From the NCBI RefSeq assembly GCF_025376885.1, contig NZ_JAHUBR010000001.1:1612001-1676000 (forward strand): a DNA stretch of 64,000 nucleotides, written 5' to 3'. This document shows, in pieces, positions 1 to 64,000 of the stretch (position 1 is its first letter; the number at the start of each line of letters is the position of its first letter). A program made the translations under genes and the position numbers. This DNA is from Pseudoruegeria sp. SHC-113 (lineage in GTDB: Bacteria > Pseudomonadota > Alphaproteobacteria > Rhodobacterales > Rhodobacteraceae). The notes under the pieces were generated by a model. The model saw only the letters and a list, made by a program, of their open reading frames with translations, did no database searches and was not told where the DNA came from.

Positions 1-341
1 AATCGAACCCGCTGGGTATCCGTCGTCGGTTTCGCGGCCCCCGGGCCCGACATCGCACCGCCGCCATCATCGGCCGCTTCCACGACCGACAGTTCGCCAA
101 TGGCGCCATCCTTGTAGGCGATGCAGCGCCAGACCGTTCCGCCACCATCTTCGAGCATCACGAGCGTTCCGGCTTCGGAGAACTCCGAACTCAGCACCTT
201 GCCGGACGCTCCGTCAGGTCCGCCGACCACCCTGAGCTGATCGATGCACGCGTTGTCCGCATAGGACATGGCAATCGCCGTTCCAGCAAACAGGGGAGTT
301 GCGAGTAGAGATATGCAAGTGACGAAGGCCAAATGGCGCAT
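1..341 (-). CDS. Secreted hypothetical protein, partial (C-terminus outside window)
   Basis: The open frame begins at an ATG at 341, preceded by AAGGA about five bases upstream, and runs off the left edge of the window. About 113 residues are visible. The first 24 form a typical Sec signal peptide (basic start MRH, hydrophobic core, ending around AGTAIA). The mature part holds two cysteines, in NACIDQL and TVWRCIAY, which could form a disulfide in the periplasm. I do not recognise a named domain. It resembles small exported proteins common in roseobacters. It is transcribed leftward, divergent from the rightward cluster that starts near 1135. Confidence 0.7.
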   Translation of the reverse strand, partial: MRHLAFVTCISLLATPLFAGTAIAMSYADNACIDQLRVVGGPDGASGKVLSSEFSEAGTLVMLEDGGGTVWRCIAYKDGAIGELSVVEAADDGGGAMSGPGAAKPTTDTQRVR

Positions 342-538
342 GTGCTTCCTTTCTGGAAAAACCGGCTTCACAACATTTCCGAGCTAAACACCCGAGTGAG
401 TTCCACCCAGCCTGCAATTCGTCCGGATTCGGGACAAGCGGTTTTCCACATCGTTCAGGACGATCCGGTTGCTCGCGTCCGCCAACACTCAAAGAAGTTC
501 GCGCCGGGACAACGTGGTACGCCAGCGTGAACTCTCGC

Positions 539-1003
539 TCAGAGGCCATCCAGCCCGAGGCCTTGGGCGAGTGACTCGGCCTCGTCCCTGCCCAATGCAA
601 GGACGAAGCTGTCACCCTCAATGCCTTCGGCGATGTTGACCGAGCGGACCAGGTTTCCATCCACCCGGATGTCGAGTGTGCCGCCAACGGAGGCCTTGGT
701 GAATGCCGCGAGGGCCGCGGCAACGTCCGGTGCCAATCTCAATTCGACCAGCGACTGACCGTCCGCATCTTCGCGTATTTCGCCACCGACAACCTCCTGC
801 GCCGTGATCACTATCGGTCCAAGCTGAAGGGGCGCCGTGGCCTTTTCAACCACGCAAATCGGGTGGATGCCGGGATTCCGACCTCCGCCGAGATCGAGGC
901 ACTGGTCGAGATACGCCGCCTTCTGCATCTCCGCGCCGGCCCAGAAAGCGGCCCCGAGCGCTGCGATGAGGATGGCGGCCGATGCTTTTCGTCCCAAAGG
1001 CAT
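539..1003 (-). CDS. Exported protein with a SecDF P1-head-like domain
   Basis: 154 residues. The ATG at 1003 has a strong GGGAGG site seven bases upstream. Residues 1-25 form an uncleaved anchor or signal peptide. Residues about 85-150 read like the head of the first periplasmic domain of SecD: a strand with VELRLAP, a helix, then VGGTLDIRVDGNLVRS and a closing stretch ending EAESLAQGL. The same order is visible in the genuine SecD at 27625 (residues about 290-355), where the protein reads FAIVLDGEVISAP. No SecD transmembrane bundle is present. A stand-alone domain suggests a periplasmic binding or chaperone role, which is inference. Two cysteines (residues about 35 and 50) may pair. Confidence 0.65.
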   Translation of the reverse strand: MPLGRKASAAILIAALGAAFWAGAEMQKAAYLDQCLDLGGGRNPGIHPICVVEKATAPLQLGPIVITAQEVVGGEIREDADGQSLVELRLAPDVAAALAAFTKASVGGTLDIRVDGNLVRSVNIAEGIEGDSFVLALGRDEAESLAQGLGLDGL

Positions 1004-1134
1004 CCAAAGTCCTCCCTGTTTGAAACCTCGTCAAGGCGGTTGGGAACGCCTGAGCTTGGGGCTTGACCTGTCCTGAATGCTTCTATGTGCTGACAGAACG
1101 ACATGAAAAGAAACACGGATGGGGGATGGTCGCC

Positions 1135-1650
1135 ATGGGGTTCGTGCAATCGATCAAGGTCTGCCTTTCGAAATACGCCGTCTTTTCAGGACGGGCGACG
1201 CGGTCCGAGTACTGGTGGTTTGCGCTCTTCGTCATCCTGAGCAGCATCGTCCTGGCATTTCTGGACCAGACTATCTTCGGCACCAACCCGGACACCGGCA
1301 ACGGTGCCAATGTCCTCAACTCGGGATTTCAACTCGCGGTCCTTTTGCCGATGCTCGCCGCCGGCTGGCGCCGTTTACACGATACCGGGCGCCCGGGATG
1401 GTATCTTCTTCTGCCAATGGCGTTGGGAGTGGCGACCATGATTGCGCTTCTGAGCGGCGTTGCGGTCTTCTCGGTCCTGGAAGGCGGGGTGGACGACCCG
1501 GAGGTGCTCCGCGGACCTGCAGCATTCCTCGGCTTGACCGGGATGATCGTGGTGTGGGGGCTGCAACTGGTCCTGTCTGTCATGATGATCTGGTGGCTGA
1601 CCCGGCCGTCGCAGGAGGGGAAGAACGCATATGGCCCATCCGCGGCGTGA
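1135..1650 (+). CDS. DUF805 family inner-membrane protein
   Basis: 171 residues from the ATG at 1135, which has GGGGGA eight bases upstream. An ATG at 1126 and an upstream in-frame ATG are less well placed. The DUF805 hallmarks are clear: the N-terminal FSGRATRSEYWWF segment, then four hydrophobic helices, with the conserved WRRLHDTGRPGW loop in the middle and a short polar tail. DUF805 proteins are small four-helix inner-membrane proteins of unknown function, often found in mobile or phage-derived regions. This is the first gene of a rightward row of envelope proteins (1135-3652). Confidence 0.9.
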   Translation: MGFVQSIKVCLSKYAVFSGRATRSEYWWFALFVILSSIVLAFLDQTIFGTNPDTGNGANVLNSGFQLAVLLPMLAAGWRRLHDTGRPGWYLLLPMALGVATMIALLSGVAVFSVLEGGVDDPEVLRGPAAFLGLTGMIVVWGLQLVLSVMMIWWLTRPSQEGKNAYGPSAA

Positions 1651-1694
1651 ATGACGTGCCAGATTGACCTGTCGGTGATGGAGGGGAAACTCAA

Positions 1695-2465
1695 ATGAAG
1701 CACAAGATATCCTTGGGGCTTGCCTTGGCCGTCGGTGTTGCTATGCCTGTCCTGGCCGAATGGACTTTCGTAGCCAGCCCAACGGCCAATGCGTTCATTC
1801 AATCCAATAATTCGTCGCTGGAACTTCAATGTGACCGGATCCGTTTCGCGCCCGCAGGTTATGAGGACAGCAAGGACATAGTGGCCAATCAGGGCCTGTC
1901 CATCCGTTTCATGAAGGACGGCACGACCGAAGTTGGTGCCTTCCATGTCGGGCAGGACAACGGCAAAGTTCGGATCGTTGACAATTTCCCGGTCGAGATC
2001 TCGTTCAACGATACGCAGGATTACGGCTTCGTTCTCGATCAGTTGGCGGCAAATGCCTCGGTCAACCTTTCCATGATCGATCAGGACGTCACCTACGGGA
2101 TCTTCGACCTGACTGGGTCGAGCGCGGTCATCAAGTCGCTGAGATCCGCCTGTGGCGGGGCGGCACAGGAGACTGCGAGCACCGAGGCTCCCGAAGGTGT
2201 TGTCTATTGCGGTGGCGGTGCGGTGCAACGCCAGATCGAATACGTGATCCTCGACACCCCGGATGACGAATGGGATGCGTTGCTGACCGTGAACGGTGAG
2301 GTCACCCGCGCCATGACAGCCTATAGCTTCTTTGGCAATGCAGAAGCGCCGAAAGGGTTTGTCGTTGCGCTCCTTGGCGAGGATCGATCGGAAACGCTGG
2401 TCTTCCGTGATGGTGGCAAGGACTGGCTGGAATACGGGGACTACCAGTATGACAAGTGCAACTGA
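1695..2465 (+). CDS. Secreted hypothetical protein
   Basis: 256 residues. The ATG at 1695 is preceded by GGAGGGG with good spacing. Residues 1-21 are a signal peptide ending near VLAE. The mature protein has two parts: an N-terminal region with CDRIRF, and after a linker rich in E, A and T (about 152-165) a C-terminal part beginning VVYCGGG. Four or five cysteines suggest disulfides. No known domain is recognised. The gene sits between the DUF805 gene and another exported protein (2510), all rightward, so they are probably co-transcribed. Confidence 0.75.
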   Translation: MKHKISLGLALAVGVAMPVLAEWTFVASPTANAFIQSNNSSLELQCDRIRFAPAGYEDSKDIVANQGLSIRFMKDGTTEVGAFHVGQDNGKVRIVDNFPVEISFNDTQDYGFVLDQLAANASVNLSMIDQDVTYGIFDLTGSSAVIKSLRSACGGAAQETASTEAPEGVVYCGGGAVQRQIEYVILDTPDDEWDALLTVNGEVTRAMTAYSFFGNAEAPKGFVVALLGEDRSETLVFRDGGKDWLEYGDYQYDKCN

Positions 2466-2509
2466 CGGATTGGCGTGACGTAGAACCGCAAAAGCAGGCG
2501 GCCAAAGCC

Positions 2510-2986
2510 ATGAGATTCATCGGGGTTTGGGCCGCATCCTCGCTTGCTCTGATCACGCCGGCATTGTCCGCCGATGTGTCCGAACTGCCCGAACAACTGC
2601 AGCAAAAAGTCGAGACGGCCCGGCAGGCTTGCGCAGATTTCGAAGACGGCGCCTTCCACCTCGAATGGGAGGCCGTTGACCGGATCGACCTGGACGGCGA
2701 TCTGAGCCGCGACTGGGTGCTGAACGAGCGCGGCTTCTCCTGTTCGACGGCCGCATCGCTTTACTGCGGCACCGGTGGATGCATGTCGCATTTCCTCGTG
2801 GAAGATGTCCTCCAGTCCCTGTTGAATCAGGGATGGGGCCTGGCAGATCTCGGGCCGAACAGGATCCTTCTGTCGGATGTCCATGGCTCGCAATGCGGCG
2901 GCATCAACCCGACTCCTTGTGTGACGGCTAGCACATGGGACAGCGACGAGAAACAATGGCGAACGACTGCCGCCGAGTGGGAGTGA
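2510..2986 (+). CDS. Secreted cysteine-containing hypothetical protein
   Basis: 158 residues from the ATG at 2510. An in-frame ATG at 2456 exists but would put 18 polar residues in front of the signal peptide, so it is not chosen. Residues 1-22 are a signal peptide (MRFIGVW to ALSAD). The mature protein holds five or six cysteines and the motif LYCGTGGCMSHF, followed by an acidic aromatic tail. Such small exported proteins with a DLDGD-type acidic stretch (IDLDGDLSRDWV, resembling an FG-GAP/dockerin-like calcium loop) are frequent in roseobacters but uncharacterised. Confidence 0.75.
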   Translation: MRFIGVWAASSLALITPALSADVSELPEQLQQKVETARQACADFEDGAFHLEWEAVDRIDLDGDLSRDWVLNERGFSCSTAASLYCGTGGCMSHFLVEDVLQSLLNQGWGLADLGPNRILLSDVHGSQCGGINPTPCVTASTWDSDEKQWRTTAAEWE

Positions 2987-3062
2987 CCCGCGTGGGAAAG
3001 CCGATCGACGGCCTCGTAGCGTTTTGCACTACTCTGCGCGGCGCAGGATGGAGGGTACGGAC

Positions 3063-3281
3063 ATGAGCAAGCTGACGCTCATCTCTCTTGTATTGCTATG
3101 CTTGGGCCTTGCGCTTTGGGCGGGATACGCGGCGCAGGGATCATATGTCGACGAGGACGGCATCCTGCAGGAGCCTTTCCACCTGCTGGCCCTTGGCTGG
3201 CTTTTCGTCTTGGCCGTAGGGGTCACCCTGGCGGGCGCGCTGGTCGTCCGTATCATCAAGAAATGGAGGACCCCAAAATGA
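3063..3281 (+). CDS. DUF3955-like small membrane protein
   Basis: 72 residues from the ATG at 3063, preceded by GGAGGGTACGGAC. Two transmembrane helices (about 4-24 and 42-64) flank a short loop with YVDEDGILQEPF. That loop is the recognisable signature of the DUF3955 family of tiny two-helix membrane proteins, whose function is unknown. The C-terminus is basic (IIKKWRTPK), placing both ends in the cytoplasm. The stop codon overlaps the start of the next gene (ATGA, 3278-3281), so the two are translationally coupled. Confidence 0.7.
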   Translation: MSKLTLISLVLLCLGLALWAGYAAQGSYVDEDGILQEPFHLLALGWLFVLAVGVTLAGALVVRIIKKWRTPK

Positions 3282-3652
3282 AGACCCGCTTCACACATCG
3301 CGATTCCTCCACCGACCGGTTTGTGCCGTCAATTAACGCAAGCACGCGCCTGAGCGCTGTCGGCTTGCTGTTATGTGCCGGAATGTTCGCCGGTTGCAGC
3401 GAGCCGGCGCCGAGCGGCGGGATCAGCGAGCCAGACCCTGATCTGGTTTTCGTGAGGGGCTACCGTTCCGCTGATGACGACTGCAAACTCACTGGCGAGT
3501 CCGGCTTCACGGTCGAGTTCCTGGATGATGCGGCAGACCTCGTCACATGCTCGATGGGGAGTGCAGCGGCAGCAACGTTGGTGTCCGAAACCTCGGCCTC
3601 GTTGGTCACGCAGACCAATAGCTACACTCTCTACTCCGTGCCGCGCCGTTGA
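3278..3652 (+). CDS. Putative lipoprotein of unknown function
   Basis: 124 residues. The ATG at 3278 overlaps the previous stop. A long polar N-terminus (about 25 residues) precedes a hydrophobic stretch that ends in a lipobox, AGMFAGC, with the lipidated cysteine near residue 43. This suggests outer- or inner-membrane attachment. The mature part is about 80 residues with a pair of further cysteines and a serine/threonine-rich end. No domain is recognised. An internal start nearer the hydrophobic stretch is possible, but no good ribosome site was seen there. Confidence 0.65.
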   Translation: MKTRFTHRDSSTDRFVPSINASTRLSAVGLLLCAGMFAGCSEPAPSGGISEPDPDLVFVRGYRSADDDCKLTGESGFTVEFLDDAADLVTCSMGSAAAATLVSETSASLVTQTNSYTLYSVPRR

Positions 3653-4047
3653 GCCGGTCGCCCTCTCCCGATGTCTTGTAAAGCCAAGGGCCATGGATGA
3701 GCCACCGCAGAGCAAACACCGAGCTGCCCGCACCATTTCTTCAACACATCGTCCTGAGATACGATGTCCTTGAGAGAAAATCCGGCGATCCGTGCGACCT
3801 GCCTTGGCTGGATCAAGACGTGTTCGAGTTGCGGTTCACGACTCAGGTGACCATTCTGGTCAGCGGGAGTGGCATTGGGACATCGACCTTGGTGGAGGCC
3901 ATCGCGGCGCTCAGTGGCTATGACGAGGCCGAGGGGCGGCAAGAGCTATCGCCAAGTCGATCACGCCCGGGGGATCGACCAGAGCGGTGCCGGGTTGGCC
4001 GACGCACTCCGGGCGAGCTGGCTCCCCAAGGTGACAAATGGTTGGTT

Positions 4048-4057
4048 CTTCAAGGCG
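4048..4057. repeat. Left 10-bp target-site duplication of the IS
   Basis: CTTCAAGGCG directly abuts the left IS end and is repeated at 5569-5578 directly after the right end. In the host gene it encodes part of FFKA, and one copy restores the reading frame. Confidence 0.85.
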
Positions 4058-4122
4058 TGTCTGACGTCAGCGCCAATGGGACAGTTTAGGGCGATTTGAT
4101 AAGAGGGGGTTTCTGGCTCATC
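4058..4122 (+). repeat. Left terminal inverted repeat of the IS
   Basis: Begins TGTCTGACGTCAG, then TGGGACAGTT, and ends TTCTGGCTCATC. It matches the reverse complement of 5508-5568 with small gaps. The orfA ribosome site lies just inside it. Confidence 0.8.
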
Positions 4123-4142
4123 GTAACCACCAAGGAGTGGAG

Positions 4143-4517
4143 ATGAGACAGAAACCCGGAACCAGGCAGAGCCACGGCGAGAAAGTCGTCAAGGACATCC
4201 GCCGTGCGACCCGCAAACAATATTCGGCAGAGGAGAAGATCAGGATCGTGCTGGACGGTCTGAAGGGCGAGGACAGCATTGCCGAGCTGTGCCGCCGTGA
4301 AGGCATTGCCCAGAGCCTCTATTACAGTTGGTCCAAGGAATTCCTCGAGGCTGGGAAGAAGCGCCTAGCGGGCGACACGGCGCGTGCGGCAACGTCGAGC
4401 GAGGTCAAGGATCTGCGCCGAGAGGCCCGTGATCTGAAGGAGGTCGTGGCCGAGCAGGCCCTCGAACTGCGGTTGCTCAAAAAAAGCATGATCGCGGATG
4501 GGGGCGACGACGAATGA
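4143..4517 (+). CDS. IS3-type transposase OrfA (HTH subunit)
   Basis: 124 residues from the ATG at 4143, which has AAGGAG five bases upstream; a GTG at 4137 lies inside that site and is not chosen. The protein has a helix-turn-helix (YSAEEKIRIVLDGLKGEDSI, then AELCRREGI and LYYSWSKEFL) and a leucine-rich coiled coil toward the end (EVKDLRREARDLKEVVAEQ). This is the usual layout of IS3-family OrfA, which binds the terminal repeats and multimerises with OrfAB. The stop overlaps the orfB start (ATGA, 4514-4517). A run of seven A at 4479-4485 could allow a -1 shift into orfB. Confidence 0.9.
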   Translation: MRQKPGTRQSHGEKVVKDIRRATRKQYSAEEKIRIVLDGLKGEDSIAELCRREGIAQSLYYSWSKEFLEAGKKRLAGDTARAATSSEVKDLRREARDLKEVVAEQALELRLLKKSMIADGGDDE

Positions 4518-5494
4518 GGGATCCCGCATCCGAGAAACTGGAGATCATCCGCCTCGTCGAAGGATCGCATCTGCCGACCAAGCGCACGTTGGACAAGCTC
4601 GGCATCCCCAGGACCACCTTCTATCGCTGGTATGACCGGTATCTGGCCGACGGGCCCGAGGCGCTTGAGGATCGTAGCCCCAGGCCATCGCGGGTCTGGA
4701 ACCGCATTCCCGAGCCGGTGCGCGAGAAGATCAAGGAGCTCGCCCTGCAGGAAAGCGAGCTGTCGCCGCGTGAACTGGCCATTCAGTTCACCGACACTGA
4801 AAAGTATTTTGTATCAGAGGCTTCGGTCTATCGCATCCTCAAGTCTTACGACCTGATCACCAGCCCGGCCTATGTGGTTCTGTCGGCAGCCGACGAGTTC
4901 CGGGACAAGACCACACGGCCAAACCAGCTCTGGCAGACCGACTTCACCTACCTGAAGGTCATCGGCTGGGGCTGGTTCTATCTCAGCACCATCCTCGATG
5001 ATTACAGCCGTTACATCATCGCCTGGAAGCTCTGCACGACGATGAAGTCGGGCGACGTGACCGACACGCTGGACCTGGCGCTGCAAGCCTCGGGCTGCGA
5101 TCAGGCAACGGTCTTGCACAAGCCGCGCCTGCTCTCCGACAACGGCGCCAGTTACATCTCGGGCGAACTGGCCGACTGGCTGGAAGATCGGCAGATGGAT
5201 CATGTCCGCGGGGCGCCATACCATCCGCAGACCCAGGGTAAGATCGAACGTTGGCACCAGACCCTGAAGAACCGCATTCTGCTGGAGAACTACTATCTTC
5301 CGGGCGATCTCAGGCAGAAGATCGACGCCTTCGTCGAGCATTACAACCATCGGCGCTACCACGAGAGCCTGCAGAACCTCACCCCGGCCGACGTCTACTT
5401 CGGGCGCGGCCAAACCATCCTGAAACAAAGAGAAAGGATCAAACGACAGACAATCGAAACCCGGCGCTTGCTTCACCGCAAATCCGCCGCATAA
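4514..5494 (+). CDS. IS3-type transposase OrfB (DDE integrase core)
   Basis: 326 residues. An N-terminal helical HTH region (LDKLGIPRTTFYRWYDRY, about 25-42) is followed by an rve integrase core. The catalytic triad is visible: D in QTDFTYLK (about 143), D in LLSDNGASY (about 209) and E in GKIERWHQTLK (about 245), with the usual 35-residue D-to-E spacing. It carries out cleavage and strand transfer of the element. The frame is intact. It begins inside the end of orfA, so it can be made by coupling at ATGA or, as in other IS3 members, as a frameshift fusion. Confidence 0.93.
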   Translation: MRDPASEKLEIIRLVEGSHLPTKRTLDKLGIPRTTFYRWYDRYLADGPEALEDRSPRPSRVWNRIPEPVREKIKELALQESELSPRELAIQFTDTEKYFVSEASVYRILKSYDLITSPAYVVLSAADEFRDKTTRPNQLWQTDFTYLKVIGWGWFYLSTILDDYSRYIIAWKLCTTMKSGDVTDTLDLALQASGCDQATVLHKPRLLSDNGASYISGELADWLEDRQMDHVRGAPYHPQTQGKIERWHQTLKNRILLENYYLPGDLRQKIDAFVEHYNHRRYHESLQNLTPADVYFGRGQTILKQRERIKRQTIETRRLLHRKSAA

Positions 5495-5507
5495 TCACAC
5501 CAACCAG

Positions 5508-5568
5508 ATGAGCCAGACCCTCTCTTAGATCAGGCCGCCAACTGGCCCAAAAACTCTGACGACGGACA
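5508..5568 (-). repeat. Right terminal inverted repeat of the IS
   Basis: Read on the minus strand it begins TGTCCGTCGTCAG, then TGGGCCAGTT and TGATCTAAGAG, and ends TCTGGCTCATC, matching the left end. Confidence 0.8.
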
Positions 5569-5578
5569 CTTCAAGGCG
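5569..5578. repeat. Right 10-bp target-site duplication of the IS
   Basis: CTTCAAGGCG, the second copy of 4048-4057, is followed directly by the continuation of the ATPase frame (GAA ACA TTT). Confidence 0.85.
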
Positions 5579-5664
5579 GAAACATTTTGCTCCGTGGCCC
5601 GCTACCTAGATATCGCCGCCCAGGATAGAGGCAATGCCACCCGGACTTTCTGTCATGTGTCCGC

Positions 5665-5959
5665 CATCAATCACTCGAACCGGATGGTCGTCTCCGATCC
5701 AGTCCTCCAACCACTCCGGGAAAACGTCACCTGCTCGCGGTCAACGCACTCGATAAAGCCCAACATGCCCGCCTCCAATTACTGAACGCGAGTATACTCA
5801 AGGACCGAGTTTTCACACAGCCTCGGCCCAGTACGGCCGTTAGTCAACACTCAAAGCGGACGGCCGCTAAGGGCACCTTGTTCGGCAAAAAGTGCTGGTC
5901 CCAGGTGGGTTTTATCATCCGTTTTGTGCAAGCTGCACTCTTAATGGCGATTGAAGCAA
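5665..5959. other. Non-coding stretch after the ATPase remnant
   Basis: About 295 bases between the last recognisable ATPase codons and the end of the leftward envelope cluster. No gene, RNA or convincing hairpin is seen. It probably contains the decayed 3' half of the ATPase gene. Confidence 0.5.
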
Positions 5960-7045
5960 TTAGCGCTCTCGCAGTTGCCCACGTAGCGCAGCAACTGCCG
6001 ACGGAAGATCGTCCTCGAAACCGGTAATGAACGTCTGCTGGATCGCAGCATTCAAGGCGTCGTCGGCGGCTGCCTCGGCAGCGGTGGCCGACCCGGAAAG
6101 GGTCTCGAACTCTTCGAAGGCTTCAAGGATCAGGAGTGGCTCGCGCAGGATGCCCTGAACCGTCATGCTGATCGACATATGTTCGACCTGGTTGTTGTTT
6201 TCCGGCGGGCCAACGAATTCGGGCGCAAAGCCGGAAACGCCCCAGATAGTTGAGTTGTCCAGTGCGATCCCGGTTTCGTATTGCCAGATCGTTCCGACAT
6301 GGAACCGCGTGGTGAATCCGTGGTTGAACAGCTTGATATGTGTCAGTGGGTTGCGGCGCGACGATCCCACAATCAGTTGCTGCCAGAGGTAGAGGGCCGC
6401 CTGCTCCCTTCCGCGAATGTACTCGGAGGTCTCCAACATGTGCTCCGGCGGAACTGCATCAATCAGTTTGATGGCCGGATCGAACAGGTCAAGCGCCGTG
6501 TCGAGCGCCGTGTCATCAGTGCCGACCCCTGACGTCTCGGCCAACTTGAAGGCGTGAAACCGGGTGTAGGCCCCGCCGAGCGCTTCAAGGTATGGTTCAC
6601 CCTCTGCCGCGGCAAGCGCGTCGACAACGCGATAGGCGTCCCAACCATCCGCTCGCAACTGGTCGGTATCTACGTCCCAGAAAGTGGATGGAATCTGGCG
6701 CCCCAAGTCGCCGGTTAGAAGCGCGAGCACCCGGAGGCCTTCGGCATATTCCATCAGTTGTTCAGACGTGACCTCACCGTCATCGAGGCGGGCGAGATGG
6801 CCGGAGATAAAAATGTCGCCCAGAAGTGGCTCTTCGCTCAGCCCTGCATCTCGCAACGCCTGTTCCACTTGAACTCGGGTCGCCTCGGCAACAGGCGCCG
6901 GGCCTATTTCGCCTTGGGAAATCGCGCTTCCTTCCAGCCGTTGCTCCGGAAGCCCAAAGAACAGGAAACGAACCTGTGGAACGGCCAGAACGACGACCGC
7001 AAGCGCCAGACAGGACAAGGCCCCGATCCATGCCAACCGTCTCAT
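5960..7045 (-). CDS. Membrane-anchored periplasmic protein of unknown function
   Basis: 361 residues. The ATG at 7045 has no strong ribosome site, which fits translation within an operon. One N-terminal transmembrane helix (about 5-25) is followed by a mostly alpha-helical, acidic soluble domain predicted in the periplasm. The protein has no cysteine after residue 12. Segments such as FWDVDTDQLRADGWDAYRVV and HIKLFNHGFTTRFHVGTIW are distinctive, but I cannot name a family. It is the last gene of a leftward group with a metalloprotease (10114), a small exported protein (7593) and a small lipoprotein (7306), which suggests a shared envelope role. Confidence 0.7.
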   Translation of the reverse strand: MRRLAWIGALSCLALAVVVLAVPQVRFLFFGLPEQRLEGSAISQGEIGPAPVAEATRVQVEQALRDAGLSEEPLLGDIFISGHLARLDDGEVTSEQLMEYAEGLRVLALLTGDLGRQIPSTFWDVDTDQLRADGWDAYRVVDALAAAEGEPYLEALGGAYTRFHAFKLAETSGVGTDDTALDTALDLFDPAIKLIDAVPPEHMLETSEYIRGREQAALYLWQQLIVGSSRRNPLTHIKLFNHGFTTRFHVGTIWQYETGIALDNSTIWGVSGFAPEFVGPPENNNQVEHMSISMTVQGILREPLLILEAFEEFETLSGSATAAEAAADDALNAAIQQTFITGFEDDLPSAVAALRGQLRER

Positions 7046-7072
7046 GACTTATCCGGGCACTGGACGAAGTGA

Positions 7073-7306
7073 CTAGTTCGCAAGCGCATCGAAATCGGAT
7101 GTATCCACATCGGCGACGGCTTCCTGTGCGATCGCATCGTAATCCGTCGCCTTGTTGGTTTCTTCAGCGGCTTCGGCTGCAAGCGCAGCCGAGGCGCCTA
7201 TTGTCGCGGCCGTTCGGACGTCATCCTCGCTGGCACTACAGGCAGCGAGTACGCTCAATCCAAGGGCGGATGCTGCGGCCAGGACCTGTCGATTTCGCGA
7301 CATCAC
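7073..7306 (-). CDS. Small lipoprotein
   Basis: 77 residues. The start at 7306 overlaps the previous stop by four bases. The signal sequence ends in a good lipobox (LAAC, cysteine at about residue 23). The mature part is only about 55 residues, rich in alanine, aspartate and glutamate, with no recognised domain. Very short acidic lipoproteins of this kind often act as tethers or as partners of envelope enzymes. Its tight coupling to the exported protein upstream and its position in a metalloprotease cluster support that, but this is inference. Confidence 0.7.
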   Translation of the reverse strand: MMSRNRQVLAAASALGLSVLAACSASEDDVRTAATIGASAALAAEAAEETNKATDYDAIAQEAVADVDTSDFDALAN

Positions 7307-7593
7307 TTCGTGTAATCCTCGAAACCTTCGACATTGCCGCCAATAACCGTGCAGTTACCTGCGGCTTGAATTGTCGGCTGGTCCCAGTTGACATTCCAGT
7401 TCACGACGATGGTGTCGCCGTTTTCCGAAGCGGGGAACACCGAAATCGCAGCATTGGGCAGATCCGCGAACTCGGGAACTTGCCAAAGGTAGTCGTGACA
7501 GGTCTTGAGGGCATTGGTTGTCTGCCTGTCAAAGGCTTGGGCAGCATTGGCTGCAACCACGAATACAAGGCAGGCGCCGATAGGTTTTAGCAT
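7303..7593 (-). CDS. Small exported protein
   Basis: 96 residues from the ATG at 7593. A longer frame upstream has no signal peptide, whereas this start gives MLKPIGACLVFVV followed by a cleavage site near AQAFD. The mature part (about 75 residues) has two cysteines (KTCHDY and GNCTVIGG), likely paired, and a tryptophan-rich central strand (VVNWNVNWDQP). No family is recognised. It is coupled to the lipoprotein gene by an overlap (7303-7306) and lies 130 bases downstream of the metalloprotease. Confidence 0.7.
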   Translation of the reverse strand: MLKPIGACLVFVVAANAAQAFDRQTTNALKTCHDYLWQVPEFADLPNAAISVFPASENGDTIVVNWNVNWDQPTIQAAGNCTVIGGNVEGFEDYTK

Positions 7594-7723
7594 TGAAAAT
7601 GCCCTTTCAGATTTCCGTATCAAACCGATGAGTTGCAAGCTTAGTGCGCCATCTGACTTCGTCAAACAGAATGGGTTCTTTCTGGGCCGTCATTCCTTCC
7701 GCCGGACCGACTAACCAGCACAG

Positions 7724-10114
7724 CTACTGCTCCTCTTCGCCTTGTTCGGAAGGACCCTTACCCAGCATCGCGTTCACACGGTCGAGTTCCGCGGCTGCGA
7801 TCTCCCCGATGGATGTTCCCTTCAGCCCGCCCGCGACGACCATGGCAACTTCCAAGGGGTACTCGGCGTCGACCAATGCGACGAGATCCTCGGCATTGCC
7901 ATCCTCGGTGGTCAGGTCCGTCAGAATGTCGATATAGGCAAGAATTGCGCCGTTCCGCGCGGACGAAACCAGTTCCTTTGAAGGAAGATCGGCCAACAGT
8001 GTCTCTGTGATCAATCCGATGTAGTCCTGCAACGACATGTATTCGTCGCCAAGCAACTTCGATTGCATGTAGACCATCCTGACGCGCTGACGGTTCAGGG
8101 CTTCGCTCATGACCTCCGCCGCTGCGTTCTCGACCGAAATCAACGCTCCGACCGGCCGGAAACGTCCAAGCAGGTCCGGGTCCGCGAAAGCATCGAGGCC
8201 ACCGATGGCCTCACCGGCAAGAAACTCAACCGCCTGCCTTTGCTCGTCGGGGTCTACATAAGCAAACGGCCTGTCACCTCCGGATGTCTGCGTGACACCG
8301 CCAATCAGTTTGCCGACGCTTCCCGCGATCCCGACATACCGACCGAGCGCCTCACCGTACGTGACATTCAGCATGGCTCCCGGGTTGCGCGCGTCCTCAA
8401 CTGCCTTGGGCAACGCCGCAAGGCTGGCGTGGAGCGCAGCGATGCCTGCGCGCGTAGCCGAGATCCTGTCTGCCCCGATGTTCTCAGTCTGAACCCGGGG
8501 ATCGAACTGGGCAAGATACTCCTCGCCACGTTCGCCTGCTCCCCACATGAGTTCCGGGCGCTCCTTTGCTTCCGCCGCGATGGCATCAAGCTCCTCTGCG
8601 TCGAGATCGGAGGAATACCCCCATCGGATGGCGTGCCGATCGTAGGAGCCAATGATAGGAATGAGTTGCGTGACGCCATCATCCGGGTCCGCCACGTAGT
8701 TGAACCGCCCATAGGCCATGATGGAGGACGTGCTGCCGTTCTCCGCAGTGAATTCCGGGTCCCTGAGCTGTGCCGTTGTCCAGGCCGTCGAGGCGCGGTG
8801 GTTGTGCCGCAACCCGAGCGTATGGCCTACCTCATGTGACACGACATACCGCAGGATACGCCCCTGCATTTCCTCCGGCAGAGGCAATGCCGCCGCCGCG
8901 GGGTCGGTTCGATGCATCAGCAAATAGTAGTAGCGGCTGAAAAGGTTCACGACGTCCGGCCAAACCAGAATATGGGCGGAGAGAATTTCGCCGGAACGCG
9001 GGTCGTGAATGTTCGGGCCCATCGCGTTCTGCACCGGCTGCGCAACCCAGCGGATCACACTGTGGCGGACATCTTCCGGGGACCAGTCCGGGTCTTCCTC
9101 ATGGCTTGGCGCGTCGCGAGCAATGATCGCGTTGGTGAAGCCCGCGGCCTCGAAAGCGGTCTGCCAATCCTCAACCGCCTGGCGGATGTAGGGACGCCAA
9201 CGATCAGGGATTTCACGGGATAGATAGAATACGATGGGGTCAACCGGGTCCGACGGGCGTGGCGCATCCGGATCGGCGTGTTCGAGACGGAAGCGAAGGG
9301 CGGCACGGTCGCGCGATTGCACATCACCGAACGCGCTTTCAAAAACCAGGTATTCGGTAAAGAAAAAGCCCACCCGGTCGTCATGGGGGCGACGCTCCAT
9401 CGGGGTTTCTGGCAGTACGGCGATGGAATGCGCCGTTTCCACGGAGATCGGCTGTGCCAGTCCGGTCTGATCTGTCGCTTCGAAGGTCAGTTGCGAGCGG
9501 ACAAACAGGTTGTCGGGATAGACCGATGCTTCAGCAACGTAGGATCGGTCGGGGTCGTTCGGCCCGGGAGCGAGACCGGTGGATGCCAGCTGCGCAGCGA
9601 CCGAGTAGCCGACGATATCGCCCCCGAACGCATCCCGCAAATCCACGAGTACACGCCCGGTGTCGTCTTCCGCGAGGACCGGGAAATCGACGATGATGGG
9701 ACCAAGGTTGGCGCGTTCCACGGCGAGGTTCACCGGGCGAAGCTTGTCACGTCCGCCAGTGTAATGGGGATCGCCCGAAACCTTTTCGAACGAGGTTCCT
9801 GAAAGGGACCGCACCATGACCCGATCGGGCCGCCGTTCCAACTGGATCAGGCGGGCCCCCAAGGCGTTTCCGCCCAAGGCCACTGCGTCGGTAGGATATC
9901 CGGACACTTCGGCATACCAGATCAGGCTGCGTTCGAACATGTCGCGCGGTATCGCAAGCAACAGATCGCCGTTTTTTTGGTAGAGGTCGAAGGCTCCTGA
10001 CCGAACCTCGGCACCGGCTATTCGCTCCTGGAAGCTCGCCGATTGCGCCCTGGCATTGGTGGGCATCAGCGGGCCCGCAAGGGCAATGCAAAGTACGAAT
10101 ACCAGGCGCATCAT
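7724..10114 (-). CDS. Exported zinc metalloprotease (DUF5117/DUF4953 type)
   Basis: 796 residues from the ATG at 10114, with AGGAGAA just upstream; an earlier in-frame start would add 29 polar residues before the signal peptide. The order is a signal peptide (about 1-22), an N-terminal DUF5117-like domain, then a catalytic domain with the metzincin zinc site HEVGHTLGLRHN near residue 425 and a Met-turn SIMAYG about 30 residues later, and a DUF4953-like C-terminal region. These features fit a secreted or periplasmic zinc peptidase. Its substrate is unknown. It leads a leftward cluster with three small envelope proteins. Confidence 0.9.
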   Translation of the reverse strand: MMRLVFVLCIALAGPLMPTNARAQSASFQERIAGAEVRSGAFDLYQKNGDLLLAIPRDMFERSLIWYAEVSGYPTDAVALGGNALGARLIQLERRPDRVMVRSLSGTSFEKVSGDPHYTGGRDKLRPVNLAVERANLGPIIVDFPVLAEDDTGRVLVDLRDAFGGDIVGYSVAAQLASTGLAPGPNDPDRSYVAEASVYPDNLFVRSQLTFEATDQTGLAQPISVETAHSIAVLPETPMERRPHDDRVGFFFTEYLVFESAFGDVQSRDRAALRFRLEHADPDAPRPSDPVDPIVFYLSREIPDRWRPYIRQAVEDWQTAFEAAGFTNAIIARDAPSHEEDPDWSPEDVRHSVIRWVAQPVQNAMGPNIHDPRSGEILSAHILVWPDVVNLFSRYYYLLMHRTDPAAAALPLPEEMQGRILRYVVSHEVGHTLGLRHNHRASTAWTTAQLRDPEFTAENGSTSSIMAYGRFNYVADPDDGVTQLIPIIGSYDRHAIRWGYSSDLDAEELDAIAAEAKERPELMWGAGERGEEYLAQFDPRVQTENIGADRISATRAGIAALHASLAALPKAVEDARNPGAMLNVTYGEALGRYVGIAGSVGKLIGGVTQTSGGDRPFAYVDPDEQRQAVEFLAGEAIGGLDAFADPDLLGRFRPVGALISVENAAAEVMSEALNRQRVRMVYMQSKLLGDEYMSLQDYIGLITETLLADLPSKELVSSARNGAILAYIDILTDLTTEDGNAEDLVALVDAEYPLEVAMVVAGGLKGTSIGEIAAAELDRVNAMLGKGPSEQGEEEQ

Positions 10115-10369
10115 TGTTCTCCTAGTCGACGATTTTTCGAGCGCGCTCACGTTTCCAGAGATCGCACGTTCCAGTCCGGTAGTGTTGCAAGTGTCCGACA
10201 TTCGAAAATGCTTACACTGAAGTATGAATTTGAGAACTCACAAAGCCGCCATTGGCCGTATTTGCGGCGAATGACCGGAAACCGCCCAGCTATACACTTG
10301 CCGGTTGCCGTGTTCGCCGCGGAGAAGGCAGTGCATTGTTTGGACACTGCGATCGGATTGGAACTCGGA
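10115..10369. other. Intergenic region upstream of the metalloprotease gene
   Basis: About 255 bases, comparatively A+T rich. It should contain the promoter of the leftward metalloprotease cluster. No conserved motif is recognised. Confidence 0.4.
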
Positions 10370-10825
10370 TCATTGTTCCTTTTTTGGGTCTGATTTTCGC
10401 TTCTTTACTTCAACCAGTTTTTGACCCGGTCGGACATACTCGTATCCGCCGCCGGTGTTGTTCACTTGAACAGCTACATTCACGCCTGTGTCGGCCTTTG
10501 CGCCGGCGGCTAGAAATTCAGCCATCCGCGCGCGTACAGTCTCCGACTTTGCGTTCTTCATCAAATCCAGTGCAGCCTCGATCGCGGCGACCTGAGCTGT
10601 TGCCCTGAGCCCTTCGGCCTCGCTGACGAATTCCGCTTGGACCTCTTTGAGGTGGTCACGCACGGCGGGGCGCTGGAAGGCTTTGAACCAACCGCTTTGG
10701 GAGAGGCCGGCACTTTCGCATGCCGCTGAAATGGTCATGCCTTTGCGTACGCGCAATTCGATGGCGCGGCGCAGTTTGGCTGAAAGGCGGGGTTTCGGGG
10801 CGTCCAGCGCTCGGAGGTTTGGCAT
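10370..10825 (-). CDS. Phage terminase small-subunit-like protein
   Basis: 151 residues from the ATG at 10825, with AAGGTG just upstream; 14 extra residues are possible from an upstream ATG. The N-terminal half has a helix-turn-helix of the terminase small-subunit kind (LRRAIELRVRKGMTISAA, then AGLSQSGWFKAFQRP), then long helices, and a low-complexity basic tail (KKRKSDPKKEQ). Small terminase subunits recognise packaging sites on phage DNA. No large subunit or capsid gene is seen in the window, so this is probably a prophage or satellite remnant beside the tRNA. An unrelated HTH regulator is the alternative. Confidence 0.5.
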   Translation of the reverse strand: MPNLRALDAPKPRLSAKLRRAIELRVRKGMTISAACESAGLSQSGWFKAFQRPAVRDHLKEVQAEFVSEAEGLRATAQVAAIEAALDLMKNAKSETVRARMAEFLAAGAKADTGVNVAVQVNNTGGGYEYVRPGQKLVEVKKRKSDPKKEQ

Positions 10826-10877
10826 ACACCTTGGATACTCCGGCCGCAGGAAGGCTCCGATGCACAAAAAAATCTTT

Positions 10878-10927
10878 AAAACGCGCGCGAGGGGGAGGGT
10901 GGACTACCAGCAATTCGCGCGCGTTTT
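10878..10927. terminator. Strong bidirectional hairpin
   Basis: A 13-bp perfect stem (AAAACGCGCGCGA paired with TCGCGCGCGTTTT, 10878-10890 and 10915-10927) closes a 24-base loop and has T runs on both strands. It lies between two leftward genes, so it probably ends the 11484-11002 transcript. Confidence 0.6.
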
Positions 10928-11001
10928 TGCCCCCGGGGGGCGTGGCAAAGGTGCCCCACCCTCTTGCTGGTGCAGAGGAGGGGGCGTGCGAAAGGAGCGT
11001 T

Positions 11002-11484
11002 TCAGAACTTGGGTGCCGATTTGCCGATTGCCGCCCATGCTTGCTCAGCAAGCCTTTCGCCCCAAGTGTTCAAGCGAAGATCCCCGCCAGCATCGGCAAC
11101 GGCGATCTTTATCTGCAGGGCATGAGTGCTGTCAGAAGGCAAAGCCAGAATTTGCTCGGTAAGCTGTGCGATCCGCTTGCCGGTAGCGTTGACTGCTTCG
11201 TTGGTCTTGTCCTGAGCGGCGCCTGCGGATGCGGTCAGCCATTCATTGAAGAGCATTTCTATCAATGAAGGTGGGCAAGTGACATCGAGTGTTTCCATGG
11301 CAGCGGTCGTTGCTCGATTTAGGGCCGCGGCGATCGCGTATACCTCGGGTTCTTGTTCCTTTGAAATATCGCAGGGTCGGCCTGCTTCATGTAGGATTCG
11401 ATTCATAGCAAGCGCGAGGCCGTGCGCTTCTTGAGCAAATTCCAGTGCTGCGGCGGTGTCTGGGTGTTTGGTGTGTTCGCCCAT
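11002..11484 (-). CDS. Hypothetical protein next to tRNA-Met
   Basis: 160 residues. The ATG at 11484 has AAGGAG seven bases upstream; a longer frame upstream lacks such a site. The protein is helical and cytoplasmic (no signal or membrane segment), with one cysteine in RPCDIS. The region HALQIKIAVADAGGDL and the tryptophans near the end are distinctive, but no family is recognised. It is the last gene before the tRNA-Met 3' end and is likely part of the integrated element. Confidence 0.65.
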   Translation of the reverse strand: MGEHTKHPDTAAALEFAQEAHGLALAMNRILHEAGRPCDISKEQEPEVYAIAAALNRATTAAMETLDVTCPPSLIEMLFNEWLTASAGAAQDKTNEAVNATGKRIAQLTEQILALPSDSTHALQIKIAVADAGGDLRLNTWGERLAEQAWAAIGKSAPKF

Positions 11485-11597
11485 GATGAGTCTCCTTCGG
11501 GTTTGAGTTTCGAGAGACTGAAGGTGGACCGAAAGGTGGGACAGAACGTGGCCATGGCCCAAAACGCATTATAAATCAAATGCTTGCTTTGGGGTGA

Positions 11598-11674
11598 TGG
11601 TAGCGGAGGAGGGACTTGAACCCCCGACACGCGGATTATGATTCCGCTGCTCTAACCAACTGAGCTACTCCGCC
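11598..11674 (-). tRNA. tRNA-Met (CAU anticodon)
   Basis: The minus strand folds into a full cloverleaf: acceptor stem GGCGGAG/CTCCGCT with a G-U end pair, D-loop AGTTGGTTAGA, anticodon loop centred on CAT, TψC arm GGTTCAAGTCC, and an encoded CCA. The absence of the initiator hallmarks (unpaired first base, three G-C pairs below the anticodon) suggests the elongator type. Its 3' end faces the accessory region at lower coordinates. Confidence 0.95.
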
Positions 11675-11783
11675 GAGACCGAGGGTGGATTTATGGGAAG
11701 GCCCCAAAAGGGTCAAGGGCGAAAAACGAAGAAATCGCGCCGCGCGGGCAGGTTTTTTCCGTCAGCCCGCGCGGGCCCCGCCA

Positions 11784-12455
11784 TCAGGCCCGAGCGGGCG
11801 CGCAGGCGTTGGCAAATCCGGCCTCGCAGAAATCCAACAGCGTTTCGCGGTAGCTTTCGGGCGAGGCCGGTGCGGCGGGCGCGGCGAAGGCCTCCAGCCG
11901 CCATTGCGAAGTGCAGAGCGCCAGCAGAGCGGAGACGGTGAAGATCAGCCCCGCCGAGAGCCGCTCCGGTGGCGTGCCGGGCTGGCTCTGGGCGAGCGCC
12001 TGCAGGAAGAGGCGGAAGGTCGGGTCGAAACAGCTTTCCGAGATCTCCCGCCAGCGCGGATCGGCGGACACATGGGCGATGAGGCGGGCGTAGGCGGCCC
12101 AGTGCGTCGGGTCTTCCGCCATCAGTTCGATCAGCGGGTCGATGAAGGCGGCGAGCAGCGCGCGCAAGCCTGCTTGCTGCACCACGCCTTCCAGCCGGGC
12201 GCGGCGGCGCTGCGCCAGCGTCTCGGCCCGGCGCTCCACCACGGCATGAAACAGCGCCTCCTTGCTGCCGCCGTGATGGTTCACCAGCGCGCCCTGCACC
12301 CCGGCCTCCCGCGCGATGTCGCGAATCGAGGCGCCGTCGAATCCCCGCTCCGCAAAGAGCTGCTCGGCGGCATCGAAAATCCGCGCGCGGGTTTGCAGCG
12401 CCCGCTGGCTGGGGGCGCGTTGCCGTTGTTTTTCTGGCGTTTTCTGGACCGTCAT
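11784..12455 (-). CDS. TetR-family transcriptional regulator
   Basis: 223 residues from the ATG at 12455 (MTVQ); a further in-frame ATG lies five codons upstream. The N-terminal TetR domain is plain: RIFDAAEQLFAERGFDGASI, then RDIAREAGVQGALVNHHGGS at about residues 30-70. The C-terminal ligand domain is all-helical and variable. The usual YYHF of helix 3 is replaced by VNHHGGS, as in CerR-type TetR proteins (DUF1956-like). It is divergent from the monooxygenase operon, with a palindrome in the 71-base gap, so it probably represses that operon and itself. Confidence 0.9.
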   Translation of the reverse strand: MTVQKTPEKQRQRAPSQRALQTRARIFDAAEQLFAERGFDGASIRDIAREAGVQGALVNHHGGSKEALFHAVVERRAETLAQRRRARLEGVVQQAGLRALLAAFIDPLIELMAEDPTHWAAYARLIAHVSADPRWREISESCFDPTFRLFLQALAQSQPGTPPERLSAGLIFTVSALLALCTSQWRLEAFAAPAAPASPESYRETLLDFCEAGFANACAPARA

Positions 12456-12473
12456 TTTTCCAGCTTGCACTAT

Positions 12474-12490
12474 TTTTAACGATTGTTCAA
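12474..12490. promoter_or_regulatory. Candidate TetR operator
   Basis: TTTAACGATTGTTCAA is an imperfect palindrome (TT-AAC-AT-GTT-AA) in the short gap between the divergent tetR and monooxygenase genes. TetR-family sites are usually palindromes of this size in this position. Binding is inferred. Confidence 0.5.
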
Positions 12491-12526
12491 TCTAAGCGTC
12501 GCGAGGAGTTTGGGAGGAAACGCACC

Positions 12527-13861
12527 GTGACTGCACAACAGGCAGCGCCGCAAGAGGCGCGCTTTGCCCTGATCGGGGCAGGCCCGATGGGGCTGGCGAT
12601 GGCGAAGGTTCTAAAAGAGCAGGGCATCGCTTTTCAGGGGTTCGAGCTGCATTCGGATGTGGGCGGCCTGTGGGACATCGATGGCCCGCGCTCCACGATG
12701 TATGAGACGGCGCATCTGATTTCGTCCAAGAAGATGACGGAATTCGCCGATTTTCCGATGCCTGACCATGTGGCGGAATATCCCTCCCATCGGGAGCTGC
12801 GGCAGTATTTCCGCGATTTCGCGCAGCATTTCGGGCTTTACGCGCATTACCGCTTCAACAGCGAGGTGCTCTCGGCCGAGCCCATCGGCAAGAGCGGCGA
12901 GGGCTGGCGGCTGCGCTGGCGCGATGGGGAAGGGGAAGAGCAGGAGGGCACGTTTGCCGGCGTCATGATCGCCAACGGCACGCTGTCGGAGCCGAACATG
13001 CCGCGGTTTGAGGGCCAGTTCACGGGCGAGCTGATGCATGCCTGCGATTATCGCGATCCCAAGATATTTGACGGCAAGAGGGTTCTGATCGTCGGCGCGG
13101 GCAACTCCGGCTGCGATATCGCGGTGGATGCGATCCACCACGGTCTGTCCTGCGATCTGTCGATGCGGCGGGGCTATTACTTCGTGCCGAAATACGTCTT
13201 CGGGAAACCCGCCGACACGATGGGCGGGCTGATCAAGCTGCCGATGAGCGTGAAGCGCAAGATCGACGGGATGATCCTGAAATGGTTCGTGGGCGATCCG
13301 CAGAAATACGGCTTCCCCAAGCCCGATTATCAGCTCTACGAAAGCCACCCTGTGGTGAACTCGCTGATCCTGTTTCACGCCGGTCACGGCGACATCACCG
13401 TGCGCCCCGACATTGCCCGGCTGGACGGCAAGACCGTGCATTACGTGGACGGCACCTCGGCGGAGTATGATCTGATCCTCACCGCCACGGGCTACCTGCT
13501 GCACTACCCGTTCATCGACAAGGATCTGCTGAACTGGCAGGGCGACGCGCCGCATCTCTATCTCAACTGCATGCACCCGGAGCGCGATGACCTGTTCGTC
13601 CTGGGCATGGTCGAGGCCTCGGGCCTCGGATGGCAGGGCCGCCACGAGCAGGCCGAGATGATTGCCCTCTATATCAATGGCCTGAAGGGCGAAGCTGAGG
13701 CCGCCCGAACGATTCAGTCGGAGAAGGCTGCAGGCTTTGCACGGGAAACCGGCGGCACCAACTACCTGAAGCTTCCGCGCATGGCCTACTACGTGGATAA
13801 GGCGAGCTACCGCAAGGCGGTGACGGGCTGGATCCGCAAGCTGGGCGGGGCAGCGCAATGA
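12527..13861 (+). CDS. Flavin-containing monooxygenase (FMO/Baeyer-Villiger type)
   Basis: 444 residues from a GTG at 12527, with GGGAGGAAA about nine bases upstream. Two Rossmann motifs are present: GAGPMG for FAD (about 18) and GAGNSG for NADPH (about 191). Between them lies the fingerprint FTGELMHACDYRD, which fits FxGxxxHxxxY/W of flavin monooxygenases. The region TATGYLLHYPF matches the late conserved ATGY. Such enzymes insert one oxygen atom into ketones or heteroatoms using NADPH and O2. It leads a four-gene operon with a transporter and two dehydrogenases, suggesting uptake and oxidation of one organic compound. The substrate is unknown. Confidence 0.88.
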   Translation: MTAQQAAPQEARFALIGAGPMGLAMAKVLKEQGIAFQGFELHSDVGGLWDIDGPRSTMYETAHLISSKKMTEFADFPMPDHVAEYPSHRELRQYFRDFAQHFGLYAHYRFNSEVLSAEPIGKSGEGWRLRWRDGEGEEQEGTFAGVMIANGTLSEPNMPRFEGQFTGELMHACDYRDPKIFDGKRVLIVGAGNSGCDIAVDAIHHGLSCDLSMRRGYYFVPKYVFGKPADTMGGLIKLPMSVKRKIDGMILKWFVGDPQKYGFPKPDYQLYESHPVVNSLILFHAGHGDITVRPDIARLDGKTVHYVDGTSAEYDLILTATGYLLHYPFIDKDLLNWQGDAPHLYLNCMHPERDDLFVLGMVEASGLGWQGRHEQAEMIALYINGLKGEAEAARTIQSEKAAGFARETGGTNYLKLPRMAYYVDKASYRKAVTGWIRKLGGAAQ

Positions 13862-14760
13862 GCGACGTCGATGAGATCCTGCTGAATTTCAGCCCCGGCA
13901 GCCTGATGTTGCTCAACGCCATCCTCGCCATCGTGATCTTCTCGGTGGCGCTCGATCTGCGCCCCAGCGATTTCCGCCGCCTCGTGCAAACACCGCGGCC
14001 GCTGATCACTGGCCTTGCCTCGCAATTCATCCTGCTGCCGGTTCTGACCTTCGGCCTCGTGCTGCTCACGCAGCCGCGCCCCTCGATTGCGCTGGGGCTG
14101 ATCCTCGTGGCGGCCTGCCCGGGGGGCAATATCTCCAACTTCATCACCCATCGCGCGGGCGGCAACGCAGCACTTTCGGTGTCGATGACGGCGATCGCCA
14201 CGGTCTCGGCCATCGTGATGACGCCGGTGAACATCGCCTTCTGGGGCAGCCTCTATGGCCCGACACGGGAGATCCTGCAAGCCACAAAGATTGATCCGGT
14301 GCAGGTGGCGATCACGGTGCTCTTGATGCTGGTGCTCCCGCTGATTTTGGGCGTTGCGCTCAACAGCAAGCGGCCTGATTGGGCCGCCAGGGTGCGACGC
14401 CCGCTGCAGAACCTCTCGATGCTGATCTTCGTGGCCTTCATCGTGCTGGCGCTGGCGGCGAACTGGAGCTTCTTCCTCGCCTTCGCGCCCCTCGTGGCGG
14501 GGCTTGTGATCCTGCACAACAGCCTTGCGCTGGCGGGCGGCTACGGGCTTTCGACGCTCGCACGGCTGACGCCCTTTGACCGGCGCGCGGTGACGATCGA
14601 GACGGGCATCCAGAACTCCGGCCTCGGCCTGATCCTGATTTTCTCCTTCTTCGGCGGGCTCGGCGGCATGGCCGTTGTGGCGGCCTTCTGGGGCATCTGG
14701 CACGCGATCTCGGGCATTGCGCTGGCCGCGCTGATGAACCGGACGGAGGCCGCAAGATGA
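13858..14760 (+). CDS. BASS-type (bile acid:sodium symporter) transporter
   Basis: 300 residues with nine or ten hydrophobic helices and no large soluble part. The conserved AACPGGNISNF segment (about 82-92) and the paired later segment ETGIQNSGLGL (about 245-255) are the hallmarks of the BASS/SBF fold, which moves organic anions with sodium. The start overlaps the monooxygenase stop (ATGA, 13858-13861). It probably imports the substrate, or exports a product, of the neighbouring oxidoreductases. Bile acids or steroids are only one option, since BASS proteins also carry pyruvate, pantoate and sulfonated compounds. Confidence 0.88.
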   Translation: MSDVDEILLNFSPGSLMLLNAILAIVIFSVALDLRPSDFRRLVQTPRPLITGLASQFILLPVLTFGLVLLTQPRPSIALGLILVAACPGGNISNFITHRAGGNAALSVSMTAIATVSAIVMTPVNIAFWGSLYGPTREILQATKIDPVQVAITVLLMLVLPLILGVALNSKRPDWAARVRRPLQNLSMLIFVAFIVLALAANWSFFLAFAPLVAGLVILHNSLALAGGYGLSTLARLTPFDRRAVTIETGIQNSGLGLILIFSFFGGLGGMAVVAAFWGIWHAISGIALAALMNRTEAAR

Positions 14761-15686
14761 GCCGTATCCTGATCACCGGCGCGGTCGGCATGGTGGGCCG
14801 CGCGCTGCTGGCGGAGCTTGCTAGCAGCGATCACGAGGTGATTGCAACCGACCTGGCCGCGCCTTCTAGCCTGCCAGACGGCATGCGCTTTGAACGGATG
14901 GACGTCACGGGCCGCGACCCGGAGCATCTGATCGGGGAGATCCGGCCCGATGTTGTGATCCATTTGGCTTCCATCGTCGGGCCGATGGCGCGCGAGAAGG
15001 CTTTCGCGGTGGACGTGACAGGCTCGCAGAACGTGCTGCAGGCTTGCCTTCGCCACGGGGTGGGGCGGCTTGTCGTCACCTCTTCGGGCGCGGCCTATGG
15101 CTATCACGCCGACAATCCGGCCTGGCTGCGGGAGTCAGATCCGCTGCGTGGCAACACGGAGTTCGCCTACAGCGATCACAAGCGGCAGGTTGAGGAGATG
15201 CTGGCCACGGCCCGCAAGGAGCACCCGGCCTTGGAGCAGGTGGTGCTGCGCGTGGGTACGGTGCTGGGAGAAGGGGTGGAGAACCAGATCACCGCGCTCT
15301 TTCACAAGAAGCGGCTCTTGGCGATCAAGGGTTGCGACAGCCCCTTTGTCTTCATCTGGACACGCGATCTGGCGCGCATCCTCGCTCGTGCCGCCGGGGA
15401 GGGGCCTGCGGGAATCTACAACGTGGCCGGGGATGGTGCGATGTCGGTTGCCGATCTGGCGGCGGCCATGGGCAAAGGGGTTCTGAACCTGCCTGCGGGC
15501 GCGCTGAAGGCGGCGCTGGCGGTGGCCAAACCGCTGGGGCTGTCGAGCTACGGACCGGAGCAGGTGCGCTTTTTGCAATACCGCCCGGTGCTGGCCAATG
15601 ACGCGCTGAAGGATGTTTTCGGCTACAGGCCCGAATGCAGCAGCCGCGAGGCCTTCGCGATCTGGCAGAAGGGGGCCGGGCTATGA
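14757..15686 (+). CDS. NAD-dependent epimerase/dehydratase (extended SDR)
   Basis: 309 residues. The cofactor motif GAVGMVGR lies at about 8-15, the catalytic serine region SSGAAYGYH at about 104, and the YxxxK pair in FAYSDHKRQ at about 138-142. This is the extended SDR layout. It acts on a hydroxyl or keto group, often of a nucleotide sugar or a steroid-like alcohol; here the operon context suggests the latter, as inference. The start overlaps the transporter stop (ATGA), and the stop overlaps the next SDR start. Confidence 0.85.
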   Translation: MSRILITGAVGMVGRALLAELASSDHEVIATDLAAPSSLPDGMRFERMDVTGRDPEHLIGEIRPDVVIHLASIVGPMAREKAFAVDVTGSQNVLQACLRHGVGRLVVTSSGAAYGYHADNPAWLRESDPLRGNTEFAYSDHKRQVEEMLATARKEHPALEQVVLRVGTVLGEGVENQITALFHKKRLLAIKGCDSPFVFIWTRDLARILARAAGEGPAGIYNVAGDGAMSVADLAAAMGKGVLNLPAGALKAALAVAKPLGLSSYGPEQVRFLQYRPVLANDALKDVFGYRPECSSREAFAIWQKGAGL

Positions 15687-16468
15687 GCAAGCGCACAGCG
15701 ATCATCACCGGCGGGGCCGGGGGGCTGGGCCGTGCTCTCGACGAAGCCCTGCGCGCGCGTGGCTGGGCGACGGTGCTTGTCGATCTTCCGGGGCCAGCGC
15801 TTGACGCCTTGCCCGATCTGCCGGACCGCCGCGCTCTGGGCTGCGATCTGACCGATGGTGCCGCCTTGGAGGCGCTGTGTGCGGGGCTGCGCGAAAGCTG
15901 CGAGAGCATCGATCTGGTGATCTACAACGCCGGTGTCACCCAGATCACGCTGATGGCCGACACCGAAGAGGCAGCGCATCGGAAGGTGTTTGATATCAAT
16001 TACTTCGCCGCCACCAACATGGCGCGCCTGCTCTGCGCGGACCTGCGTGCCGCAAAGGGCACGCATCTGGCGGTGTCCTCCGTGGCGGGGTTTGCACCGC
16101 TCTACAGCCGCACGGCCTATGCGGCGAGCAAACATGCGGTGGAGGGCTTCTTCAAGTCCCTGCGCAGCGAGGAGCGCGGGCATGGGGTGCGCGTGGCGAT
16201 TGCCGCGCCGAGCTTCGTGGCCACCAACATCGGTAACCCGGAGCCGCAAGCGGGCGGCATCTCGCGCCCCGGCGCGGCGACGGACGGGATGGATTACATG
16301 CCACCGGACGCGGCGGCCGAGGTGATCCTGAAGGGCTTTGAAAAGGGGCGGGATTTCATCCCCGTGGGCCGCATCGCGCGGCTGGCCTACGGGCTGAACC
16401 GGCTGTCGCCCGCGCTTTATCAGCGGCTGATGGAGCGTAATATCAACGGGGGTGAGGCCGGTTCTTAA
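15683..16468 (+). CDS. Classical short-chain dehydrogenase (SDR)
   Basis: 261 residues from the ATG at 15683, which overlaps the previous stop; a longer frame begins inside the upstream gene and is not chosen. TGGAGGLG lies at about 9, the NAG motif (YNAGVTQ) at about 86, serine in AVSSVAGF at about 132 and the catalytic YAASKHA at about 145. NAD(P)-linked alcohol or ketone oxidoreduction is expected. It closes the four-gene operon regulated by the divergent TetR protein. Confidence 0.88.
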   Translation: MSKRTAIITGGAGGLGRALDEALRARGWATVLVDLPGPALDALPDLPDRRALGCDLTDGAALEALCAGLRESCESIDLVIYNAGVTQITLMADTEEAAHRKVFDINYFAATNMARLLCADLRAAKGTHLAVSSVAGFAPLYSRTAYAASKHAVEGFFKSLRSEERGHGVRVAIAAPSFVATNIGNPEPQAGGISRPGAATDGMDYMPPDAAAEVILKGFEKGRDFIPVGRIARLAYGLNRLSPALYQRLMERNINGGEAGS

Positions 16469-16610
16469 GCGGTAAGGGCAGCCTCCGACCGTCGGGTGGG
16501 GCGAAGCCCCCGCCCGGGGGGGCGGTCAGGGGCTGCCCGGCGTGCCGCCGGGCGGAAGTCGTTCTTAGACCCGGTGAGAAAGGGCGAGCGCTTAGCGCTC
16601 TTGGGGGCGG
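16469..16610. other. Hairpin-rich spacer between convergent genes
   Basis: The convergent gap holds several G+C-rich hairpins: GGGGCGAAGCCCC, CCGGCGTGCCGCCGG and GAGCGCTTAGCGCTC (16586-16600). The last one, near a short T run, may end both transcripts. The first two resemble the stem part of the repeat family described at 25603 and 45703. Confidence 0.5.
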
Positions 16611-17273
16611 TCAGCCGAGTTCAATCCCCGCCAGAAGCCGCGAGGCTTCCTCTGCCGGGCTTGCCAGCACGTCCCGGTTTTCGCCGGGGAAGAACCGCGC
16701 ACGGGTGGCGGTGGCCATGGGGGCAGGCGCAAGGATATGCACCTTGGGGCCGGTCTTTTCGGTTTCGGCCTGCCAGCTCTGCGCCAGCGCCATACCGGCC
16801 GCCTTGCTGGCCCCGTAGGCCCCGAAGAATTTCTGCCCGGCGCGGTCATCGTCAAAGAAGATCGCCTCGCCCTGCCGTGCCAGCAGCAGCGGCTCCACGA
16901 AGCCGATCAACCGGCCCACGGCGCGGGTGTTCACCGCAAGGCTCTTTTCCCAATCTTTCAGCGCCACATGGCCCGCCGGGCTCAGCGGCGCGGCGTGGAT
17001 GGCCGCATGGGCCCAGACATCAAGCCCGCCCCAGCGATCATGGATCGAGCGGCAGAGATGCATCATCGCCTCATCCACCGTCACATCCATCGGCGCCAGC
17101 GTCGCCGAGCCGCCGGCGGCCTGAATGCGGTCGTCCAGTTCTTCGAGCGCCCCGGTGGTGCGCCCCACGGCGATCACATGGTAGCCTTTGGCGGCCAGCT
17201 CATAGGCCACGGCATTGCCCAAACCGCGCGAAGCGCCGGTTACGAGGGCGGTTTTTTCGGTGTTCACTGTCAT
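16611..17273 (-). CDS. Short-chain dehydrogenase near purF
   Basis: 220 residues. TGASRGLG lies at about 13, the NAD-binding GR and DVT positions follow, and the catalytic pair is YGASKAA at about 152-156. The usual NNAG motif reads WAHAAIHAAP and is degenerate. The catalytic serine is not clearly in place (FFDDDRAG), so activity or substrate may be unusual. SDR genes beside purF are common in Rhodobacteraceae. It is leftward and follows DUF1284 in the same orientation. Confidence 0.85.
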   Translation of the reverse strand: MTVNTEKTALVTGASRGLGNAVAYELAAKGYHVIAVGRTTGALEELDDRIQAAGGSATLAPMDVTVDEAMMHLCRSIHDRWGGLDVWAHAAIHAAPLSPAGHVALKDWEKSLAVNTRAVGRLIGFVEPLLLARQGEAIFFDDDRAGQKFFGAYGASKAAGMALAQSWQAETEKTGPKVHILAPAPMATATRARFFPGENRDVLASPAEEASRLLAGIELG

Positions 17274-17353
17274 GGGGCTGCTTTCTCACTTGCGCGCGGC
17301 CAAGGCAAGCCCCGCACCGCGCTTGCGCGCTTTTGTCAGGGGTTGGCGCGCGC

Positions 17354-17794
17354 TCAGGGCGGCGGCGCGGCGGCGTGCAGCCGGGTGAGCGCGGCCTTGC
17401 AGACGCCCAATTCAAGCCATTGGCAGCCGGTGCAGATCTCGTCGAGCTTGTCGGGGTGGATGCGCCGCTGCATCCGCTTCAGCGCCTCGCCCCAAGTGAG
17501 CTTCTCGCCCACCTCAAGCCCCAGAGCGGCGGCATGGCGCGCATCCAGTGCGGCGATCTTGGGCTGATCGGAGCAGAGATCCTCCTGCCGCATGGGGCAG
17601 GGGGCGCAGATGTCGTCGGTGCGGTCCACCACCTCGATGATCACGCCCTCGCCGTAGCGCGCCCGCAGGCGGCCCATGACGATGGCCGTCATATTGGCGG
17701 TGAAGTGATCGGAATAGCCCTTCCCTTCATAGCCCAGCGAGCAGAGGAAGTGATGCGGGCGATACCGCAAGGGGGTGGGGCGTTGTGCGCTCAT
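17354..17794 (-). CDS. DUF1284 cysteine-rich protein
   Basis: 146 residues, cytoplasmic. The N-terminal LRYRPHHFLCSLGYEGKGYS and the cysteine pairs CAPCPMRQEDLC and CTGCQWLELGVC are typical of DUF1284. The seven cysteines suggest an iron-sulfur cluster or zinc site. The function is unknown. It lies between purF and the SDR, on the same strand. Confidence 0.85.
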   Translation of the reverse strand: MSAQRPTPLRYRPHHFLCSLGYEGKGYSDHFTANMTAIVMGRLRARYGEGVIIEVVDRTDDICAPCPMRQEDLCSDQPKIAALDARHAAALGLEVGEKLTWGEALKRMQRRIHPDKLDEICTGCQWLELGVCKAALTRLHAAAPPP

Positions 17795-17847
17795 GCAGAA
17801 GGGCTTGCCGCAGGCAGAGCCCTTCCGTCAAGGAAAACGCGGCGGGA

Positions 17848-19311
17848 TCACTCCGCCGCTTTCAGCGTAAAGCCCTTGTTGATCATATCCGACGGGGCCA
17901 CCGGGTATTCGCCGGAGAAGCAGGCGTCGCAATAGGCGGGGCTGGCGGCATCGCGGCCCTTGGCCTCGCCCGCCGCGCGGTAGAGGCCGTCGAGCGAGAT
18001 GAAGCGCAGGGAATCCACGCCAAGATATTCGCACATCTCGCTTTCCGTCATCCGCGCGGCGAGAAGCTTTTCGCGGTCCGGCGTATCGACCCCGTAGAAA
18101 CAGGGCCAGGCCGTGGGGGGCGAGGCGATGCGGAAATGCACTTCCTTCGCGCCCGCATCGAGGATCATGTCCTTGATCTTGCGCGAGGTGGTGCCGCGCA
18201 CCACGGAATCATCCACCAGCACAACGCGCTTGCCCCGGATCAGGGCGCGGTTGACGTTGAGCTTCAGGCGCACGCCCATGTTGCGGATCTGCTCGGTGGG
18301 CTCGATGAAAGTGCGGCCCATGTATTGGTTGCGGATGATCCCCATCGCGTAAGGAATGCCGCTTTCCTGCGAGAAACCGATGGCCGCGGGCGTGCCGGAA
18401 TCGGGCACCGGGCAGACGAGATCGGCCTCCACTGGCGTTTCGCGCGCCAGTTCCACGCCGATCTGGCGGCGGGTTTCATAGACGGAGCGCCCCTGCAGGA
18501 TCGAATCCGGGCGGCTGAAATAGACATGCTCGAACACGCAGAACCGCGGCTTCTTCTGCTCGAAGGGGCGGAAGCTCTCGATGGCGCCGTCCTGAATGAC
18601 AACCATCTCGCCGGGATCGATCTCGCGCATGAATTCCGCGCCGATGATGTCCAATGCGCAGGTCTCGCTGGCCAGCGCGAAGCCGTCGCCGATGCGGCCG
18701 AGCACCAGCGGGCGCACGCCGAGCGGATCGCGCACGCCGATCAGCTTGGTGCGCGTCATGGCCACGATGGAAAACGCGCCTTCCACACGGCGCAGCGCGT
18801 CTTTCATGCGCTCGGAAATGGATTGCTGCAGTGAGCGCGCCATCAGGTGGATGATGCATTCGGAATCCGAGGAGCTCTGGAAGATCGAGCCGCGCTCGAT
18901 CAGCTCGCGCCGCAGGGCATTGGCGTTGGTGAGATTGCCGTTATGGGCCAGCGCCGCGCCGCCCATGGCAAATTCGCCAAAGAAAGGCTGCACGTCGCGG
19001 ATCGCCGTCTGGCCTTTGGATCCGGCGGTGGAGTAGCGCACGTGGCCGATCGACAGCGGCCCCGGCAGGGTTTCCATCAGGCTGGCTTCGGTGAAGTTGT
19101 CGCGTACATAGCCGAAGCGGCGGGCGGAGTTGAACCCCTGAACCGGGTCATGGGCGACGATGCCGCCGGCCTCCTGGCCCCTGTGTTGCAGGGCATGCAG
19201 CCCGAGCGCGACGAAATTGGCCGCATCCTGAACGCCGATCACGCCAAAGACGCCGCATTCCTCTTTCAGCTTGTCATCATCGAACGGATGGCTGGGGGGC
19301 ATTTCACGCAT
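17848..19311 (-). CDS. purF: Amidophosphoribosyltransferase
   Basis: 487 residues. It makes phosphoribosylamine from PRPP and glutamine, the first committed step of purine synthesis. After a short propeptide the nucleophile is the cysteine in EECGVFGVIG (about residue 17). The PRPP loop VVLVDDSVVRGTTSRK (about 360) and the glutaminase segment RGQEAGGI are present. The start at 19311 has GGAG about 11 bases upstream; ATGs at 19302 and 19335 are alternatives. Four lysine-lined cysteines in the C-terminal half fit the Fe-S-type PurF. It lies downstream of cvpA. Confidence 0.95.
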   Translation of the reverse strand: MREMPPSHPFDDDKLKEECGVFGVIGVQDAANFVALGLHALQHRGQEAGGIVAHDPVQGFNSARRFGYVRDNFTEASLMETLPGPLSIGHVRYSTAGSKGQTAIRDVQPFFGEFAMGGAALAHNGNLTNANALRRELIERGSIFQSSSDSECIIHLMARSLQQSISERMKDALRRVEGAFSIVAMTRTKLIGVRDPLGVRPLVLGRIGDGFALASETCALDIIGAEFMREIDPGEMVVIQDGAIESFRPFEQKKPRFCVFEHVYFSRPDSILQGRSVYETRRQIGVELARETPVEADLVCPVPDSGTPAAIGFSQESGIPYAMGIIRNQYMGRTFIEPTEQIRNMGVRLKLNVNRALIRGKRVVLVDDSVVRGTTSRKIKDMILDAGAKEVHFRIASPPTAWPCFYGVDTPDREKLLAARMTESEMCEYLGVDSLRFISLDGLYRAAGEAKGRDAASPAYCDACFSGEYPVAPSDMINKGFTLKAAE

Positions 19312-19492
19312 CTTGGCAGCGGCTCCGAATCCCATGGCTCAACAGTTGGCCCCCTCATAAGCGGTTCGGGCCGGAGTGTCACGAAAGGATCATATTGCTG
19401 CGTCGTTGGCACGGGAGCCAAGCCCCGCTTATGCGCAAAAGGCGCCCCTAGGGACGCCTATTACATCTGTTCATGCGGTGGGTCTGGCCGGG

Positions 19493-20050
19493 TTACTGGC
19501 TGCAGGCGCCCACGAGTTCTTCGTATTTCGTGGTGATCCAGTTCATCACGCCTTGCTCATCCAGGCCCGATTGCAGGTTGCCGGTGGCGGAGGCGAAAAT
19601 CTGGGCGGAGCGGCTGTCGTCCACCATGGGCACGGCCTGGTTCACGACAACGAGATCATAGACAAGGAAGGCCACGGCCACGAGCACCAGCCCGCGCACG
19701 ACCCCAAACAAGAAGCCGAGCGCCTGATCGATGCCCGACAGGGCAGAGCGCTGAACGGCGGAAGAGAAGAGCGGCGTGAAGATCGACACGACGACCAGCG
19801 CCACGGCGAAGACGGCGGCAAAGGCCGCAATCATCGAAAGCTCGCAGCTGTCGGCAATGAATTCCTTCAGAAGCGGCACTTCCTTGATCAGCGGTTCGGC
19901 CTTGGGCGCAAACAGGAAGGCGACGACAGCGGCGGCGAGCCAGCCCAGAATGGCCATGCCTTCCCGCACGAAACCACGCGAATAGGCGAGGATCGCCGAC
20001 AGGATAATGACAACGGCCACGACGCCGTCGATGATGGTAAAGCCTTCCAT
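19493..20050 (-). CDS. cvpA: CvpA family membrane protein
   Basis: 185 residues with four hydrophobic helices in the CvpA order (about 8-25, 30-50, 70-95 and 108-128) and a polar C-terminal tail. The conserved SRGFVREGMAILGW segment (about 24-37) is clear. CvpA is linked to envelope homeostasis and colicin V release in enterics, and in many bacteria it is found next to purF, as here. The gene is leftward, between radA and purF. Confidence 0.93.
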   Translation of the reverse strand: MEGFTIIDGVVAVVIILSAILAYSRGFVREGMAILGWLAAAVVAFLFAPKAEPLIKEVPLLKEFIADSCELSMIAAFAAVFAVALVVVSIFTPLFSSAVQRSALSGIDQALGFLFGVVRGLVLVAVAFLVYDLVVVNQAVPMVDDSRSAQIFASATGNLQSGLDEQGVMNWITTKYEELVGACSQ

Positions 20051-20072
20051 GCGCTTCCCTCACTTGGGCCGG

Positions 20073-21440
20073 TTAACCGGCTCCGAATATTTCTCCGACG
20101 AATGCCGTCAGATCCGCCATTTGCTGGATGCTGACCTCTCCGTCCTCCCCCGTCTTGCTGCGGGCAGGGGCGATTGCCTTGGTGAAACCAAGTTTGCCCG
20201 CTTCTTTCAACCGGTTTTCGGTCTGCCCGACGGGGCGCAGGCTTCCTGATAGACTGATTTCGCCGAAAACCACACAATCGGCGGGCAATGCGGCGTCTTC
20301 GCGGGCGGAAAGTAGCGCCGCCGCAACAGCCAGATCGGCTGCCGGTTCGCTGATTTTCATACCACCCGCAACGTTGAGATAGACATCGAGCCCGGTGAAG
20401 GCGATGCCGCAGCGTGATTCCAGCACCGCGAGGATCATCGCCAGCCGACCACCGTCCCAGCCCACCACGGTGCGGCGGGGCTGGCTGTGGGGCGAGGGGG
20501 CCACCAGCGCCTGAAACTCGCAGAGCACGGGCCGCGTGCCTTCGATCCCGGCGAAAACGACAGAGCCAGGCGTGGGCTGTTCGCGCTCCGAGAGAAACAG
20601 CGCAGAAGGGTTGGTGACTTCGCTCAAGCCCCCGCCCGTCATCTCGAAAACGCCGATCTCATCGGCCGGGCCGAAGCGGTTTTTTACCGCGCGCAGGATG
20701 CGGAACTGATGGCCGCGCTCGCCTTCGAAATAAAGCACAGTGTCGACCATATGCTCGACCACGCGCGGGCCGGCGATCTGGCCTTCTTTCGTCACATGGC
20801 CCACGAGCACCACGGCGATCCCCTTGCGCTTGGCAAAGCTCGTCAGCTCATGGGCGGCGGCACGCACCTGACTCACCGAGCCCGGCGCGCTGTCTACGGT
20901 GTCGGCCCACATCGTCTGGATCGAATCGATGATCGCCACGTCGGGCTTTTCGGCCTCCAGCGTGGTGAGAATGTCGCGCAGATTGGTTTCGGTACCCAGC
21001 CGCACCGGCGCATCCGCAAGCCCCAGCCTTTGGGCGCGCATCCGCACCTGTGCGCTGGCTTCCTCGCCCGAGATATACACAGCCTTCAGCCCTGCGCGCG
21101 CGAAGCTGGCAGCGGCCTGCAGCAGAAGCGTGGATTTGCCGATCCCCGGATCGCCGCCCACGAGGATGGCCGAGGCCGGCACCAGCCCGCCGCCCAGCAC
21201 GCGGTCCAGCTCGTCCATGCCGGAGCGGGTGCGCGGGGGCGGGGCTTCCTCGGTGGCGAGGTCGAGCAGGGGCAGGGCGCGGCCGCGCGCCTTGCCGAGC
21301 GTCTTGCCGGAGGGGCCCTGCGAAAGCGGCTGCTCCTCGGTGATCGTGTTCCATTCGCCGCAGGCGTCGCAGCGGCCGGACCACTTCTTGTGAACGGCGC
21401 CGCAGGCGTTGCAGGTGAAACTGGTGGTTGGTTTTGCCAT
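20073..21440 (-). CDS. radA: DNA repair protein RadA
   Basis: 455 residues. An N-terminal four-cysteine zinc finger (CNACGAVHKKWSGRCDACG, about 10-28) is followed by a RecA-like core with Walker A GGDPGIGKST (about 96), the RadA signature VKNRFGPADEIG (about 255), and a Lon-like C-terminal domain. RadA promotes branch migration during recombination repair. It is the usual neighbour of cvpA and alr in this family of bacteria. Confidence 0.96.
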   Translation of the reverse strand: MAKPTTSFTCNACGAVHKKWSGRCDACGEWNTITEEQPLSQGPSGKTLGKARGRALPLLDLATEEAPPPRTRSGMDELDRVLGGGLVPASAILVGGDPGIGKSTLLLQAAASFARAGLKAVYISGEEASAQVRMRAQRLGLADAPVRLGTETNLRDILTTLEAEKPDVAIIDSIQTMWADTVDSAPGSVSQVRAAAHELTSFAKRKGIAVVLVGHVTKEGQIAGPRVVEHMVDTVLYFEGERGHQFRILRAVKNRFGPADEIGVFEMTGGGLSEVTNPSALFLSEREQPTPGSVVFAGIEGTRPVLCEFQALVAPSPHSQPRRTVVGWDGGRLAMILAVLESRCGIAFTGLDVYLNVAGGMKISEPAADLAVAAALLSAREDAALPADCVVFGEISLSGSLRPVGQTENRLKEAGKLGFTKAIAPARSKTGEDGEVSIQQMADLTAFVGEIFGAG

Positions 21441-21446
21441 GCGCGA

Positions 21447-21935
21447 TTACTGCCCCAAAGCGCCGCCCTTGCCAACGGCTTCCCGCGCGGAGAGCGCGCG
21501 CATCGTGAGCATAGACAGCAGCAGCGAAGCGAGCACGCAGGCGGTGAAGAGGTAAAGCCCCCAGCCCGTTTCCACCCGGCCCACGCCGATCCCCTTGATG
21601 ACGACAATGTAGAGCGCGATCAGAAACACATCGGCCATGGCGAGCTTGCCAAGCCATGTGAGAAAGGGCAGCCAGCGCGGCGAGGCATAGCCGAACTGGA
21701 TCGCCGCCAGCATCAGCGTCTTGGCGTAAGGGGCGAGGAAGGCGAAGAAAAACACCAGTGCGGCAAGGAAGATGTCCACTTCGATCAGCGCCGTGAAGCC
21801 CGAAACTACGGTGATCTCGGACAGGCGGAACAGCGGCAGGATCCCGGCGCGCAAAAGGGGCGCCGTCCAGGCGATGGGGAAGAGGACGAGCAACGCGAGG
21901 TTGCCGTAGCGCAGCAGGGTGTCGGCAGGTGTCAT
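21447..21935 (-). CDS. PqiA-like inner-membrane protein
   Basis: 162 residues with four transmembrane helices. Segments SEITVVSGFTALIEVDIFL and GKLAMADVFLIAL match single-module paraquat-inducible protein A. PqiA normally works with the MCE protein PqiB in lipid movement across the envelope, but no pqiB is seen here. Six bases separate it from radA. Its neighbour is the mlaEF pair through the coiled-coil gene. Confidence 0.8.
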   Translation of the reverse strand: MTPADTLLRYGNLALLVLFPIAWTAPLLRAGILPLFRLSEITVVSGFTALIEVDIFLAALVFFFAFLAPYAKTLMLAAIQFGYASPRWLPFLTWLGKLAMADVFLIALYIVVIKGIGVGRVETGWGLYLFTACVLASLLLSMLTMRALSAREAVGKGGALGQ

Positions 21936-21973
21936 ACCCTACCGGTAGCGGCCCCGCTCAGGGGCCGCAAGCG

Positions 21974-22732
21974 CTAGTGTTTGGACTTCGACATGGCCAC
22001 GACATTGGGTCGCCCGAGCGGCGACTGGAAGCCGATCTGTGGCAGAACATCCGTCAGATCCTTGCTCAGCCGATCGAGCTGCACCTGCACCACATGCTCT
22101 TCCAGCTCCACCTCATGCAGCCAGCGCTTGATTTCCTTCACCGTGCGCGTCGCGATGTCGAGCTGCTCCTGAAAGCGCTCCACCTCCTGCTGGCGCTGGC
22201 GCAGGAAGGTCTTGGCGCGATCCACCTTCTCGTCGGAGTAGATCTCGGCGATGTCGCGGCTCTGTTGGCTCATCTGCGCAGCGACTTGCAGGATCTCCGG
22301 CTCCAGCGTGTCCAGTTCGGGATGCTGGCGCAGGTAGACGATACGCTCGCGCACCGCGTCAAATTCCGAGCGCAGCATGAAGGTGCTGCGCCGGTCGGCG
22401 TCATGGCTGATCGCATAGGCGCGGGCCACGTCGTCCATCGTCATAGAGAAATCCCGGTGCGAGCGCTCAAGCTGCACCATGCGGCGGTTGGCCGGGATGT
22501 AGAAGCAGAGCGCAAGGAAAAGCCCCGCCACGCCGATTTGCAGCCACATGCCCGCCTGAGGATAGACCGTGTCCCCAAACCGCAGCGGAAGATAGAGCCA
22601 GGGCGAAAGCCCGAGGGCTGCCAGCAGGCTGCTGCCCACAAGCGCCACCGCCATCGCTACGATCAGAAATAATGAGAGCGCCTGAAGGCCGCGCTGGAAT
22701 TGAAAAAAGACGGAGTCCGTATGTCTTTGCAT
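21974..22732 (-). CDS. Membrane protein with a long coiled coil
   Basis: 252 residues from the ATG at 22732 (GGTGA six bases upstream); a GTG at 22741 lacks a good site. Two transmembrane helices (about 15-45 and 60-80) are followed by an about 170-residue highly charged helical region with coiled-coil character (RSEFDAVRERIVYLRQHPEL, QRQQEVERFQEQLDIA). Function is unknown. Its position between mlaF and pqiA suggests an envelope role, perhaps as a bridging partner. Homologues in roseobacters have been loosely labelled DNA repair proteins, which the sequence does not support. Confidence 0.6.
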   Translation of the reverse strand: MQRHTDSVFFQFQRGLQALSLFLIVAMAVALVGSSLLAALGLSPWLYLPLRFGDTVYPQAGMWLQIGVAGLFLALCFYIPANRRMVQLERSHRDFSMTMDDVARAYAISHDADRRSTFMLRSEFDAVRERIVYLRQHPELDTLEPEILQVAAQMSQQSRDIAEIYSDEKVDRAKTFLRQRQQEVERFQEQLDIATRTVKEIKRWLHEVELEEHVVQVQLDRLSKDLTDVLPQIGFQSPLGRPNVVAMSKSKH

Positions 22733-22959
22733 AATCGTCACCGTGAAGAATTGTTAACCGTACCCTAGAAGGAAAGGTTACCCCGGAAAACCAATCGGTT
22801 AAGAGGGAAACTTCGGGTAAATCATCACAAAGCGGCGAAAGCAGCCCGGTTTTCTGAAACAATTCGTGTGCAACCTGTGGGGTATTTTCGCAGGGTCAAT
22901 GGCAGGCCGCAAGGTGTTGTGGTTCAACCAAAAATCACCACAAGGCGGGGCGATCGGCC

Positions 22960-23700
22960 TCAGCGCAGTGATTCGATGGGGCCTTCGGCGCGGCCGTGGA
23001 TGAATTGGTCGAGGTAGGGATCGCCGCTTTCTTCCATCTGCGCGACAGGCCCCGTCCATTGGATCTTGCCCGCATGGAGCATGGCAATCTCATCGGCGAT
23101 GGCGCGCACGCTGGTCATGTCGTGGGTGATCGTCATGGCGGTGGCACCCATTTCCACCACGATCTCGCGGATCAGATCGTTGATCACGCCGGCCATGATT
23201 GGATCGAGCCCGGTGGTCGGCTCGTCAAAGAAAATGATCTCGGGCTCCGCCGCGATGGCGCGGGCGAGGCCCACGCGTTTCTGCATGCCGCCGGAAAGCT
23301 CGGCTGGGTACAGATCGGCCACATCGGGCGATAGCCCCACCCGGCGCAGCTTCTCGATGGCGATCTCGCGCGCTTCGGCCTTGGGGCGCTTGAGCGCCCC
23401 GCGCAGCAGGCGAAAGCCGACGTTCTGCCAGACGGGCATGGAGTCAAACAGCGCGCCGCCCTGAAACAGCATCCCGAACCGGGCAAGAAAGGCGTCGCGG
23501 TTGTCGCCATCGGTGCCGTCCACGGTGATCGTGCCAGAGTCGGGCCGCACGAGGCCGAGCACGCATTTCAGCAACACCGATTTGCCGGTGCCGGAGCCGC
23601 CGATGATCACCATGCTGCGCCCCTTGCCGATCTCAAGATCGACGCCCTGCAGCACCTTCTTGGGGCCAAAAGCCTTGTGAACGTTGTCTAGCCGGATCAT
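22960..23700 (-). CDS. mlaF: ABC transporter ATPase, MlaF type
   Basis: 246 residues. Walker A GGSGTGKS (about 35), signature LSGGMQKRVGLARAIA (about 141-156), Walker B EIIFFDEPTTGLDP (about 160-173) and the H-loop are all present. The MQKR variant and the phrase FDEPTTGLDPIMAGVI mark the phospholipid transport (Mla/Ttg2) group. The start overlaps the stop of the permease gene (ATGA at 23697-23700). It should power lipid movement between membranes with MlaE. Confidence 0.9.
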   Translation of the reverse strand: MIRLDNVHKAFGPKKVLQGVDLEIGKGRSMVIIGGSGTGKSVLLKCVLGLVRPDSGTITVDGTDGDNRDAFLARFGMLFQGGALFDSMPVWQNVGFRLLRGALKRPKAEAREIAIEKLRRVGLSPDVADLYPAELSGGMQKRVGLARAIAAEPEIIFFDEPTTGLDPIMAGVINDLIREIVVEMGATAMTITHDMTSVRAIADEIAMLHAGKIQWTGPVAQMEESGDPYLDQFIHGRAEGPIESLR

Positions 23701-24482
23701 GCGGAGAAGAAGGCCTCCGTCAGCAGGTAGTTGGCGGCGAGGATCAGCACGGAAGCCGAGACAACGGCGGATTTCGTCGCCTGCCCAACCCCTTGCGCGC
23801 CGCGCCCGGAATTCATGCCGTGGTAGCAGCCCATCAGCGCCACGATGAAGCCGAAGGCCGCGCCCTTCACAAGGCCCGAGCCGACATCCCAGGGTTCAAG
23901 GAAATTCACGGTGTTCTGCAGGTAAGCCGCGCCGTTGAAGCCCAGCCGCTGCACGCCCACCACGTAGCCGCCGAGGATGCCGATGGCATCGCCCACGGCC
24001 ACCAGCACGGGCACGGCCAGCGTGGCGGCCAGCAGGCGCGGGGCGGTGAGGTATTTCATCGGGTTGGTGGAAAGCGTGGTGAGCGCGTCGATCTGTTCGG
24101 TGACCTTCATCGTGCCGATCTCGGCGGCAATGGAAGAGGCCACCCGCGCCGCCACCATCAAACCGCCCAGCACGGGCCCCAACTCGCGCACCATGCCGAT
24201 GGCCACGATGGAGGGCACAACGGCCTCGGCGTTGAACCGCGCGCCACCGGCATAGATCTGCAGCGCCAGCGCGCCGCCGGTGAAAAAGGCGGTGAGCCCG
24301 ACGACGGGCAGGGAATACCAGCCGATCGTCATCAACGCCGCAAGGAACTCGCGCGGGTAGAAGGGCGGGCGGAAGACGTGGGACACGGCGGAGAGCGCGA
24401 AGAGCGTGATCCGGCCGATCGCGGCCAGCAGGGCCAGCGTCGTGCGGCCGATCACCGTGAAGGGCGTAAGCACCGCCGCCAT
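23697..24482 (-). CDS. mlaE: ABC transporter permease, MlaE type
   Basis: 261 residues from the ATG at 24482 (MAAVLTPF); a longer frame overlaps alr and is not chosen. There are five or six hydrophobic helices. The MlaE motif region RELGPVLGGLMVAARVASSI, then EIGTMKVTEQIDAL, is unmistakable (about 115-145). It starts two bases after the alr stop. An MCE (MlaD) gene normally follows mlaF, but here the next gene is a coiled-coil membrane protein. Confidence 0.93.
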   Translation of the reverse strand: MAAVLTPFTVIGRTTLALLAAIGRITLFALSAVSHVFRPPFYPREFLAALMTIGWYSLPVVGLTAFFTGGALALQIYAGGARFNAEAVVPSIVAIGMVRELGPVLGGLMVAARVASSIAAEIGTMKVTEQIDALTTLSTNPMKYLTAPRLLAATLAVPVLVAVGDAIGILGGYVVGVQRLGFNGAAYLQNTVNFLEPWDVGSGLVKGAAFGFIVALMGCYHGMNSGRGAQGVGQATKSAVVSASVLILAANYLLTEAFFSA

Positions 24483-24484
24483 GC

Positions 24485-25528
24485 TCAGCCGCCCGTGTAG
24501 CGGCGCGCGTAGCGGGCACCGAGCGAGGTCAGGATCTCGTAGCCGATGGTGCCGGCCATCTCGGCGAGCGCATCGACCCCTTGCGCAGGGCAGAGGATGT
24601 CGAGGGCAGCAGGCACCTCGTTCAGATGGCTCACATCCACCGTGATCAGATCCATGGACACGCGGCCCGCGACGGGGCAGGGGGTGTCGCCCGCGAAGAC
24701 CTGCGCCTTGCCGCTCATCGCGCGGATCAGCCCGTCGGCATAGCCGCCGGAAATGGTGGCGATGTGGGCGGGCGCCTGTGCCGTCCAACTGCAGCCATAG
24801 CCCACGGCCTCGCCCTCGGTCAGCTCCCGGGTCTGGATGACGGGCAGGGCAATGCGCGCCACAGGCTGCGCGGCCTCAAACGGCAGGCCGCCATAAAGGC
24901 CGATGCCGGGGCGGGTGAGGTCGAAATGGTAGTCAGGCCCTAGAAGGATGCCGCCGGTGGCCGAGAGCGAGCGCGGCACGTTGAGCCCGTCCGTCATCTC
25001 GCGGAAGGCCGCGAGCTGGCGGGCGTTGGCCTCGTGATCTGGTTCATCCGCACAGGCCAGATGGCTCATCAAGAGGCGCGGCGCGAGAGAGAGTACCAGC
25101 TCGGCAACGCTGGCCCATTCGGCAGGCTCCATGCCAAGCCGGTTCATGCCGGAATCAAGCTGCACGCCAAAGGCATGGCCCGGCAGGCTCTCCACGTGGC
25201 GGGTCAGCTGCTCCACGGAGTTGAGCATCGGGGTCAGCTGCAGATCCTGCAGCATCTCGGTGTCGCCGGCCATATGGCCCGAGAACACGCAGATTTCCGG
25301 CCCCGGCCCGAGCGCATTGCGCACGGCCGCGCCTTCCTCGGCTACCGCCACGAAAAACCGCCGCGCCCCGGCCTTGGCCAGCGCCCGCGCCACACGGCCC
25401 GCGCCCAGCCCATAGCCGTCGGCCTTCACCACGGCGGCGGTTTCAACTGTGTCAGCCGACAGGCGGTCGAGCGCGCGCCAGTTCGCGGCGAGCGCATCGA
25501 GATCGATGGTGAGTGTTCCGGTTCCCAT
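24485..25528 (-). CDS. alr: Alanine racemase
   Basis: 347 residues from the ATG at 25528. A longer frame upstream runs through the repeat at 25603-25714 and is rejected. The PLP lysine is in [10 protein letters not shown] (about 35), and the second catalytic tyrosine lies in a C-terminal GYGCSW (about 250). The PLP ring-binding arginine region GRVSMDL is also present. It provides D-alanine for peptidoglycan. It leads alr-mlaE-mlaF with two-base and overlapping junctions. Confidence 0.94.
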
Positions 25529-25602
25529 GCCGACGCTTTTCACGCGCTGCTCTGCGCCGGTCAAGAGGGAAGCCGCGGCAGGCAGGCCTGCCACGGCGAC
25601 GC

Positions 25603-25714
25603 GGGGGCGCTGCCCCCGCACCCCCCGAGGTATTTCAGGCGAGAGGAAGGGGCCCCACTTTGTTCTGTAAATATCTCGGGGGAGTCGCCGAAGGCGGCGG
25701 GGGCAGAGCCCCCC
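25603..25714. repeat. Roseobacter palindromic element, two units head to head
   Basis: A complete unit on the plus strand (GGGGGCGCTGCCCCC stem, 25603-25617, then CCCCCCGAGGTATTTCAGGC...GAGAGGAAG, 25621-25649) meets a second unit on the minus strand (TCTCGGGGGA 25674-25683; GGGGGCAGAGCCCCC 25699-25713) through GGGGCCCC. The plus unit is identical over 29 bases to part of the copy inside nnrD (51716-51745). The minus unit matches the copy at 45703 except for one base. It lies between the convergent-free ends of alr and serS. Confidence 0.8.
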
Positions 25715-25733
25715 TTTCGCGCTTGCCACAAAG

Positions 25734-25760
25734 GAAAAGGCCGCAGGGGGAGCTGCGGCC
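25734..25760 (-). terminator. serS terminator
   Basis: On the minus strand GGCCGCAG pairs with CTGCGGCC (25739-25746 with 25753-25760), followed by a TTTTCC run. It lies just downstream of the serS stop. Confidence 0.75.
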
Positions 25761-25785
25761 TTCTCTAAAAAGTGGCGCGTGGCGG

Positions 25786-27078
25786 TCAGGCCAGTTTGCC
25801 CTCGGCTGTCAGGATCGACTTGCCGCCAAGGTAGGGGTGCAGCACCTCGGGCAGGCGGACGGAGCCGTCTTCCTGCTGGCCGTTCTCCAGCACCGCGATC
25901 AGCGCGCGGCCCACGGCGAGGCCGGAGCCGTTGAGCGTGTGGACAAACTCGGGCTTGCCGCCGGCGTCGGGTTTGAAACGCGCGTTCATCCGGCGGGCCT
26001 GGAAATCGCCGCATGTGGAGATCGAGGAGATCTCGCGGTAGGTGTTCTGCCCGGGCAGCCAGACCTCGATGTCATGGGTGCGGCGCGCGCCGAAGCCGAT
26101 GTCGCCGGTGCAGAGCACCACGGTGCGGTAGGGAAGCTCCAGTTTTTCGAGGATCGCTTCGGCGCAGCGGGTCATGCGCGCGTGTTCTTCCTCGCTCTTT
26201 TCGGGATGGGTGACGCTGACCATCTCGACCTTTTCGAACTGGTGCTGGCGCAGCATGCCCGCCGTGTCGCGGCCCGCGCTGCCGGCCTCGGAGCGGAAGC
26301 ATTGCGTGTGGGCCACGTAGCGGCGGGGCAGGTAGCTTTCGGAGATCGTCTCGCCGTTGACGATGTTGGTCAGGCTCACCTCGGCAGTGGGCACGAGCCA
26401 CCAGCCGTCCGTCGTCTGGTAGCTGTCCTCGCCGAACTTGGGCAGCTGGCCGGTGCCAACCATCATCTCCTCGCGCACCAGAACGGGTGTCCAGGTTTCG
26501 GTGAGGCCGTGCTCCTCGACGTGGGTGTCGATCATGAATTGCGCCAGAGCCCGGTGCAGCCGCGCCACGCCGCCGGACAGCACCACGAAGCGCGACCCGG
26601 ACAGCTTGGCAGCAGTCTCGAAGTCCATGCCGTCCTGCACGCCGGCCAGCTCGTAGTGTTCCTTCGGCGTGAAGGCGAAGTTGCGCGGGCTGCCGAAGCG
26701 GCGGATTTCCACGTTGTCCGCTTCATCCGCGCCCTCGGGCACATCGTCATAGACCACGTTGGGCAGGCCCATCAGCACTTCGGCAAGGCGGGCGTCTTCC
26801 TCCTTGGCCTCGGCTTCCAGGCGGGCGATTTCGTCTTTCTTTTCCGCCACAAGCGCGCGCAGGCGTTCGAACTCGGCCTCATCGCCCCGGCCCTTGGCCG
26901 CGCCGACTTCCTTGCTGGCCTTGTTACGTTCGGCCTGCGCGGTTTCGGCGGCCGCGATCTTGGCGCGGCGGGCCTCGTCGATGGCGAGGATCTCGGAGGA
27001 AAGGGAAGACAGCCCACGGCGCGCCATGGCGGCGTCGAATGCGGCGGGGTTTTCGCGGATCAGGCGAATGTCATGCAT
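25786..27078 (-). CDS. serS: Seryl-tRNA synthetase
   Basis: 430 residues from the ATG at 27078 ([10 protein letters not shown]). The N-terminal helical hairpin (about 35-100), which reads the tRNA long arm, is followed by the class II core. Motif 2 reads [16 protein letters not shown] (about 267-282) and motif 3 [14 protein letters not shown] (about 383). It charges tRNA-Ser with serine. It is divergent from yajC. Confidence 0.96.
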
Positions 27079-27269
27079 CTGTCCAGTCCTTTCCTTCTGG
27101 TGGTTTTGAATGCGCACCCCATATGCCCGAAGGGTCTGCGCTTTGAAAGGGTGAAAACCGCCCGCCTTTGCCGGGCCCTTGCCTTGCCATCCCCAAAAGC
27201 CGCCTATAGGGTGCGCGCCAGCTTGAACCGGGGCCCTGAACACGCCCCGAGAGAAAAGGAAGAAAACCC

Positions 27270-27599
27270 ATGTTCGCAACGCCTGCCTACGCGCAAGCCG
27301 CCGGTGGTGGCTCTGCCATCGCAAGCTTCGTTCCGCTGATCCTGATTTTCGCCATCATGTACTTCCTGCTGATCCGTCCGCAGCAGAAGAAAATGAAGGA
27401 ACACCAGAAGATGGTGAGCGCGCTGCGCCGGGGCGATCAGGTCGTCACGCAGGGTGGCATCGTGGGCAAGGTTTCCAAGGTGCTCGACGGCGCCGACACC
27501 ACCGGCCAGATCGAGGTGGAGATTGCAGAGGGCGTGAAGGTCCGCGTGATCCAGGCCACCGTGTCGCAGGTTCTGAACAAGACCGAGCCGACGAAGTAA
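27270..27599 (+). CDS. yajC: Preprotein translocase subunit YajC
   Basis: 109 residues. The ATG at 27270 is preceded by AAGGAAG. One transmembrane helix (about 18-42) ends in the family signature LLIRPQQKK, followed by the cytoplasmic domain with [17 protein letters not shown] (about 54-70). YajC is an accessory of SecDF-YajC in the inner membrane. It stands 25 bases before secD. Confidence 0.96.
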
Positions 27600-27624
27600 A
27601 CGCGAAAAATCAGGGCGTTATCTG

Positions 27625-29286
27625 ATGCTGCAAATGTCCGCATTCAAGCGGGTGGTGATTATCGGAGTCTGTCTCATCGGGCTCCTTTTCGCCATGCCGA
27701 ACGCCTTCTACCCGCGGGTGGAAGGGCACAATGACGCCGTGAAAGCCATCGAGGCCGGCGCAGACAGCCCTGAAAACGCGGCTGCCGCGGCGGCCTGGCC
27801 CAGCTGGCTGCCCTCCACGATCGTGAACCTCGGGCTCGATCTGCGCGGCGGCGCGCATTTGCTCGCCGAAGTGCAGGTGGCCGATGTCTACGAGGCCCGC
27901 ATCGAGGCGCTTTGGCCGGATGTGCGCGACGCGCTGCGCCCGCTGCGCGAAACTGTCGGCACCATCCGCCTGCAAGAGAGTGCTCCGGGCGAGCTGCGCG
28001 TGCGCATCTCCCAGCCTGCGGGTATGGACACCGCCCTTGCCGCCGTGCGCGAGCTGGCGCGCCCTGTCGTTACCCTCACAGGGGGTGGCGCGAGCGATCT
28101 GGACGTGCGCGCGGAAGGTGACGAGATCGTCGTCAGCCTGTCGGAAGCCGAACGGCTTGCCACCGACGATCGCACCCTGCGCCAGTCGCTCGAAATCATC
28201 CGCCGCCGCGTGGATGAGGTCGGCACCCGCGAGCCTACCATCCAGCGTCAGGGCGAAGACCGCATCCTGATTCAGGTGCCCGGCCTTGGCTCCGCCGAGG
28301 AGCTGAAGGCGCTGATCGGCACCACCGCGCAGCTGGGCTTCCACCCGGTTGTCGGGCGCTCCTCCAACCCGGATCAGGATCCGGGCCTGCGCAACAAGAT
28401 CCTGCCGTCGATTGATGAAGAGGGCGTGTATTACATCGTCGAGAGCCTGCCTGTAGTCACCGGCGAAGAGCTCGTAGACGCGCAGCCCGCGTTCGATCAG
28501 AATAACCGCCCTGCGGTGAACTTCCGCTTCAACCCCTCCGGAGCGCGCAAGTTTGGCGATTACACCGCCGAGAACATCGGCTCCCCCTTCGCTATCGTGC
28601 TCGATGGCGAGGTGATCTCTGCCCCCGTCATTCAGGATCACATTCCCGGCGGCTCCGGCATCATCACCGGCAATTTCAACGTGGAAGAATCCACCCAGCT
28701 TGCCGTGCTGTTGCGCGCAGGCGCGCTGCCGGCGGGGCTGACCTTCCTTGAAGAACGCACCATCGGCCCGGAACTGGGGCAGGACAGCATCGAGGCAGGC
28801 CGCATCGCCTGTATCGTCGCCTTTGCCGCGGTTCTGGTGTTCATGGTGGCGAGCTACGGGCTGTTCGGCGTCTTCGCCAACATCGCCCTGATGATCAACG
28901 TCGGGCTGATCTTCGGCCTGCTGTCGGTGATCGGCGCCACGCTGACCCTGCCGGGCATCGCCGGCATCGTGCTGACGATCGGTATGGCGGTGGACGCAAA
29001 CGTGCTTGTCTTCGAGCGGATCCGGGAAGAGCTGAAAACGGCCAAGGGTCCGGCGCGGGCCATCGAGCTTGGCTATGAAAAGGCGCTTTCGGCGATCCTT
29101 GACGCCAACATAACCACTTTCATCACCGCCGTCATCCTCTTCGTGATGGGCGCGGGGCCGGTGCGCGGCTTCTCCATCACGCTGGCGCTGGGCATCATCA
29201 CATCGGTTTTCACCGCGATCTACGTGACGCGTCTGATGATCGTGTTCTGGTTCGAGCGCAAGCGCCCGAAGACAATCGAGGTCTGA
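27625..29286 (+). CDS. secD: Protein translocase subunit SecD
   Basis: 553 residues. The first membrane helix (about 8-28) precedes LGLDLRGGAHLL, the SecD D1 motif, then a long periplasmic P1 region (to about 385) and five more helices holding AGRIACIVAFAAV, the conserved GMAVDANVLVFERIREE and the last SecD-type motifs. It works with SecF and YajC to complete export using the proton gradient. Downstream secF starts four bases later. Confidence 0.97.
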   Translation: MLQMSAFKRVVIIGVCLIGLLFAMPNAFYPRVEGHNDAVKAIEAGADSPENAAAAAAWPSWLPSTIVNLGLDLRGGAHLLAEVQVADVYEARIEALWPDVRDALRPLRETVGTIRLQESAPGELRVRISQPAGMDTALAAVRELARPVVTLTGGGASDLDVRAEGDEIVVSLSEAERLATDDRTLRQSLEIIRRRVDEVGTREPTIQRQGEDRILIQVPGLGSAEELKALIGTTAQLGFHPVVGRSSNPDQDPGLRNKILPSIDEEGVYYIVESLPVVTGEELVDAQPAFDQNNRPAVNFRFNPSGARKFGDYTAENIGSPFAIVLDGEVISAPVIQDHIPGGSGIITGNFNVEESTQLAVLLRAGALPAGLTFLEERTIGPELGQDSIEAGRIACIVAFAAVLVFMVASYGLFGVFANIALMINVGLIFGLLSVIGATLTLPGIAGIVLTIGMAVDANVLVFERIREELKTAKGPARAIELGYEKALSAILDANITTFITAVILFVMGAGPVRGFSITLALGIITSVFTAIYVTRLMIVFWFERKRPKTIEV

Positions 29287-29289
29287 GCC

Positions 29290-30258
29290 ATGAGACTGAA
29301 ACTTGTACCCGATGAGACGAATTGGGATTTCTTCAAGCGCAGCAAGCTGACGCTCGGGCTTTCGGGCTTCGCCATGCTGGCCTCGGTGGTGTTGTTCTTT
29401 GTGGTCGGCCTGAACTTCGGGATCGACTTCAAGGGCGGCACGACGATCCGCACCCAGAGCACCTCGGAAGTGGACGTAGGCGCCTACCGCGCAGCCATCG
29501 CACCGCTTGAGCTTGGCGATGTCTCGATCACCGAAGTGTTCGATCCGTCTTTCAACGCCAACGAGCATGTGGCCATGGTCCGAATTCAGGCGCAGGAAGG
29601 GGCCGAGAGCGTCTCCGTTGAAGTGATCAACGCCGTGGAGGCCGCGCTGCAGGCGGTGGATCCCTCCATCACGTTCCCATCGGTGGAATCGGTTGGCCCG
29701 AAGGTTTCGGGCGAACTGGTGCAGACGGCGGTGATCGCGGTGCTGATGGCCATCGGCGCGGTGCTGTTTTACATTTGGCTGCGGTTTGAATGGCAGTTCG
29801 CGCTGGGGGCCGTGGCCGCTCTGGTGCACGACGTGGTGCTGACGATCGGCATCTTCTCGGCGCTGCAGATCAAGTTCGATCTGGCGATCATCGCGGCGCT
29901 TCTTACCATCGTGGGCTACTCGCTGAACGACACCGTGGTGGTGTTTGACCGCGTCCGCGAGAACCTGCGCAAATACAAGAAACTGCCGCTGAAAGAGGTG
30001 CTGAACCTCTCGATCAACGAAACGCTCAGCCGCACGATGATGACCTCCATCACCACGCTAATCGCGCTGTTCTCGCTGTTCGCGCTGGGCGGCGACGTGA
30101 TCCGCGGCTTCGTCTTCGCGATGATCTGGGGCATTTTCGTGGGCACCTATTCGTCCGTCTTCGTGGCCTCGGCCATCCTGCTGCGCCTCGGCGTGAAGCG
30201 CGATTGGTCCAAACCCGACAACACCGCAGGCAACCAATACGCCAACGTGGATGCCTGA
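29290..30258 (+). CDS. secF: Protein translocase subunit SecF
   Basis: 322 residues, six helices. GLNFGIDFKGGT (about 40-51) and the later GYSLNDTVVVFDRVRENLRK and NETLSRTMMTS signatures are the SecF family marks. It pairs with SecD. Its last eight bases overlap the start of the next gene, so the two may be coupled. Confidence 0.97.
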   Translation: MRLKLVPDETNWDFFKRSKLTLGLSGFAMLASVVLFFVVGLNFGIDFKGGTTIRTQSTSEVDVGAYRAAIAPLELGDVSITEVFDPSFNANEHVAMVRIQAQEGAESVSVEVINAVEAALQAVDPSITFPSVESVGPKVSGELVQTAVIAVLMAIGAVLFYIWLRFEWQFALGAVAALVHDVVLTIGIFSALQIKFDLAIIAALLTIVGYSLNDTVVVFDRVRENLRKYKKLPLKEVLNLSINETLSRTMMTSITTLIALFSLFALGGDVIRGFVFAMIWGIFVGTYSSVFVASAILLRLGVKRDWSKPDNTAGNQYANVDA

Positions 30259-31015
30259 GCTTTCAGGCCTCGTGCTTGATGTGATCGCCGCAGAGGGGTT
30301 TGCGCTCCTCTGCGGCGCTGCGATTCTGGGGGGGCTGGTGCGCGGCTTTGCCGGGTTTGGCACCGGGCTGATCTGCGTGCCGCTCTTCGCGCTGGTGCTG
30401 GGGCCGTTTGAGACGCTCACCGCGCTGATCGTGATGGATCTCTTCGGCCCGCTCCCCAACGTGCAGCGCGCCCTGCGGGATGGCCACCCGCCACAGATTC
30501 TGCGCCTTGGGCTGGGCCTGCTTGTGGGCCTGCCCGCCGGTGTTGCGGTGCTGGCGCTGCTCTCGCCCGAGGTCTTCCGCTATGCCGTTTCGCTGCTGGC
30601 CTTGCTGATGCTGGGGCTGCTGATCTCGGGTGTGCGCTACACGCGCGCACTTTCGACCCTTGCGTTGACAGCCACTGGCGGGCTTGGCGGCTTTCTGGCG
30701 GGCACCTCGGGCCTGCCGGGGCCGCCGGTGATCCTGATGTATATGGCCGGGCCATATCCGGCCGCCGCCGTGCGCGCCAATACGCTGTTGTTCCTGCTGA
30801 TGGCCGATGTGCTGATGATCGGCGTGCTGTGGCTGTCCGGCGTGCTGGTGCCCGCCGCCGTGCTCACCGGCCTTGCGCTGGTGCTGCCCTATCTCTTGGC
30901 CAATGTCGCCGGCGCGGCTATCTTCCGGCCCGAGGCCGAACGGCTCTACCGCCGTGTGGCCTACCTGCTGATCGCTGGGGCCGCGATTGCCGGATTGCCC
31001 CTCTGGGGCATGTGA
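30251..31015 (+). CDS. TSUP (TauE/SafE) family transporter
   Basis: 254 residues with seven or eight hydrophobic helices and the TSUP hallmarks GGLVRGFAGFGTGLICVPLF near the start (about 23-42) and GGLGGFLAGTSGLPGPPVIL in the middle (about 140-160). TSUP proteins move sulfur-containing anions such as sulfite or sulfoacetate, but many are unassigned. It is embedded between secF and the Mth938-like gene, with an overlap at the 5' end. A role in export or cytochrome c biology is not established. Confidence 0.85.
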   Translation: MPELSGLVLDVIAAEGFALLCGAAILGGLVRGFAGFGTGLICVPLFALVLGPFETLTALIVMDLFGPLPNVQRALRDGHPPQILRLGLGLLVGLPAGVAVLALLSPEVFRYAVSLLALLMLGLLISGVRYTRALSTLALTATGGLGGFLAGTSGLPGPPVILMYMAGPYPAAAVRANTLLFLLMADVLMIGVLWLSGVLVPAAVLTGLALVLPYLLANVAGAAIFRPEAERLYRRVAYLLIAGAAIAGLPLWGM

Positions 31016-31029
31016 GAAAGGAACGAGCC

Positions 31030-31392
31030 ATGCGCCTGAACGAGATCCGCTTCACCGATGCCCTGCCGGTTGACGGCTACGGCCCCGGTTTCTTCCGCAT
31101 CGGAGGCGAGGTCCATGAGGGCGCGGTGCTGGTGGCGCCGGAGGGTGTGCAGGCGTGGGGCGGCTTTGACGACACCGCCACGCTGCTGGCGCTCGCGGGC
31201 CAGCTGGACGTGCTTTTCATCGGCACCGGCGGCGAAACCGCGCATCTGCCGGAGGGCTTCCGCGCGGCGCTGGAAGCCGCAGGGCTGGGCGTTGAAGCCA
31301 TGAACAGCCCGGCGGCAGCGCGCACATATAATGTGCTGATCAGCGAGGGCCGCCGCGTGGGTGCGGCATTGCTGCCCGTCGCCGCAGGCTAG
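31030..31392 (+). CDS. Mth938-like (DUF498) domain protein
   Basis: 120 residues from the ATG at 31030. A longer open frame starts inside the TSUP gene. The DUF498 pattern is clear: an N-terminal GYGPGFFRIGGEVHEGAVLV, then DVLFIGTG (about 61-68), and PAAARTYNVLISEGRRV near the end. The fold is a small cytoplasmic one of unknown function; human NDUFAF3 belongs to the same family and is a complex I assembly factor. In this bacterial group it is consistently linked to secDF and ccmA. Confidence 0.9.
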   Translation: MRLNEIRFTDALPVDGYGPGFFRIGGEVHEGAVLVAPEGVQAWGGFDDTATLLALAGQLDVLFIGTGGETAHLPEGFRAALEAAGLGVEAMNSPAAARTYNVLISEGRRVGAALLPVAAG

Positions 31393-31424
31393 GCGCGGCG
31401 CGCGGGATGGTCTAAGCCACGGAT

Positions 31425-32051
31425 ATGGAACTGAGAGTCAGCGATCTGGCCTGCGCGCGCGGGGGCATCCCCGTGCTGGCGGGTGTGAGCTTCGGCCTTG
31501 CCGCCGGGCAGGCCCTACTGCTGCGCGGCCCCAATGGCATCGGCAAGACAACCCTGCTGCGCACGCTCGCCGGGCTGCAGCCGCCGCTGGCCGGTGAGAT
31601 CTCGCTCGACCGCGAAGCCTTCGCCTATGCCGCCCATGCCGACGGGCTGAAGTCCACGCTCACCGTGGCCGAAAACCTGCGCTTCTGGGCAAAGATCTAC
31701 GGCACCGGCAGCATCGTGCCTGCGCTTGAGGCCTTCAACCTTTCAAGCCTGCAGGACCGGCAGGCCCATAACCTTTCCGCCGGTCAGAAACGCCGCCTTG
31801 GCCTTGCGCGGCTGCTTGTGACCGGCCGCCGCATCTGGGCGCTGGACGAGCCGACCGTCTCACTCGACGTGGCCAGCGTTGGCCTGTTCGCCGCTTCGGT
31901 GCGCGCCCATTGCGACGCCGGCGGCGCAGCGCTGATCGCCACCCATATTGATCTCGGCTTTCAGGCCGATGTGCTGGATCTGACCCCTTTCAAAGCCACC
32001 GCCGAGGCCGCACAGGCCTTTGACGACGGCTTCAGCGAGGCTTTCCTGTGA
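31425..32051 (+). CDS. ccmA: Heme exporter ATPase CcmA
   Basis: 208 residues. Walker [14 protein letters not shown] (about 34), signature [16 protein letters not shown] (about 120) and Walker [13 protein letters not shown] are present. It powers the CcmABCD heme handling complex of cytochrome c maturation. The stop overlaps the ccmB start by a few bases. Confidence 0.95.
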
Positions 32052-32704
32052 TCGCGCTGCTGCTTCGGGATCTGAAACTCGCGATCCGCTCCGGCGGCGG
32101 CTTCGGGCTGGGGCTTGCCTTCTTCCTGATCCTCACCGTGCTCGTGCCCTTCGGCGTGGGGCCGGAAAGCAGCACGCTTTCGCGCATCGCGCCGGGGATC
32201 CTCTGGGTCGGGGCGTTGCTGGCCTGCCTGCTCTCGCTCGACCGCATCTTCGCGCTGGATTACGAGGACGGCTCGCTCGATCTGCTGGCCACTGCCCCGC
32301 TGCCGCTGGAGGGCATGACGGCGATGAAGGCGCTGGCGCATTGGCTCACCACGGGGCTGCCGCTTACGCTGGTCGCGCCGCTTTTGGGCGTGCTGCTGAA
32401 TCTGCCCGCGCCGGGCTACCAGTGGCTGCTGATCACCCTCGCCATCGGCACCCCTGCGCTGAGCTTCATCGGCGCCTTCGGCGCAGCACTCACCGTGGGG
32501 CTGAAGCGCGGCGGGCTGTTGCTGTCGCTGCTCGTGCTGCCGCTCTACGTGCCCACGCTCATCTTCGGGGCCGAAACCCTGCGGCGCGGCATCGACGGGC
32601 AGGCCACCACCACTCCGTTGCTGCTTCTGGCCGGGATCACGCTGGGCGCTGTCGCCATCCTGCCTTTTGCCGCGGCTGCGGCAATCCGCATCAATATTCG
32701 CTGA
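32048..32704 (+). CDS. ccmB: Heme exporter membrane protein CcmB
   Basis: 218 residues from a GTG at 32048. Six hydrophobic helices in the CcmB pattern, with the conserved [19 protein letters not shown] (about 54-72) followed by [10 protein letters not shown]. It is the membrane partner of CcmA, releasing holo-CcmE. Its start lies inside the ccmA stop. Confidence 0.95.
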
Positions 32705-32758
32705 GGATTTCGCCCTATAAAAGGGGCAAGACCGGCATCAGGGGCCAACCAAAGACTC

Positions 32759-33493
32759 ATGTCATCATTCTGGGAATACGCGAACCCGAAGAAGTTCATG
32801 CAGACATCCGCCTGGATGCTGCCCGGTGTGTCGCTTGCGGCAGGCGTCTGCCTTGTCGTGGGGCTTGTCTGGGGCTTCTTCTTCACGCCGGATGATTTCC
32901 GGCAAGGCTCCACCGTCAAGATCATCTACCTGCATGTGCCAAGCGCGCTGATGGCGATCAACGCCTGGCTGATGATGCTCGTGGCCTCGCTGATCTGGAT
33001 CATTCGCCGCCACCACGTTTCCGCGCTGGCCGCCCGCGCTGCGGCGCCCGTTGGGCTGGTGATGACGCTCATCGCGCTGGCCACCGGCGCGATCTGGGGC
33101 GAGCCGATGTGGGGCACCTATTGGGCGTGGGATCCGCGGCTGACGAGCTTCCTGATCCTTTTTCTCTTCTATCTGGGCTACATCGCGCTATGGGCGGCGA
33201 TCGACAACCCGGACACGGCCGCCGATCTGACAGGCGTGCTCTGCCTTGTCGGCTCCATCTTCGCGCTGCTGTCGCGCTATGCGGTGAACTTCTGGAACCA
33301 GGGCCTGCACCAGGGCGCGAGCCTGTCGCTCGACAAGGAGGAGAATATCTCGAATGTCTTCTTCTTCCCGCTGCTGGTCTGCATCCTTGGATTCGTGCTT
33401 TTGTTCGTGGCGCTGGTCTTGCTGCGCACCCGGACCGAAATCCGAAGCCGCCGCCTGCAGGCGCTGCTGGCCCGTGAAAGGCTCGACGCATGA
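32759..33493 (+). CDS. ccmC: Heme lyase component CcmC
   Basis: 244 residues with six helices and the tryptophan-rich heme motif WGTYWAWDPRLTS (about 118-130). Two histidines flanking it (H61-type YLHVPSALMAI near residue 60, and another at about 186) are expected to ligate heme. It attaches heme to CcmE. Only the CcmABCDG part of the system lies in this window; ccmE, F and H are not seen. Confidence 0.96.
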   Translation: MSSFWEYANPKKFMQTSAWMLPGVSLAAGVCLVVGLVWGFFFTPDDFRQGSTVKIIYLHVPSALMAINAWLMMLVASLIWIIRRHHVSALAARAAAPVGLVMTLIALATGAIWGEPMWGTYWAWDPRLTSFLILFLFYLGYIALWAAIDNPDTAADLTGVLCLVGSIFALLSRYAVNFWNQGLHQGASLSLDKEENISNVFFFPLLVCILGFVLLFVALVLLRTRTEIRSRRLQALLARERLDA

Positions 33494-33645
33494 TGCCCGA
33501 TCTTGGAAAATACGGCACAGAGGTGCTCTCGGCCTATGCGGTGTCGATCCTGCTCTTGGTCCTTTTGGTGCTGCTGAGCCTCTGGCGCTCCCGCCGGGTG
33601 CGCGCGGAGCTGCGTGACGTGGAAGGGCGTCGGAAGAATGGCTAA
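33490..33645 (+). CDS. ccmD: Heme exporter protein CcmD
   Basis: 51 residues, starting at ATG ATG (33490 or 33493), overlapping the ccmC stop. One transmembrane helix (about 18-36) is followed by a basic tail (LWRSRRVRAEL), the typical CcmD layout. CcmD stabilises CcmC and CcmE and releases holo-CcmE. Its last codons overlap ccmG. Confidence 0.88.
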   Translation: MMPDLGKYGTEVLSAYAVSILLLVLLVLLSLWRSRRVRAELRDVEGRRKNG

Positions 33646-34180
33646 AGTCTCCCCGCTGATGGCGCTGCCGCCGCTGCTCTTCGCAGGGCTCGCCGCGATG
33701 TTCCTTCTGGGCATGCAGCGCGAAAACCCTGACGCGCTGCCAAGCGCGCGGGAGGGCAAGCCAGCACCTGCCGTTGTGCTCACCCAACTGGGGGAGGGGC
33801 AGCCGTTCACAGATGAAACCCTGCGCCAGCCCGGCGTGAAGCTTGTGAACTACTGGGCCAGCTGGTGCGCGCCCTGCCGGGTAGAGCATCCGACGCTGAC
33901 GCAACTGGCCGAGGAAGGCATCCCGATCTACGGCATCAACTACAAGGATCGCGAGGGCGACGCGCTCGCCTTCCTTGAGGAGTTGGGCAATCCCTATACG
34001 GCCATGGGGGCAGATCCCAATGGCCGCATGGCGATCAACTGGGGCCTTTATGGCGTGCCGGAAACCTATGTGATCGATGGTGAGGGCAACATCGTGCTGC
34101 GCTTTGCCGGCCCGGTGACGCAGCGCGTGCTCGAAAGCACGCTGCGCCCGGCGATTGAGGCGGCCTCCGGCGGGCAGTAG
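33638..34180 (+). CDS. ccmG: Thiol:disulfide interchange protein CcmG (DsbE)
   Basis: 180 residues from the ATG at 33638 (MAKVSPLM), which overlaps the end of ccmD. A single membrane anchor (about 8-25) is followed by a thioredoxin fold with the WCAPC active site at about 75 and the conserved cis-proline region GVPETYVID near the end. It reduces apocytochrome c thiols in the periplasm. Confidence 0.95.
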   Translation: MAKVSPLMALPPLLFAGLAAMFLLGMQRENPDALPSAREGKPAPAVVLTQLGEGQPFTDETLRQPGVKLVNYWASWCAPCRVEHPTLTQLAEEGIPIYGINYKDREGDALAFLEELGNPYTAMGADPNGRMAINWGLYGVPETYVIDGEGNIVLRFAGPVTQRVLESTLRPAIEAASGGQ

Positions 34181-34190
34181 TCCGACGCCC

Positions 34191-35396
34191 TTAATGGGTG
34201 ATCTGCGGGCTGAAACGGGCCGCGATCATGCCAAAGCCAATGCCAACCGCGATTGGGATGGCCGTCTGGGTGCCAACGAGGAACAGCAGGATCAGCAGCG
34301 CCACCATGGGCCGGCCCAGCCCTGCCGCCGTTGCCCCGGCAAGGCCCGCCGCGACGGCCACAGCCACATTTGGTGATCCCTGTAGGAAATGCGCGGCATA
34401 ACCCATGGCACCGCCGGCGAAGATCAGCGGAAAGATCGCGCCGCCCCGCCAACCGGTGGAGAGGCACAACGTGCAGGCCAGTGCCTTGGCCAGTGCGAGC
34501 CCCACCAGTGCGAGCACCCCAAGGCTGCCCGCTGCCTCCATCATGGTTTCGAACTCGTGATGGCCAGAAAAGCGCAGGATCGGCAGCGCGGCGGCCATCA
34601 GGCCAAAGAGGAAGCCGCCCAGAGTGGATTGCACGACGGGGCTGGCGATCCGCGCCTCAACGGCGCGCGTGGCGTGATAGCGGGCCTGCAGAAAGGCTGC
34701 GCCCACGAGCGCGCCCATCGCGCCGGGCAGCAGGCTGTAGAGGATGTCGGTGCCGTCCAGTGGCGGGGTGTGGTGGGGCAAGTGGATGCGGTGGAACCCT
34801 TCGGAGAAGATCAGCTGCGCCGTCACCCAGAAGCCCGCAACCCCGGCGAGCGCGGCGAGGAAATCGAGATAGGCGATGCTGCGCGCCTTCGCTTCCGCCC
34901 AATCGCCGGGCGTGTGCTCGTGGTGGACAATGGCCGCGCCGCCGGGAGGCGACGCATAGAGCGCCGCCAGTGCAGCCGAAATGCTTGCCTGACCGATCTC
35001 GCGCTCCTCGGCCGCGGAACGCGCCACCAGCAGGGAGACGAGCGCTGCCAGTTCGGTGACAACAGCGATCAGCCCGGCCTCCGGGCCAAGCGCGCCTCCA
35101 AAGCCCACTGCCAGTGCTGCGCCGAGCGCGATCAGCCAGATGTCTGTCCGCTTACGCTGGACCGGATCGATTGCGGCATCGATCTGCTCGGTCAGCGTCT
35201 GCACATCCCGGTTGCCATGGCGCGTAAGGCCGATCAACAGCCCGCCCAGCGTGCAGGCGGCGAGGATGTAGAGCGGCGTGCCGGCCATCGGGCGATGCCA
35301 GATCAGATCGGTGAGAAGCACCATCAGCTTCAAAGTGCCAGCCGCGAAGACGCCTGCGATGAAGCTTGTCAGCAAGGCAATGATCGCAATACGCAT
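34191..35396 (-). CDS. ClC-family chloride channel/transporter
   Basis: 401 residues with about ten hydrophobic helices. The ClC selectivity regions are visible: FGGALGPEAGLIAVVTE (about 100-116, normally G(K/R)EGP), and GWRGGAIFPLIFAGGAMG (about 323-340, GxFxP). The usual G(K/R)EGP glutamate sits in LGPEAG, so a gating glutamate is kept. Whether it is a channel or a proton-coupled exchanger cannot be said. It converges with the ccm operon (11 bases between stop codons). Confidence 0.85.
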   Translation of the reverse strand: MRIAIIALLTSFIAGVFAAGTLKLMVLLTDLIWHRPMAGTPLYILAACTLGGLLIGLTRHGNRDVQTLTEQIDAAIDPVQRKRTDIWLIALGAALAVGFGGALGPEAGLIAVVTELAALVSLLVARSAAEEREIGQASISAALAALYASPPGGAAIVHHEHTPGDWAEAKARSIAYLDFLAALAGVAGFWVTAQLIFSEGFHRIHLPHHTPPLDGTDILYSLLPGAMGALVGAAFLQARYHATRAVEARIASPVVQSTLGGFLFGLMAAALPILRFSGHHEFETMMEAAGSLGVLALVGLALAKALACTLCLSTGWRGGAIFPLIFAGGAMGYAAHFLQGSPNVAVAVAAGLAGATAAGLGRPMVALLILLFLVGTQTAIPIAVGIGFGMIAARFSPQITH

Positions 35397-35525
35397 TTCA
35401 GCCCCCGATCTTGGTTGACCGGATGCTAGGACAGGGCGGTTCGCCCATGCAATACCGATGCCACCTTTCGGCAGCAGCGCCCCTACGTTGGCTGTTCAGT
35501 GTTCGGGCCCCCCAGCCCAAACGCT

Positions 35526-35624
35526 TTAGCCATAGTAGATGCCAATCGCCGCGAGGGCGATGAAAAGGGCCGCTTCGAAAACAGGCAGCGGCATGCGTTT
35601 TATAAGAATTCGCACAGCAGACAT
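35526..35624 (-). CDS. Possible small membrane protein (32 residues)
   Basis: A short frame from an ATG at 35624 to TAA at 35526, with AAGG about five bases upstream. It encodes a basic amphipathic start (MSAVRILIKRMPLP) followed by a transmembrane stretch (FEAALFIALAAIGIYY) and ends YYG. The positive-inside arrangement is right for a single-pass membrane miniprotein. It is the only open frame in the 450-base gap between the ClC gene and acnA. It could also be chance. Confidence 0.35.
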   Translation of the reverse strand: MSAVRILIKRMPLPVFEAALFIALAAIGIYYG

Positions 35625-35789
35625 GCCGCCTTGATAGGCGCTATCCCTTAACGTGGCGATAAGAGGGGGCTGTTTCCTGTGGAAAAACACCGTTTCCGAA
35701 ATGGGGCGGAATTGAGGCGATCATTGCCAGAATGTGACACGTTTAAGGCGAATTGCAGTGAAACCTAAGGCAAGATGGCCGCGGATAGG

Positions 35790-35820
35790 AAAGAAAAACC
35801 CCGCGCTAAAGGGCGGGGTT
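35790..35820 (-). terminator. acnA terminator
   Basis: AACCCCGC (35797-35804) pairs with GCGGGGTT (35813-35820) and is followed on the minus strand by TTTTTCTTT. It lies just past the acnA stop. Confidence 0.8.
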
Positions 35821-35851
35821 TCACGTAATTACAGGGCCTTAAGCCGCGTTC

Positions 35852-38542
35852 TTAAGATTCCTTGGCCAGTTTGCGCAGTACGTAGTGCAGCACGCCACCG
35901 TTCTCGATGTATTCAATCTCCGGCGCGGTATCGATCCGGCATTTGAGCGTGATCGTCTTGGTCGTGCCATCGGCGAAGGTGATGTCGCAGGGCACCTCCT
36001 GCAGCGGCTCCACGCTTTCAAGCCCATGAATCGACACGGTTTCCGCCCCGGTGATTCCCAGAGACTTGCGGGTATCGCCACCGGTGAACTCGAAGGGAAT
36101 GACCCCCATACCCACCAGATTGGAGCGGTGGATGCGCTCGAAGCTCTCCGCGATCACGGCCTTCACCCCCAGAAGCGCGGTGCCCTTGGCGGCCCAGTCG
36201 CGGCTGGAGCCCGCGCCATATTGCTCGCCGCCGAAGATCACCAGCGGCGTGCCCTGCGCCTGATAGGCCATGGAGGCGTCAAAGACCGAGGTCTGAGCAC
36301 CATCCGGCCCCAGCGTGTAGCCGCCTTCCACACCGTCGAGCATTTCGTTCTTGATGCGGATGTTGGCAAACGTGCCGCGCATCATCACCTCGTGGTTGCC
36401 GCGCCGCGAGCCGTAGGAGTTGAACTCGCGCGGGGCGACCTGCCGCTCGATCAGATATTGGCCTGCAGGCGTGGTTTCCTTGAAGGAGCCGGCCGGGGAG
36501 ATGTGGTCGGTCGTGATCATGTCGCCCAACACCAGGAGCACCTTCGCGCCTTCGATGCTGGTGATCGTGCCCGGCTCGGGGCTCATGTTCTGGAAATAGG
36601 GCGGGTTCTGCACATAGGTGGAGGCGGGCGGCCAGTCGTAGGTTTTCTGATCGGTCGTCTGCACCGATTGCCACTTCGCATCGCCCTTGAAGACATCGGC
36701 ATATTTCGCCTGGAAGGCCTCGCGGGTGACGGTTTTCTCCACCAACTCGGCGATTTCCTGCGTGGAGGGCCAGATGTCCTTCAGGTACACCGGATTGCCC
36801 GCCTGATCCTGCCCCAGCGGCTCGCTGGTGAGGTCGATGTCCAGCGTCCCGGCCAGCGCGTAAGCCACCACGAGGGGCGGCGAGGCGAGGTAGTTGGCGC
36901 GTACGTCGGGGCTGATGCGCCCTTCAAAGTTGCGGTTGCCCGACAGCACCGAGGTGGCCACCAGATCGCCCTGCGCGATGGCTTGAGAGATTTCCGTCTG
37001 GATCGGGCCGGAGTTGCCGATACAGGTGGTGCAGCCATAGCCCACGAGGTTGAAGCCGATCTTGTCCAGATCCTCCTGCAGCCCGGCAGCCTCCAGATAG
37101 GCTGAAACCACCTGGGAGCCGGGCGCGAGGGAGGTTTTGACCCAGGGCTTGCGATCCAGCCCCAGCGCGGCTGCTTTGCGCGCCACAAGGCCCGCGCCGA
37201 TCATCACGTAAGGGTTGGAGGTGTTGGTGCAGGAGGTGATCGAGGCGATCACGACCTTGCCGCTCTCCATCGTGTAATCTTCCCCAGCGACCGGCACCTG
37301 CTTGCCCATCGGGCGCTTGAACGTCTCTTCCATCTCGCGGCGGAAGGCGGCCTTGGCCTCGGTGAGCGCCACGTAATCCTGCGGGCGTTTGGGGCCGGAA
37401 ATGGCGGGCACGATGGTGCCCATGTCCAGATGCAGCGTGTCGGTGTAAATCGGCGCGTAGTCGGCATCGCGCCACATGCCGTTGGCGCGGGCATAGGCCT
37501 CCACCAGCGCGATGCGGGCCTCGTCGCGGCCCGTGTTGCGCATGTAGCGCAAGGTCTCGCCGTCGATCGGGAAGAAGCCGCAGGTGGCGCCATATTCCGG
37601 CGCCATATTGGCGATGGTGGCACGGTCCGCCAGCGGCAGGCGATCAAGCCCCTCGCCGTAGAACTCCACGAATTTGCCCACCACGCCCTTGGCGCGCAGC
37701 ATCTCCACGACTTTCAGCACCAGATCGGTGCCGGTGGTGCCTTCCACCATGGTGCCTGTCAGCTCGAAGCCGATGACTTCAGGAATCAGCATGGAGATCG
37801 GCTGCCCGAGCATCGCGGCCTCGGCCTCGATCCCGCCAACGCCCCAGCCCAGCACGGCCATGCCGTTGACCATCGTCGTGTGGCTGTCGGTGCCCACGAG
37901 CGTGTCGGGGTAGGCGACTTCCACGCCGTTCTGATCCACGTCGCTCCAAATCGTCTGGGCGAGATATTCGAGGTTCACCTGATGGCAGATGCCGGTGCCC
38001 GGCGGCACCACACGGAAGTTGTTAAAGGCGCTCTGGCCCCATTTCAGGAATGTGTAGCGCTCCATGTTGCGCTCGTATTCGCGGTCCACGTTCATCTGGA
38101 AGGCGCGCGGATTGCCGAATTCGTCGATCATCACCGAGTGGTCGATCACCAGATCCACCGGGTTGAGCGGGTTGATCTGCTCGGGATCGCCGCCAAGCGC
38201 CTTGAGCCCGTCGCGCATGGCGGCCAGATCCACCACCGCCGGAACGCCGGTGAAATCCTGCATCAGCACGCGGGCCGGGCGATAGGCGATCTCGCGCGGG
38301 TTGGTGCCGCCGTTTTTGGCCCAGTCACCGAAGGCCTTGATGTCGTCCACGGAAACGGAAAATCCCTCATCCTCAAAGCGCAGGAGGTTTTCGAGAACAA
38401 CCTTTAGCGCGGCCGGAAGGCAGGAGAAATCGCCAAGGCCGGCGGCCTGTGCGGCGGGAATAGAGTAATAATCAATGCTTTTTCCACCGACGGAAAGCGT
38501 CTGGCGGGTTTTGGCGGTATCGGTGCCTACGGTCACTGTCAT
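35852..38542 (-). CDS. acnA: Aconitate hydratase
   Basis: 896 residues from the ATG at 38542 (MTVTVGTDT). It is a TCA-cycle enzyme that interconverts citrate and isocitrate. The cluster cysteines appear in SITSCTNTSNP (about 437) and GYGCTTCIGNSGP (about 503-515), and the AcnA-type IRP-like layout is kept, including a C-terminal swivel domain with QYGAGSSRDWAAKG (about 774). The 5' flank contains a hairpin and a palindrome (38587-38643). Confidence 0.96.
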   Translation of the reverse strand: MTVTVGTDTAKTRQTLSVGGKSIDYYSIPAAQAAGLGDFSCLPAALKVVLENLLRFEDEGFSVSVDDIKAFGDWAKNGGTNPREIAYRPARVLMQDFTGVPAVVDLAAMRDGLKALGGDPEQINPLNPVDLVIDHSVMIDEFGNPRAFQMNVDREYERNMERYTFLKWGQSAFNNFRVVPPGTGICHQVNLEYLAQTIWSDVDQNGVEVAYPDTLVGTDSHTTMVNGMAVLGWGVGGIEAEAAMLGQPISMLIPEVIGFELTGTMVEGTTGTDLVLKVVEMLRAKGVVGKFVEFYGEGLDRLPLADRATIANMAPEYGATCGFFPIDGETLRYMRNTGRDEARIALVEAYARANGMWRDADYAPIYTDTLHLDMGTIVPAISGPKRPQDYVALTEAKAAFRREMEETFKRPMGKQVPVAGEDYTMESGKVVIASITSCTNTSNPYVMIGAGLVARKAAALGLDRKPWVKTSLAPGSQVVSAYLEAAGLQEDLDKIGFNLVGYGCTTCIGNSGPIQTEISQAIAQGDLVATSVLSGNRNFEGRISPDVRANYLASPPLVVAYALAGTLDIDLTSEPLGQDQAGNPVYLKDIWPSTQEIAELVEKTVTREAFQAKYADVFKGDAKWQSVQTTDQKTYDWPPASTYVQNPPYFQNMSPEPGTITSIEGAKVLLVLGDMITTDHISPAGSFKETTPAGQYLIERQVAPREFNSYGSRRGNHEVMMRGTFANIRIKNEMLDGVEGGYTLGPDGAQTSVFDASMAYQAQGTPLVIFGGEQYGAGSSRDWAAKGTALLGVKAVIAESFERIHRSNLVGMGVIPFEFTGGDTRKSLGITGAETVSIHGLESVEPLQEVPCDITFADGTTKTITLKCRIDTAPEIEYIENGGVLHYVLRKLAKES

Positions 38543-38586
38543 GGGTCTGGCTCCCTTGGAAATGAAAGGGTGGGGCTGCCTTTCCA

Positions 38587-38643
38587 TGCCCGATCCGGGG
38601 TGAGTCGGGCAAGGCGCACCCTTAAATGTATGCCGTTGCATAC
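38587..38643. promoter_or_regulatory. Hairpin and palindrome upstream of acnA
   Basis: TGCCCGA pairs with TCGGGCA (38587-38593, 38605-38611) in the leader. Next to it lies the palindrome GTATGC-CGTT-GCATAC (38628-38643) in the divergent acnA/DUF1223 gap. An iron- or carbon-responsive repressor site is possible, but I do not recognise the motif. Confidence 0.35.
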
Positions 38644-38762
38644 TGAAATCAACCTCACGCGGCGCTGAGGTCACAGCCACGGATTGCTCGCGTTTCGTTG
38701 ATTGGCAATCGGGCTGTCGCTTGGCTAAAACCAGAGCAAGAAGCTTGGGGAAGTATCAACGG

Positions 38763-39473
38763 ATGAAACGCTTTACGGCATGGCTGGCGGGGGCATGGCT
38801 CGCCTCGATGGGCGCTGTTTTCGCAGCCGAGGAGCAAGGCGCGCGCCTTGTGGTGATCGAGCTTTACACCTCGCAGGGCTGTTCGTCCTGCCCCCCGGCG
38901 GACGCTTTGCTAAGCGAGCTTGCCAAGCGTGACGACGTGCTGCCGCTGGCGCTGCATGTGGACTATTGGGATTACATCGGCTGGAAGGATATCTTCGCCA
39001 ACCCCGCCCATACCGCGCGCCAGAAGGCCTATGCCCGCGCCGCCGGGCAGCGGATGGTCTATACCCCACAGATGGTGATCGACGGGGCCGAGCATGTGGT
39101 GGGCAACAAGCCCGAGGAAGTTGACGCGCTGATCCAGCTTCATGCCGAGGACCGTTCCGACATCACCCTTGCCGCACAGCGCAGCGGGGCGGCCATCTCG
39201 ATCCGGGCTGAGGCCGGGGCCGGGCATGGCGGCGATCTGGTGGTGCAGCTTGTGCGCTACATGCCTGATGCGACGGTTGAGATCGGCCGGGGTGAGAACG
39301 CCGGACGCAAGCTGACCTACAGCAACATCGTCACGAGCTGGATGCCGATTGCCAAATGGGACGGGCGCACGCCCTTTGCGCTGGAAGCACAGGCCGAGGG
39401 CGAAGACCGGGCGGCGGTGATCATACAGCGTGCGGGCCATGGCGAGATCCTCGCGGCGGTCCGGCTGGACTGA
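38763..39473 (+). CDS. DUF1223 secreted thioredoxin-like protein
   Basis: 236 residues from the ATG at 38763; an in-frame start at 38721 would add a polar stretch before the signal peptide. The signal peptide (1-21) is followed by VIELYTSQGCSSCPPADALL (about 30-49), the CSSC thioredoxin-like site typical of DUF1223, and YTPQMVIDG (about 100). These proteins are periplasmic redox-active proteins of unknown role. It is divergent from acnA. Confidence 0.9.
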   Translation: MKRFTAWLAGAWLASMGAVFAAEEQGARLVVIELYTSQGCSSCPPADALLSELAKRDDVLPLALHVDYWDYIGWKDIFANPAHTARQKAYARAAGQRMVYTPQMVIDGAEHVVGNKPEEVDALIQLHAEDRSDITLAAQRSGAAISIRAEAGAGHGGDLVVQLVRYMPDATVEIGRGENAGRKLTYSNIVTSWMPIAKWDGRTPFALEAQAEGEDRAAVIIQRAGHGEILAAVRLD

Positions 39474-39489
39474 TCCGCGGCGAACTGGG

Positions 39490-40398
39490 CTAGCCCTCTG
39501 TCTTTGACGCTTTCAGGTTGCGCGGTTTCAGCGCTTCCCAGCGGCGGTGAATCCAGAACCACTGGCCCATGTTCTCCCGCACGAGGGCTTCGAGCCTGTC
39601 GTTGAAGGCCTGTGTCATCTCTTCCGCGGTGCCGGGTGGGATCGGGGCCTGCACCTCCAGCCGGAAATCCACACCGTTTTCCTTGCGGATGCCGAAGATC
39701 GGGATCATCGGCGCATCGTAGCGGATCGCCATTTCCGCCGCCGAGAGCGGCGTGCGGGCGGGCTTGCCGAAGAACTCCAGCAGAGCGCCGTTGGCGATGT
39801 CCTGATCGATCAGCAGGCCGACCATGCCGCCGCCTTTCAGGAACTTCAGCATTTCCGCCAGCCCCTTGCGCCCGCGTGGAAACATCGGCTTAGCGATGGC
39901 GCTCAAGGCCTCCACGTAGTGGGCGTTGAAATAGGGGTTCGTCATCGGCTTATAGAGGCCGCCGATCTCGCAGCCCTGCGCCACGACGGCGGCGCGGGCG
40001 GCATCGTAGCTGCCGAAATGGGCCGTCACGATCACCACCGGCGCGCCAGCGTCGCGCGCGGCAAAGAGCGTGTCCGTGCCGGGGCCTTCCACCGGTGTCT
40101 GGGCGGCGTGGGCTTTGAACTCTTCCGCCGAATACATCTCGATCAGGTTGCGCCCCACGTTGCGCGAAACCTCGCGGCACAGCGCGCGGATCTCGGGCTC
40201 TGAAAGATCGGCCCCCACGTATTCCAGATTGGCGCGGATGCGTTTGGGAAAGCCCGCAAGCGGCCCGATCACATAGGCGGTGAGCCCGCCCACAGCGCGC
40301 ACGCGGGTGCGATAGGGCAGAAGCCGGGCCGCGCCGATCACCGCGCGCGCGGCGAGGTCAACAGCCCTGTCGGCCAGATCGTTGCGTTTGGTGGCCAT
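39490..40398 (-). CDS. Lipid A biosynthesis acyltransferase (LpxL/HtrB family)
   Basis: 302 residues, one N-terminal hydrophobic helix. The acyltransferase motif HFGSYD (H-x4-D) occurs in VTAHFGSYDAAR at about 126-132, followed by a late conserved GLLIDQD. Members add secondary acyl chains to lipid A or related lipids at the inner membrane. The gene is convergent with DUF1223. Whether it is LpxL or a lysophospholipid homologue cannot be told. Confidence 0.88.
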   Translation of the reverse strand: MATKRNDLADRAVDLAARAVIGAARLLPYRTRVRAVGGLTAYVIGPLAGFPKRIRANLEYVGADLSEPEIRALCREVSRNVGRNLIEMYSAEEFKAHAAQTPVEGPGTDTLFAARDAGAPVVIVTAHFGSYDAARAAVVAQGCEIGGLYKPMTNPYFNAHYVEALSAIAKPMFPRGRKGLAEMLKFLKGGGMVGLLIDQDIANGALLEFFGKPARTPLSAAEMAIRYDAPMIPIFGIRKENGVDFRLEVQAPIPPGTAEEMTQAFNDRLEALVRENMGQWFWIHRRWEALKPRNLKASKTEG

Positions 40399-40512
40399 GG
40401 CCTGCCTTCGGCTGATGCGGGTTCGGGGGCCACAGATAAGCCGGGGGGGCGGGCATCACAAGAGGGCAAGGGGAGGGGCAGGGGGCGTGCCCCCCGCCGT
40501 GCCTTGCAGTTG

Positions 40513-41043
40513 TCAGTAGGAATAGCCCTTGCCGAAGCCGATCGCGAGCCGCAGCGACACCTCGGCCCATGTGTTGCGGCCACCGCGCTTGCGGATCTCG
40601 CTCAACTGGGCTTGCGCCAGCTCAAGCTTGCCGGCTTCAACATAGCCTTGCCCCATGTAGGAGCGGGCAAGGATGTTGTCGGGGTTCTGCGCCAGCGCCA
40701 TTTCATAGAAGCTCTGGGCCAGAGCGGCGTCGCCCTGTTTGCGGGCAATGAAGCCGCGATAGGTGAGCACGCGATCCTCGGCCTGATCACTCATCGCGTC
40801 GAGCGCCACGAGGGCAGACTCCAGATCATCGGCGTAGGCGTATCGGCGCACGGCCTCATAGCGGCTGTCATCATTAAGCCGGCTGTCCTGCGCGTTCACG
40901 CAGCGCTCGGTCTTGTCGTCCCAGACCTGCCCGTTTTCGCATTTGGGCGTGGAGACATCGGAGCTGCCGCTCCCGGCGGCAAAAGCGGCGAGGGGGGCGC
41001 AGAGCAGCGCGGCGGTGAGGGGGAGGGAAAGTACCTGGCGCAT
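40513..41043 (-). CDS. Exported TPR-like protein with a Cys-rich N-terminus
   Basis: 176 residues from the ATG at 41043. The signal peptide (1-22) is followed by CENGQVWDDKTERC (a CxxGxxWDxxxxxC motif) and then TPR-like helical pairs (YRGFIARKQGDAALAQSFYE, ARSYMGQGYVEAGKLELAQA). It is a periplasmic protein, probably a protein-binding one. The cysteine motif is the same type as in the small protein at 43736, which is unusual and may mark a shared binding role. Confidence 0.75.
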   Translation of the reverse strand: MRQVLSLPLTAALLCAPLAAFAAGSGSSDVSTPKCENGQVWDDKTERCVNAQDSRLNDDSRYEAVRRYAYADDLESALVALDAMSDQAEDRVLTYRGFIARKQGDAALAQSFYEMALAQNPDNILARSYMGQGYVEAGKLELAQAQLSEIRKRGGRNTWAEVSLRLAIGFGKGYSY

Positions 41044-41146
41044 GGGTGGTCCTTGGATGACTGGGAAACGACACCCCAAGAGCATGGCACGGCGCGGGCA
41101 CCGATCCACACACGCTTTCGTGAGCGGATCGGGCCGGATTTCAGGC

Positions 41147-41794
41147 TCAGGCCGCCGGGGCCTCGGCGAGGTGCCTGAGAATATTGGCGTAATTGGCCTC
41201 GCCCTGCGCGCCTGTCACCAGATTCTGGCGCTCAAACACCATGGCAGGCACGCCGCTGATGCCCTGCTGAAGCCAGAACTGCTCCACCTGCCGCACGGTT
41301 TGCGCCAGTGTTTCGCTCTCCAGCATTTTGAGCGCCTCCTCGCGGGACAGGCCAAGGCTTTCGGCCACATCGGCCAGCACCTCAGGGTCGTTCAGATCGC
41401 GTCGCTCGGTGAAATAGGCTGTGAACAGCGCCTGTTTGGCGGCGTGGCCCTTGCCGTGCTCATCGGCCCAATGGATCAGTTGATGCGCGCGGAAAGTGTT
41501 GACCATGCGCATGTCGTCGGTGAAGGCGAAGGTGAAGCCCAGATCGGCCCCCAGATCGGTGAGCCGATCCCGCGCCGCCTGGGAATCGGCCGCGCTGGAG
41601 CCGTATTTCTCCATGATGTGCTCGCGCAGGTTCTGGCCTTCCGAAGGCATCTGCGGGTTCAACTCGAACGGGTGCCACTGAATTTCCAGCGGAATACCCG
41701 TCTCTTCCGAGGCCCTCTTCAGCTGGCTGTAGCCCACGATGCACCACGGGCAGACCACATCAGAGACGATGTCCACGCGGATCGGGTTTGCCAT
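41147..41794 (-). CDS. DsbA-family oxidoreductase (FrnE type)
   Basis: 215 residues from the ATG at 41794; a longer frame upstream has no signal peptide and is not chosen. The CPWC site lies in DVVCPWCIVGYSQL (about 11-24), and the FrnE pattern GISGVPAMVFERQNLVTGAQG is near the end. It lacks a signal peptide, so it acts in the cytoplasm. It is one base past a GST gene and is the third gene of mdaB-gst-frnE. Confidence 0.9.
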   Translation of the reverse strand: MANPIRVDIVSDVVCPWCIVGYSQLKRASEETGIPLEIQWHPFELNPQMPSEGQNLREHIMEKYGSSAADSQAARDRLTDLGADLGFTFAFTDDMRMVNTFRAHQLIHWADEHGKGHAAKQALFTAYFTERRDLNDPEVLADVAESLGLSREEALKMLESETLAQTVRQVEQFWLQQGISGVPAMVFERQNLVTGAQGEANYANILRHLAEAPAA

Positions 41795-41795
41795 C

Positions 41796-42503
41796 TTATT
41801 GCTCCTTGAAACGGGCGGCATTCTCGCGCGCCGCAGTGTCGATGTCGCCCTGCCCGAAGGCTGCGGGGCGGGGCTCGGGCAGTTGCAGGGCTTCCTGCAC
41901 ACGGGGCATGGCGTCGAGCCTGTCAAACCACGCCTGCAAATGCGGCAGGCCGTCCACGCTCACCGTGGCCCAGAAATGGCTGCGCGCCCAGGGGTAGGTG
42001 GCGATGTCGGCAATGCTCATGGCATCGCCCACCATCCAGTCGCGCCCTTTGAGGCGGGTGTCCAGCACCTCCAGCAGGCGGCGGCTTTCGGCCACGTAGC
42101 GGTTGATCGCATAAGGCACCTCATCGCCATTGGGCTTAGCGATGCGCTGGAAGAACATCGCCTGACCCATCATCGGGCCAATGCCGCCCATCTGGAACAT
42201 CAGCCACTGCAGCGTTTCAGAGCGCTCCTTGGGATCGTGGCTCAGGAAGCGGTCATACTTCTCGGCCAGATACCAGAGGATCGCGCCGCTTTCGAAGACG
42301 GCGAAATCGCCGTTGCCACGATCCACGATGGTGGGGATGCGCCCGTTGGGGTTCAGCGCCAGATAGTCGGGCGCCTTCTGCTCTCGCTTGCCCAGATCCA
42401 CCGGGCGCAACTCGTAGTCGATCTCGGCTTCATGCAGGAAGATCAACGGCTTCCAGCCGTTCATCGTGTTCGCCGTATAGAGCAGGATATCAGGCTGCGA
42501 CAT
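41796..42503 (-). CDS. Glutathione S-transferase family protein
   Basis: 235 residues from the ATG at 42503. The N-terminal thioredoxin-like domain holds NPNGRIPTIVDRG and FESGAILWYLAEKY, and the C-terminal domain is helical with the N-capping region DAMSIADIATYPW. The N-terminal YTANTMNGWK replaces the typical catalytic Ser/Cys, so it belongs to the Nu/YfcG-like group. The gene overlaps mdaB by 14 bases. Confidence 0.9.
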   Translation of the reverse strand: MSQPDILLYTANTMNGWKPLIFLHEAEIDYELRPVDLGKREQKAPDYLALNPNGRIPTIVDRGNGDFAVFESGAILWYLAEKYDRFLSHDPKERSETLQWLMFQMGGIGPMMGQAMFFQRIAKPNGDEVPYAINRYVAESRRLLEVLDTRLKGRDWMVGDAMSIADIATYPWARSHFWATVSVDGLPHLQAWFDRLDAMPRVQEALQLPEPRPAAFGQGDIDTAARENAARFKEQ

Positions 42504-43098
42504 GGGCGCTCTCTTCAAAAACCTCTGCCAGATGCGCCTCGAACCGGGCGAAATCGGCCTCGATCTGCGGGTTCTTCACCACGTCATGAGCGGCGAATGT
42601 GGCCTCCTGCGGCAGGCCGAGGAAGCGGTAGGTCAGATGCACGTGGCCCAGCAGATCATCCACGCTCTGGCCCTTGAAGAAGGCGTCCTGCGGGTTGTCG
42701 AAGGCCGCGCGCGGTGCGTTGAAGGTGACGGACAGCATGTAAGCCGTGTCTGTCAGCACGCCGCCCATGCCGTAATTCTCATCCGGGGCGGTGGAAGAAC
42801 GGCCATCGCCATTGCCCAGCCGCCCGTCCATCCCGGCGGAATAGACCTCATCCATGTATTTCTTGAAAGACCACGGCACCCCCATCCAGTTCACGGGAAA
42901 TTGCACGATGACCTTGTCCGCCCACTGGTGCTTGGCGATTTCTTCATCGATATCATAGGGATCGGCCACAGCGGAATGGCGCACGTCATGGCCGCGCGAC
43001 GTAAGCCACGCCTCGGCGCGCTCGATGAAGGCCTTGTTCAGATGGCCGGGGGCATGGGGATAGGGCTGGGTGCCGTTCAGCAGGAGGATCTTGCTCAT
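42490..43098 (-). CDS. mdaB: NAD(P)H-dependent quinone oxidoreductase, MdaB type
   Basis: 202 residues. It is of the flavodoxin-like fold, with N-terminal LLLNGTQPYPHAPGHLNKAF, VIVQFPVNWMGVPWSFKKYM and YGMGGVLTDTAYMLSVTFNA, the MdaB/KefF-like family signatures. It reduces quinones by two electrons using FAD or FMN. It is divergent from an HxlR-type regulator and heads mdaB-gst-frnE. Confidence 0.88.
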   Translation of the reverse strand: MSKILLLNGTQPYPHAPGHLNKAFIERAEAWLTSRGHDVRHSAVADPYDIDEEIAKHQWADKVIVQFPVNWMGVPWSFKKYMDEVYSAGMDGRLGNGDGRSSTAPDENYGMGGVLTDTAYMLSVTFNAPRAAFDNPQDAFFKGQSVDDLLGHVHLTYRFLGLPQEATFAAHDVVKNPQIEADFARFEAHLAEVFEESAHVAA

Positions 43099-43175
43099 GG
43101 GAGGGGAAGCCTTTTAAGGAAACCATTGAAATCTTGCGTGTCGGAACCGAACTTGTGCATTAAGGAACGAAATGC

Positions 43176-43253
43176 AACCAGTATACTTTTTGTAACCTGC
43201 AAACTTGTGTAAGATCGAGTAAGCACCGCTTGCCGTAAATAACCAGTAACCTG
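43176..43253. promoter_or_regulatory. Repeated operator-like motifs between mdaB and hxlR
   Basis: AACCAGTA and GTAACCTG occur at 43176-43183/43192-43199 and, merged, at 43241-43253 (AACCAGTAACCTG). Both copies lie in the 215-base divergent gap, where an HxlR dimer site is expected. Binding is inferred from position. Confidence 0.45.
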
Positions 43254-43313
43254 TCTGACGCCATTCTGCGCAACGCCTTTGGCCTGTTCGGACCGCTGTG
43301 AAGAAGAAGACCC

Positions 43314-43670
43314 ATGACCCTCCAGCGAAAATTCACGCCCGCCCCCCTGGCCTCCTGCACCGAGCCCTGTTCCATCGAGAACGGCATGCGCATCATTGGC
43401 GGCAAATGGACGGGCTCGATCCTTTGGCACCTGAAGGATGGCCCGCTGCGGTTCAACGATATTGCCCGCGTGGTGGGCGGGGCCTCCAAGAAGATGATCG
43501 CCGAACGCCTGCGCCAGCTGGAAGCGCGCGGCCTTGTGCGACGCGAGGTGATGGATACCGCGCCGGTTTCGGTTCAGTACGAGGTGACGGACCTCGGCCG
43601 CACCGCGCTCGGCTTTCTGGATGAGCTGCGCAAATGGACGGAAAGCCTGCCGCCCGAAGCCGAAAGCTGA
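43314..43670 (+). CDS. HxlR-family transcriptional regulator
   Basis: 118 residues. The start at 43314 (MTLQRKF) fits the HxlR pattern: the N-terminal pair CTEPC (residues 15-19), then the winged helix with IIGGKWTGSILWHLKDGPLR and KMIAERLRQLEARGLVRRE. Related regulators (YodB, HypR) sense quinones or hypochlorite through a cysteine in this zone. The upstream mdaB-gst-frnE operon is a plausible target. Confidence 0.92.
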   Translation: MTLQRKFTPAPLASCTEPCSIENGMRIIGGKWTGSILWHLKDGPLRFNDIARVVGGASKKMIAERLRQLEARGLVRREVMDTAPVSVQYEVTDLGRTALGFLDELRKWTESLPPEAES

Positions 43671-43682
43671 GCCCACACATGC

Positions 43683-43710
43683 AAACGGCCCGCTGCGCGA
43701 GCGGGCCGTC
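43683..43710. terminator. Hairpin between hxlR and the small secreted protein gene
   Basis: ACGGCCCGC (43685-43693) pairs with GCGGGCCGT (43701-43709). On the minus strand it is followed by TTTG. It separates the convergent hxlR and 43736-43897 genes. Confidence 0.55.
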
Positions 43711-43735
43711 TGATCGTAGCAACCGGTGGCGTGGC

Positions 43736-43897
43736 TTAGCTCGACGCCCCGGATATGCATTGCTGGCTGTCGCCGTCCCAGATCTGCCCGGGCGGGCAGG
43801 AGGATGCGCCCATGCTGTGTCCGCCCCCGCAACCGGCAGCCGCCGCGGCGGTGGGCAGGGTCAGAAGCGCGGCGAAAATCAGGCCTTTTAACTTCAT
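43736..43897 (-). CDS. Small secreted Cys-motif protein
   Basis: 53 residues, too short for most gene finders. The ATG at 43897 starts a signal peptide (MKLKGLIFAALL, ending near AAAAG). The mature part carries CPPGQIWDGDSQQC, a CxxGxxWDxxxxxC motif, after a glycine/serine spacer. The same spacing appears in the N-terminus of the TPR-like exported protein at 40513 (CENGQVWDDKTERC). It is probably a periplasmic or extracellular small binding domain. It lies upstream of purB. Confidence 0.7.
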   Translation of the reverse strand: MKLKGLIFAALLTLPTAAAAAGCGGGHSMGASSCPPGQIWDGDSQQCISGASS

Positions 43898-43954
43898 CTT
43901 GGTGCCTCCATCACTGTTGGATAGAAGCTAACCTAGCACGAAATCGGCCTCTGA

Positions 43955-45262
43955 TCACCCTTCGCCGAAGACACGGCGGAAGATCGAATCCACGTGTTTC
44001 GTATGGTACCCCATGTCGAATTTCTCGTTGATGCCATCTTCGCCAAGCGCGGCCACCACTTCCGGGTCAGCGAGCAGCAGTTCGCGGAAGTCCACGCGCT
44101 CTTCCCAGACCTTCAGCGCATTGCGCTGCACCATGGCATAGGCGTCCTCGCGGCTCACACCAGCCTGGGTGAGCGCCAGCAGCACGCGCTGGCTCATCAC
44201 GAGGCCGGGGAATTTGTTCATGTTGTCGAGCATATTCTGCGGGAAAACCAGCATCTTATCGATCACACCGGCCAGCCGGTGCAGGGCGAAATCGAGCGTC
44301 ACCGTGGCGTCCGGGCCGATGCCGCGCTCCACGGAAGAGTGGCTGATGTCGCGCTCATGCCAGAGGGCGACATTTTCCATCGCCGGAATGACGCTCATGC
44401 GCACGAGGCGGGCAAGGCCCGTCAGGTTCTCGGTGAGGACCGGGTTTTTCTTGTGCGGCATGGCCGAAGAGCCCTTCTGGCCCATCGAGAAAAATTCCGC
44501 GCCTTCCAGGACCTCGGTGCGCTGCATGTGCCGGATCTCGATCGCGATGTTCTCGATCGACGACGCAATGACGCCCAGCACGGCGAAGAACATCGCATGG
44601 CGGTCGCGCGGGATCACCTGCGTGCTGATCGGCTCAGGCGTGAGGCCCATCTTGGCGCAGACATGCTCTTCCACGGCCGGGTCGATATTGGCGAAGGTGC
44701 CCACGGCACCGGAGATCGCGCCGGTGGCGATCTCCGCGCGCGCGGCCAGCAGGCGGGCGCGGTTGCGGTCCATCTCGGCGTAGAACCGGGCGAAGGTGAG
44801 GCCCATGGTTGTCGGCTCGGCATGGATGCCGTGGCTGCGGCCCACGCGGACCATATCCTTGGTTTCCAGCGCGCGCTTTTTGAGGGCGGCGAGCGTTTTG
44901 TCGAGGCCAACGAGCAGCAGATCGGCAGCGCGGGTGAGCTGGACGTTGAAACAGGTGTCCAGAACATCGGAAGAGGTCATGCCCTGATGCACGAAGCGGG
45001 CCTCTTCGCTGCCCACGTGCTCGGCGAGGTGGGTCAGGAAGGCGATGACGTCATGCTTGGTAACGGCCTCGATCTCGTCGATGCGGGTGACGTCAAACTC
45101 CACGTCCTTGGCTTTCCACACGGCCTCGGCGTTTTCGCGCGGGATCACCCCCAGATCGGCCTGCGCATCGCAGGCATGCGCCTCGATCTCGTACCAGATG
45201 CGGAACTTCGTTTCCGGCGACCAGATGGCAACCATATCGGGGCGGGAGTAGCGAGGGATCAT
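43955..45262 (-). CDS. purB: Adenylosuccinate lyase
   Basis: 435 residues. The fumarase-superfamily signature GSSAMPHKKNP (about 263-273) and the active-site region TSSDVLDTC (about 93) are clear. It acts twice in purine synthesis, splitting SAICAR and adenylosuccinate. The second histidine region SHGIHAEPT (about 144) is conserved. The gene is leftward and is not linked to purF. Confidence 0.97.
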   Translation of the reverse strand: MIPRYSRPDMVAIWSPETKFRIWYEIEAHACDAQADLGVIPRENAEAVWKAKDVEFDVTRIDEIEAVTKHDVIAFLTHLAEHVGSEEARFVHQGMTSSDVLDTCFNVQLTRAADLLLVGLDKTLAALKKRALETKDMVRVGRSHGIHAEPTTMGLTFARFYAEMDRNRARLLAARAEIATGAISGAVGTFANIDPAVEEHVCAKMGLTPEPISTQVIPRDRHAMFFAVLGVIASSIENIAIEIRHMQRTEVLEGAEFFSMGQKGSSAMPHKKNPVLTENLTGLARLVRMSVIPAMENVALWHERDISHSSVERGIGPDATVTLDFALHRLAGVIDKMLVFPQNMLDNMNKFPGLVMSQRVLLALTQAGVSREDAYAMVQRNALKVWEERVDFRELLLADPEVVAALGEDGINEKFDMGYHTKHVDSIFRRVFGEG

Positions 45263-45343
45263 CGGGAACCTTTCAGCGTTGTGGCGGCGCGCGGCTCCTC
45301 TTAGACTGAACCCCGCGCAGCGACAAGATCATGGGAGGTTCGC

Positions 45344-45691
45344 GTGAGAGCAATTCTGGCCACGGTACTGGCACTGACCCCGGGTATGGCCCTCGCCAGC
45401 GAGTGGAAAACCTTGAGCGACACCGAAATCCTCGAAGTGCTCGCGGGCGCACACGTGGAATATATCGCCGCCCGGCAGGAGTTCCTCGCCTCCGGCGACA
45501 CGATCTGGGACACCGGCGAAAAGCGCCTTGGGCATTGGTCTGTGAACGGTGGCAAATACTGCTCCAAATGGCCGCCGGCCTCGGAGATCACCTGCTACAC
45601 GGTGGATCAGATGGTGGAGGATCCCAGCCGTATCCGCTTCACCGATCCGCAAGGCAAGATCTCCAACGGCAAGATCACCTCGCGCAAGTAG
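45344..45691 (+). CDS. Small secreted hypothetical protein
   Basis: 115 residues with a signal peptide (1-18, ending ALASE). The mature part holds LGHWSVNGGKYCSKWPPASEITC with two cysteines and ends in a lysine-rich strand. Proteins with a WxVxG-KYCSxWP core are common exported proteins in roseobacters. No function is known. It is divergent from purB, and the repeat at 45703 begins just after its stop. Confidence 0.75.
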   Translation: MRAILATVLALTPGMALASEWKTLSDTEILEVLAGAHVEYIAARQEFLASGDTIWDTGEKRLGHWSVNGGKYCSKWPPASEITCYTVDQMVEDPSRIRFTDPQGKISNGKITSRK

Positions 45692-45702
45692 CGCAATAAA
45701 GA

Positions 45703-45799
45703 GGGGGCTCTGCCCCCGACCCCTGCGGGGCCTCCCCCGAGATATTTAGAGAACAAAGTGGGGCCCCATCATCTTGGCGAAAATATCCCCGCCGGAGGC
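45703..45799. repeat. Roseobacter palindromic element with a second unit
   Basis: GGGGGCTCTGCCCCC (45703-45717) is followed by CTCCCCCGAGATATTTAGAGA (45732-45752) and then, through GTGGGGCCCC, by a minus-strand unit whose reverse complement reads GCCTCCGGCGGGGATATTTTC. The plus half matches the second unit at 25657-25713. It fills the gap between a secreted protein gene and the OsmC fusion. Confidence 0.75.
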
Positions 45800-45806
45800 A
45801 TGAAAG

Positions 45807-47036
45807 TTATCCGGCGAGCGTGGTGATGATCCGGGCGCTGCTCTCGAGCGTCTTGTGCACGGGGCATTTGTCGGCGATCTCCAGAAGCTTTTCGCGCTGC
45901 TGTGCGCTGAGCGCGCCTTCCAGATGGATTTCGCGGCGGAAGCTGTCGATCTTCTGGTTGGCCGCGCTGCCGCCTGCGTCCTGGGCGTGGACCTTGTCGT
46001 GGGTGACATCGACGCGCACATGGGCCAGCGGCCAGCCCTTGCGGCGGGCATACATGCGGATCGTCATCGAGGTGCAGGCACCCAGACCGGCGGCGAGGAA
46101 GCCGTAAGGCGACATGCCTTGGTTGGTGCCGCCATAGGCAAGCGGTTCATCCGCCAGTGCGTGGTGGAAGGGGCCGGCGTTGACATCCTGCAGGAAGCCT
46201 TCGGGATCGGCTTCGGCCACGCGCACCACGCCTTCGGGCGCGCCGATCGGTGGGGCAGGCGGGCGCAGATCGAGGTAGCGCCCGGCCCAGGCGGCGATCA
46301 CCTCGGCGGCGTATTCGGCATCTTCCGTCCGCGTGATCAGGTGGTCGGCCTCGTCCAGTGTGACGAAGCTTTTCGGGTGGCGGGCGGCGTCGAAAATCTG
46401 CGCGGCGTTCTCGATGCCCACGGTGGCGTCGCGCGGGGCATGCAGCACCAGAAGCGCTGCGCCGAGGTGGCCGATGCGGTCTTGCAGATCGGCGGTGCTG
46501 ATATCCTCCAGAAAACCGCGCCCGATTGTGAAGGGGCGGCCCGCCAGCCGCACTTCGGCGCTGCCTTTGGTGCGGATCTCTTCCAGCGCTGCGCCGAATT
46601 GGTGGGTGACATGGGCTGGATCGAAGGGCGCGCCGAGGGTCGCCACGGCCTTGAGCGCGCCGGTTTCGGATTTGATCTCGGCCGCCGCGCGCAGCACGGC
46701 CGCGCCGCCCAGCGAATGGCCCACAAGCAGCGCCGGCGCCATGCCGCGCCCTTTCAGGTAGCGCGCGGCTGCCACAAGATCGGCGGCGTTGCTGGTGAAG
46801 CTCGTGTTGGCGAACTCGCCTTCCGAATGGCCGAGCCCGGTGAAATCAAAGCGCAGCACGGCGATGCCCATGGCCGCCAGTCGCCCGGCGATGCGGCGGG
46901 CGGCGGTGATGTCCTTGGTGCAGGTGAAGCAATGGGCAAAGATCGCCGTGGCCAGATGCGGGCCATCGGGAAGATCCAGCCGCGCGGCGAGGCTCTCGCC
47001 GGAATGGCCTTCGAATGTCACCTTCTCCATCGGCAT
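45807..47036 (-). CDS. Alpha/beta-hydrolase-OsmC fusion protein
   Basis: 409 residues. The N-terminal half is an alpha/beta hydrolase with nucleophile motif VGHSLGG (about serine 108), a preceding FDFTGLGHSEGE, and a late histidine region. The C-terminal half (about 270-409) is an OsmC domain with its two cysteines in GLGACTSMTIRMY and KCPVHKTL. OsmC reduces organic hydroperoxides with thiols. The fusion is a known architecture in this group. It is likely a cytoplasmic peroxide defence enzyme with an esterase-like activity. Confidence 0.93.
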   Translation of the reverse strand: MPMEKVTFEGHSGESLAARLDLPDGPHLATAIFAHCFTCTKDITAARRIAGRLAAMGIAVLRFDFTGLGHSEGEFANTSFTSNAADLVAAARYLKGRGMAPALLVGHSLGGAAVLRAAAEIKSETGALKAVATLGAPFDPAHVTHQFGAALEEIRTKGSAEVRLAGRPFTIGRGFLEDISTADLQDRIGHLGAALLVLHAPRDATVGIENAAQIFDAARHPKSFVTLDEADHLITRTEDAEYAAEVIAAWAGRYLDLRPPAPPIGAPEGVVRVAEADPEGFLQDVNAGPFHHALADEPLAYGGTNQGMSPYGFLAAGLGACTSMTIRMYARRKGWPLAHVRVDVTHDKVHAQDAGGSAANQKIDSFRREIHLEGALSAQQREKLLEIADKCPVHKTLESSARIITTLAG

Positions 47037-47143
47037 GGCACCGCTCCTGCCTCACTTACGCTGTTCACAAGAGAGTGGGCGGCGGGGCGGGGCTTCTCAA
47101 GGGATTCGCCGCCCGCCTCACGGCTTGGTGAGAGGGTGTGACG

Positions 47144-48475
47144 TCAGCCGGTGGCCCCCATCAGCCGCTGATCAAAGGGATATTGCGTGAGGTTTTCATA
47201 GCCGTCTTCGGTGATCAGCACCTGATCTTCGAGCTTGATGGAGAAATCGCCGCCTTCCGGGCTGACGAGCGCCTCCACGCAGAGCACCATGCCGGGCTCA
47301 AGGTGATAGTCGAACGCCCCTTCGACGAAGTGATCGGGGTAGGCGATCAGGGGCCATTCATCGCAGAGGCCGACGCCATGCATCAGGCAGCCGTATTTCT
47401 GCTTCTGATACTGATCCTCCAGCCGGTGGCTGTTGAAGGTGAGATCGCGCATCGAGACGCCGGGCGCGAGCATTTCCATATTGGTCATGATGTGTTCATG
47501 GGCGTGCTGCATCGCCGCGATCATGTCGGGGCGAGGGGCGCGGTCGCCCACCCACCAGGTGCGCGAGATGTCCACGCAGATGCCGTAGCTGCCTACGAGA
47601 TCCGTATCGAAGGCGACGATTTCATTGTTGCGGATCACGCGGGGGCCGCATTCCTGAAACCAAGGGTTGGTGCGCGGGCCGGAGGTGAGCAGTCGGGTTT
47701 CGATCCATTCGCCGCCGCGCTTGATGTTCTCGGCGTGCAGCACCGCCCAGACGTCGTCTTCGCTCAAACCGGGCGCGCAGGCGGCCTCCATCTCGGCCAC
47801 GGCCACCTCGCAGGCGTGGGAGGCGCAGCGCATGGCGCGGATTTCTTCCGGCCCCTTGATGCTGCGCGCTTTCTCGGTGACTTCCTCGCCGGGCATCACG
47901 GTGAAGCCCTGCGCCTCCAGCGCGCGCAAGCCGTGGAGCATGGGTTTGTCGACCGCCAGCCGCATGTTGCCGCCGCCGTGTTCGGCGATCAACTGGCGCA
48001 CCTCGTTGGAAAACACATCCGCCGCCAGGTCGATCCTGTCGCCGCGGTCGAAATAGAAGAGATCCGCACCCGAGCGCGCCTCGCGCACCAGCGGGTTGAA
48101 ACCCGACAGGAACGGCGCGTTTTTGTAATCCCAAATCACCATATAGCCATCGGCGCAGAGCAGCACGGCGCGAAACGGGTTGTGGCTGTTCCAGAGCTGC
48201 ATGTTGGTGCTGTCGGTGGCGTAGCGGATGTTGAGCGGGTCAAACATCAGGAGGCCGCTGTAATCTCGCTCCACGATGTGCTGGGTGAGCCGTGCCCAGC
48301 GGAAGCGGCGCATTTCGGGCAGGTCGGGCAGGCGCAGCCCGGCGGCCTCCCATTCCCGGTAGGCCAGCTGGGTAGGGCCGATCTCGATCCGGTCGGCGTC
48401 GTTGGGCGTGCCATCGCCCAGCATGGCGCCCCGGCTTGGGTCGATCTTGCGGTTGTCGCGGTAGTGATCGTTCAT
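47144..48475 (-). CDS. dddP: DMSP lyase DddP (M24 peptidase fold)
   Basis: 443 residues. It cleaves dimethylsulfoniopropionate to dimethyl sulfide and acrylate and is a marker of the Roseobacter group. The protein reads like known DddP throughout: KIDPSRGAMLGDGTPNDADR at the start, IRYATDSTNMQLWNSHNPFR (about 80), and the metal ligands in FDTDLVGSYGICVDISRTW (about 293-311), HGVGLCDEW (about 370), CVEALVSPEGG (about 403) and IKLEDQV (about 418). It has no signal peptide and acts in the cytoplasm. It is divergent from the DUF3445 gene. Confidence 0.95.
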   Translation of the reverse strand: MNDHYRDNRKIDPSRGAMLGDGTPNDADRIEIGPTQLAYREWEAAGLRLPDLPEMRRFRWARLTQHIVERDYSGLLMFDPLNIRYATDSTNMQLWNSHNPFRAVLLCADGYMVIWDYKNAPFLSGFNPLVREARSGADLFYFDRGDRIDLAADVFSNEVRQLIAEHGGGNMRLAVDKPMLHGLRALEAQGFTVMPGEEVTEKARSIKGPEEIRAMRCASHACEVAVAEMEAACAPGLSEDDVWAVLHAENIKRGGEWIETRLLTSGPRTNPWFQECGPRVIRNNEIVAFDTDLVGSYGICVDISRTWWVGDRAPRPDMIAAMQHAHEHIMTNMEMLAPGVSMRDLTFNSHRLEDQYQKQKYGCLMHGVGLCDEWPLIAYPDHFVEGAFDYHLEPGMVLCVEALVSPEGGDFSIKLEDQVLITEDGYENLTQYPFDQRLMGATG

Positions 48476-48646
48476 GGCGCGTGCCTCCCTGCGCTTACGA
48501 TGGGGGCAGCGGGGCGGGGGCGTCCTGCCTGAAAGCGACGGGTTCTGAGAGGGCGGGGTGTCGCTTTTTTGCGTTTTCGGCCCCGTCTGCGCGGGGTAGA
48601 CAGGGGGCAGAGCGCCTCAACGCGCCACACCTGAGAGCAGTCTGCC

Positions 48647-49423
48647 ATGACCTACCCCCTGCAAACCCGCCTGCCGTTCACGCCGGAGGAGCTGCGCCTT
48701 GGGGAGCGCTTGCCGGGTGTGCGCCCCATGGCGCGCGCCGATTGGCTGCAGGTGGACGAGGCCTATGCCGGCCAAATTGCACGGCGGGATGCGCTACTGG
48801 CGGAGCGCGAAGGCGCGGTCCATGCGATGCAGCCCGAAGCGCTGCCGGCCTGCCGGGAGCTTCAGGCGGAGGTTCTGGCGCAGCTTGCCGAGTTGCCCGG
48901 ATTTGATCTGCGCGCCGATGGCAAAGTGCGCCGCCCGGATGGGCAGGTGATCGCACCAGATCGCGAAGCGCCGCTGCGCTTTCTCGGGCGGCTTCTGCAG
49001 GAGGATCTGGTGATCCTTGAGCAGTGCGGGGCGGAGCATGTGATGACGGCGGCCGTGCTCTGCTTTCCGGCCAGCTGGACGCTTTCTGAAAAGATCGGGC
49101 GCCCGCTCACGGCGATCCACACGCCAGTGGCCGCCTATGACGCGCAGCTTGCGCGGCGCGTGCAGCGGATGTTTGACGTGATCCGCCCCGAACAGCCGCT
49201 CTGCCGCCACAACCTGCTGTTCTACAAAAGCCCCGAACTGCACGCCCCGCGCTCCGAAGGTGAGCCGCACCGCGACAGTGATCCGGGCTTTCCCTTTGTG
49301 CGCAGCGAGCGCCAATGCCTGCTGCGGCTGCCCAAAACGCAGGCCGTTGTCTTCTCGATCCACACTTACATGCTGGCGCGCACGGATCTGACAGAGGCGC
49401 AGGGGGCGGTGATCTTGGGGTGA
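48647..49423 (+). CDS. DUF3445 (heme-dependent oxidative N-demethylase family)
   Basis: 258 residues. The family pattern is visible: LCFPASWTLSEKIGRPLTAI (about 145-165), the conserved HxPV turn IHTPVAAYDAQLARRVQRM, and a C-terminal RQCLLRLPKTQAVVFSIHTY. DUF3445 includes the heme-dependent dimethylamine oxidative demethylase subunits, but a single-gene member's substrate is unknown. It is divergent from dddP, which may or may not mean a shared link to methylated compounds. Confidence 0.82.
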   Translation: MTYPLQTRLPFTPEELRLGERLPGVRPMARADWLQVDEAYAGQIARRDALLAEREGAVHAMQPEALPACRELQAEVLAQLAELPGFDLRADGKVRRPDGQVIAPDREAPLRFLGRLLQEDLVILEQCGAEHVMTAAVLCFPASWTLSEKIGRPLTAIHTPVAAYDAQLARRVQRMFDVIRPEQPLCRHNLLFYKSPELHAPRSEGEPHRDSDPGFPFVRSERQCLLRLPKTQAVVFSIHTYMLARTDLTEAQGAVILG

Positions 49424-49471
49424 ACTACCCCGTCTAAGCATTTGCAAAGCGGGTGTTTTACCGCTTTGCGC

Positions 49472-49499
49472 AAAGAAAAAAGGGCGCCCAAAGGCGCCC
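49472..49499 (-). terminator. glnA terminator
   Basis: GGGCGCC (49482-49488) pairs with GGCGCCC (49493-49499), with a TTTTTTC run on the minus strand. It lies just downstream of the glnA stop. A second perfect stem (GCAAAGCGG/CCGCTTTGC, 49444-49469) lies beside it toward the DUF3445 stop. Confidence 0.85.
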
Positions 49500-49524
49500 T
49501 TTCCATTCACTGTCCCAAAGCCGC

Positions 49525-50931
49525 TTAGCAGCTGTAGTACATTTTGAATTCCACCGGGTGCGGGGTGTGCTCGTAGGCGTAGACCTCTTCCCATTTCAGA
49601 TCGAGGTAGCCCTGGATCTGGTCTTTGGTGAAGACGTCGCCGGCAAGCAGGAACTCGTGATCGGCTTCCAAGTTCTCCAGCGCTTCACGCAGGGAGGCGC
49701 AGACGGTCGGGATGCCGGCCAGTTCTTCCTTCGGCAGATCGTAGAGATCCTTGTCGGAAGCTTCGCCCGGATCGATCTTGTTCTTGATGCCGTCGAGGCC
49801 GGCCATCAGCAGGGCTGCGAAGCAGAGGTAGGGGTTCGCGGAGGGATCCGGGAAGCGGGCTTCGACGCGCTTGGCTTTCGGGGATTCGGCCCACGGAATA
49901 CGCACGCAGCCAGAGCGGTTGCGGGCGGAATAGGCGCGCAGAACCGGGGCTTCGAAGCCGGGGATCAGGCGCTTGTAGGAGTTCGTGGACGGGTTGGTGA
50001 AGGCGTTCAGCGTTTTGGCGTGCTTCAGGATGCCGCCGATGAACCACAGGGCCTCATCGGAGAGATCGGCGTATTTGTCGCCTGCGAAGAGCGGCTTGCC
50101 GTCTTTCCAGATCGACATGTTCACGTGCATGCCGGTGCCGTTGTCGCCGGAGATCGGCTTGGGCATGAAGGTGGCGGATTTGCCGTAGGCGTGGGCCACG
50201 TTGTGGATCACGTATTTGTACTTCTGGATCTCGTCAGCCTGCTTGGTGAGCGTGCCGAAGATCAGGCCCAGTTCGTGCTGGCAGGAAGCAACCTCGTGGT
50301 GGTGCTTGTCCACTTTCATGCCGATGCGCTTCATGGTGGAGAGCATCTCGGAGCGGATGTCCTGGCCTTCGTCGATCGGGTTGACCGGGAAGTAGCCGCC
50401 TTTGACGCCGGGACGGTGGCCGGTGTTGCCCATCTCGTACTCGGTGTCGGAGTTCCAGGAGGCGTCGGTGGCGTCGACCTGGTAAGAGACCTTGTTGATC
50501 TCAACCGAGAAGCGCACGTCGTCGAACAGGAAGAATTCGGCTTCCGGGCCGAAGTAGGCCGCATCGCCGATGCCGGAGGACTTCAGGTAAGCCTCGGCCT
50601 TCTCGGCGGTGCCGCGCGGGTCGCGGTCGTAGGATTCGCCGGTATCGGGCTCGACAACGGAGCAATGGATAGCGACTGTTTTCTCGGCGTAGAACGGATC
50701 CACATAGGCGGATGCCGGGTCGGCCATCAGTTTCATGTCGGACTGGTCGATCGATTTCCAGCCGGCGATGGAGGAGCCGTCGAACATGAAGCCTTCTTCG
50801 AGGAAGTCTTCGTCCACCTGGTCGGCCATCACGGTCACGTGTTGCAGTTTCCCGCGCGGGTCGGTGAAGCGGATGTCGACGTATTCGGCGCCCTCTTCCT
50901 TGATCATGTTCAGAACGTCAGCGATGCTCAT
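49525..50931 (-). CDS. glnA: Glutamine synthetase, type I
   Basis: 468 residues, the standard GSI length. The beta-Grasp start, the active-site sequence [15 protein letters not shown] (about 156), [10 protein letters not shown] (about 264), and the adenylylation site loop DLYDLPKEE near residue 395 are present. It makes glutamine from glutamate, ammonia and ATP. It is 76 bases after glnB, in the same operon, so PII/NtrC-type nitrogen control is expected. Confidence 0.97.
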
Positions 50932-51007
50932 GTGACCTTCTCTTCCCTTCAGATTTGGTGTGAGTGGTTAGGGGTTAGAAGCCTTCGCGAGGCGAAGGCT
51001 TGCGGTG

Positions 51008-51517
<510 letters not shown>

Positions 51518-51532
51518 TTAGGCGTTTGAAGA

Positions 51533-53152
51533 ATGCATGACCTATTGACAGCTGCCCAAATGCGCAGCGCTGAAGCCAGTGAGATCGGGGCGGGCCGGGT
51601 GCGCGGGCTGGACCTGATGGAGCGCGCCGGGGCGGGCGTGGTGGCGGCCATCGAGGCAGAATGGCCCGCCTTTGCGGCGGGCGGGGAGGGGGGCTCTGCC
51701 CCCCGTCCTGCGGACTCCCCCCGAGGTATTTCAGGCGAGAGGAAGCGGGTGGTTGTGCTCTGTGGGCCGGGCAACAACGGGGGCGACGGTTTCGTGATCG
51801 CGCGGCTTCTGGCGGGTCGCGGCTGGGCGGTGGAGGTGTTTCTTTTTGGCGATGCCGCGCGACTGCCTGCGGATGCGAAGGTCAACCATGATCGCTGGGC
51901 CGCCTTGGGGGCGGTGCGGACCTGGCCTGCGCCGGGGGAGGCGTTTAATCCCTGGGCGTTCGATCTGATCGTGGATGCGCTTTTCGGCACCGGGCTTGCG
52001 CGGGGGCTGTCATTTGAAGCCGGGGTCGGGCGGATGCTGCCGGAATGGGATTTGCGCGAAGATCCGGCGCGGCCGCGGGTGGTGGCGGTGGATCTGCCCT
52101 CGGGGCTCTGTAGCGACAGCGGTCGGAGGCTGGAGGGCGACGGGCTCTGGGCGGATCTGACGGTGAGTTTTCACCGCTACAAATGCGGCCATGTCTTGTC
52201 GGAGGGGCCGCGCCACTGTGGCGTCCGTCGGCTGGTGGACATTGGCCTGCCTGATGAGCCTTTTGCGGGGGCGGCGCAGGAGGTGGAAGCGCCGGGGCTT
52301 GTGTTGGGCAAGGGCGATCCCTTTGGCCGGGCCACGCATAAGTTCTCCTATGGGCATGCGCTGATCTGTGCCGGGGGCTTTGGCCAGACCGGTGCGGCGC
52401 GGCTGGCGGCGCGGGCGGCGCTGCGGGTGGGGGCGGGGCTTGTGACGCTGGCCGCGCCTTCGGACGCGATGGCGGAATGTGCGGCGCAGCTGACGGCAGT
52501 GATGTTGCGACCGGCGGATGGGGCGGAGGCGCTGGCAGGGCTGTTGCAGGATCCGCGGATCACGGCGCTCTGCCTTGGGCCCGGCCTTGGGTTGGCGCGG
52601 GCGCGCGCCTTGGTGCCTGTGACGCTGGCGGACGCGGGGCCCGCGCGGGGCGTGGTTCTGGACGCCGATGCGCTTTCGGCTTTCGCGGACGCCCCGGGCG
52701 CGCTGTTTGCGGCCTTGCCCGAAAGGGCTGTGCTCACGCCCCACGGCGGTGAGTTCGCGCGGCTCTTTCCCGATCTGGCGGCGCGGCTTGCGGAGCCGGC
52801 CGTGGCCGGGCCGGCGTACTCGCGGCTGGATGCGGTGCGCGCGGCCAGTGCGCGGGCGGGCTGCGTTGTGCTGTTGAAGGGGGCAGACACGGTGATCGCC
52901 GCGCCAGACGGGCGGGCGCTCGTGCATGGGGCGGCCTATGAGCGGGCCGCGCCCTGGCTGGCGACCGCTGGCGCCGGCGATGTGCTGGCGGGGCTGATCG
53001 CCGGGCTGCTGGCGCGGGGATATGCACCGCTTGAGGCGGCGGGCTGCGCGGCCTGGCTGCATGTGGAGGCGGCGCGCGCCTTTGGCCCCGGCCTGATCGC
53101 GGAGGATCTGCCCGAGGCGCTGCCCGCCGTGTTGCGCCGGATTGGCGCTTAG
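51533..53152 (+). CDS. nnrD: Bifunctional NAD(P)HX epimerase/dehydratase
   Basis: 539 residues. It repairs hydrated NAD(P)H: the N-terminal YjeF_N epimerase carries VVVLCGPGNNGGDGFVIARL (about 73-92), and the C-terminal ribokinase-like dehydratase ends in WLATAGAGDVLAGLIAGLLA. Between residues about 50 and 72 the DNA is a palindromic repeat (51688-51745) read in frame, adding about 22 residues ([19 protein letters not shown]) that homologues lack. The stop codon overlaps the stop of the convergent Hint gene. Confidence 0.93.
   Translation: MHDLLTAAQMRSAEASEIGAGRVRGLDLMERAGAGVVAAIEAEWPAFAAGGEGGSAPRPADSPRGISGERKRVVVLCGPGNNGGDGFVIARLLAGRGWAVEVFLFGDAARLPADAKVNHDRWAALGAVRTWPAPGEAFNPWAFDLIVDALFGTGLARGLSFEAGVGRMLPEWDLREDPARPRVVAVDLPSGLCSDSGRRLEGDGLWADLTVSFHRYKCGHVLSEGPRHCGVRRLVDIGLPDEPFAGAAQEVEAPGLVLGKGDPFGRATHKFSYGHALICAGGFGQTGAARLAARAALRVGAGLVTLAAPSDAMAECAAQLTAVMLRPADGAEALAGLLQDPRITALCLGPGLGLARARALVPVTLADAGPARGVVLDADALSAFADAPGALFAALPERAVLTPHGGEFARLFPDLAARLAEPAVAGPAYSRLDAVRAASARAGCVVLLKGADTVIAAPDGRALVHGAAYERAAPWLATAGAGDVLAGLIAGLLARGYAPLEAAGCAAWLHVEAARAFGPGLIAEDLPEALPAVLRRIGA
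51688..51745 (+). repeat. Palindromic element inserted in frame in nnrD
   Basis: GGGGGGCTCTGCCCCCC (51688-51704), then TCCCCCCGAGGTATTTCAGG (51716-51735) and CGAGAGGAAG. The 29 bases CCCCCCGAGGT...GGAAG are identical to 25621-25649. Here the unit is translated as part of NnrD and leaves the reading frame intact. Confidence 0.85.
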
Positions 53153-53676
53153 CGCAGTGTCAGTTCCACGGCGCTTTTGGTCGGGATGATCGCTGCGCTC
53201 TCCGTGTGGCAGCCCAGTTCCAGCCCGCCGGCGTAGATCACCTCGGCGCGCTCGAAGGTGAGGGCGGTGAAGCGCAGCGTCTTGGAGGGACCTGCGCGGC
53301 GGATGAATTCGCCATCCACCAAATCCTCGGCCCGCACCAGCGCCCGTGCCGCGCCGAAAAGCGCCGTGGCGCGCCAATCGCGCAAGTGGACCTGTTGCGC
53401 CGGGTGCAGGCGGATCGCCTGACCGGGGGAGTCATTTCCCAGCGCGCCGGGGCTGACATGCACCGGGCGCAGGCTTGCCTCGAAGCTCTCCACGCCCAGA
53501 AGCCGGACCATGCCCGTATCGCGGGTGATGATCCGATCGCCGGGGCAGAGAAACTCCACCGGCAATGCGCCATCGAGGGTAAGAATAGGGGTGCCGTGCA
53601 CGATTCCCGCGCGCAGCTGCACTGGTGCATTCACGGGGATCGCCCCGTGCCAATGCCCGACCGTTTTCGGTTCCAT
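53149..53676 (-). CDS. Stand-alone Hint-domain protein
   Basis: 175 residues with no signal peptide. It resembles the Hedgehog/intein (Hint) domains of roseobacters: HGTPILTLDGALPVEFLCPGD, then RIITRDTGMVRLLGVESF, and later LHPAQQVHLRD. The cysteine that normally starts the domain before G-T is replaced (IVHGT), so protein splicing by the usual chemistry is unlikely. The C-terminal end has HTESAAIIPTK. The role is unknown. It is convergent with nnrD, with overlapping stop codons. Confidence 0.8.
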   Translation of the reverse strand: MEPKTVGHWHGAIPVNAPVQLRAGIVHGTPILTLDGALPVEFLCPGDRIITRDTGMVRLLGVESFEASLRPVHVSPGALGNDSPGQAIRLHPAQQVHLRDWRATALFGAARALVRAEDLVDGEFIRRAGPSKTLRFTALTFERAEVIYAGGLELGCHTESAAIIPTKSAVELTLR

Positions 53677-53844
53677 GGGCTATCTCGCTCTGACCTGCCT
53701 TTTATTATTGCCCCCATCATAGCTTAAAACCGCGTTAAACAAAGCTTTTTTCTTAACTTGGCGGGATCTGTGCTTTTTGCCCTCGCGCCTGTCTGGCGGC
53801 TCTGGTAACAAGCGGCCCAGCCAGCGCGACAGCGCAGGCCATGT

Positions 53845-53929
53845 GCGGGTGTGGCGAAATTGGTAGACGCACCAGATTTAGGTTCTGGCGCCGCAAGGCG
53901 TGGGGGTTCAAGTCCCTCCACCCGCACCA
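53845..53929 (+). tRNA. tRNA-Leu (UAG anticodon)
   Basis: An 85-base cloverleaf with acceptor GCGGGTG/CACCCGC, D-loop AATTGGTAGACG, anticodon loop TTTAGGT (UAG), a long variable arm (TGGCGCCGCAAGGCGTGG) as in leucine tRNAs, TψC arm GGTTCAAGTCC and encoded CCA. Confidence 0.95.
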
Positions 53930-54158
53930 AAATTCTTCAGGTCAGGCTGTGATTGCGGGCGTGTAAATGCCGCCTTCGATGGTGTGGTGCGGCGCGCCTC
54001 GGGCAAGAGTCTGACAACGCCATGTGGCGCGCGACGTCCGGCGAAACCTGCAAGTGGGGATGGGCTTTCCTCCGGGCGTTCCGGCTTTAAGTAGCATTTG
54101 ACGGAAAAGCCGTAAAAAACCTTGGCATTGGGTGGCGGGCTGCGCTGGCCCTGTCGCC

Positions 54159-55136
54159 TTAAGCCATGCGCTGGCGCAGCCCGTCGAAGCCGACGGCGAG
54201 GATCAGCACGATGCCGCGGGTGACGTCCTGCCAGAAGCTCGTGACGTTCATCAGCGTCAGCCCGTTGTTGAGCGTGCCAAGGATCAGCACCGCAACCAGC
54301 GTGCCCCAGACGGAGCCGCGCCCGCCCTGCAGCGAGGTGCCGCCGAGGATGATTGCCGCGATCACCGTCAGAAGATGCGGCCCCGCCGCGTTCGGCGCGG
54401 CGGCCCCGAGCATGGCGGCCAGCACCGTGCCCGCGATGGCGCCAGAAACGGCCGACATCACGTAGAGCGTGATCTGGGTACGGTCCACCGGCAGGCCTAT
54501 CAGGCGACTGGCGTCAGGATTTCCGCCGACGGCGAACGCATGGCGTCCGAAATGAGTCTTCTGCATCATCAGCCAGAGCAGCACATAGACCGCCAGCATC
54601 AGCAGCGCGGGCACCGGCACGCCCAGCAGCCTGTCCTGCCCGATCCAGTTGAACCCTTCCACGAGCAGGGGCTTTGTCAGCCCGCCTGTGAGGATCAGCG
54701 AGACCCCAGTGACGATGGACATCGTCGCGAGCGTCACGATCAGCGGGTTGAGCCTCAGGTACGTGGCCAGCACGCCGTTCACGATGCCGATCAGCACCGC
54801 CACGGCCACCGCCGCCAGCACGGCCAGCCAGATCGGGGTGCCGGATGCATAGAGCAACGCGATGATCACCCCGGTCAGCCCGGCCACCGCCGCGACGGAA
54901 AGATCCAGCCCGCCCGCGATGATCAGCGGCGTCCCGGCGGCGGCCATCAGCCCGATCAGCGCGATGTTGGAGCTGATCGACGTCATGTTGCGCAGCGTCA
55001 TGAAGAAGGGCGACAGGAAGGAGAAAACGATCAGCAGCAGGACGTAGAACACGAGCAGGATCAGCACCGTCGTGCCGACGCCAGAGCCACCGAACAGGCG
55101 TTTCATCAGGGGCGGGGTGGGCGAAGCGTTGGGCAT
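54159..55136 (-). CDS. Sugar ABC transporter permease (RbsC type)
   Basis: 325 residues with eight or more hydrophobic helices. LRNMTSISSNIALIGLMAAA, GGLDLSVAAVAGLTGVIIAL (about 70-90) and NAAGPHLLTVIAAIILGGTS are the typical BPD_transp_2 signatures of CUT2 sugar permeases. It is transcribed leftward after the ATPase (11 bases between). The CUT2 family imports monosaccharides. Confidence 0.93.
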   Translation of the reverse strand: MPNASPTPPLMKRLFGGSGVGTTVLILLVFYVLLLIVFSFLSPFFMTLRNMTSISSNIALIGLMAAAGTPLIIAGGLDLSVAAVAGLTGVIIALLYASGTPIWLAVLAAVAVAVLIGIVNGVLATYLRLNPLIVTLATMSIVTGVSLILTGGLTKPLLVEGFNWIGQDRLLGVPVPALLMLAVYVLLWLMMQKTHFGRHAFAVGGNPDASRLIGLPVDRTQITLYVMSAVSGAIAGTVLAAMLGAAAPNAAGPHLLTVIAAIILGGTSLQGGRGSVWGTLVAVLILGTLNNGLTLMNVTSFWQDVTRGIVLILAVGFDGLRQRMA

Positions 55137-55146
55137 GGTCTGGCCT

Positions 55147-56712
55147 TTAGTCGTCTGAAAGGGGCTGGGCTGTGCGAGGCTTGGTGGAAGGCATCTGCGT
55201 GCTTTGCGTCTGGCTTGACGGCGTTTGGGCGCTGGCCGCCATCAGCTCGCCCGCCGTGGCCCCGGCCTCGAAGGATGCGATGATGCGGCCCCGGTCGATC
55301 ACCATGGAGCGATCGGAGAGCCCGGCGATCTCTTCCACGTCGGAGGACAGCACGAGGATCGCCAGCCCTTCGCGCGCGAAAGCCACGAGCTGGCTGTAGA
55401 TGTCCTTGCGCGCGCCCACATCCACGCCGCGCGTCGGCTCTTCAAGGATCAGCACCTTCACTTTCGGATTGAGCCAGCGGGCGACGCAGACCTTCTGCTG
55501 GTTGCCGCCGGACAGCAGGCGGATGGGCTGTTCGGGCCCGGATGTCTTGATGCCGAGTTTCTCGATCCATTGGTTGGTCTGGGAGGTCTCGCGCGCCGGT
55601 GAGGTGAGCATTCCGCGCCCGTAGTCGGATTGGAACGCCGCCACGAGGTTCTCGCGCACCGACATATCCGCCATGATGCCGTCGGTCTTGCGCTCTGCTG
55701 TCACGAAGCCGAGCCCGGCCGCTTTGCCGGCGCGGGGCGAGCGCGGCACATAGGGGGATCCGTTCAGCGTGAGCCGGCCTGCGGGCGGGCGCCCCTCGGC
55801 CCCGAAGATCAGCCGCCCCAGCACCTCGACGCCCGAGCCGATCAGCCCGAAGATGCCAAGGATCTCGCCCGCGCGCAGATCGAAGCTGACCTCCTCGATC
55901 TGCCCGGGCAGGCTCAGGCCGTCACAGGTCAGCCGCAGCGTGGCGTTCGCGGGCAGGGGCGGGCGTGCATCAAAGAGCGCACCGGCCACCTTGCCCAGCA
56001 TCGCCGTCACCACCTCGCCCATGGCGGCGGTTGCGGGGGCGAACTCACCGGCGTTGCGCCCGTCGCGCAGCACCACGATGCGGTCCGAGATTTCGAAGAC
56101 TTCCTTAAGGTAGTGGGAGATATAGACGATCGAGGTGCCCCGCGCCTTCAGCCGCCGCAGGATCACGAAGATCTGTTCGCTTTCGGCTTCCGAGAGCGAG
56201 GCCGTGGGTTCGTCCATCACGAGGATGTCGGCCCGGCCCTCCAGCGCGCGGGCGATTTCGATGATGCGGCGCTCCGCGACAGGCAGATCGGCCACCCGTG
56301 TCTGCGGGTCCAGATGGCCAAAGCCAAGGTCCGCCAGCACGCGGGAGGCGCGGCTTGCCATGTCGGCCCAATCCACCCGGCCCGCGCTTTCGGCGGAGAG
56401 GCAGATGTTTTCGGCGATGCTCAGTTCGGGGAAGACGGAGATCTCCTGCGGCAGGAAGCGGATGCCTGCCTTGGCCGCATCGCGGGGCGAGGCGAAGGCC
56501 ACCTCGGCACCGTTCACCCGGATCGCGCCTGCGCTTTTGGTGTAATTCGCCGTCAGGATCTTCATCAGCGTGGATTTGCCCGCGCCATTGGAGCCCAGCA
56601 GCGCAACGATCTCTCCGGGCATGAGCTGCATCGACACGCCGTTCAGCACCTGCACGGGGCCGAAGCTTTTCTGGATGTCCTGCATATCAAGGCGTGGCGC
56701 GGCGGCGGTCAT
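55147..56712 (-). CDS. Sugar ABC transporter ATPase (CUT2, two ABC domains)
   Basis: 521 residues from the ATG at 56712; GGAAGGA six bases upstream supports it over an ATG at 56718. Two fused ABC domains: the first has GSNGAGKST (about 39) and LPVAERRIIEIARAL, and the second has LSGGNQQKVCVARWL (about 402) and a late VLSSDVEEIAGLSDR. This is the RbsA/XylG type, in which the second Walker A is degenerate (GLIGSGVEVLG). It powers import with the 54159 permease and the 56808 binding protein. Confidence 0.93.
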   Translation of the reverse strand: MTAAAPRLDMQDIQKSFGPVQVLNGVSMQLMPGEIVALLGSNGAGKSTLMKILTANYTKSAGAIRVNGAEVAFASPRDAAKAGIRFLPQEISVFPELSIAENICLSAESAGRVDWADMASRASRVLADLGFGHLDPQTRVADLPVAERRIIEIARALEGRADILVMDEPTASLSEAESEQIFVILRRLKARGTSIVYISHYLKEVFEISDRIVVLRDGRNAGEFAPATAAMGEVVTAMLGKVAGALFDARPPLPANATLRLTCDGLSLPGQIEEVSFDLRAGEILGIFGLIGSGVEVLGRLIFGAEGRPPAGRLTLNGSPYVPRSPRAGKAAGLGFVTAERKTDGIMADMSVRENLVAAFQSDYGRGMLTSPARETSQTNQWIEKLGIKTSGPEQPIRLLSGGNQQKVCVARWLNPKVKVLILEEPTRGVDVGARKDIYSQLVAFAREGLAILVLSSDVEEIAGLSDRSMVIDRGRIIASFEAGATAGELMAASAQTPSSQTQSTQMPSTKPRTAQPLSDD

Positions 56713-56807
56713 GAGCATTCCTTCCCTGTGCCCCTCACTCTAGAGCACAGGATCGCTGAAACACCACGGGGCACCGGCGGTGCCGCGTGATGTGTGTTTT
56801 TGCAGGT

Positions 56808-57977
56808 TTATTGCAGCGGGATCAGGTTCTGCACATCGGCCAGCGACGGATCGTTGCGCAGCGCCTCGAGGTGGGCAAGGAAGCCCGCTTCCGGGAAGCT
56901 GTAGTCGATGACGGCCACGTCCTGGCAGGCGATCTCGGCGTTGAATTCGCAGATATTGGCCGGGGTGACCATCGCGTGATTGATCAGCACCGCATCCGGG
57001 AGGTCTTCACCGGCCAATGTGGCCAGCGCCATCGGGATCAGCGCGTTGCCGTAGCGCTCCGGGAAGGAGCCCACGGCGGCAACAAAATCTTCCTCGCTGG
57101 CGAGTGTTTCGCCTTCATCGGCCCCGAGGCCCACGACGGTGATCATCTCGCGCCCGTCCTGCTGGGCGGCGCGCAGGATGCCGGTGGTGGCCTGATCGTT
57201 GATGGCGGTGCCCATGATCGGCACGCCTTCGGGGATGCGGCTCAGCAGGTTGCGCGTTTGCGTGAAGCTTTCTTCCAGCGTGTTCTTGCTGTCAAAGGTC
57301 AGGATCTGATCCTCGGGGAAATTCGGCAGCGCGGCGCGGAAGCCCGCGATCTGCCCGCCTGTGCGCATCGCCGGGATCGGGCCGGATTGCGGCAGCTCGC
57401 CTTCGATGAAGTAGCCGTCCATCACGGCTTCCATCCCGTAGCGCGCCACGGCGGCCTGCGCGAGGTAGGAGCCGCCCATGAAACCGGCGCGCGGGTTGTT
57501 GACCCCGAAGAAGCCAGCCCCCGGCATCGGGATGTCGATTGCCACGACGGGGATCTCGGCGGCGTTGAGCTGCTGCATGATCACCGCTCCCAACTCGGCG
57601 TCGGTCTGGAATTCGATCACGAAATCCACGTTGCGGTTGATGAAGCTCTGGGCGTTGGCCAGCGCGGTGGCGCCGTCGAGCCGGTTGTCGGCCACGACGA
57701 CCTCGATCCCGGCGGCCTCGGCATTCTCAAGGATGCCTTTCTCCACCAGCGCGCAGAAAGGGATATCGCGCTGCAGGTTGGCAAAGCCGATCACATATGT
57801 CTCGCCATTGCGCGGCGGGGTCACTTCCATCGCCGCCTTGACCATCGCCATCAGCGCATCGGCCGGGAACATCGCGCCGTCATGCGTGGCCGGGTCATAG
57901 CCAAGGAAATCGGCCTGCGCGGGGGGCGTGCCCAGCAAAGCCAGTGCCGTGGCGGCAGACATGAGTAGTTTGTTCAT
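56808..57977 (-). CDS. Sugar ABC transporter substrate-binding protein
   Basis: 389 residues from the ATG at 57977, preceded by GGGAGGA. The signal peptide (1-22) ends near AQAD. The mature part is a type I periplasmic binding fold (Peripla_BP_4): VIGFANLQRDIPFCALVEKG, FVIEFQTDAELGAVIMQQLN and IPVVAIDIPMPGAGFFGVNN. It delivers an unidentified sugar to the CUT2 transporter. It is the first gene of the leftward transporter operon. Confidence 0.92.
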   Translation of the reverse strand: MNKLLMSAATALALLGTPPAQADFLGYDPATHDGAMFPADALMAMVKAAMEVTPPRNGETYVIGFANLQRDIPFCALVEKGILENAEAAGIEVVVADNRLDGATALANAQSFINRNVDFVIEFQTDAELGAVIMQQLNAAEIPVVAIDIPMPGAGFFGVNNPRAGFMGGSYLAQAAVARYGMEAVMDGYFIEGELPQSGPIPAMRTGGQIAGFRAALPNFPEDQILTFDSKNTLEESFTQTRNLLSRIPEGVPIMGTAINDQATTGILRAAQQDGREMITVVGLGADEGETLASEEDFVAAVGSFPERYGNALIPMALATLAGEDLPDAVLINHAMVTPANICEFNAEIACQDVAVIDYSFPEAGFLAHLEALRNDPSLADVQNLIPLQ

Positions 57978-58239
57978 TTCCAATCCTCCCAGATAGGTCC
58001 TGTGACGCCCGACCAACCCCGTCAAGCGCTCCTCCTGCAAAAAAGCTACAACCGCTCTCAAGGAATTTCTGGCCATTCAGATATACTTTTTGATCGCCAA
58101 TGCGCGCGATTGACTTTGCCCGCTCTCGCGGGGAAAATGGAGAAAGGTGTTAGGTAAATAACTGTTTCTAAATGGTTTAACCTTTTGTCACCTCTGCCGG
58201 GGCTGGCCGGGGTAATATGAAAAACGCAAGGTGCGCACC

Positions 58240-59166
58240 ATGGTGGCTGATCCGCAGCCTGAGGATTACTACAGCTATATCCCGGAAAGCCGGCTCTGCC
58301 ATGCACTGGGCTGCACCCTGCAATCCACCGGGTTCACGCGGGTTGGCAAACACGCGCAGTATCCGGCGCTGAGTCACCCGCAACACCATCTGTTCAGCCG
58401 CCGCAAGGGCCGGGTGCTGCAGGCCTACCAGATCGTCTTTCTGTCCGAAGGGCGGGGCCGGGCCGAGCTTGGCCACGGCAGCAAACCCTTTGATCTTGAG
58501 GCGGGCATGGTCTTTGTGCTGTTTCCCAATGTCTGGCACCGCTACGCGCCGGAACCCGCGACGGGCTGGACGGAACATTGGGTCGAATGCAAGGGCACGG
58601 CTTTCGACATGGCGGTGAACTCGGGCCTGCTGGACAAGAGCCGCCCGGTGTTTCGCAATCCCGACACTGCTGCGATCGCCGCGACCTTCGCCGAAATCCA
58701 TTCTCTGGCGCGCGCCAATGCGGTGGGGAACCAGCCGGTTCTGTCGATGCTGGGGCTGAAGCTGCTGGCCATCCTCGCCGGCCCGCGCACCGCCAATGAG
58801 GACAGCACCAACCGGCTTGTGAACACTGCGCGGATGATGCTCTTGGAAACCTGCACCGAGAACCGCCCGATGGAGGAAATCGCCGATGCGCTGAACGTGA
58901 GCTATTCCAACTTGCGGCGCAGGTTTCGGGGGCACACGGGCCTGTCGATGAAGGAATACCAGACTGCGATGCGCCTGCAGAAAGCCAAGGATCTGCTCGA
59001 CAACACCGATCTTTCGATCAAGGGCGTGGCGGCGCAGCTGGGGTTCAGCTCGGCCTTCCACTTCTCCAACCAGTTCCGGCGCACGGTCAGGTGCCCGCCA
59101 ACGGATTGGCGGGCACGCCTTGCCGCGGGGCGGGAGGAGCCCCTAGCAGACGCGGATGACCTCTAG
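58240..59166 (+). CDS. AraC-family transcriptional regulator
   Basis: 308 residues from the ATG at 58240 (MVADPQP); an ATG at 58231 is an alternative. The N-terminal cupin-like sugar domain carries GMVFVLFPNVWHRYAPEP and TEHWVECKG. The C-terminal pair of HTH motifs is RPMEEIADALNVSYSNLRRR and KGVAAQLGFSSAFHFSNQFR. It is divergent from the binding-protein gene and probably activates it. Its 3' end overlaps the convergent isomerase gene by 24 bases (59143-59166). Confidence 0.93.
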   Translation: MVADPQPEDYYSYIPESRLCHALGCTLQSTGFTRVGKHAQYPALSHPQHHLFSRRKGRVLQAYQIVFLSEGRGRAELGHGSKPFDLEAGMVFVLFPNVWHRYAPEPATGWTEHWVECKGTAFDMAVNSGLLDKSRPVFRNPDTAAIAATFAEIHSLARANAVGNQPVLSMLGLKLLAILAGPRTANEDSTNRLVNTARMMLLETCTENRPMEEIADALNVSYSNLRRRFRGHTGLSMKEYQTAMRLQKAKDLLDNTDLSIKGVAAQLGFSSAFHFSNQFRRTVRCPPTDWRARLAAGREEPLADADDL

Positions 59167-60579
59167 CCCGAGCAACGCGCCCAGCTTTTCGATCCGCGCC
59201 GCGATATGGCCCACCCCCACTGCGCAGTGATGCGCGGGGGCGGCGGCATTCCAGCTTTCCACGAAGCGTCGTGCGCCCAGGGGGAAGCGGTAGCGGCTGT
59301 TGGTGTTGCCGATCTCCAGCGTCGGGCCGGGCACAGACTCCCCCTCGGCCACCAGAAGCGAGACCTTCCCGCCGATCTCCAGCACCGAAAGGCAGGTCAC
59401 GGGGCCATGGCGCACGCTCATCTCCACGCTGACCCCGGCCCCGACCTTGCCGTGATACACCTCAAGCGGGCGCACTTTCGTTTTGCCCTGCGCGATCTTC
59501 GTGTGGCCAGGCCCGTCGTGGCCCATGATCACCACGTCATCCACGTAATCCATCGCGTAGTACTCGGTGAACGAGCCGCCCGCGCCGAAACTGTCCATGA
59601 TTTTCATGGCTTGCGCGTTCTTCACCTCGTATTCGCCCGCGATGGGCACGCCTTCGGCGGTCAGCATCGAGCAGCCAAGGATCACCGAGGTGATGATGTC
59701 TTCATGCGCTGATCCCGGCGTCGCCTCGTAGTAATAGGCCATCGCGCCCAGCCCGTGGCGCTCCACCAGTGCAAAGAGCGCGGCGGCGGTGCGCGCGGCG
59801 CGCCGCAGTTCCTCGGGGCTGCAGTCGGGCTGGATGTCGAACTCTCCCCTAATCCGGGTGAGCATGGCGTCCACGGCGGCGTCATCCAGCTGCGCCCGGA
59901 TCGCGGCCAAGGCGTCGATCTCCACGATCTCGATGACCGTGCCGAAGGCGGCAGCCTGACAGGTCATATCCGAGTAGATATCCAGCATGCCGTTGTAATA
60001 GCGGCCCATCACGCCAAGCTTGCTGTGCGCCATCACATGAGCCACGCGCGCGGCCTCGATCCAATCCTCGATCTGCCCATCCACATGGGCATCACCCTCC
60101 AGAACGCCGGTGATCTGGTGAAACTCGATGCCCGCGCGGGTGAAGACATTGGCGATTTCCGGCACCGGACAGGCCGCGCAATGGGCCAGCCATTCGCCCG
60201 TCATCCGCGTGCGGTCCCCCAGCGCGTTGAAGGCGGCGTAGTCCATCGCGGCCACCGGCTGCAGGTTCAGGATGATCACCGGCACGCCCGCGCGGCGCAC
60301 CACCGGCAGCACCGTGGACGACAGCGCGTAGGTCGTGACATAGAGAAAAATGACATCCACATCCGCGGCGCGAAAATCATGGCCTGCCTGAACTGCCTTT
60401 TCCGGCGTATCGATCAGGCCGAGGTTCACCACTTCGACCCCGTCGCGCGCGAGCTTCCGCTCCACCACGCCGACGTAGGACTTCAGCCGCGCCTCCAGCC
60501 CCTCGAACTGGGGCCAGTAGGCGTCAAGCCCGATGCCGAACAAGCCAACTTTCAAAGGGGTTTCGGCGATTCTGGCCAT
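59143..60579 (-). CDS. L-fucose/L-arabinose isomerase-like protein
   Basis: 478 residues from the ATG at 60579, with GGGAGGAGC upstream. The pattern is that of the fucose/arabinose isomerase superfamily: GVPVIILNLQPVAAMDYAAF, then HSKLGVMGRYYNGMLDIYSD and later MGHDGPGHTKIAQGKTKVRP, with metal-ligand acids and a GHDGPGH histidine. Such enzymes interconvert aldoses and ketoses. Which sugar is unknown; the neighbours point to the sugar carried by the CUT2 transporter. Confidence 0.88.
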   Translation of the reverse strand: MARIAETPLKVGLFGIGLDAYWPQFEGLEARLKSYVGVVERKLARDGVEVVNLGLIDTPEKAVQAGHDFRAADVDVIFLYVTTYALSSTVLPVVRRAGVPVIILNLQPVAAMDYAAFNALGDRTRMTGEWLAHCAACPVPEIANVFTRAGIEFHQITGVLEGDAHVDGQIEDWIEAARVAHVMAHSKLGVMGRYYNGMLDIYSDMTCQAAAFGTVIEIVEIDALAAIRAQLDDAAVDAMLTRIRGEFDIQPDCSPEELRRAARTAAALFALVERHGLGAMAYYYEATPGSAHEDIITSVILGCSMLTAEGVPIAGEYEVKNAQAMKIMDSFGAGGSFTEYYAMDYVDDVVIMGHDGPGHTKIAQGKTKVRPLEVYHGKVGAGVSVEMSVRHGPVTCLSVLEIGGKVSLLVAEGESVPGPTLEIGNTNSRYRFPLGARRFVESWNAAAPAHHCAVGVGHIAARIEKLGALLGLEVIRVC

Positions 60580-60954
60580 TGTCTGTGCTCCTCCCGTGAT
60601 GCGCCTCGCCCGGCCGCCCCACGGGGCGGACCGGCCCTTGACGCAACCCTCATCCTGCGATCAGCCTAGCGGGCGAAACCCGGTGGCGGCTGACCGGAGC
60701 CATGCAAATATTGATCACAAAACGCGGACGGAGGGCGCCCTCGATCAAGGCAAGTTGCGTGTGTGCCCGGGCATTCCGATCACCTTGAGGAGCGAACTGG
60801 GGCAAAGCACGGTACAGGGCAGAGGAGCAGGCGAACAGGAGCCGAAATGCTTTCGAACAAGCGCAAACTTCTTTTCCATGCGTCTTTCAGCACCCCGTCA
60901 CCAGCGCTCCCAAGTGGGCCTTGCAGTTGGAAATACTCCAAGCAAAGAACTCGT
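60580..60954. other. Intergenic region between isomerase and SDR genes
   Basis: About 375 bases with no convincing gene. It should hold the isomerase promoter. No operator or hairpin stands out. Confidence 0.45.
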
Positions 60955-61719
60955 TCAGAGCGACACGGTGATGCCGCCATCCACGTAGAGCACATGGCCG
61001 TTCACGAAGCTGCTCGCGGGCGCGGCGAGGTAGACGCAAGCGCCCACGAGTTCCTCCACCTGGCCCCAGCGCCCAGCGGGGGTGCGTTTTTGCAGCCAGT
61101 CGTTGAAGCTCTCGTCGGCCATGAGCGCGGCGTTCAGGGGTGTTTCGAAGTAACCCGGCGCGATGGCGTTGCAGTTCAGCCCGTGGCGGGCCCAATCCGT
61201 GGCCATGCCCTTCGTGAGGTTGGCGACAGCACCTTTCGTCATCGTGTATGGCGCGATGCCGGGGCGGGCGAGGGCGGATTGCACGCTGGCGATGTTGATG
61301 ATCTTGCCCGCGCCGCGCTTGATCATATGGCGCGCCACGGCCTGCCCAACGTGAAAGACGCTGGCGATATTGGTCTGCATCAGCTGCTCGAACGCGGCTT
61401 CCGGGAAATCCTCAAGCGGAGTGCGGTGCTGCATCCCGGCGTTGTTGACGAGGATGTCGATGGGGCCCACCTCGGCCTCGAAAGCATCCACCGCATCGCG
61501 GGCGGCGGCGTGGTCTGTCACGTCGAAGGGCAGGCGGTGGATGCGCGCGCCCTCGGCCTCTAGCTGCGCGGCGGCGCGGGTCAGTTTTTCCACGTCGCGC
61601 CCGTTCAGCGCCACCTCTGCCCCCGCCTGTGCCAGACCGCGCGCAAGGGCGAAGCCGATGCCTTGCGTCGAACCCGTGATCAGCGCGCGTTTGCCCGCCA
61701 GTGAAAACAGCTCTGCCAT
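60955..61719 (-). CDS. SDR, gluconate 5-dehydrogenase-like
   Basis: 254 residues. TGSTQGIG lies at about 15, NNAGMQHRTPLEDF at about 90, and the catalytic SVQSALARPGIAPYTMTKG (Ser about 143, YxxxK about 155-159) is present. The MQHRTPLEDFP and NCNAIAPGYFETPLNAAL phrases are typical of IdnO-type gluconate 5-dehydrogenases. It fits a sugar-acid or keto-sugar step beside the isomerase and transporter. The exact substrate is uncertain. Confidence 0.88.
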   Translation of the reverse strand: MAELFSLAGKRALITGSTQGIGFALARGLAQAGAEVALNGRDVEKLTRAAAQLEAEGARIHRLPFDVTDHAAARDAVDAFEAEVGPIDILVNNAGMQHRTPLEDFPEAAFEQLMQTNIASVFHVGQAVARHMIKRGAGKIINIASVQSALARPGIAPYTMTKGAVANLTKGMATDWARHGLNCNAIAPGYFETPLNAALMADESFNDWLQKRTPAGRWGQVEELVGACVYLAAPASSFVNGHVLYVDGGITVSL

Positions 61720-61796
61720 TCGTGCCTCCCGTTGCCTTCCCCCTTGCTAGCGGGCGCAGGCGGCGGGTGCAAATGGCAGAGGCTGTAATGCCAAAC

Positions 61797-62822
61797 TCAA
61801 GCGGCCTGCGCTGCGCCCCGAACCGCCTCACCCGCATCCGGGAGCAGCTCCGCCAGCATCTGCTGCCAACGGGCGGCAAAGCGGGCTTGAGAGAGCGCCT
61901 GCACGGGGGCGTTCGCATGGCCCGCAAAGGCTCCGTCGGCGGCCGCTTCGATCGCATCGCGCCAGGCCTCCGGCGTGCCGACCTCCACGCGAAGTGCGCC
62001 ATCGGCGATCTGATCGCGCAGGCCATCGACATCGGCCACCAGCACGGTGCGGCCCGCGGCGAGGGCCTCTTGTGCGACAAGGCCGAATGCCTCCCAGCGC
62101 GAGGGCATCAGCAGGGAGTCGATCTCGGCCATGGCTTGGCTGGGATCTGCGCGAAAGCCCTCGAAACTGATGCGCGCATCGCCCTCGGCCAGCGCTTTCA
62201 GCTCCTCTTCCAGCGGGCCCGCGCCGAAGATTTTCAGGCGCAGGGCGGGATCCTGCGTGGCCCTGAACGCCTTGATGCCGGTGGCAAACCCCTTCTGCTC
62301 ATGCAGGCGGCCAATCAGGCCAAACACGCGCGGTGCGCCTTGCGGGGCTGGCAGGGCGGCGAAGCCTGTGAGATCCACGCAGGGGCTGATCTGGAACAGC
62401 TTTTCCGCCCGCGCCAGCCCCTCGCGGCGCATCCAGTCGCGCTGATCGCGGCTCACGGCCACCACGGCGTCCATCATCGCGTAGGCGGTGCGCAGCAGGG
62501 TGCAGAAGCGGCCCATGTGGCGCACTTTGCGGGCAGCGAAACCGGCCGTGTAGCTGTGCTCGATATGGATGAGCGTGGCGGCGGGGTGCATGGCGCGCAG
62601 AGCGATCAGCGCGGGCAGGGCGCGCCAGCTGATGGTGAGATGGGAGACGATCACATCCACACCCGTCTGCGGCGGCAGGATCGCGCCGCGGCGGGGCAGC
62701 ACGTGCACGCGGTGCTCGGCATCGGCGCGGATGGCTTCGCAGCCGGTGATGTAATCGACAACGCGCAACACGCCGCCGGCGGTGGTGTCATCCATCAGGT
62801 GCAGGATCTGTTGCTTGGTCAT
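61797..62822 (-). CDS. Glycosyltransferase family 4
   Basis: 341 residues. The GT-B fold C-terminal half shows RVFGLIGRLHEQKGFATGIK (about 185-203) and LLMPSRWEAFGLVAQEALAA (about 250-270, the E-x7-E motif), and an N-terminal SYTAGFAARKVRHMG. It transfers a sugar from a nucleotide donor to a growing glycan. It is followed 24 bases downstream by another glycosyltransferase, suggesting a surface-polysaccharide cluster. Confidence 0.92.
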   Translation of the reverse strand: MTKQQILHLMDDTTAGGVLRVVDYITGCEAIRADAEHRVHVLPRRGAILPPQTGVDVIVSHLTISWRALPALIALRAMHPAATLIHIEHSYTAGFAARKVRHMGRFCTLLRTAYAMMDAVVAVSRDQRDWMRREGLARAEKLFQISPCVDLTGFAALPAPQGAPRVFGLIGRLHEQKGFATGIKAFRATQDPALRLKIFGAGPLEEELKALAEGDARISFEGFRADPSQAMAEIDSLLMPSRWEAFGLVAQEALAAGRTVLVADVDGLRDQIADGALRVEVGTPEAWRDAIEAAADGAFAGHANAPVQALSQARFAARWQQMLAELLPDAGEAVRGAAQAA

Positions 62823-62846
62823 GGGTCTGTCTCCTCGATGGGGCGC

Positions 62847-63815
62847 TTAAGCGGCGCGGCGGGTGAAACGGAGGGGATCGATGCCGGGAATGGCAAGGGC
62901 GAGGGCGGCGGCGACGGTGGTCAGGCTTTTGCCGGGTTCGTGCAGGAAGGGCTCGGGCGAGGCCGTGAGCGCGCGGCGCAGGTAGTGGCGGGCGGCCCGC
63001 CCATCGCGGGCGGCCACGGCGCGGCGGGCGAGGTAGCGCAGCTGGTAGGCGCGGGCCGCACCTTCGTGAGAGGCGAAGAACTCGGGCGCGAGCGGGCGCA
63101 GCTTGGCGATCACGTTTTCCCAGCTGGCGAGCTGCTTTTCCGTGCTGGCCGAAAGCCCGCCGGGCGCGACGCGATAGAGCGTCAGATCGCCCGCCACGCC
63201 TTCGATTTTCCAATCGGTGGTGAGCGCAAAGCGCAGCCAGCATTCGATGTCCTCGGACTGGCGGAAGCGTTCGTCGAAATAGCAGATGCGGCTGGAGTTG
63301 GCGGGCTGGCGGAAGGCGATCTCTTCCAGCGCGGCGCGGCGCATCACGGCGGCGGAACCATTGCCCACCGGGTTGCGCTTCAGGATATGCGCAGGCGTGA
63401 TCCCGGTGAGGCGCGGGCGCTGGGAGATACCGACGGGGCGGCTCTCCATATCGATCAGCGCGCTGCCGGCGAAGGAGAGGCCGAGCGTGGCGTCGCTGTC
63501 GAAATGGGCGGCATGGGCGGCAAGCTTGCTCGGGGCCCAGAGATCGTCGGAGTCGCAGAAGCCGATGAGGGCGGCGCGGGCGGCGTGGATGCCGGAGTTG
63601 CGTGCGCCTGCAAGGCCGCGGTTGGCCTGACGGATGTAGCGAAAGCGGCTGTCGGCGAGGAAGGGCGCGGCCACCGCGGAGGTGGTGTCGGTGGAGCCGT
63701 CGTCGATGATCACCACCTCGAAGTCGGTGAAGCTCTGGGCCTGCAGCGAACGCAGGGTTTCGGCGATGGTGGCGGCGGCGTTGAAGGCGGGAACGACGAT
63801 GCTGAAACGGGGCAT
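62847..63815 (-). CDS. Glycosyltransferase family 2
   Basis: 322 residues from the ATG at 63815 (MPRFSIVV); an upstream TTG is an alternative start. The GT-A start FSIVVPAFNAAATIAETL, the nucleotide acids VVIIDDGSTD and later GFCDSDDLW (DxD) are clear. It transfers a sugar in polysaccharide or glycoprotein assembly. It is co-directional with the GT4 gene. Confidence 0.92.
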   Translation of the reverse strand: MPRFSIVVPAFNAAATIAETLRSLQAQSFTDFEVVIIDDGSTDTTSAVAAPFLADSRFRYIRQANRGLAGARNSGIHAARAALIGFCDSDDLWAPSKLAAHAAHFDSDATLGLSFAGSALIDMESRPVGISQRPRLTGITPAHILKRNPVGNGSAAVMRRAALEEIAFRQPANSSRICYFDERFRQSEDIECWLRFALTTDWKIEGVAGDLTLYRVAPGGLSASTEKQLASWENVIAKLRPLAPEFFASHEGAARAYQLRYLARRAVAARDGRAARHYLRRALTASPEPFLHEPGKSLTTVAAALALAIPGIDPLRFTRRAA

Positions 63816-63836
63816 GGGGATCACTTTCAAACAGTT

Positions 63837-64000
63837 TTACTGGGCAAAGAGCGATTGGCGCAGGGAGCGGGGCAAGGCGGGGGCGGCTGCGGCGGCCAGT
63901 GCGGTCAGCCCGCCCCGGCGCAGCGGCGACAGAAAAGCGCGGGGCGAGGCGCGCAGGCCCGCTGCCGTGAGCCGGGCGGCCTTGGTGCCGCACATGTCCA
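63837..64000 (-). CDS. Partial gene, C-terminus only
   Basis: The last 53 or so residues of a leftward gene, ending at TAA 63837. The visible part has no cysteine pattern or motif that names a family; the end (ALPRSLRQSLFAQ) is basic. It probably belongs to the glycosyltransferase cluster. Confidence 0.5.
   Translation of the reverse strand, partial: DMCGTKAARLTAAGLRASPRAFLSPLRRGGLTALAAAAAPALPRSLRQSLFAQ

What the first reader, a model, noticed from the sequence alone, without database searches (positions are those of the whole stretch)
25603..25714. Two different repeat units fused head to head by GGGGCCCC
The unit with CCCCCCGAGGTATTTCAGG and the unit with TCCCCCGAGATATTTACAGAA share the stem GGGGGC-TGCCCCC type and face each other through GGGGCCCC. 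The same GGGGCCCC joins another pair at 45703-45799, with a third type of unit (CCTCCGGCGGGGATATTT). This suggests modular elements with a common joining point, perhaps moved by a transposase in trans.
Basis: partly seen in the sequence, partly recalled or inferred. Interest (0 to 1): 0.65.

Follow-up and report, generated by a model that had tools for sequence, protein, structure and literature searches.

The report
Paired triple-helix-like repeats between genes
The two fused units belong to a large family of short DNA repeats in Rhodobacteraceae, found mostly between genes that end facing each other, and their sequences co-vary as expected of a strand that folds back into a triple helix, so they offer a natural test of whether such triple helices matter in living bacteria.

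Summary
25601-25714 holds two different repeat units head to head across GGGGCCCC, and 45703-45799 holds a second such pair. The genome (a Pseudoruegeria species) has 86 exact copies of two head types (reversed-pattern control: 1), 37 of a third, and 72 tail+GGGGCCCC half-sites (control 0). GGGGCCCC is each unit's own GGGG end meeting its partner's, and is largely specific to this species. In 29 fully matched pairs the two tails never belong to the same class (10.7 expected).

The main new result is the fold. Each unit reads R-loop-Y-linker-Y'-GRTATTT-purine tail. R/Y is a hairpin, and Y' mirrors Y, the three-way covariation expected of an intrastrand triple helix (20 of 21 informative T positions at the mirror place; 28 genomes). 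The closest known kind is the E. coli BoxC/PIT/TM-ECO intrastrand-triplex repeat; this is a new, modular, opposite-polarity variant.

Sites are mostly shared with P. aquimaris, but unit types change in place, and a unit sits in frame inside nnrE in 8 of 28 readable family genomes. Elements favour convergent gene ends (57/102 vs 16/120). There is no RAYT transposase, and the copying mechanism is unknown.

The parts
25603..25648 (+). G-type unit: R GGGGG (25603-25607), loop CGCTG, Y CCCCC (25613-25617), linker GCA, Y' CCCCCC (25621-25626), GAGGTATTT (to 25635), tail CAGGCGAGAGGAA (25636-25648)
25649..25656 (.). joining point GGGGCCCC, the GGGG ends of the two units
25657..25714 (-). A-type unit on the minus strand: R GGGGGG (25714-25709), loop, Y CCCCC, linker carrying hairpin 2, Y' CCCCC, GAGATATTT (to 25669), tail ACAGAACAAAGT (25668-25657)
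45703..45759 (+). A-type unit: R-loop-Y-[hairpin 2]-Y'-GAGATATTT (45703-45747) and tail AGAGAACAAAGT
45760..45767 (.). joining point GGGGCCCC of the second pair
45768..45799 (-). C-type unit: head CCTCCGGCGGGGATATTT and tail TCGCCAAGATGAT; this type shows no R-Y-Y' triplex plan
51688..51745 (+). G-type unit with hairpin 2, in frame inside nnrE (adds [20 protein letters not shown])
51533..53152 (+). nnrE/nnrD-like gene (NAD(P)H-hydrate epimerase, YjeF_N type) that carries the in-frame unit
25786..27078 (-). serS, neighbour gene of the finding; its own intrinsic terminator lies between it and the pair
24485..25528 (-). alr (alanine racemase), gene on the other side of the finding; start taken at the ATG near 25528

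Best explanation
The finding is a head-to-head heterodimer of two members of a dispersed, non-coding, modular repeat family of Rhodobacteraceae. A unit is about 50-60 nt: R-loop-Y-linker-Y'-GRTATTT-purine tail-GGGG. Shown: the architecture, copy number, hetero-pairing, position between gene 3' ends, in-place change of type, and recurrent in-frame presence in nnrE. Shown by covariation: Y' is constrained to be the mirror of Y, so that R (purine), Y (Watson-Crick partner) and Y' (parallel to R) can form an intrastrand triple helix. It would be pyrimidine-motif on this strand and purine-motif (R'-R-Y) on the complement. Inferred: a transient single strand (lagging-strand template, transcription bubble or RNA) folds into hairpin plus third strand; this fold is what is kept by selection and probably what lets units be copied or converted between sites. 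Units are tolerated, and may serve as a two-way structural boundary, between convergent genes. Two units of different types are joined because two identical ones would form a long perfect palindrome that is deleted. GGGGCCCC is the contact of the two GGGG ends, homogenised within this genome.
For: Copy number against control. Mirror covariation: three searches that fixed only the hairpin and GGATATTT and left the head free returned heads that mirror the hairpin arm. There were 18 exact mirrors among 41 distinct arm/head combinations (length-constrained permutation mean 3.34, max 10, p=5e-5); 20 of 21 T's at the mirror position against 1 at the direct position; 28 genomes. Arm changes and head changes agree, for example GAGGGA..TCCCTC-GCG-CTCCCT. 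In this genome the C-run of Y' equals that of Y in 91% of 110 units (43% permuted). Hetero-pairs: 0 of 29 homotypic, 10.7 expected, never below 2 in 20,000 shuffles. Position: 57/102 convergent against 16/120, p=1e-11; several convergent intervals consist of nothing but the element, stop codon to stop codon. In-place change: 8 of 18 orthologous sites differ in units from P. aquimaris. nnrE.
Against: No structural measurement was made. The pure C/G units of this window cannot tell a mirror from a direct repeat; the proof comes from relatives with T's in the run. Pyrimidine-motif C+.G-C triplets need low pH, and stems of 4-8 triplets are short. E. coli triplex repeats did not show stable triplex in vivo by footprinting and had no terminator activity (PMC4666352). 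The hairpin-2 forms often have A instead of the mirrored T. C-type units lack the plan altogether. No copying enzyme was identified.
Confidence: 0.72

Rival explanations
1. REP/BIME-type repeats mobilised in trans by a RAYT (Y1 HUH) transposase.
For: Copy number, extragenic position at gene 3' ends, head-to-head dimers, mosaic heads and tails and patchy distribution all resemble REP/BIME.
Against: No PF01797 in this genome and only in 3 of 26 copy-rich genomes; no GTAG tag at a unit end; a Y' mirror arm is not part of REPs as described.
Confidence: 0.06
2. Bidirectional transcription terminators or 3'-end stabilisers: function at convergent gene ends keeps them, and the triple-strand covariation serves a pausing RNA structure.
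For: Strong enrichment between convergent genes, units that abut stop codons on both sides, intervals with no other terminator, other convergent intervals often carrying ordinary A-hairpin-T terminators; the pair at the finding folds strongly as a single strand, z -5 to -5.7.
Against: No T-tract after the hairpin; only weak A enrichment before it (0.27-0.47 in the last six bases against about 0.20); a unit lies inside translated nnrE; serS has its own terminator before the element; PIT/TM-ECO elements had no terminator activity (PMC4666352). The second pair folds no better than shuffles (z -0.4).
Confidence: 0.35
3. The equal run lengths come from mutation, not structure selection: quasi-palindrome template switching keeps the arms alike.
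For: Would explain equal G and C runs.
Against: Template switching copies in direct or inverted-complement order; it cannot place T's in mirror order.
Confidence: 0.05
4. Old fixed elements with no movement; differences between species are point mutations and partial deletions in place.
For: 18 of 20 sampled P. aquimaris sites map to an element-bearing site of this genome.
Against: At the same sites whole heads and tails are exchanged for other family types; in nnrE filled and empty genera alternate on the tree, most empties keep the same 38-residue spacing, and the unit is read in two phases, also within the genus.
Confidence: 0.12

Closest known systems
BoxC / PIT / TM-ECO intrastrand-triplex repeats of E. 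coli and other bacteria (PMC4666352)
   Same: Dispersed G/C-rich repeat able to form a triplex within one strand; copy number differs widely between relatives; close inverted pairs in E. coli always join type A with type B, as here only unlike tails are joined; no mobile gene found.
   Different: TM-ECO is Y-R-R' with 9-nt stems (class II); here the plan is R-Y-Y' on one strand, R'-R-Y on the other, with 4-8 triplets, plus GRTATTT, a modular tail and a GGGG end. TM-ECO showed no distance or orientation rule to genes; these often abut stop codons of convergent genes. Three-way compensatory change was shown here.
REP/BIME elements with RAYT transposases (PMC2817692, PMC3733652)
   Same: Short extragenic hairpins, head-to-head dimers, mosaic composition, gene 3' ends, some inside genes at the same site in relatives.
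   Different: No GTAG/CGTC tag, no RAYT, and a third (mirror) arm.
Rickettsia palindromic elements (described in PMC10969869)
   Same: Whole repeats sit in frame inside housekeeping genes of alphaproteobacteria.
   Different: RPEs are about 150 bp and frequent in genes; here nearly all copies are intergenic, and only nnrE was found as a confirmed in-frame site.

Membership tests
Intrastrand triplex repeats (kind: PIT/TM) | three consecutive strand segments able to form R.Y plus third strand within one strand | tested here: met
   mirror covariation in 28 genomes; run-length equality in this genome; window units
Intrastrand triplex repeats (kind: PIT/TM) | stem of at least 6 triplets as used by the ITxF search | tested here: inconclusive
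   runs of 4-8; the window units have 5-6
Intrastrand triplex repeats (kind: PIT/TM) | triplex formation of the isolated strand in vitro | not testable with these tools
   needs CD, NMR or footprinting
TM-ECO family itself | consensus CCCTCNCCC-N3-6-GGGNGAGGG-N3-GGGNGAGGG | tested here: not met
   no match in the window; opposite segment order
REP/BIME | terminal GTAG (or CGTC) tetranucleotide | tested here: not met
   aligned copies show none conserved at a unit end; definition
REP/BIME | RAYT transposase in the genome | tested here: not met
REP/BIME | many extragenic palindromic copies, head-to-head dimers | tested here: met
Rickettsia palindromic elements | frequent in-frame insertion in genes | tested here: inconclusive
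   one confirmed gene (nnrE) in this genome; a second unit called inside a gene (L207) was not checked
Intrinsic transcription terminator | G/C hairpin followed by a T-tract, with termination | tested here: inconclusive
   hairpin yes, T-tract weak; termination not testable here

The most novel reading that the evidence does not exclude
A family of mobile repeats whose replicated and selected feature is an intrastrand triple helix: natural selection keeps the third strand matched, base by base, and some host or element factor copies or converts units by recognising that fold, inserting them at stop codons and repeatedly at one codon region of nnrE.
Probability: 0.4. Interest if true: 0.88.

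Novelty: new variant of a known kind. Interest (0 to 1): 0.7.

Why it matters
Whether intrastrand triplexes form and matter in living bacteria has stayed open: the E. coli elements fold in vitro, but no in vivo role was found (PMC4666352). Here relatives supply natural compensatory changes in all three strands, which is evolutionary evidence for the third strand. That gives ready-made mutants, clean present/absent sites such as nnrE, and swaps between sister species with which to test it.

Tried and rejected
RAYT/Y1 transposase: sought in this genome and in 26 copy-rich genomes, rejected. Rfam: only tRNAs in the window. GGGGCCCC alone as signal: not above chance. Antiparallel alternative pairing of the head with the hairpin's G-arm: rejected, because T's sit in mirror, not complement, order. 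Literature for the motif strings gave only unrelated primers and human genes; a search for REP in Rhodobacteraceae gave one unrelated paper. Element as breakpoint of the rearrangement at 45.7 kb: P. aquimaris has a 41 kb difference at that place but no element at its ends, so not pursued.

Full report
Observation. The sequence at 25601-25714 reads, on the plus strand, GCGGGGGCGCTGCCCCCGCACCCCCCGAGGTATTTCAGGCGAGAGGAA, then GGGGCCCC, then the reverse of a second unit. The pair at 45703-45799 is built the same way with an A-type and a C-type unit. GGGGCCCC by itself is no commoner than in shuffles. The units are the signal: 86 exact CCCCGAGRTATTT in the 3.91 Mb genome against 1 for the reversed pattern, 37 exact CGGCGGGGATATTT against 0, and 72 half-sites TATTT-N11-16-GGGGCCCC against 0. 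By serS the window is closest to Pseudoruegeria: 94% protein identity to P. aquimaris.

Anatomy. About 110 copies with their flanks were read. A unit consists of a G/C hairpin (R-loop-Y), a linker that is either about 3 nt or a second short hairpin, a pyrimidine run (Y'), GAG/GGG/GCG, RTATTT, two or three free bases, and a purine-rich tail that ends in GGGG. Heads and tails recombine: the C head usually carries the GAACAAAGT tail, and G heads with that tail exist (L019, L074). Two units meet head to head at their GGGG ends. Most pairs have 33-36 nt between the two TATTT motifs. Two pairs have a longer centre, GGGGCCCC-N-GGGGCCCC (L047, L210). A back-to-back composite of C and G units recurs in at least L003, L013, L066 and L073.

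Pairing rule. Among the 29 pairs that match the junction pattern on both sides there are 20 t1-t3, 5 t1-t2 and 4 t2-t3, and no pair of equal tails; 10.7 equal pairs are expected, and 20,000 shuffles never gave fewer than 2. The simplest reading (inference) is that equal units would make a long perfect palindrome, which cells delete. The rule is not absolute in the genus: P. aquimaris has one pair of two GAACAAAGT tails, with an extra base (L194). In E. coli, inverted pairs of TM-ECO also always join type A with type B (PMC4666352).

The joint is species-specific. P. aquimaris has only 4 half-sites of the GGGGCCCC kind; its joints include GCGGCCG twice, CCCCCC and GGGCGC.

Triple-strand covariation. 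In this genome the number of C's in Y' equals that in Y in 91% of 110 units (43% when permuted, p=2e-4, the floor of the test), and the same tendency is seen in other genera. Runs of only C cannot show direction. Units with A in R and T in Y do. Three searches fixed the hairpin (GAGG..CCTC, GGAG..CTCC or GGGA..TCCC) and GGATATTT but left up to 28 bases between free. The free part came back as the mirror of Y: CCCCTC-GCG-CTCCCC, CCCTCC-GGA-CCTCCC, CCTCCCC-GGA-CCCCTCC, TCCCTC-AAA-CTCCCT, CCCCTCTC-AAA-CTCTCCCC, and across a second hairpin in G319 and G387. The rows analysed were picked by eye from the search output as clear hairpin units (C-type and chance hits left out), which is a limit of the test. 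Of 41 distinct combinations 18 are exact mirrors (length-constrained shuffles: mean 3.34, max 10). Of 21 T's in non-palindromic arms 20 have T at the mirror position of the head and 1 at the direct position. Exact mirrors come from 28 genomes. A parallel third strand (T.A-T, C+.G-C) on this strand, or an antiparallel purine strand (A.A-T, G.G-C) on the complement, demands exactly this order. Template switching cannot produce it. The E type of this genome (GCGAGGC-TCT-GCCTCGC-GCTCCGGGATATTT) obeys it.

Where they sit. With a codon-usage gene caller trained on 124 kb of this genome and 110 kb of P. aquimaris, 57 of 102 element sites lie between convergent genes against 16 of 120 gene pairs in the 124 kb block (p=1e-11); divergent sites are depleted. 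Tails commonly end within a few bases of the opposing stop codon, and several intervals are nothing but an element from stop to stop (L055, L050, L030, L077). Other convergent intervals of the 124 kb block often carry ordinary A-hairpin-T terminators. The given finding lies between serS and alr, which are tandem; serS has its own terminator before it. The gene calls are my own and approximate.

Comparison with relatives. The copy number of this head is 86, 47 and 1 in the three genomes of the genus; 123 of 292 genomes of the order have at least one copy, with great differences inside genera. The related head CCCCGGGATATTT was found in 7 of 240 genomes drawn mostly from other alphaproteobacterial families. 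Of 20 P. aquimaris element loci, 18 map to an element locus of this genome, and 8 of those differ in units: for example a G unit replaced by an A unit together with a changed partner tail (L197/L062, L180/L064), or a single G replaced by an A+D pair (L192/L006). The loci compared were chosen because they carry elements, so site gain and loss is underestimated. At the finding itself P. aquimaris has a pair with another head and another joint, and the uncultured relative a decayed pair.

A unit inside a gene. The third element of the window lies in frame in nnrE. In 28 readable genomes of the family 8 carry a whole unit there and most others keep one spacing of 38 residues. Filled and empty genomes alternate on the gene tree, and the unit is read in two phases, even within the genus. 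Recurrent gain at one loop is the simplest reading; precise loss is the alternative.

Mechanism, with weights. Shown: modular units, unlike pairing, place, turnover, mirror rule. Inferred: the fold is a triple helix in a transient single strand (about 0.8 for the structural constraint). Open: whether DNA or RNA, what copies the units, and whether they act on transcription. RAYT is unlikely. A terminator or boundary role is plausible from position but lacks a T-tract, and E. coli PIT elements were reported to have no terminator activity (PMC4666352).

Known kinds. By architecture this belongs with intrastrand-triplex repeats (BoxC/PIT/TM-ECO; PMC4666352), but it is not TM-ECO: segment order, stem length, tail and gene context differ. 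The main text of that paper names none of the roseobacter genera searched for; its supplements and the ITxF database were not seen, so some copies may be listed there. It resembles REP/BIME in habits but fails their tag and transposase tests, and resembles RPEs only at nnrE.

Noticed in passing
window 51533-53152 (element 51688-51745): A repeat unit lies in frame inside nnrE; the same codon region is filled by different units in 8 of 28 readable genomes of the family and empty in most others.
   Followed up: yes
window 45692-45806 against P. aquimaris contig G292:C36: Synteny with P. aquimaris breaks exactly at this element: its counterparts of the two sides lie 41 kb apart, without elements at the ends.
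   Followed up: partly
L003, L013, L049, L066, L071, L073: A recurrent back-to-back composite: G unit preceded by GGCATGAAGTCTCTGGCGCTTCGCGCCAGACCGG or close variants, in several cases with a C unit on the opposite strand before it.
   Followed up: no
L047, L210: Extended centres GGGGCCCC-N-GGGGCCCC between the two tails, which could collapse to a single GGGGCCCC by deletion between the repeats.
   Followed up: no
L021 and L023 (G000:C1 about 855.7 kb and 882.5 kb): Two element pairs are identical with all the shown flanking sequence, pointing to a recent segment duplication.
   Followed up: no
G425 (a genome of another alphaproteobacterial family): Five copies of CCCCGGGATATTT, the only genome of other families in the sample with more than one.
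   Followed up: no
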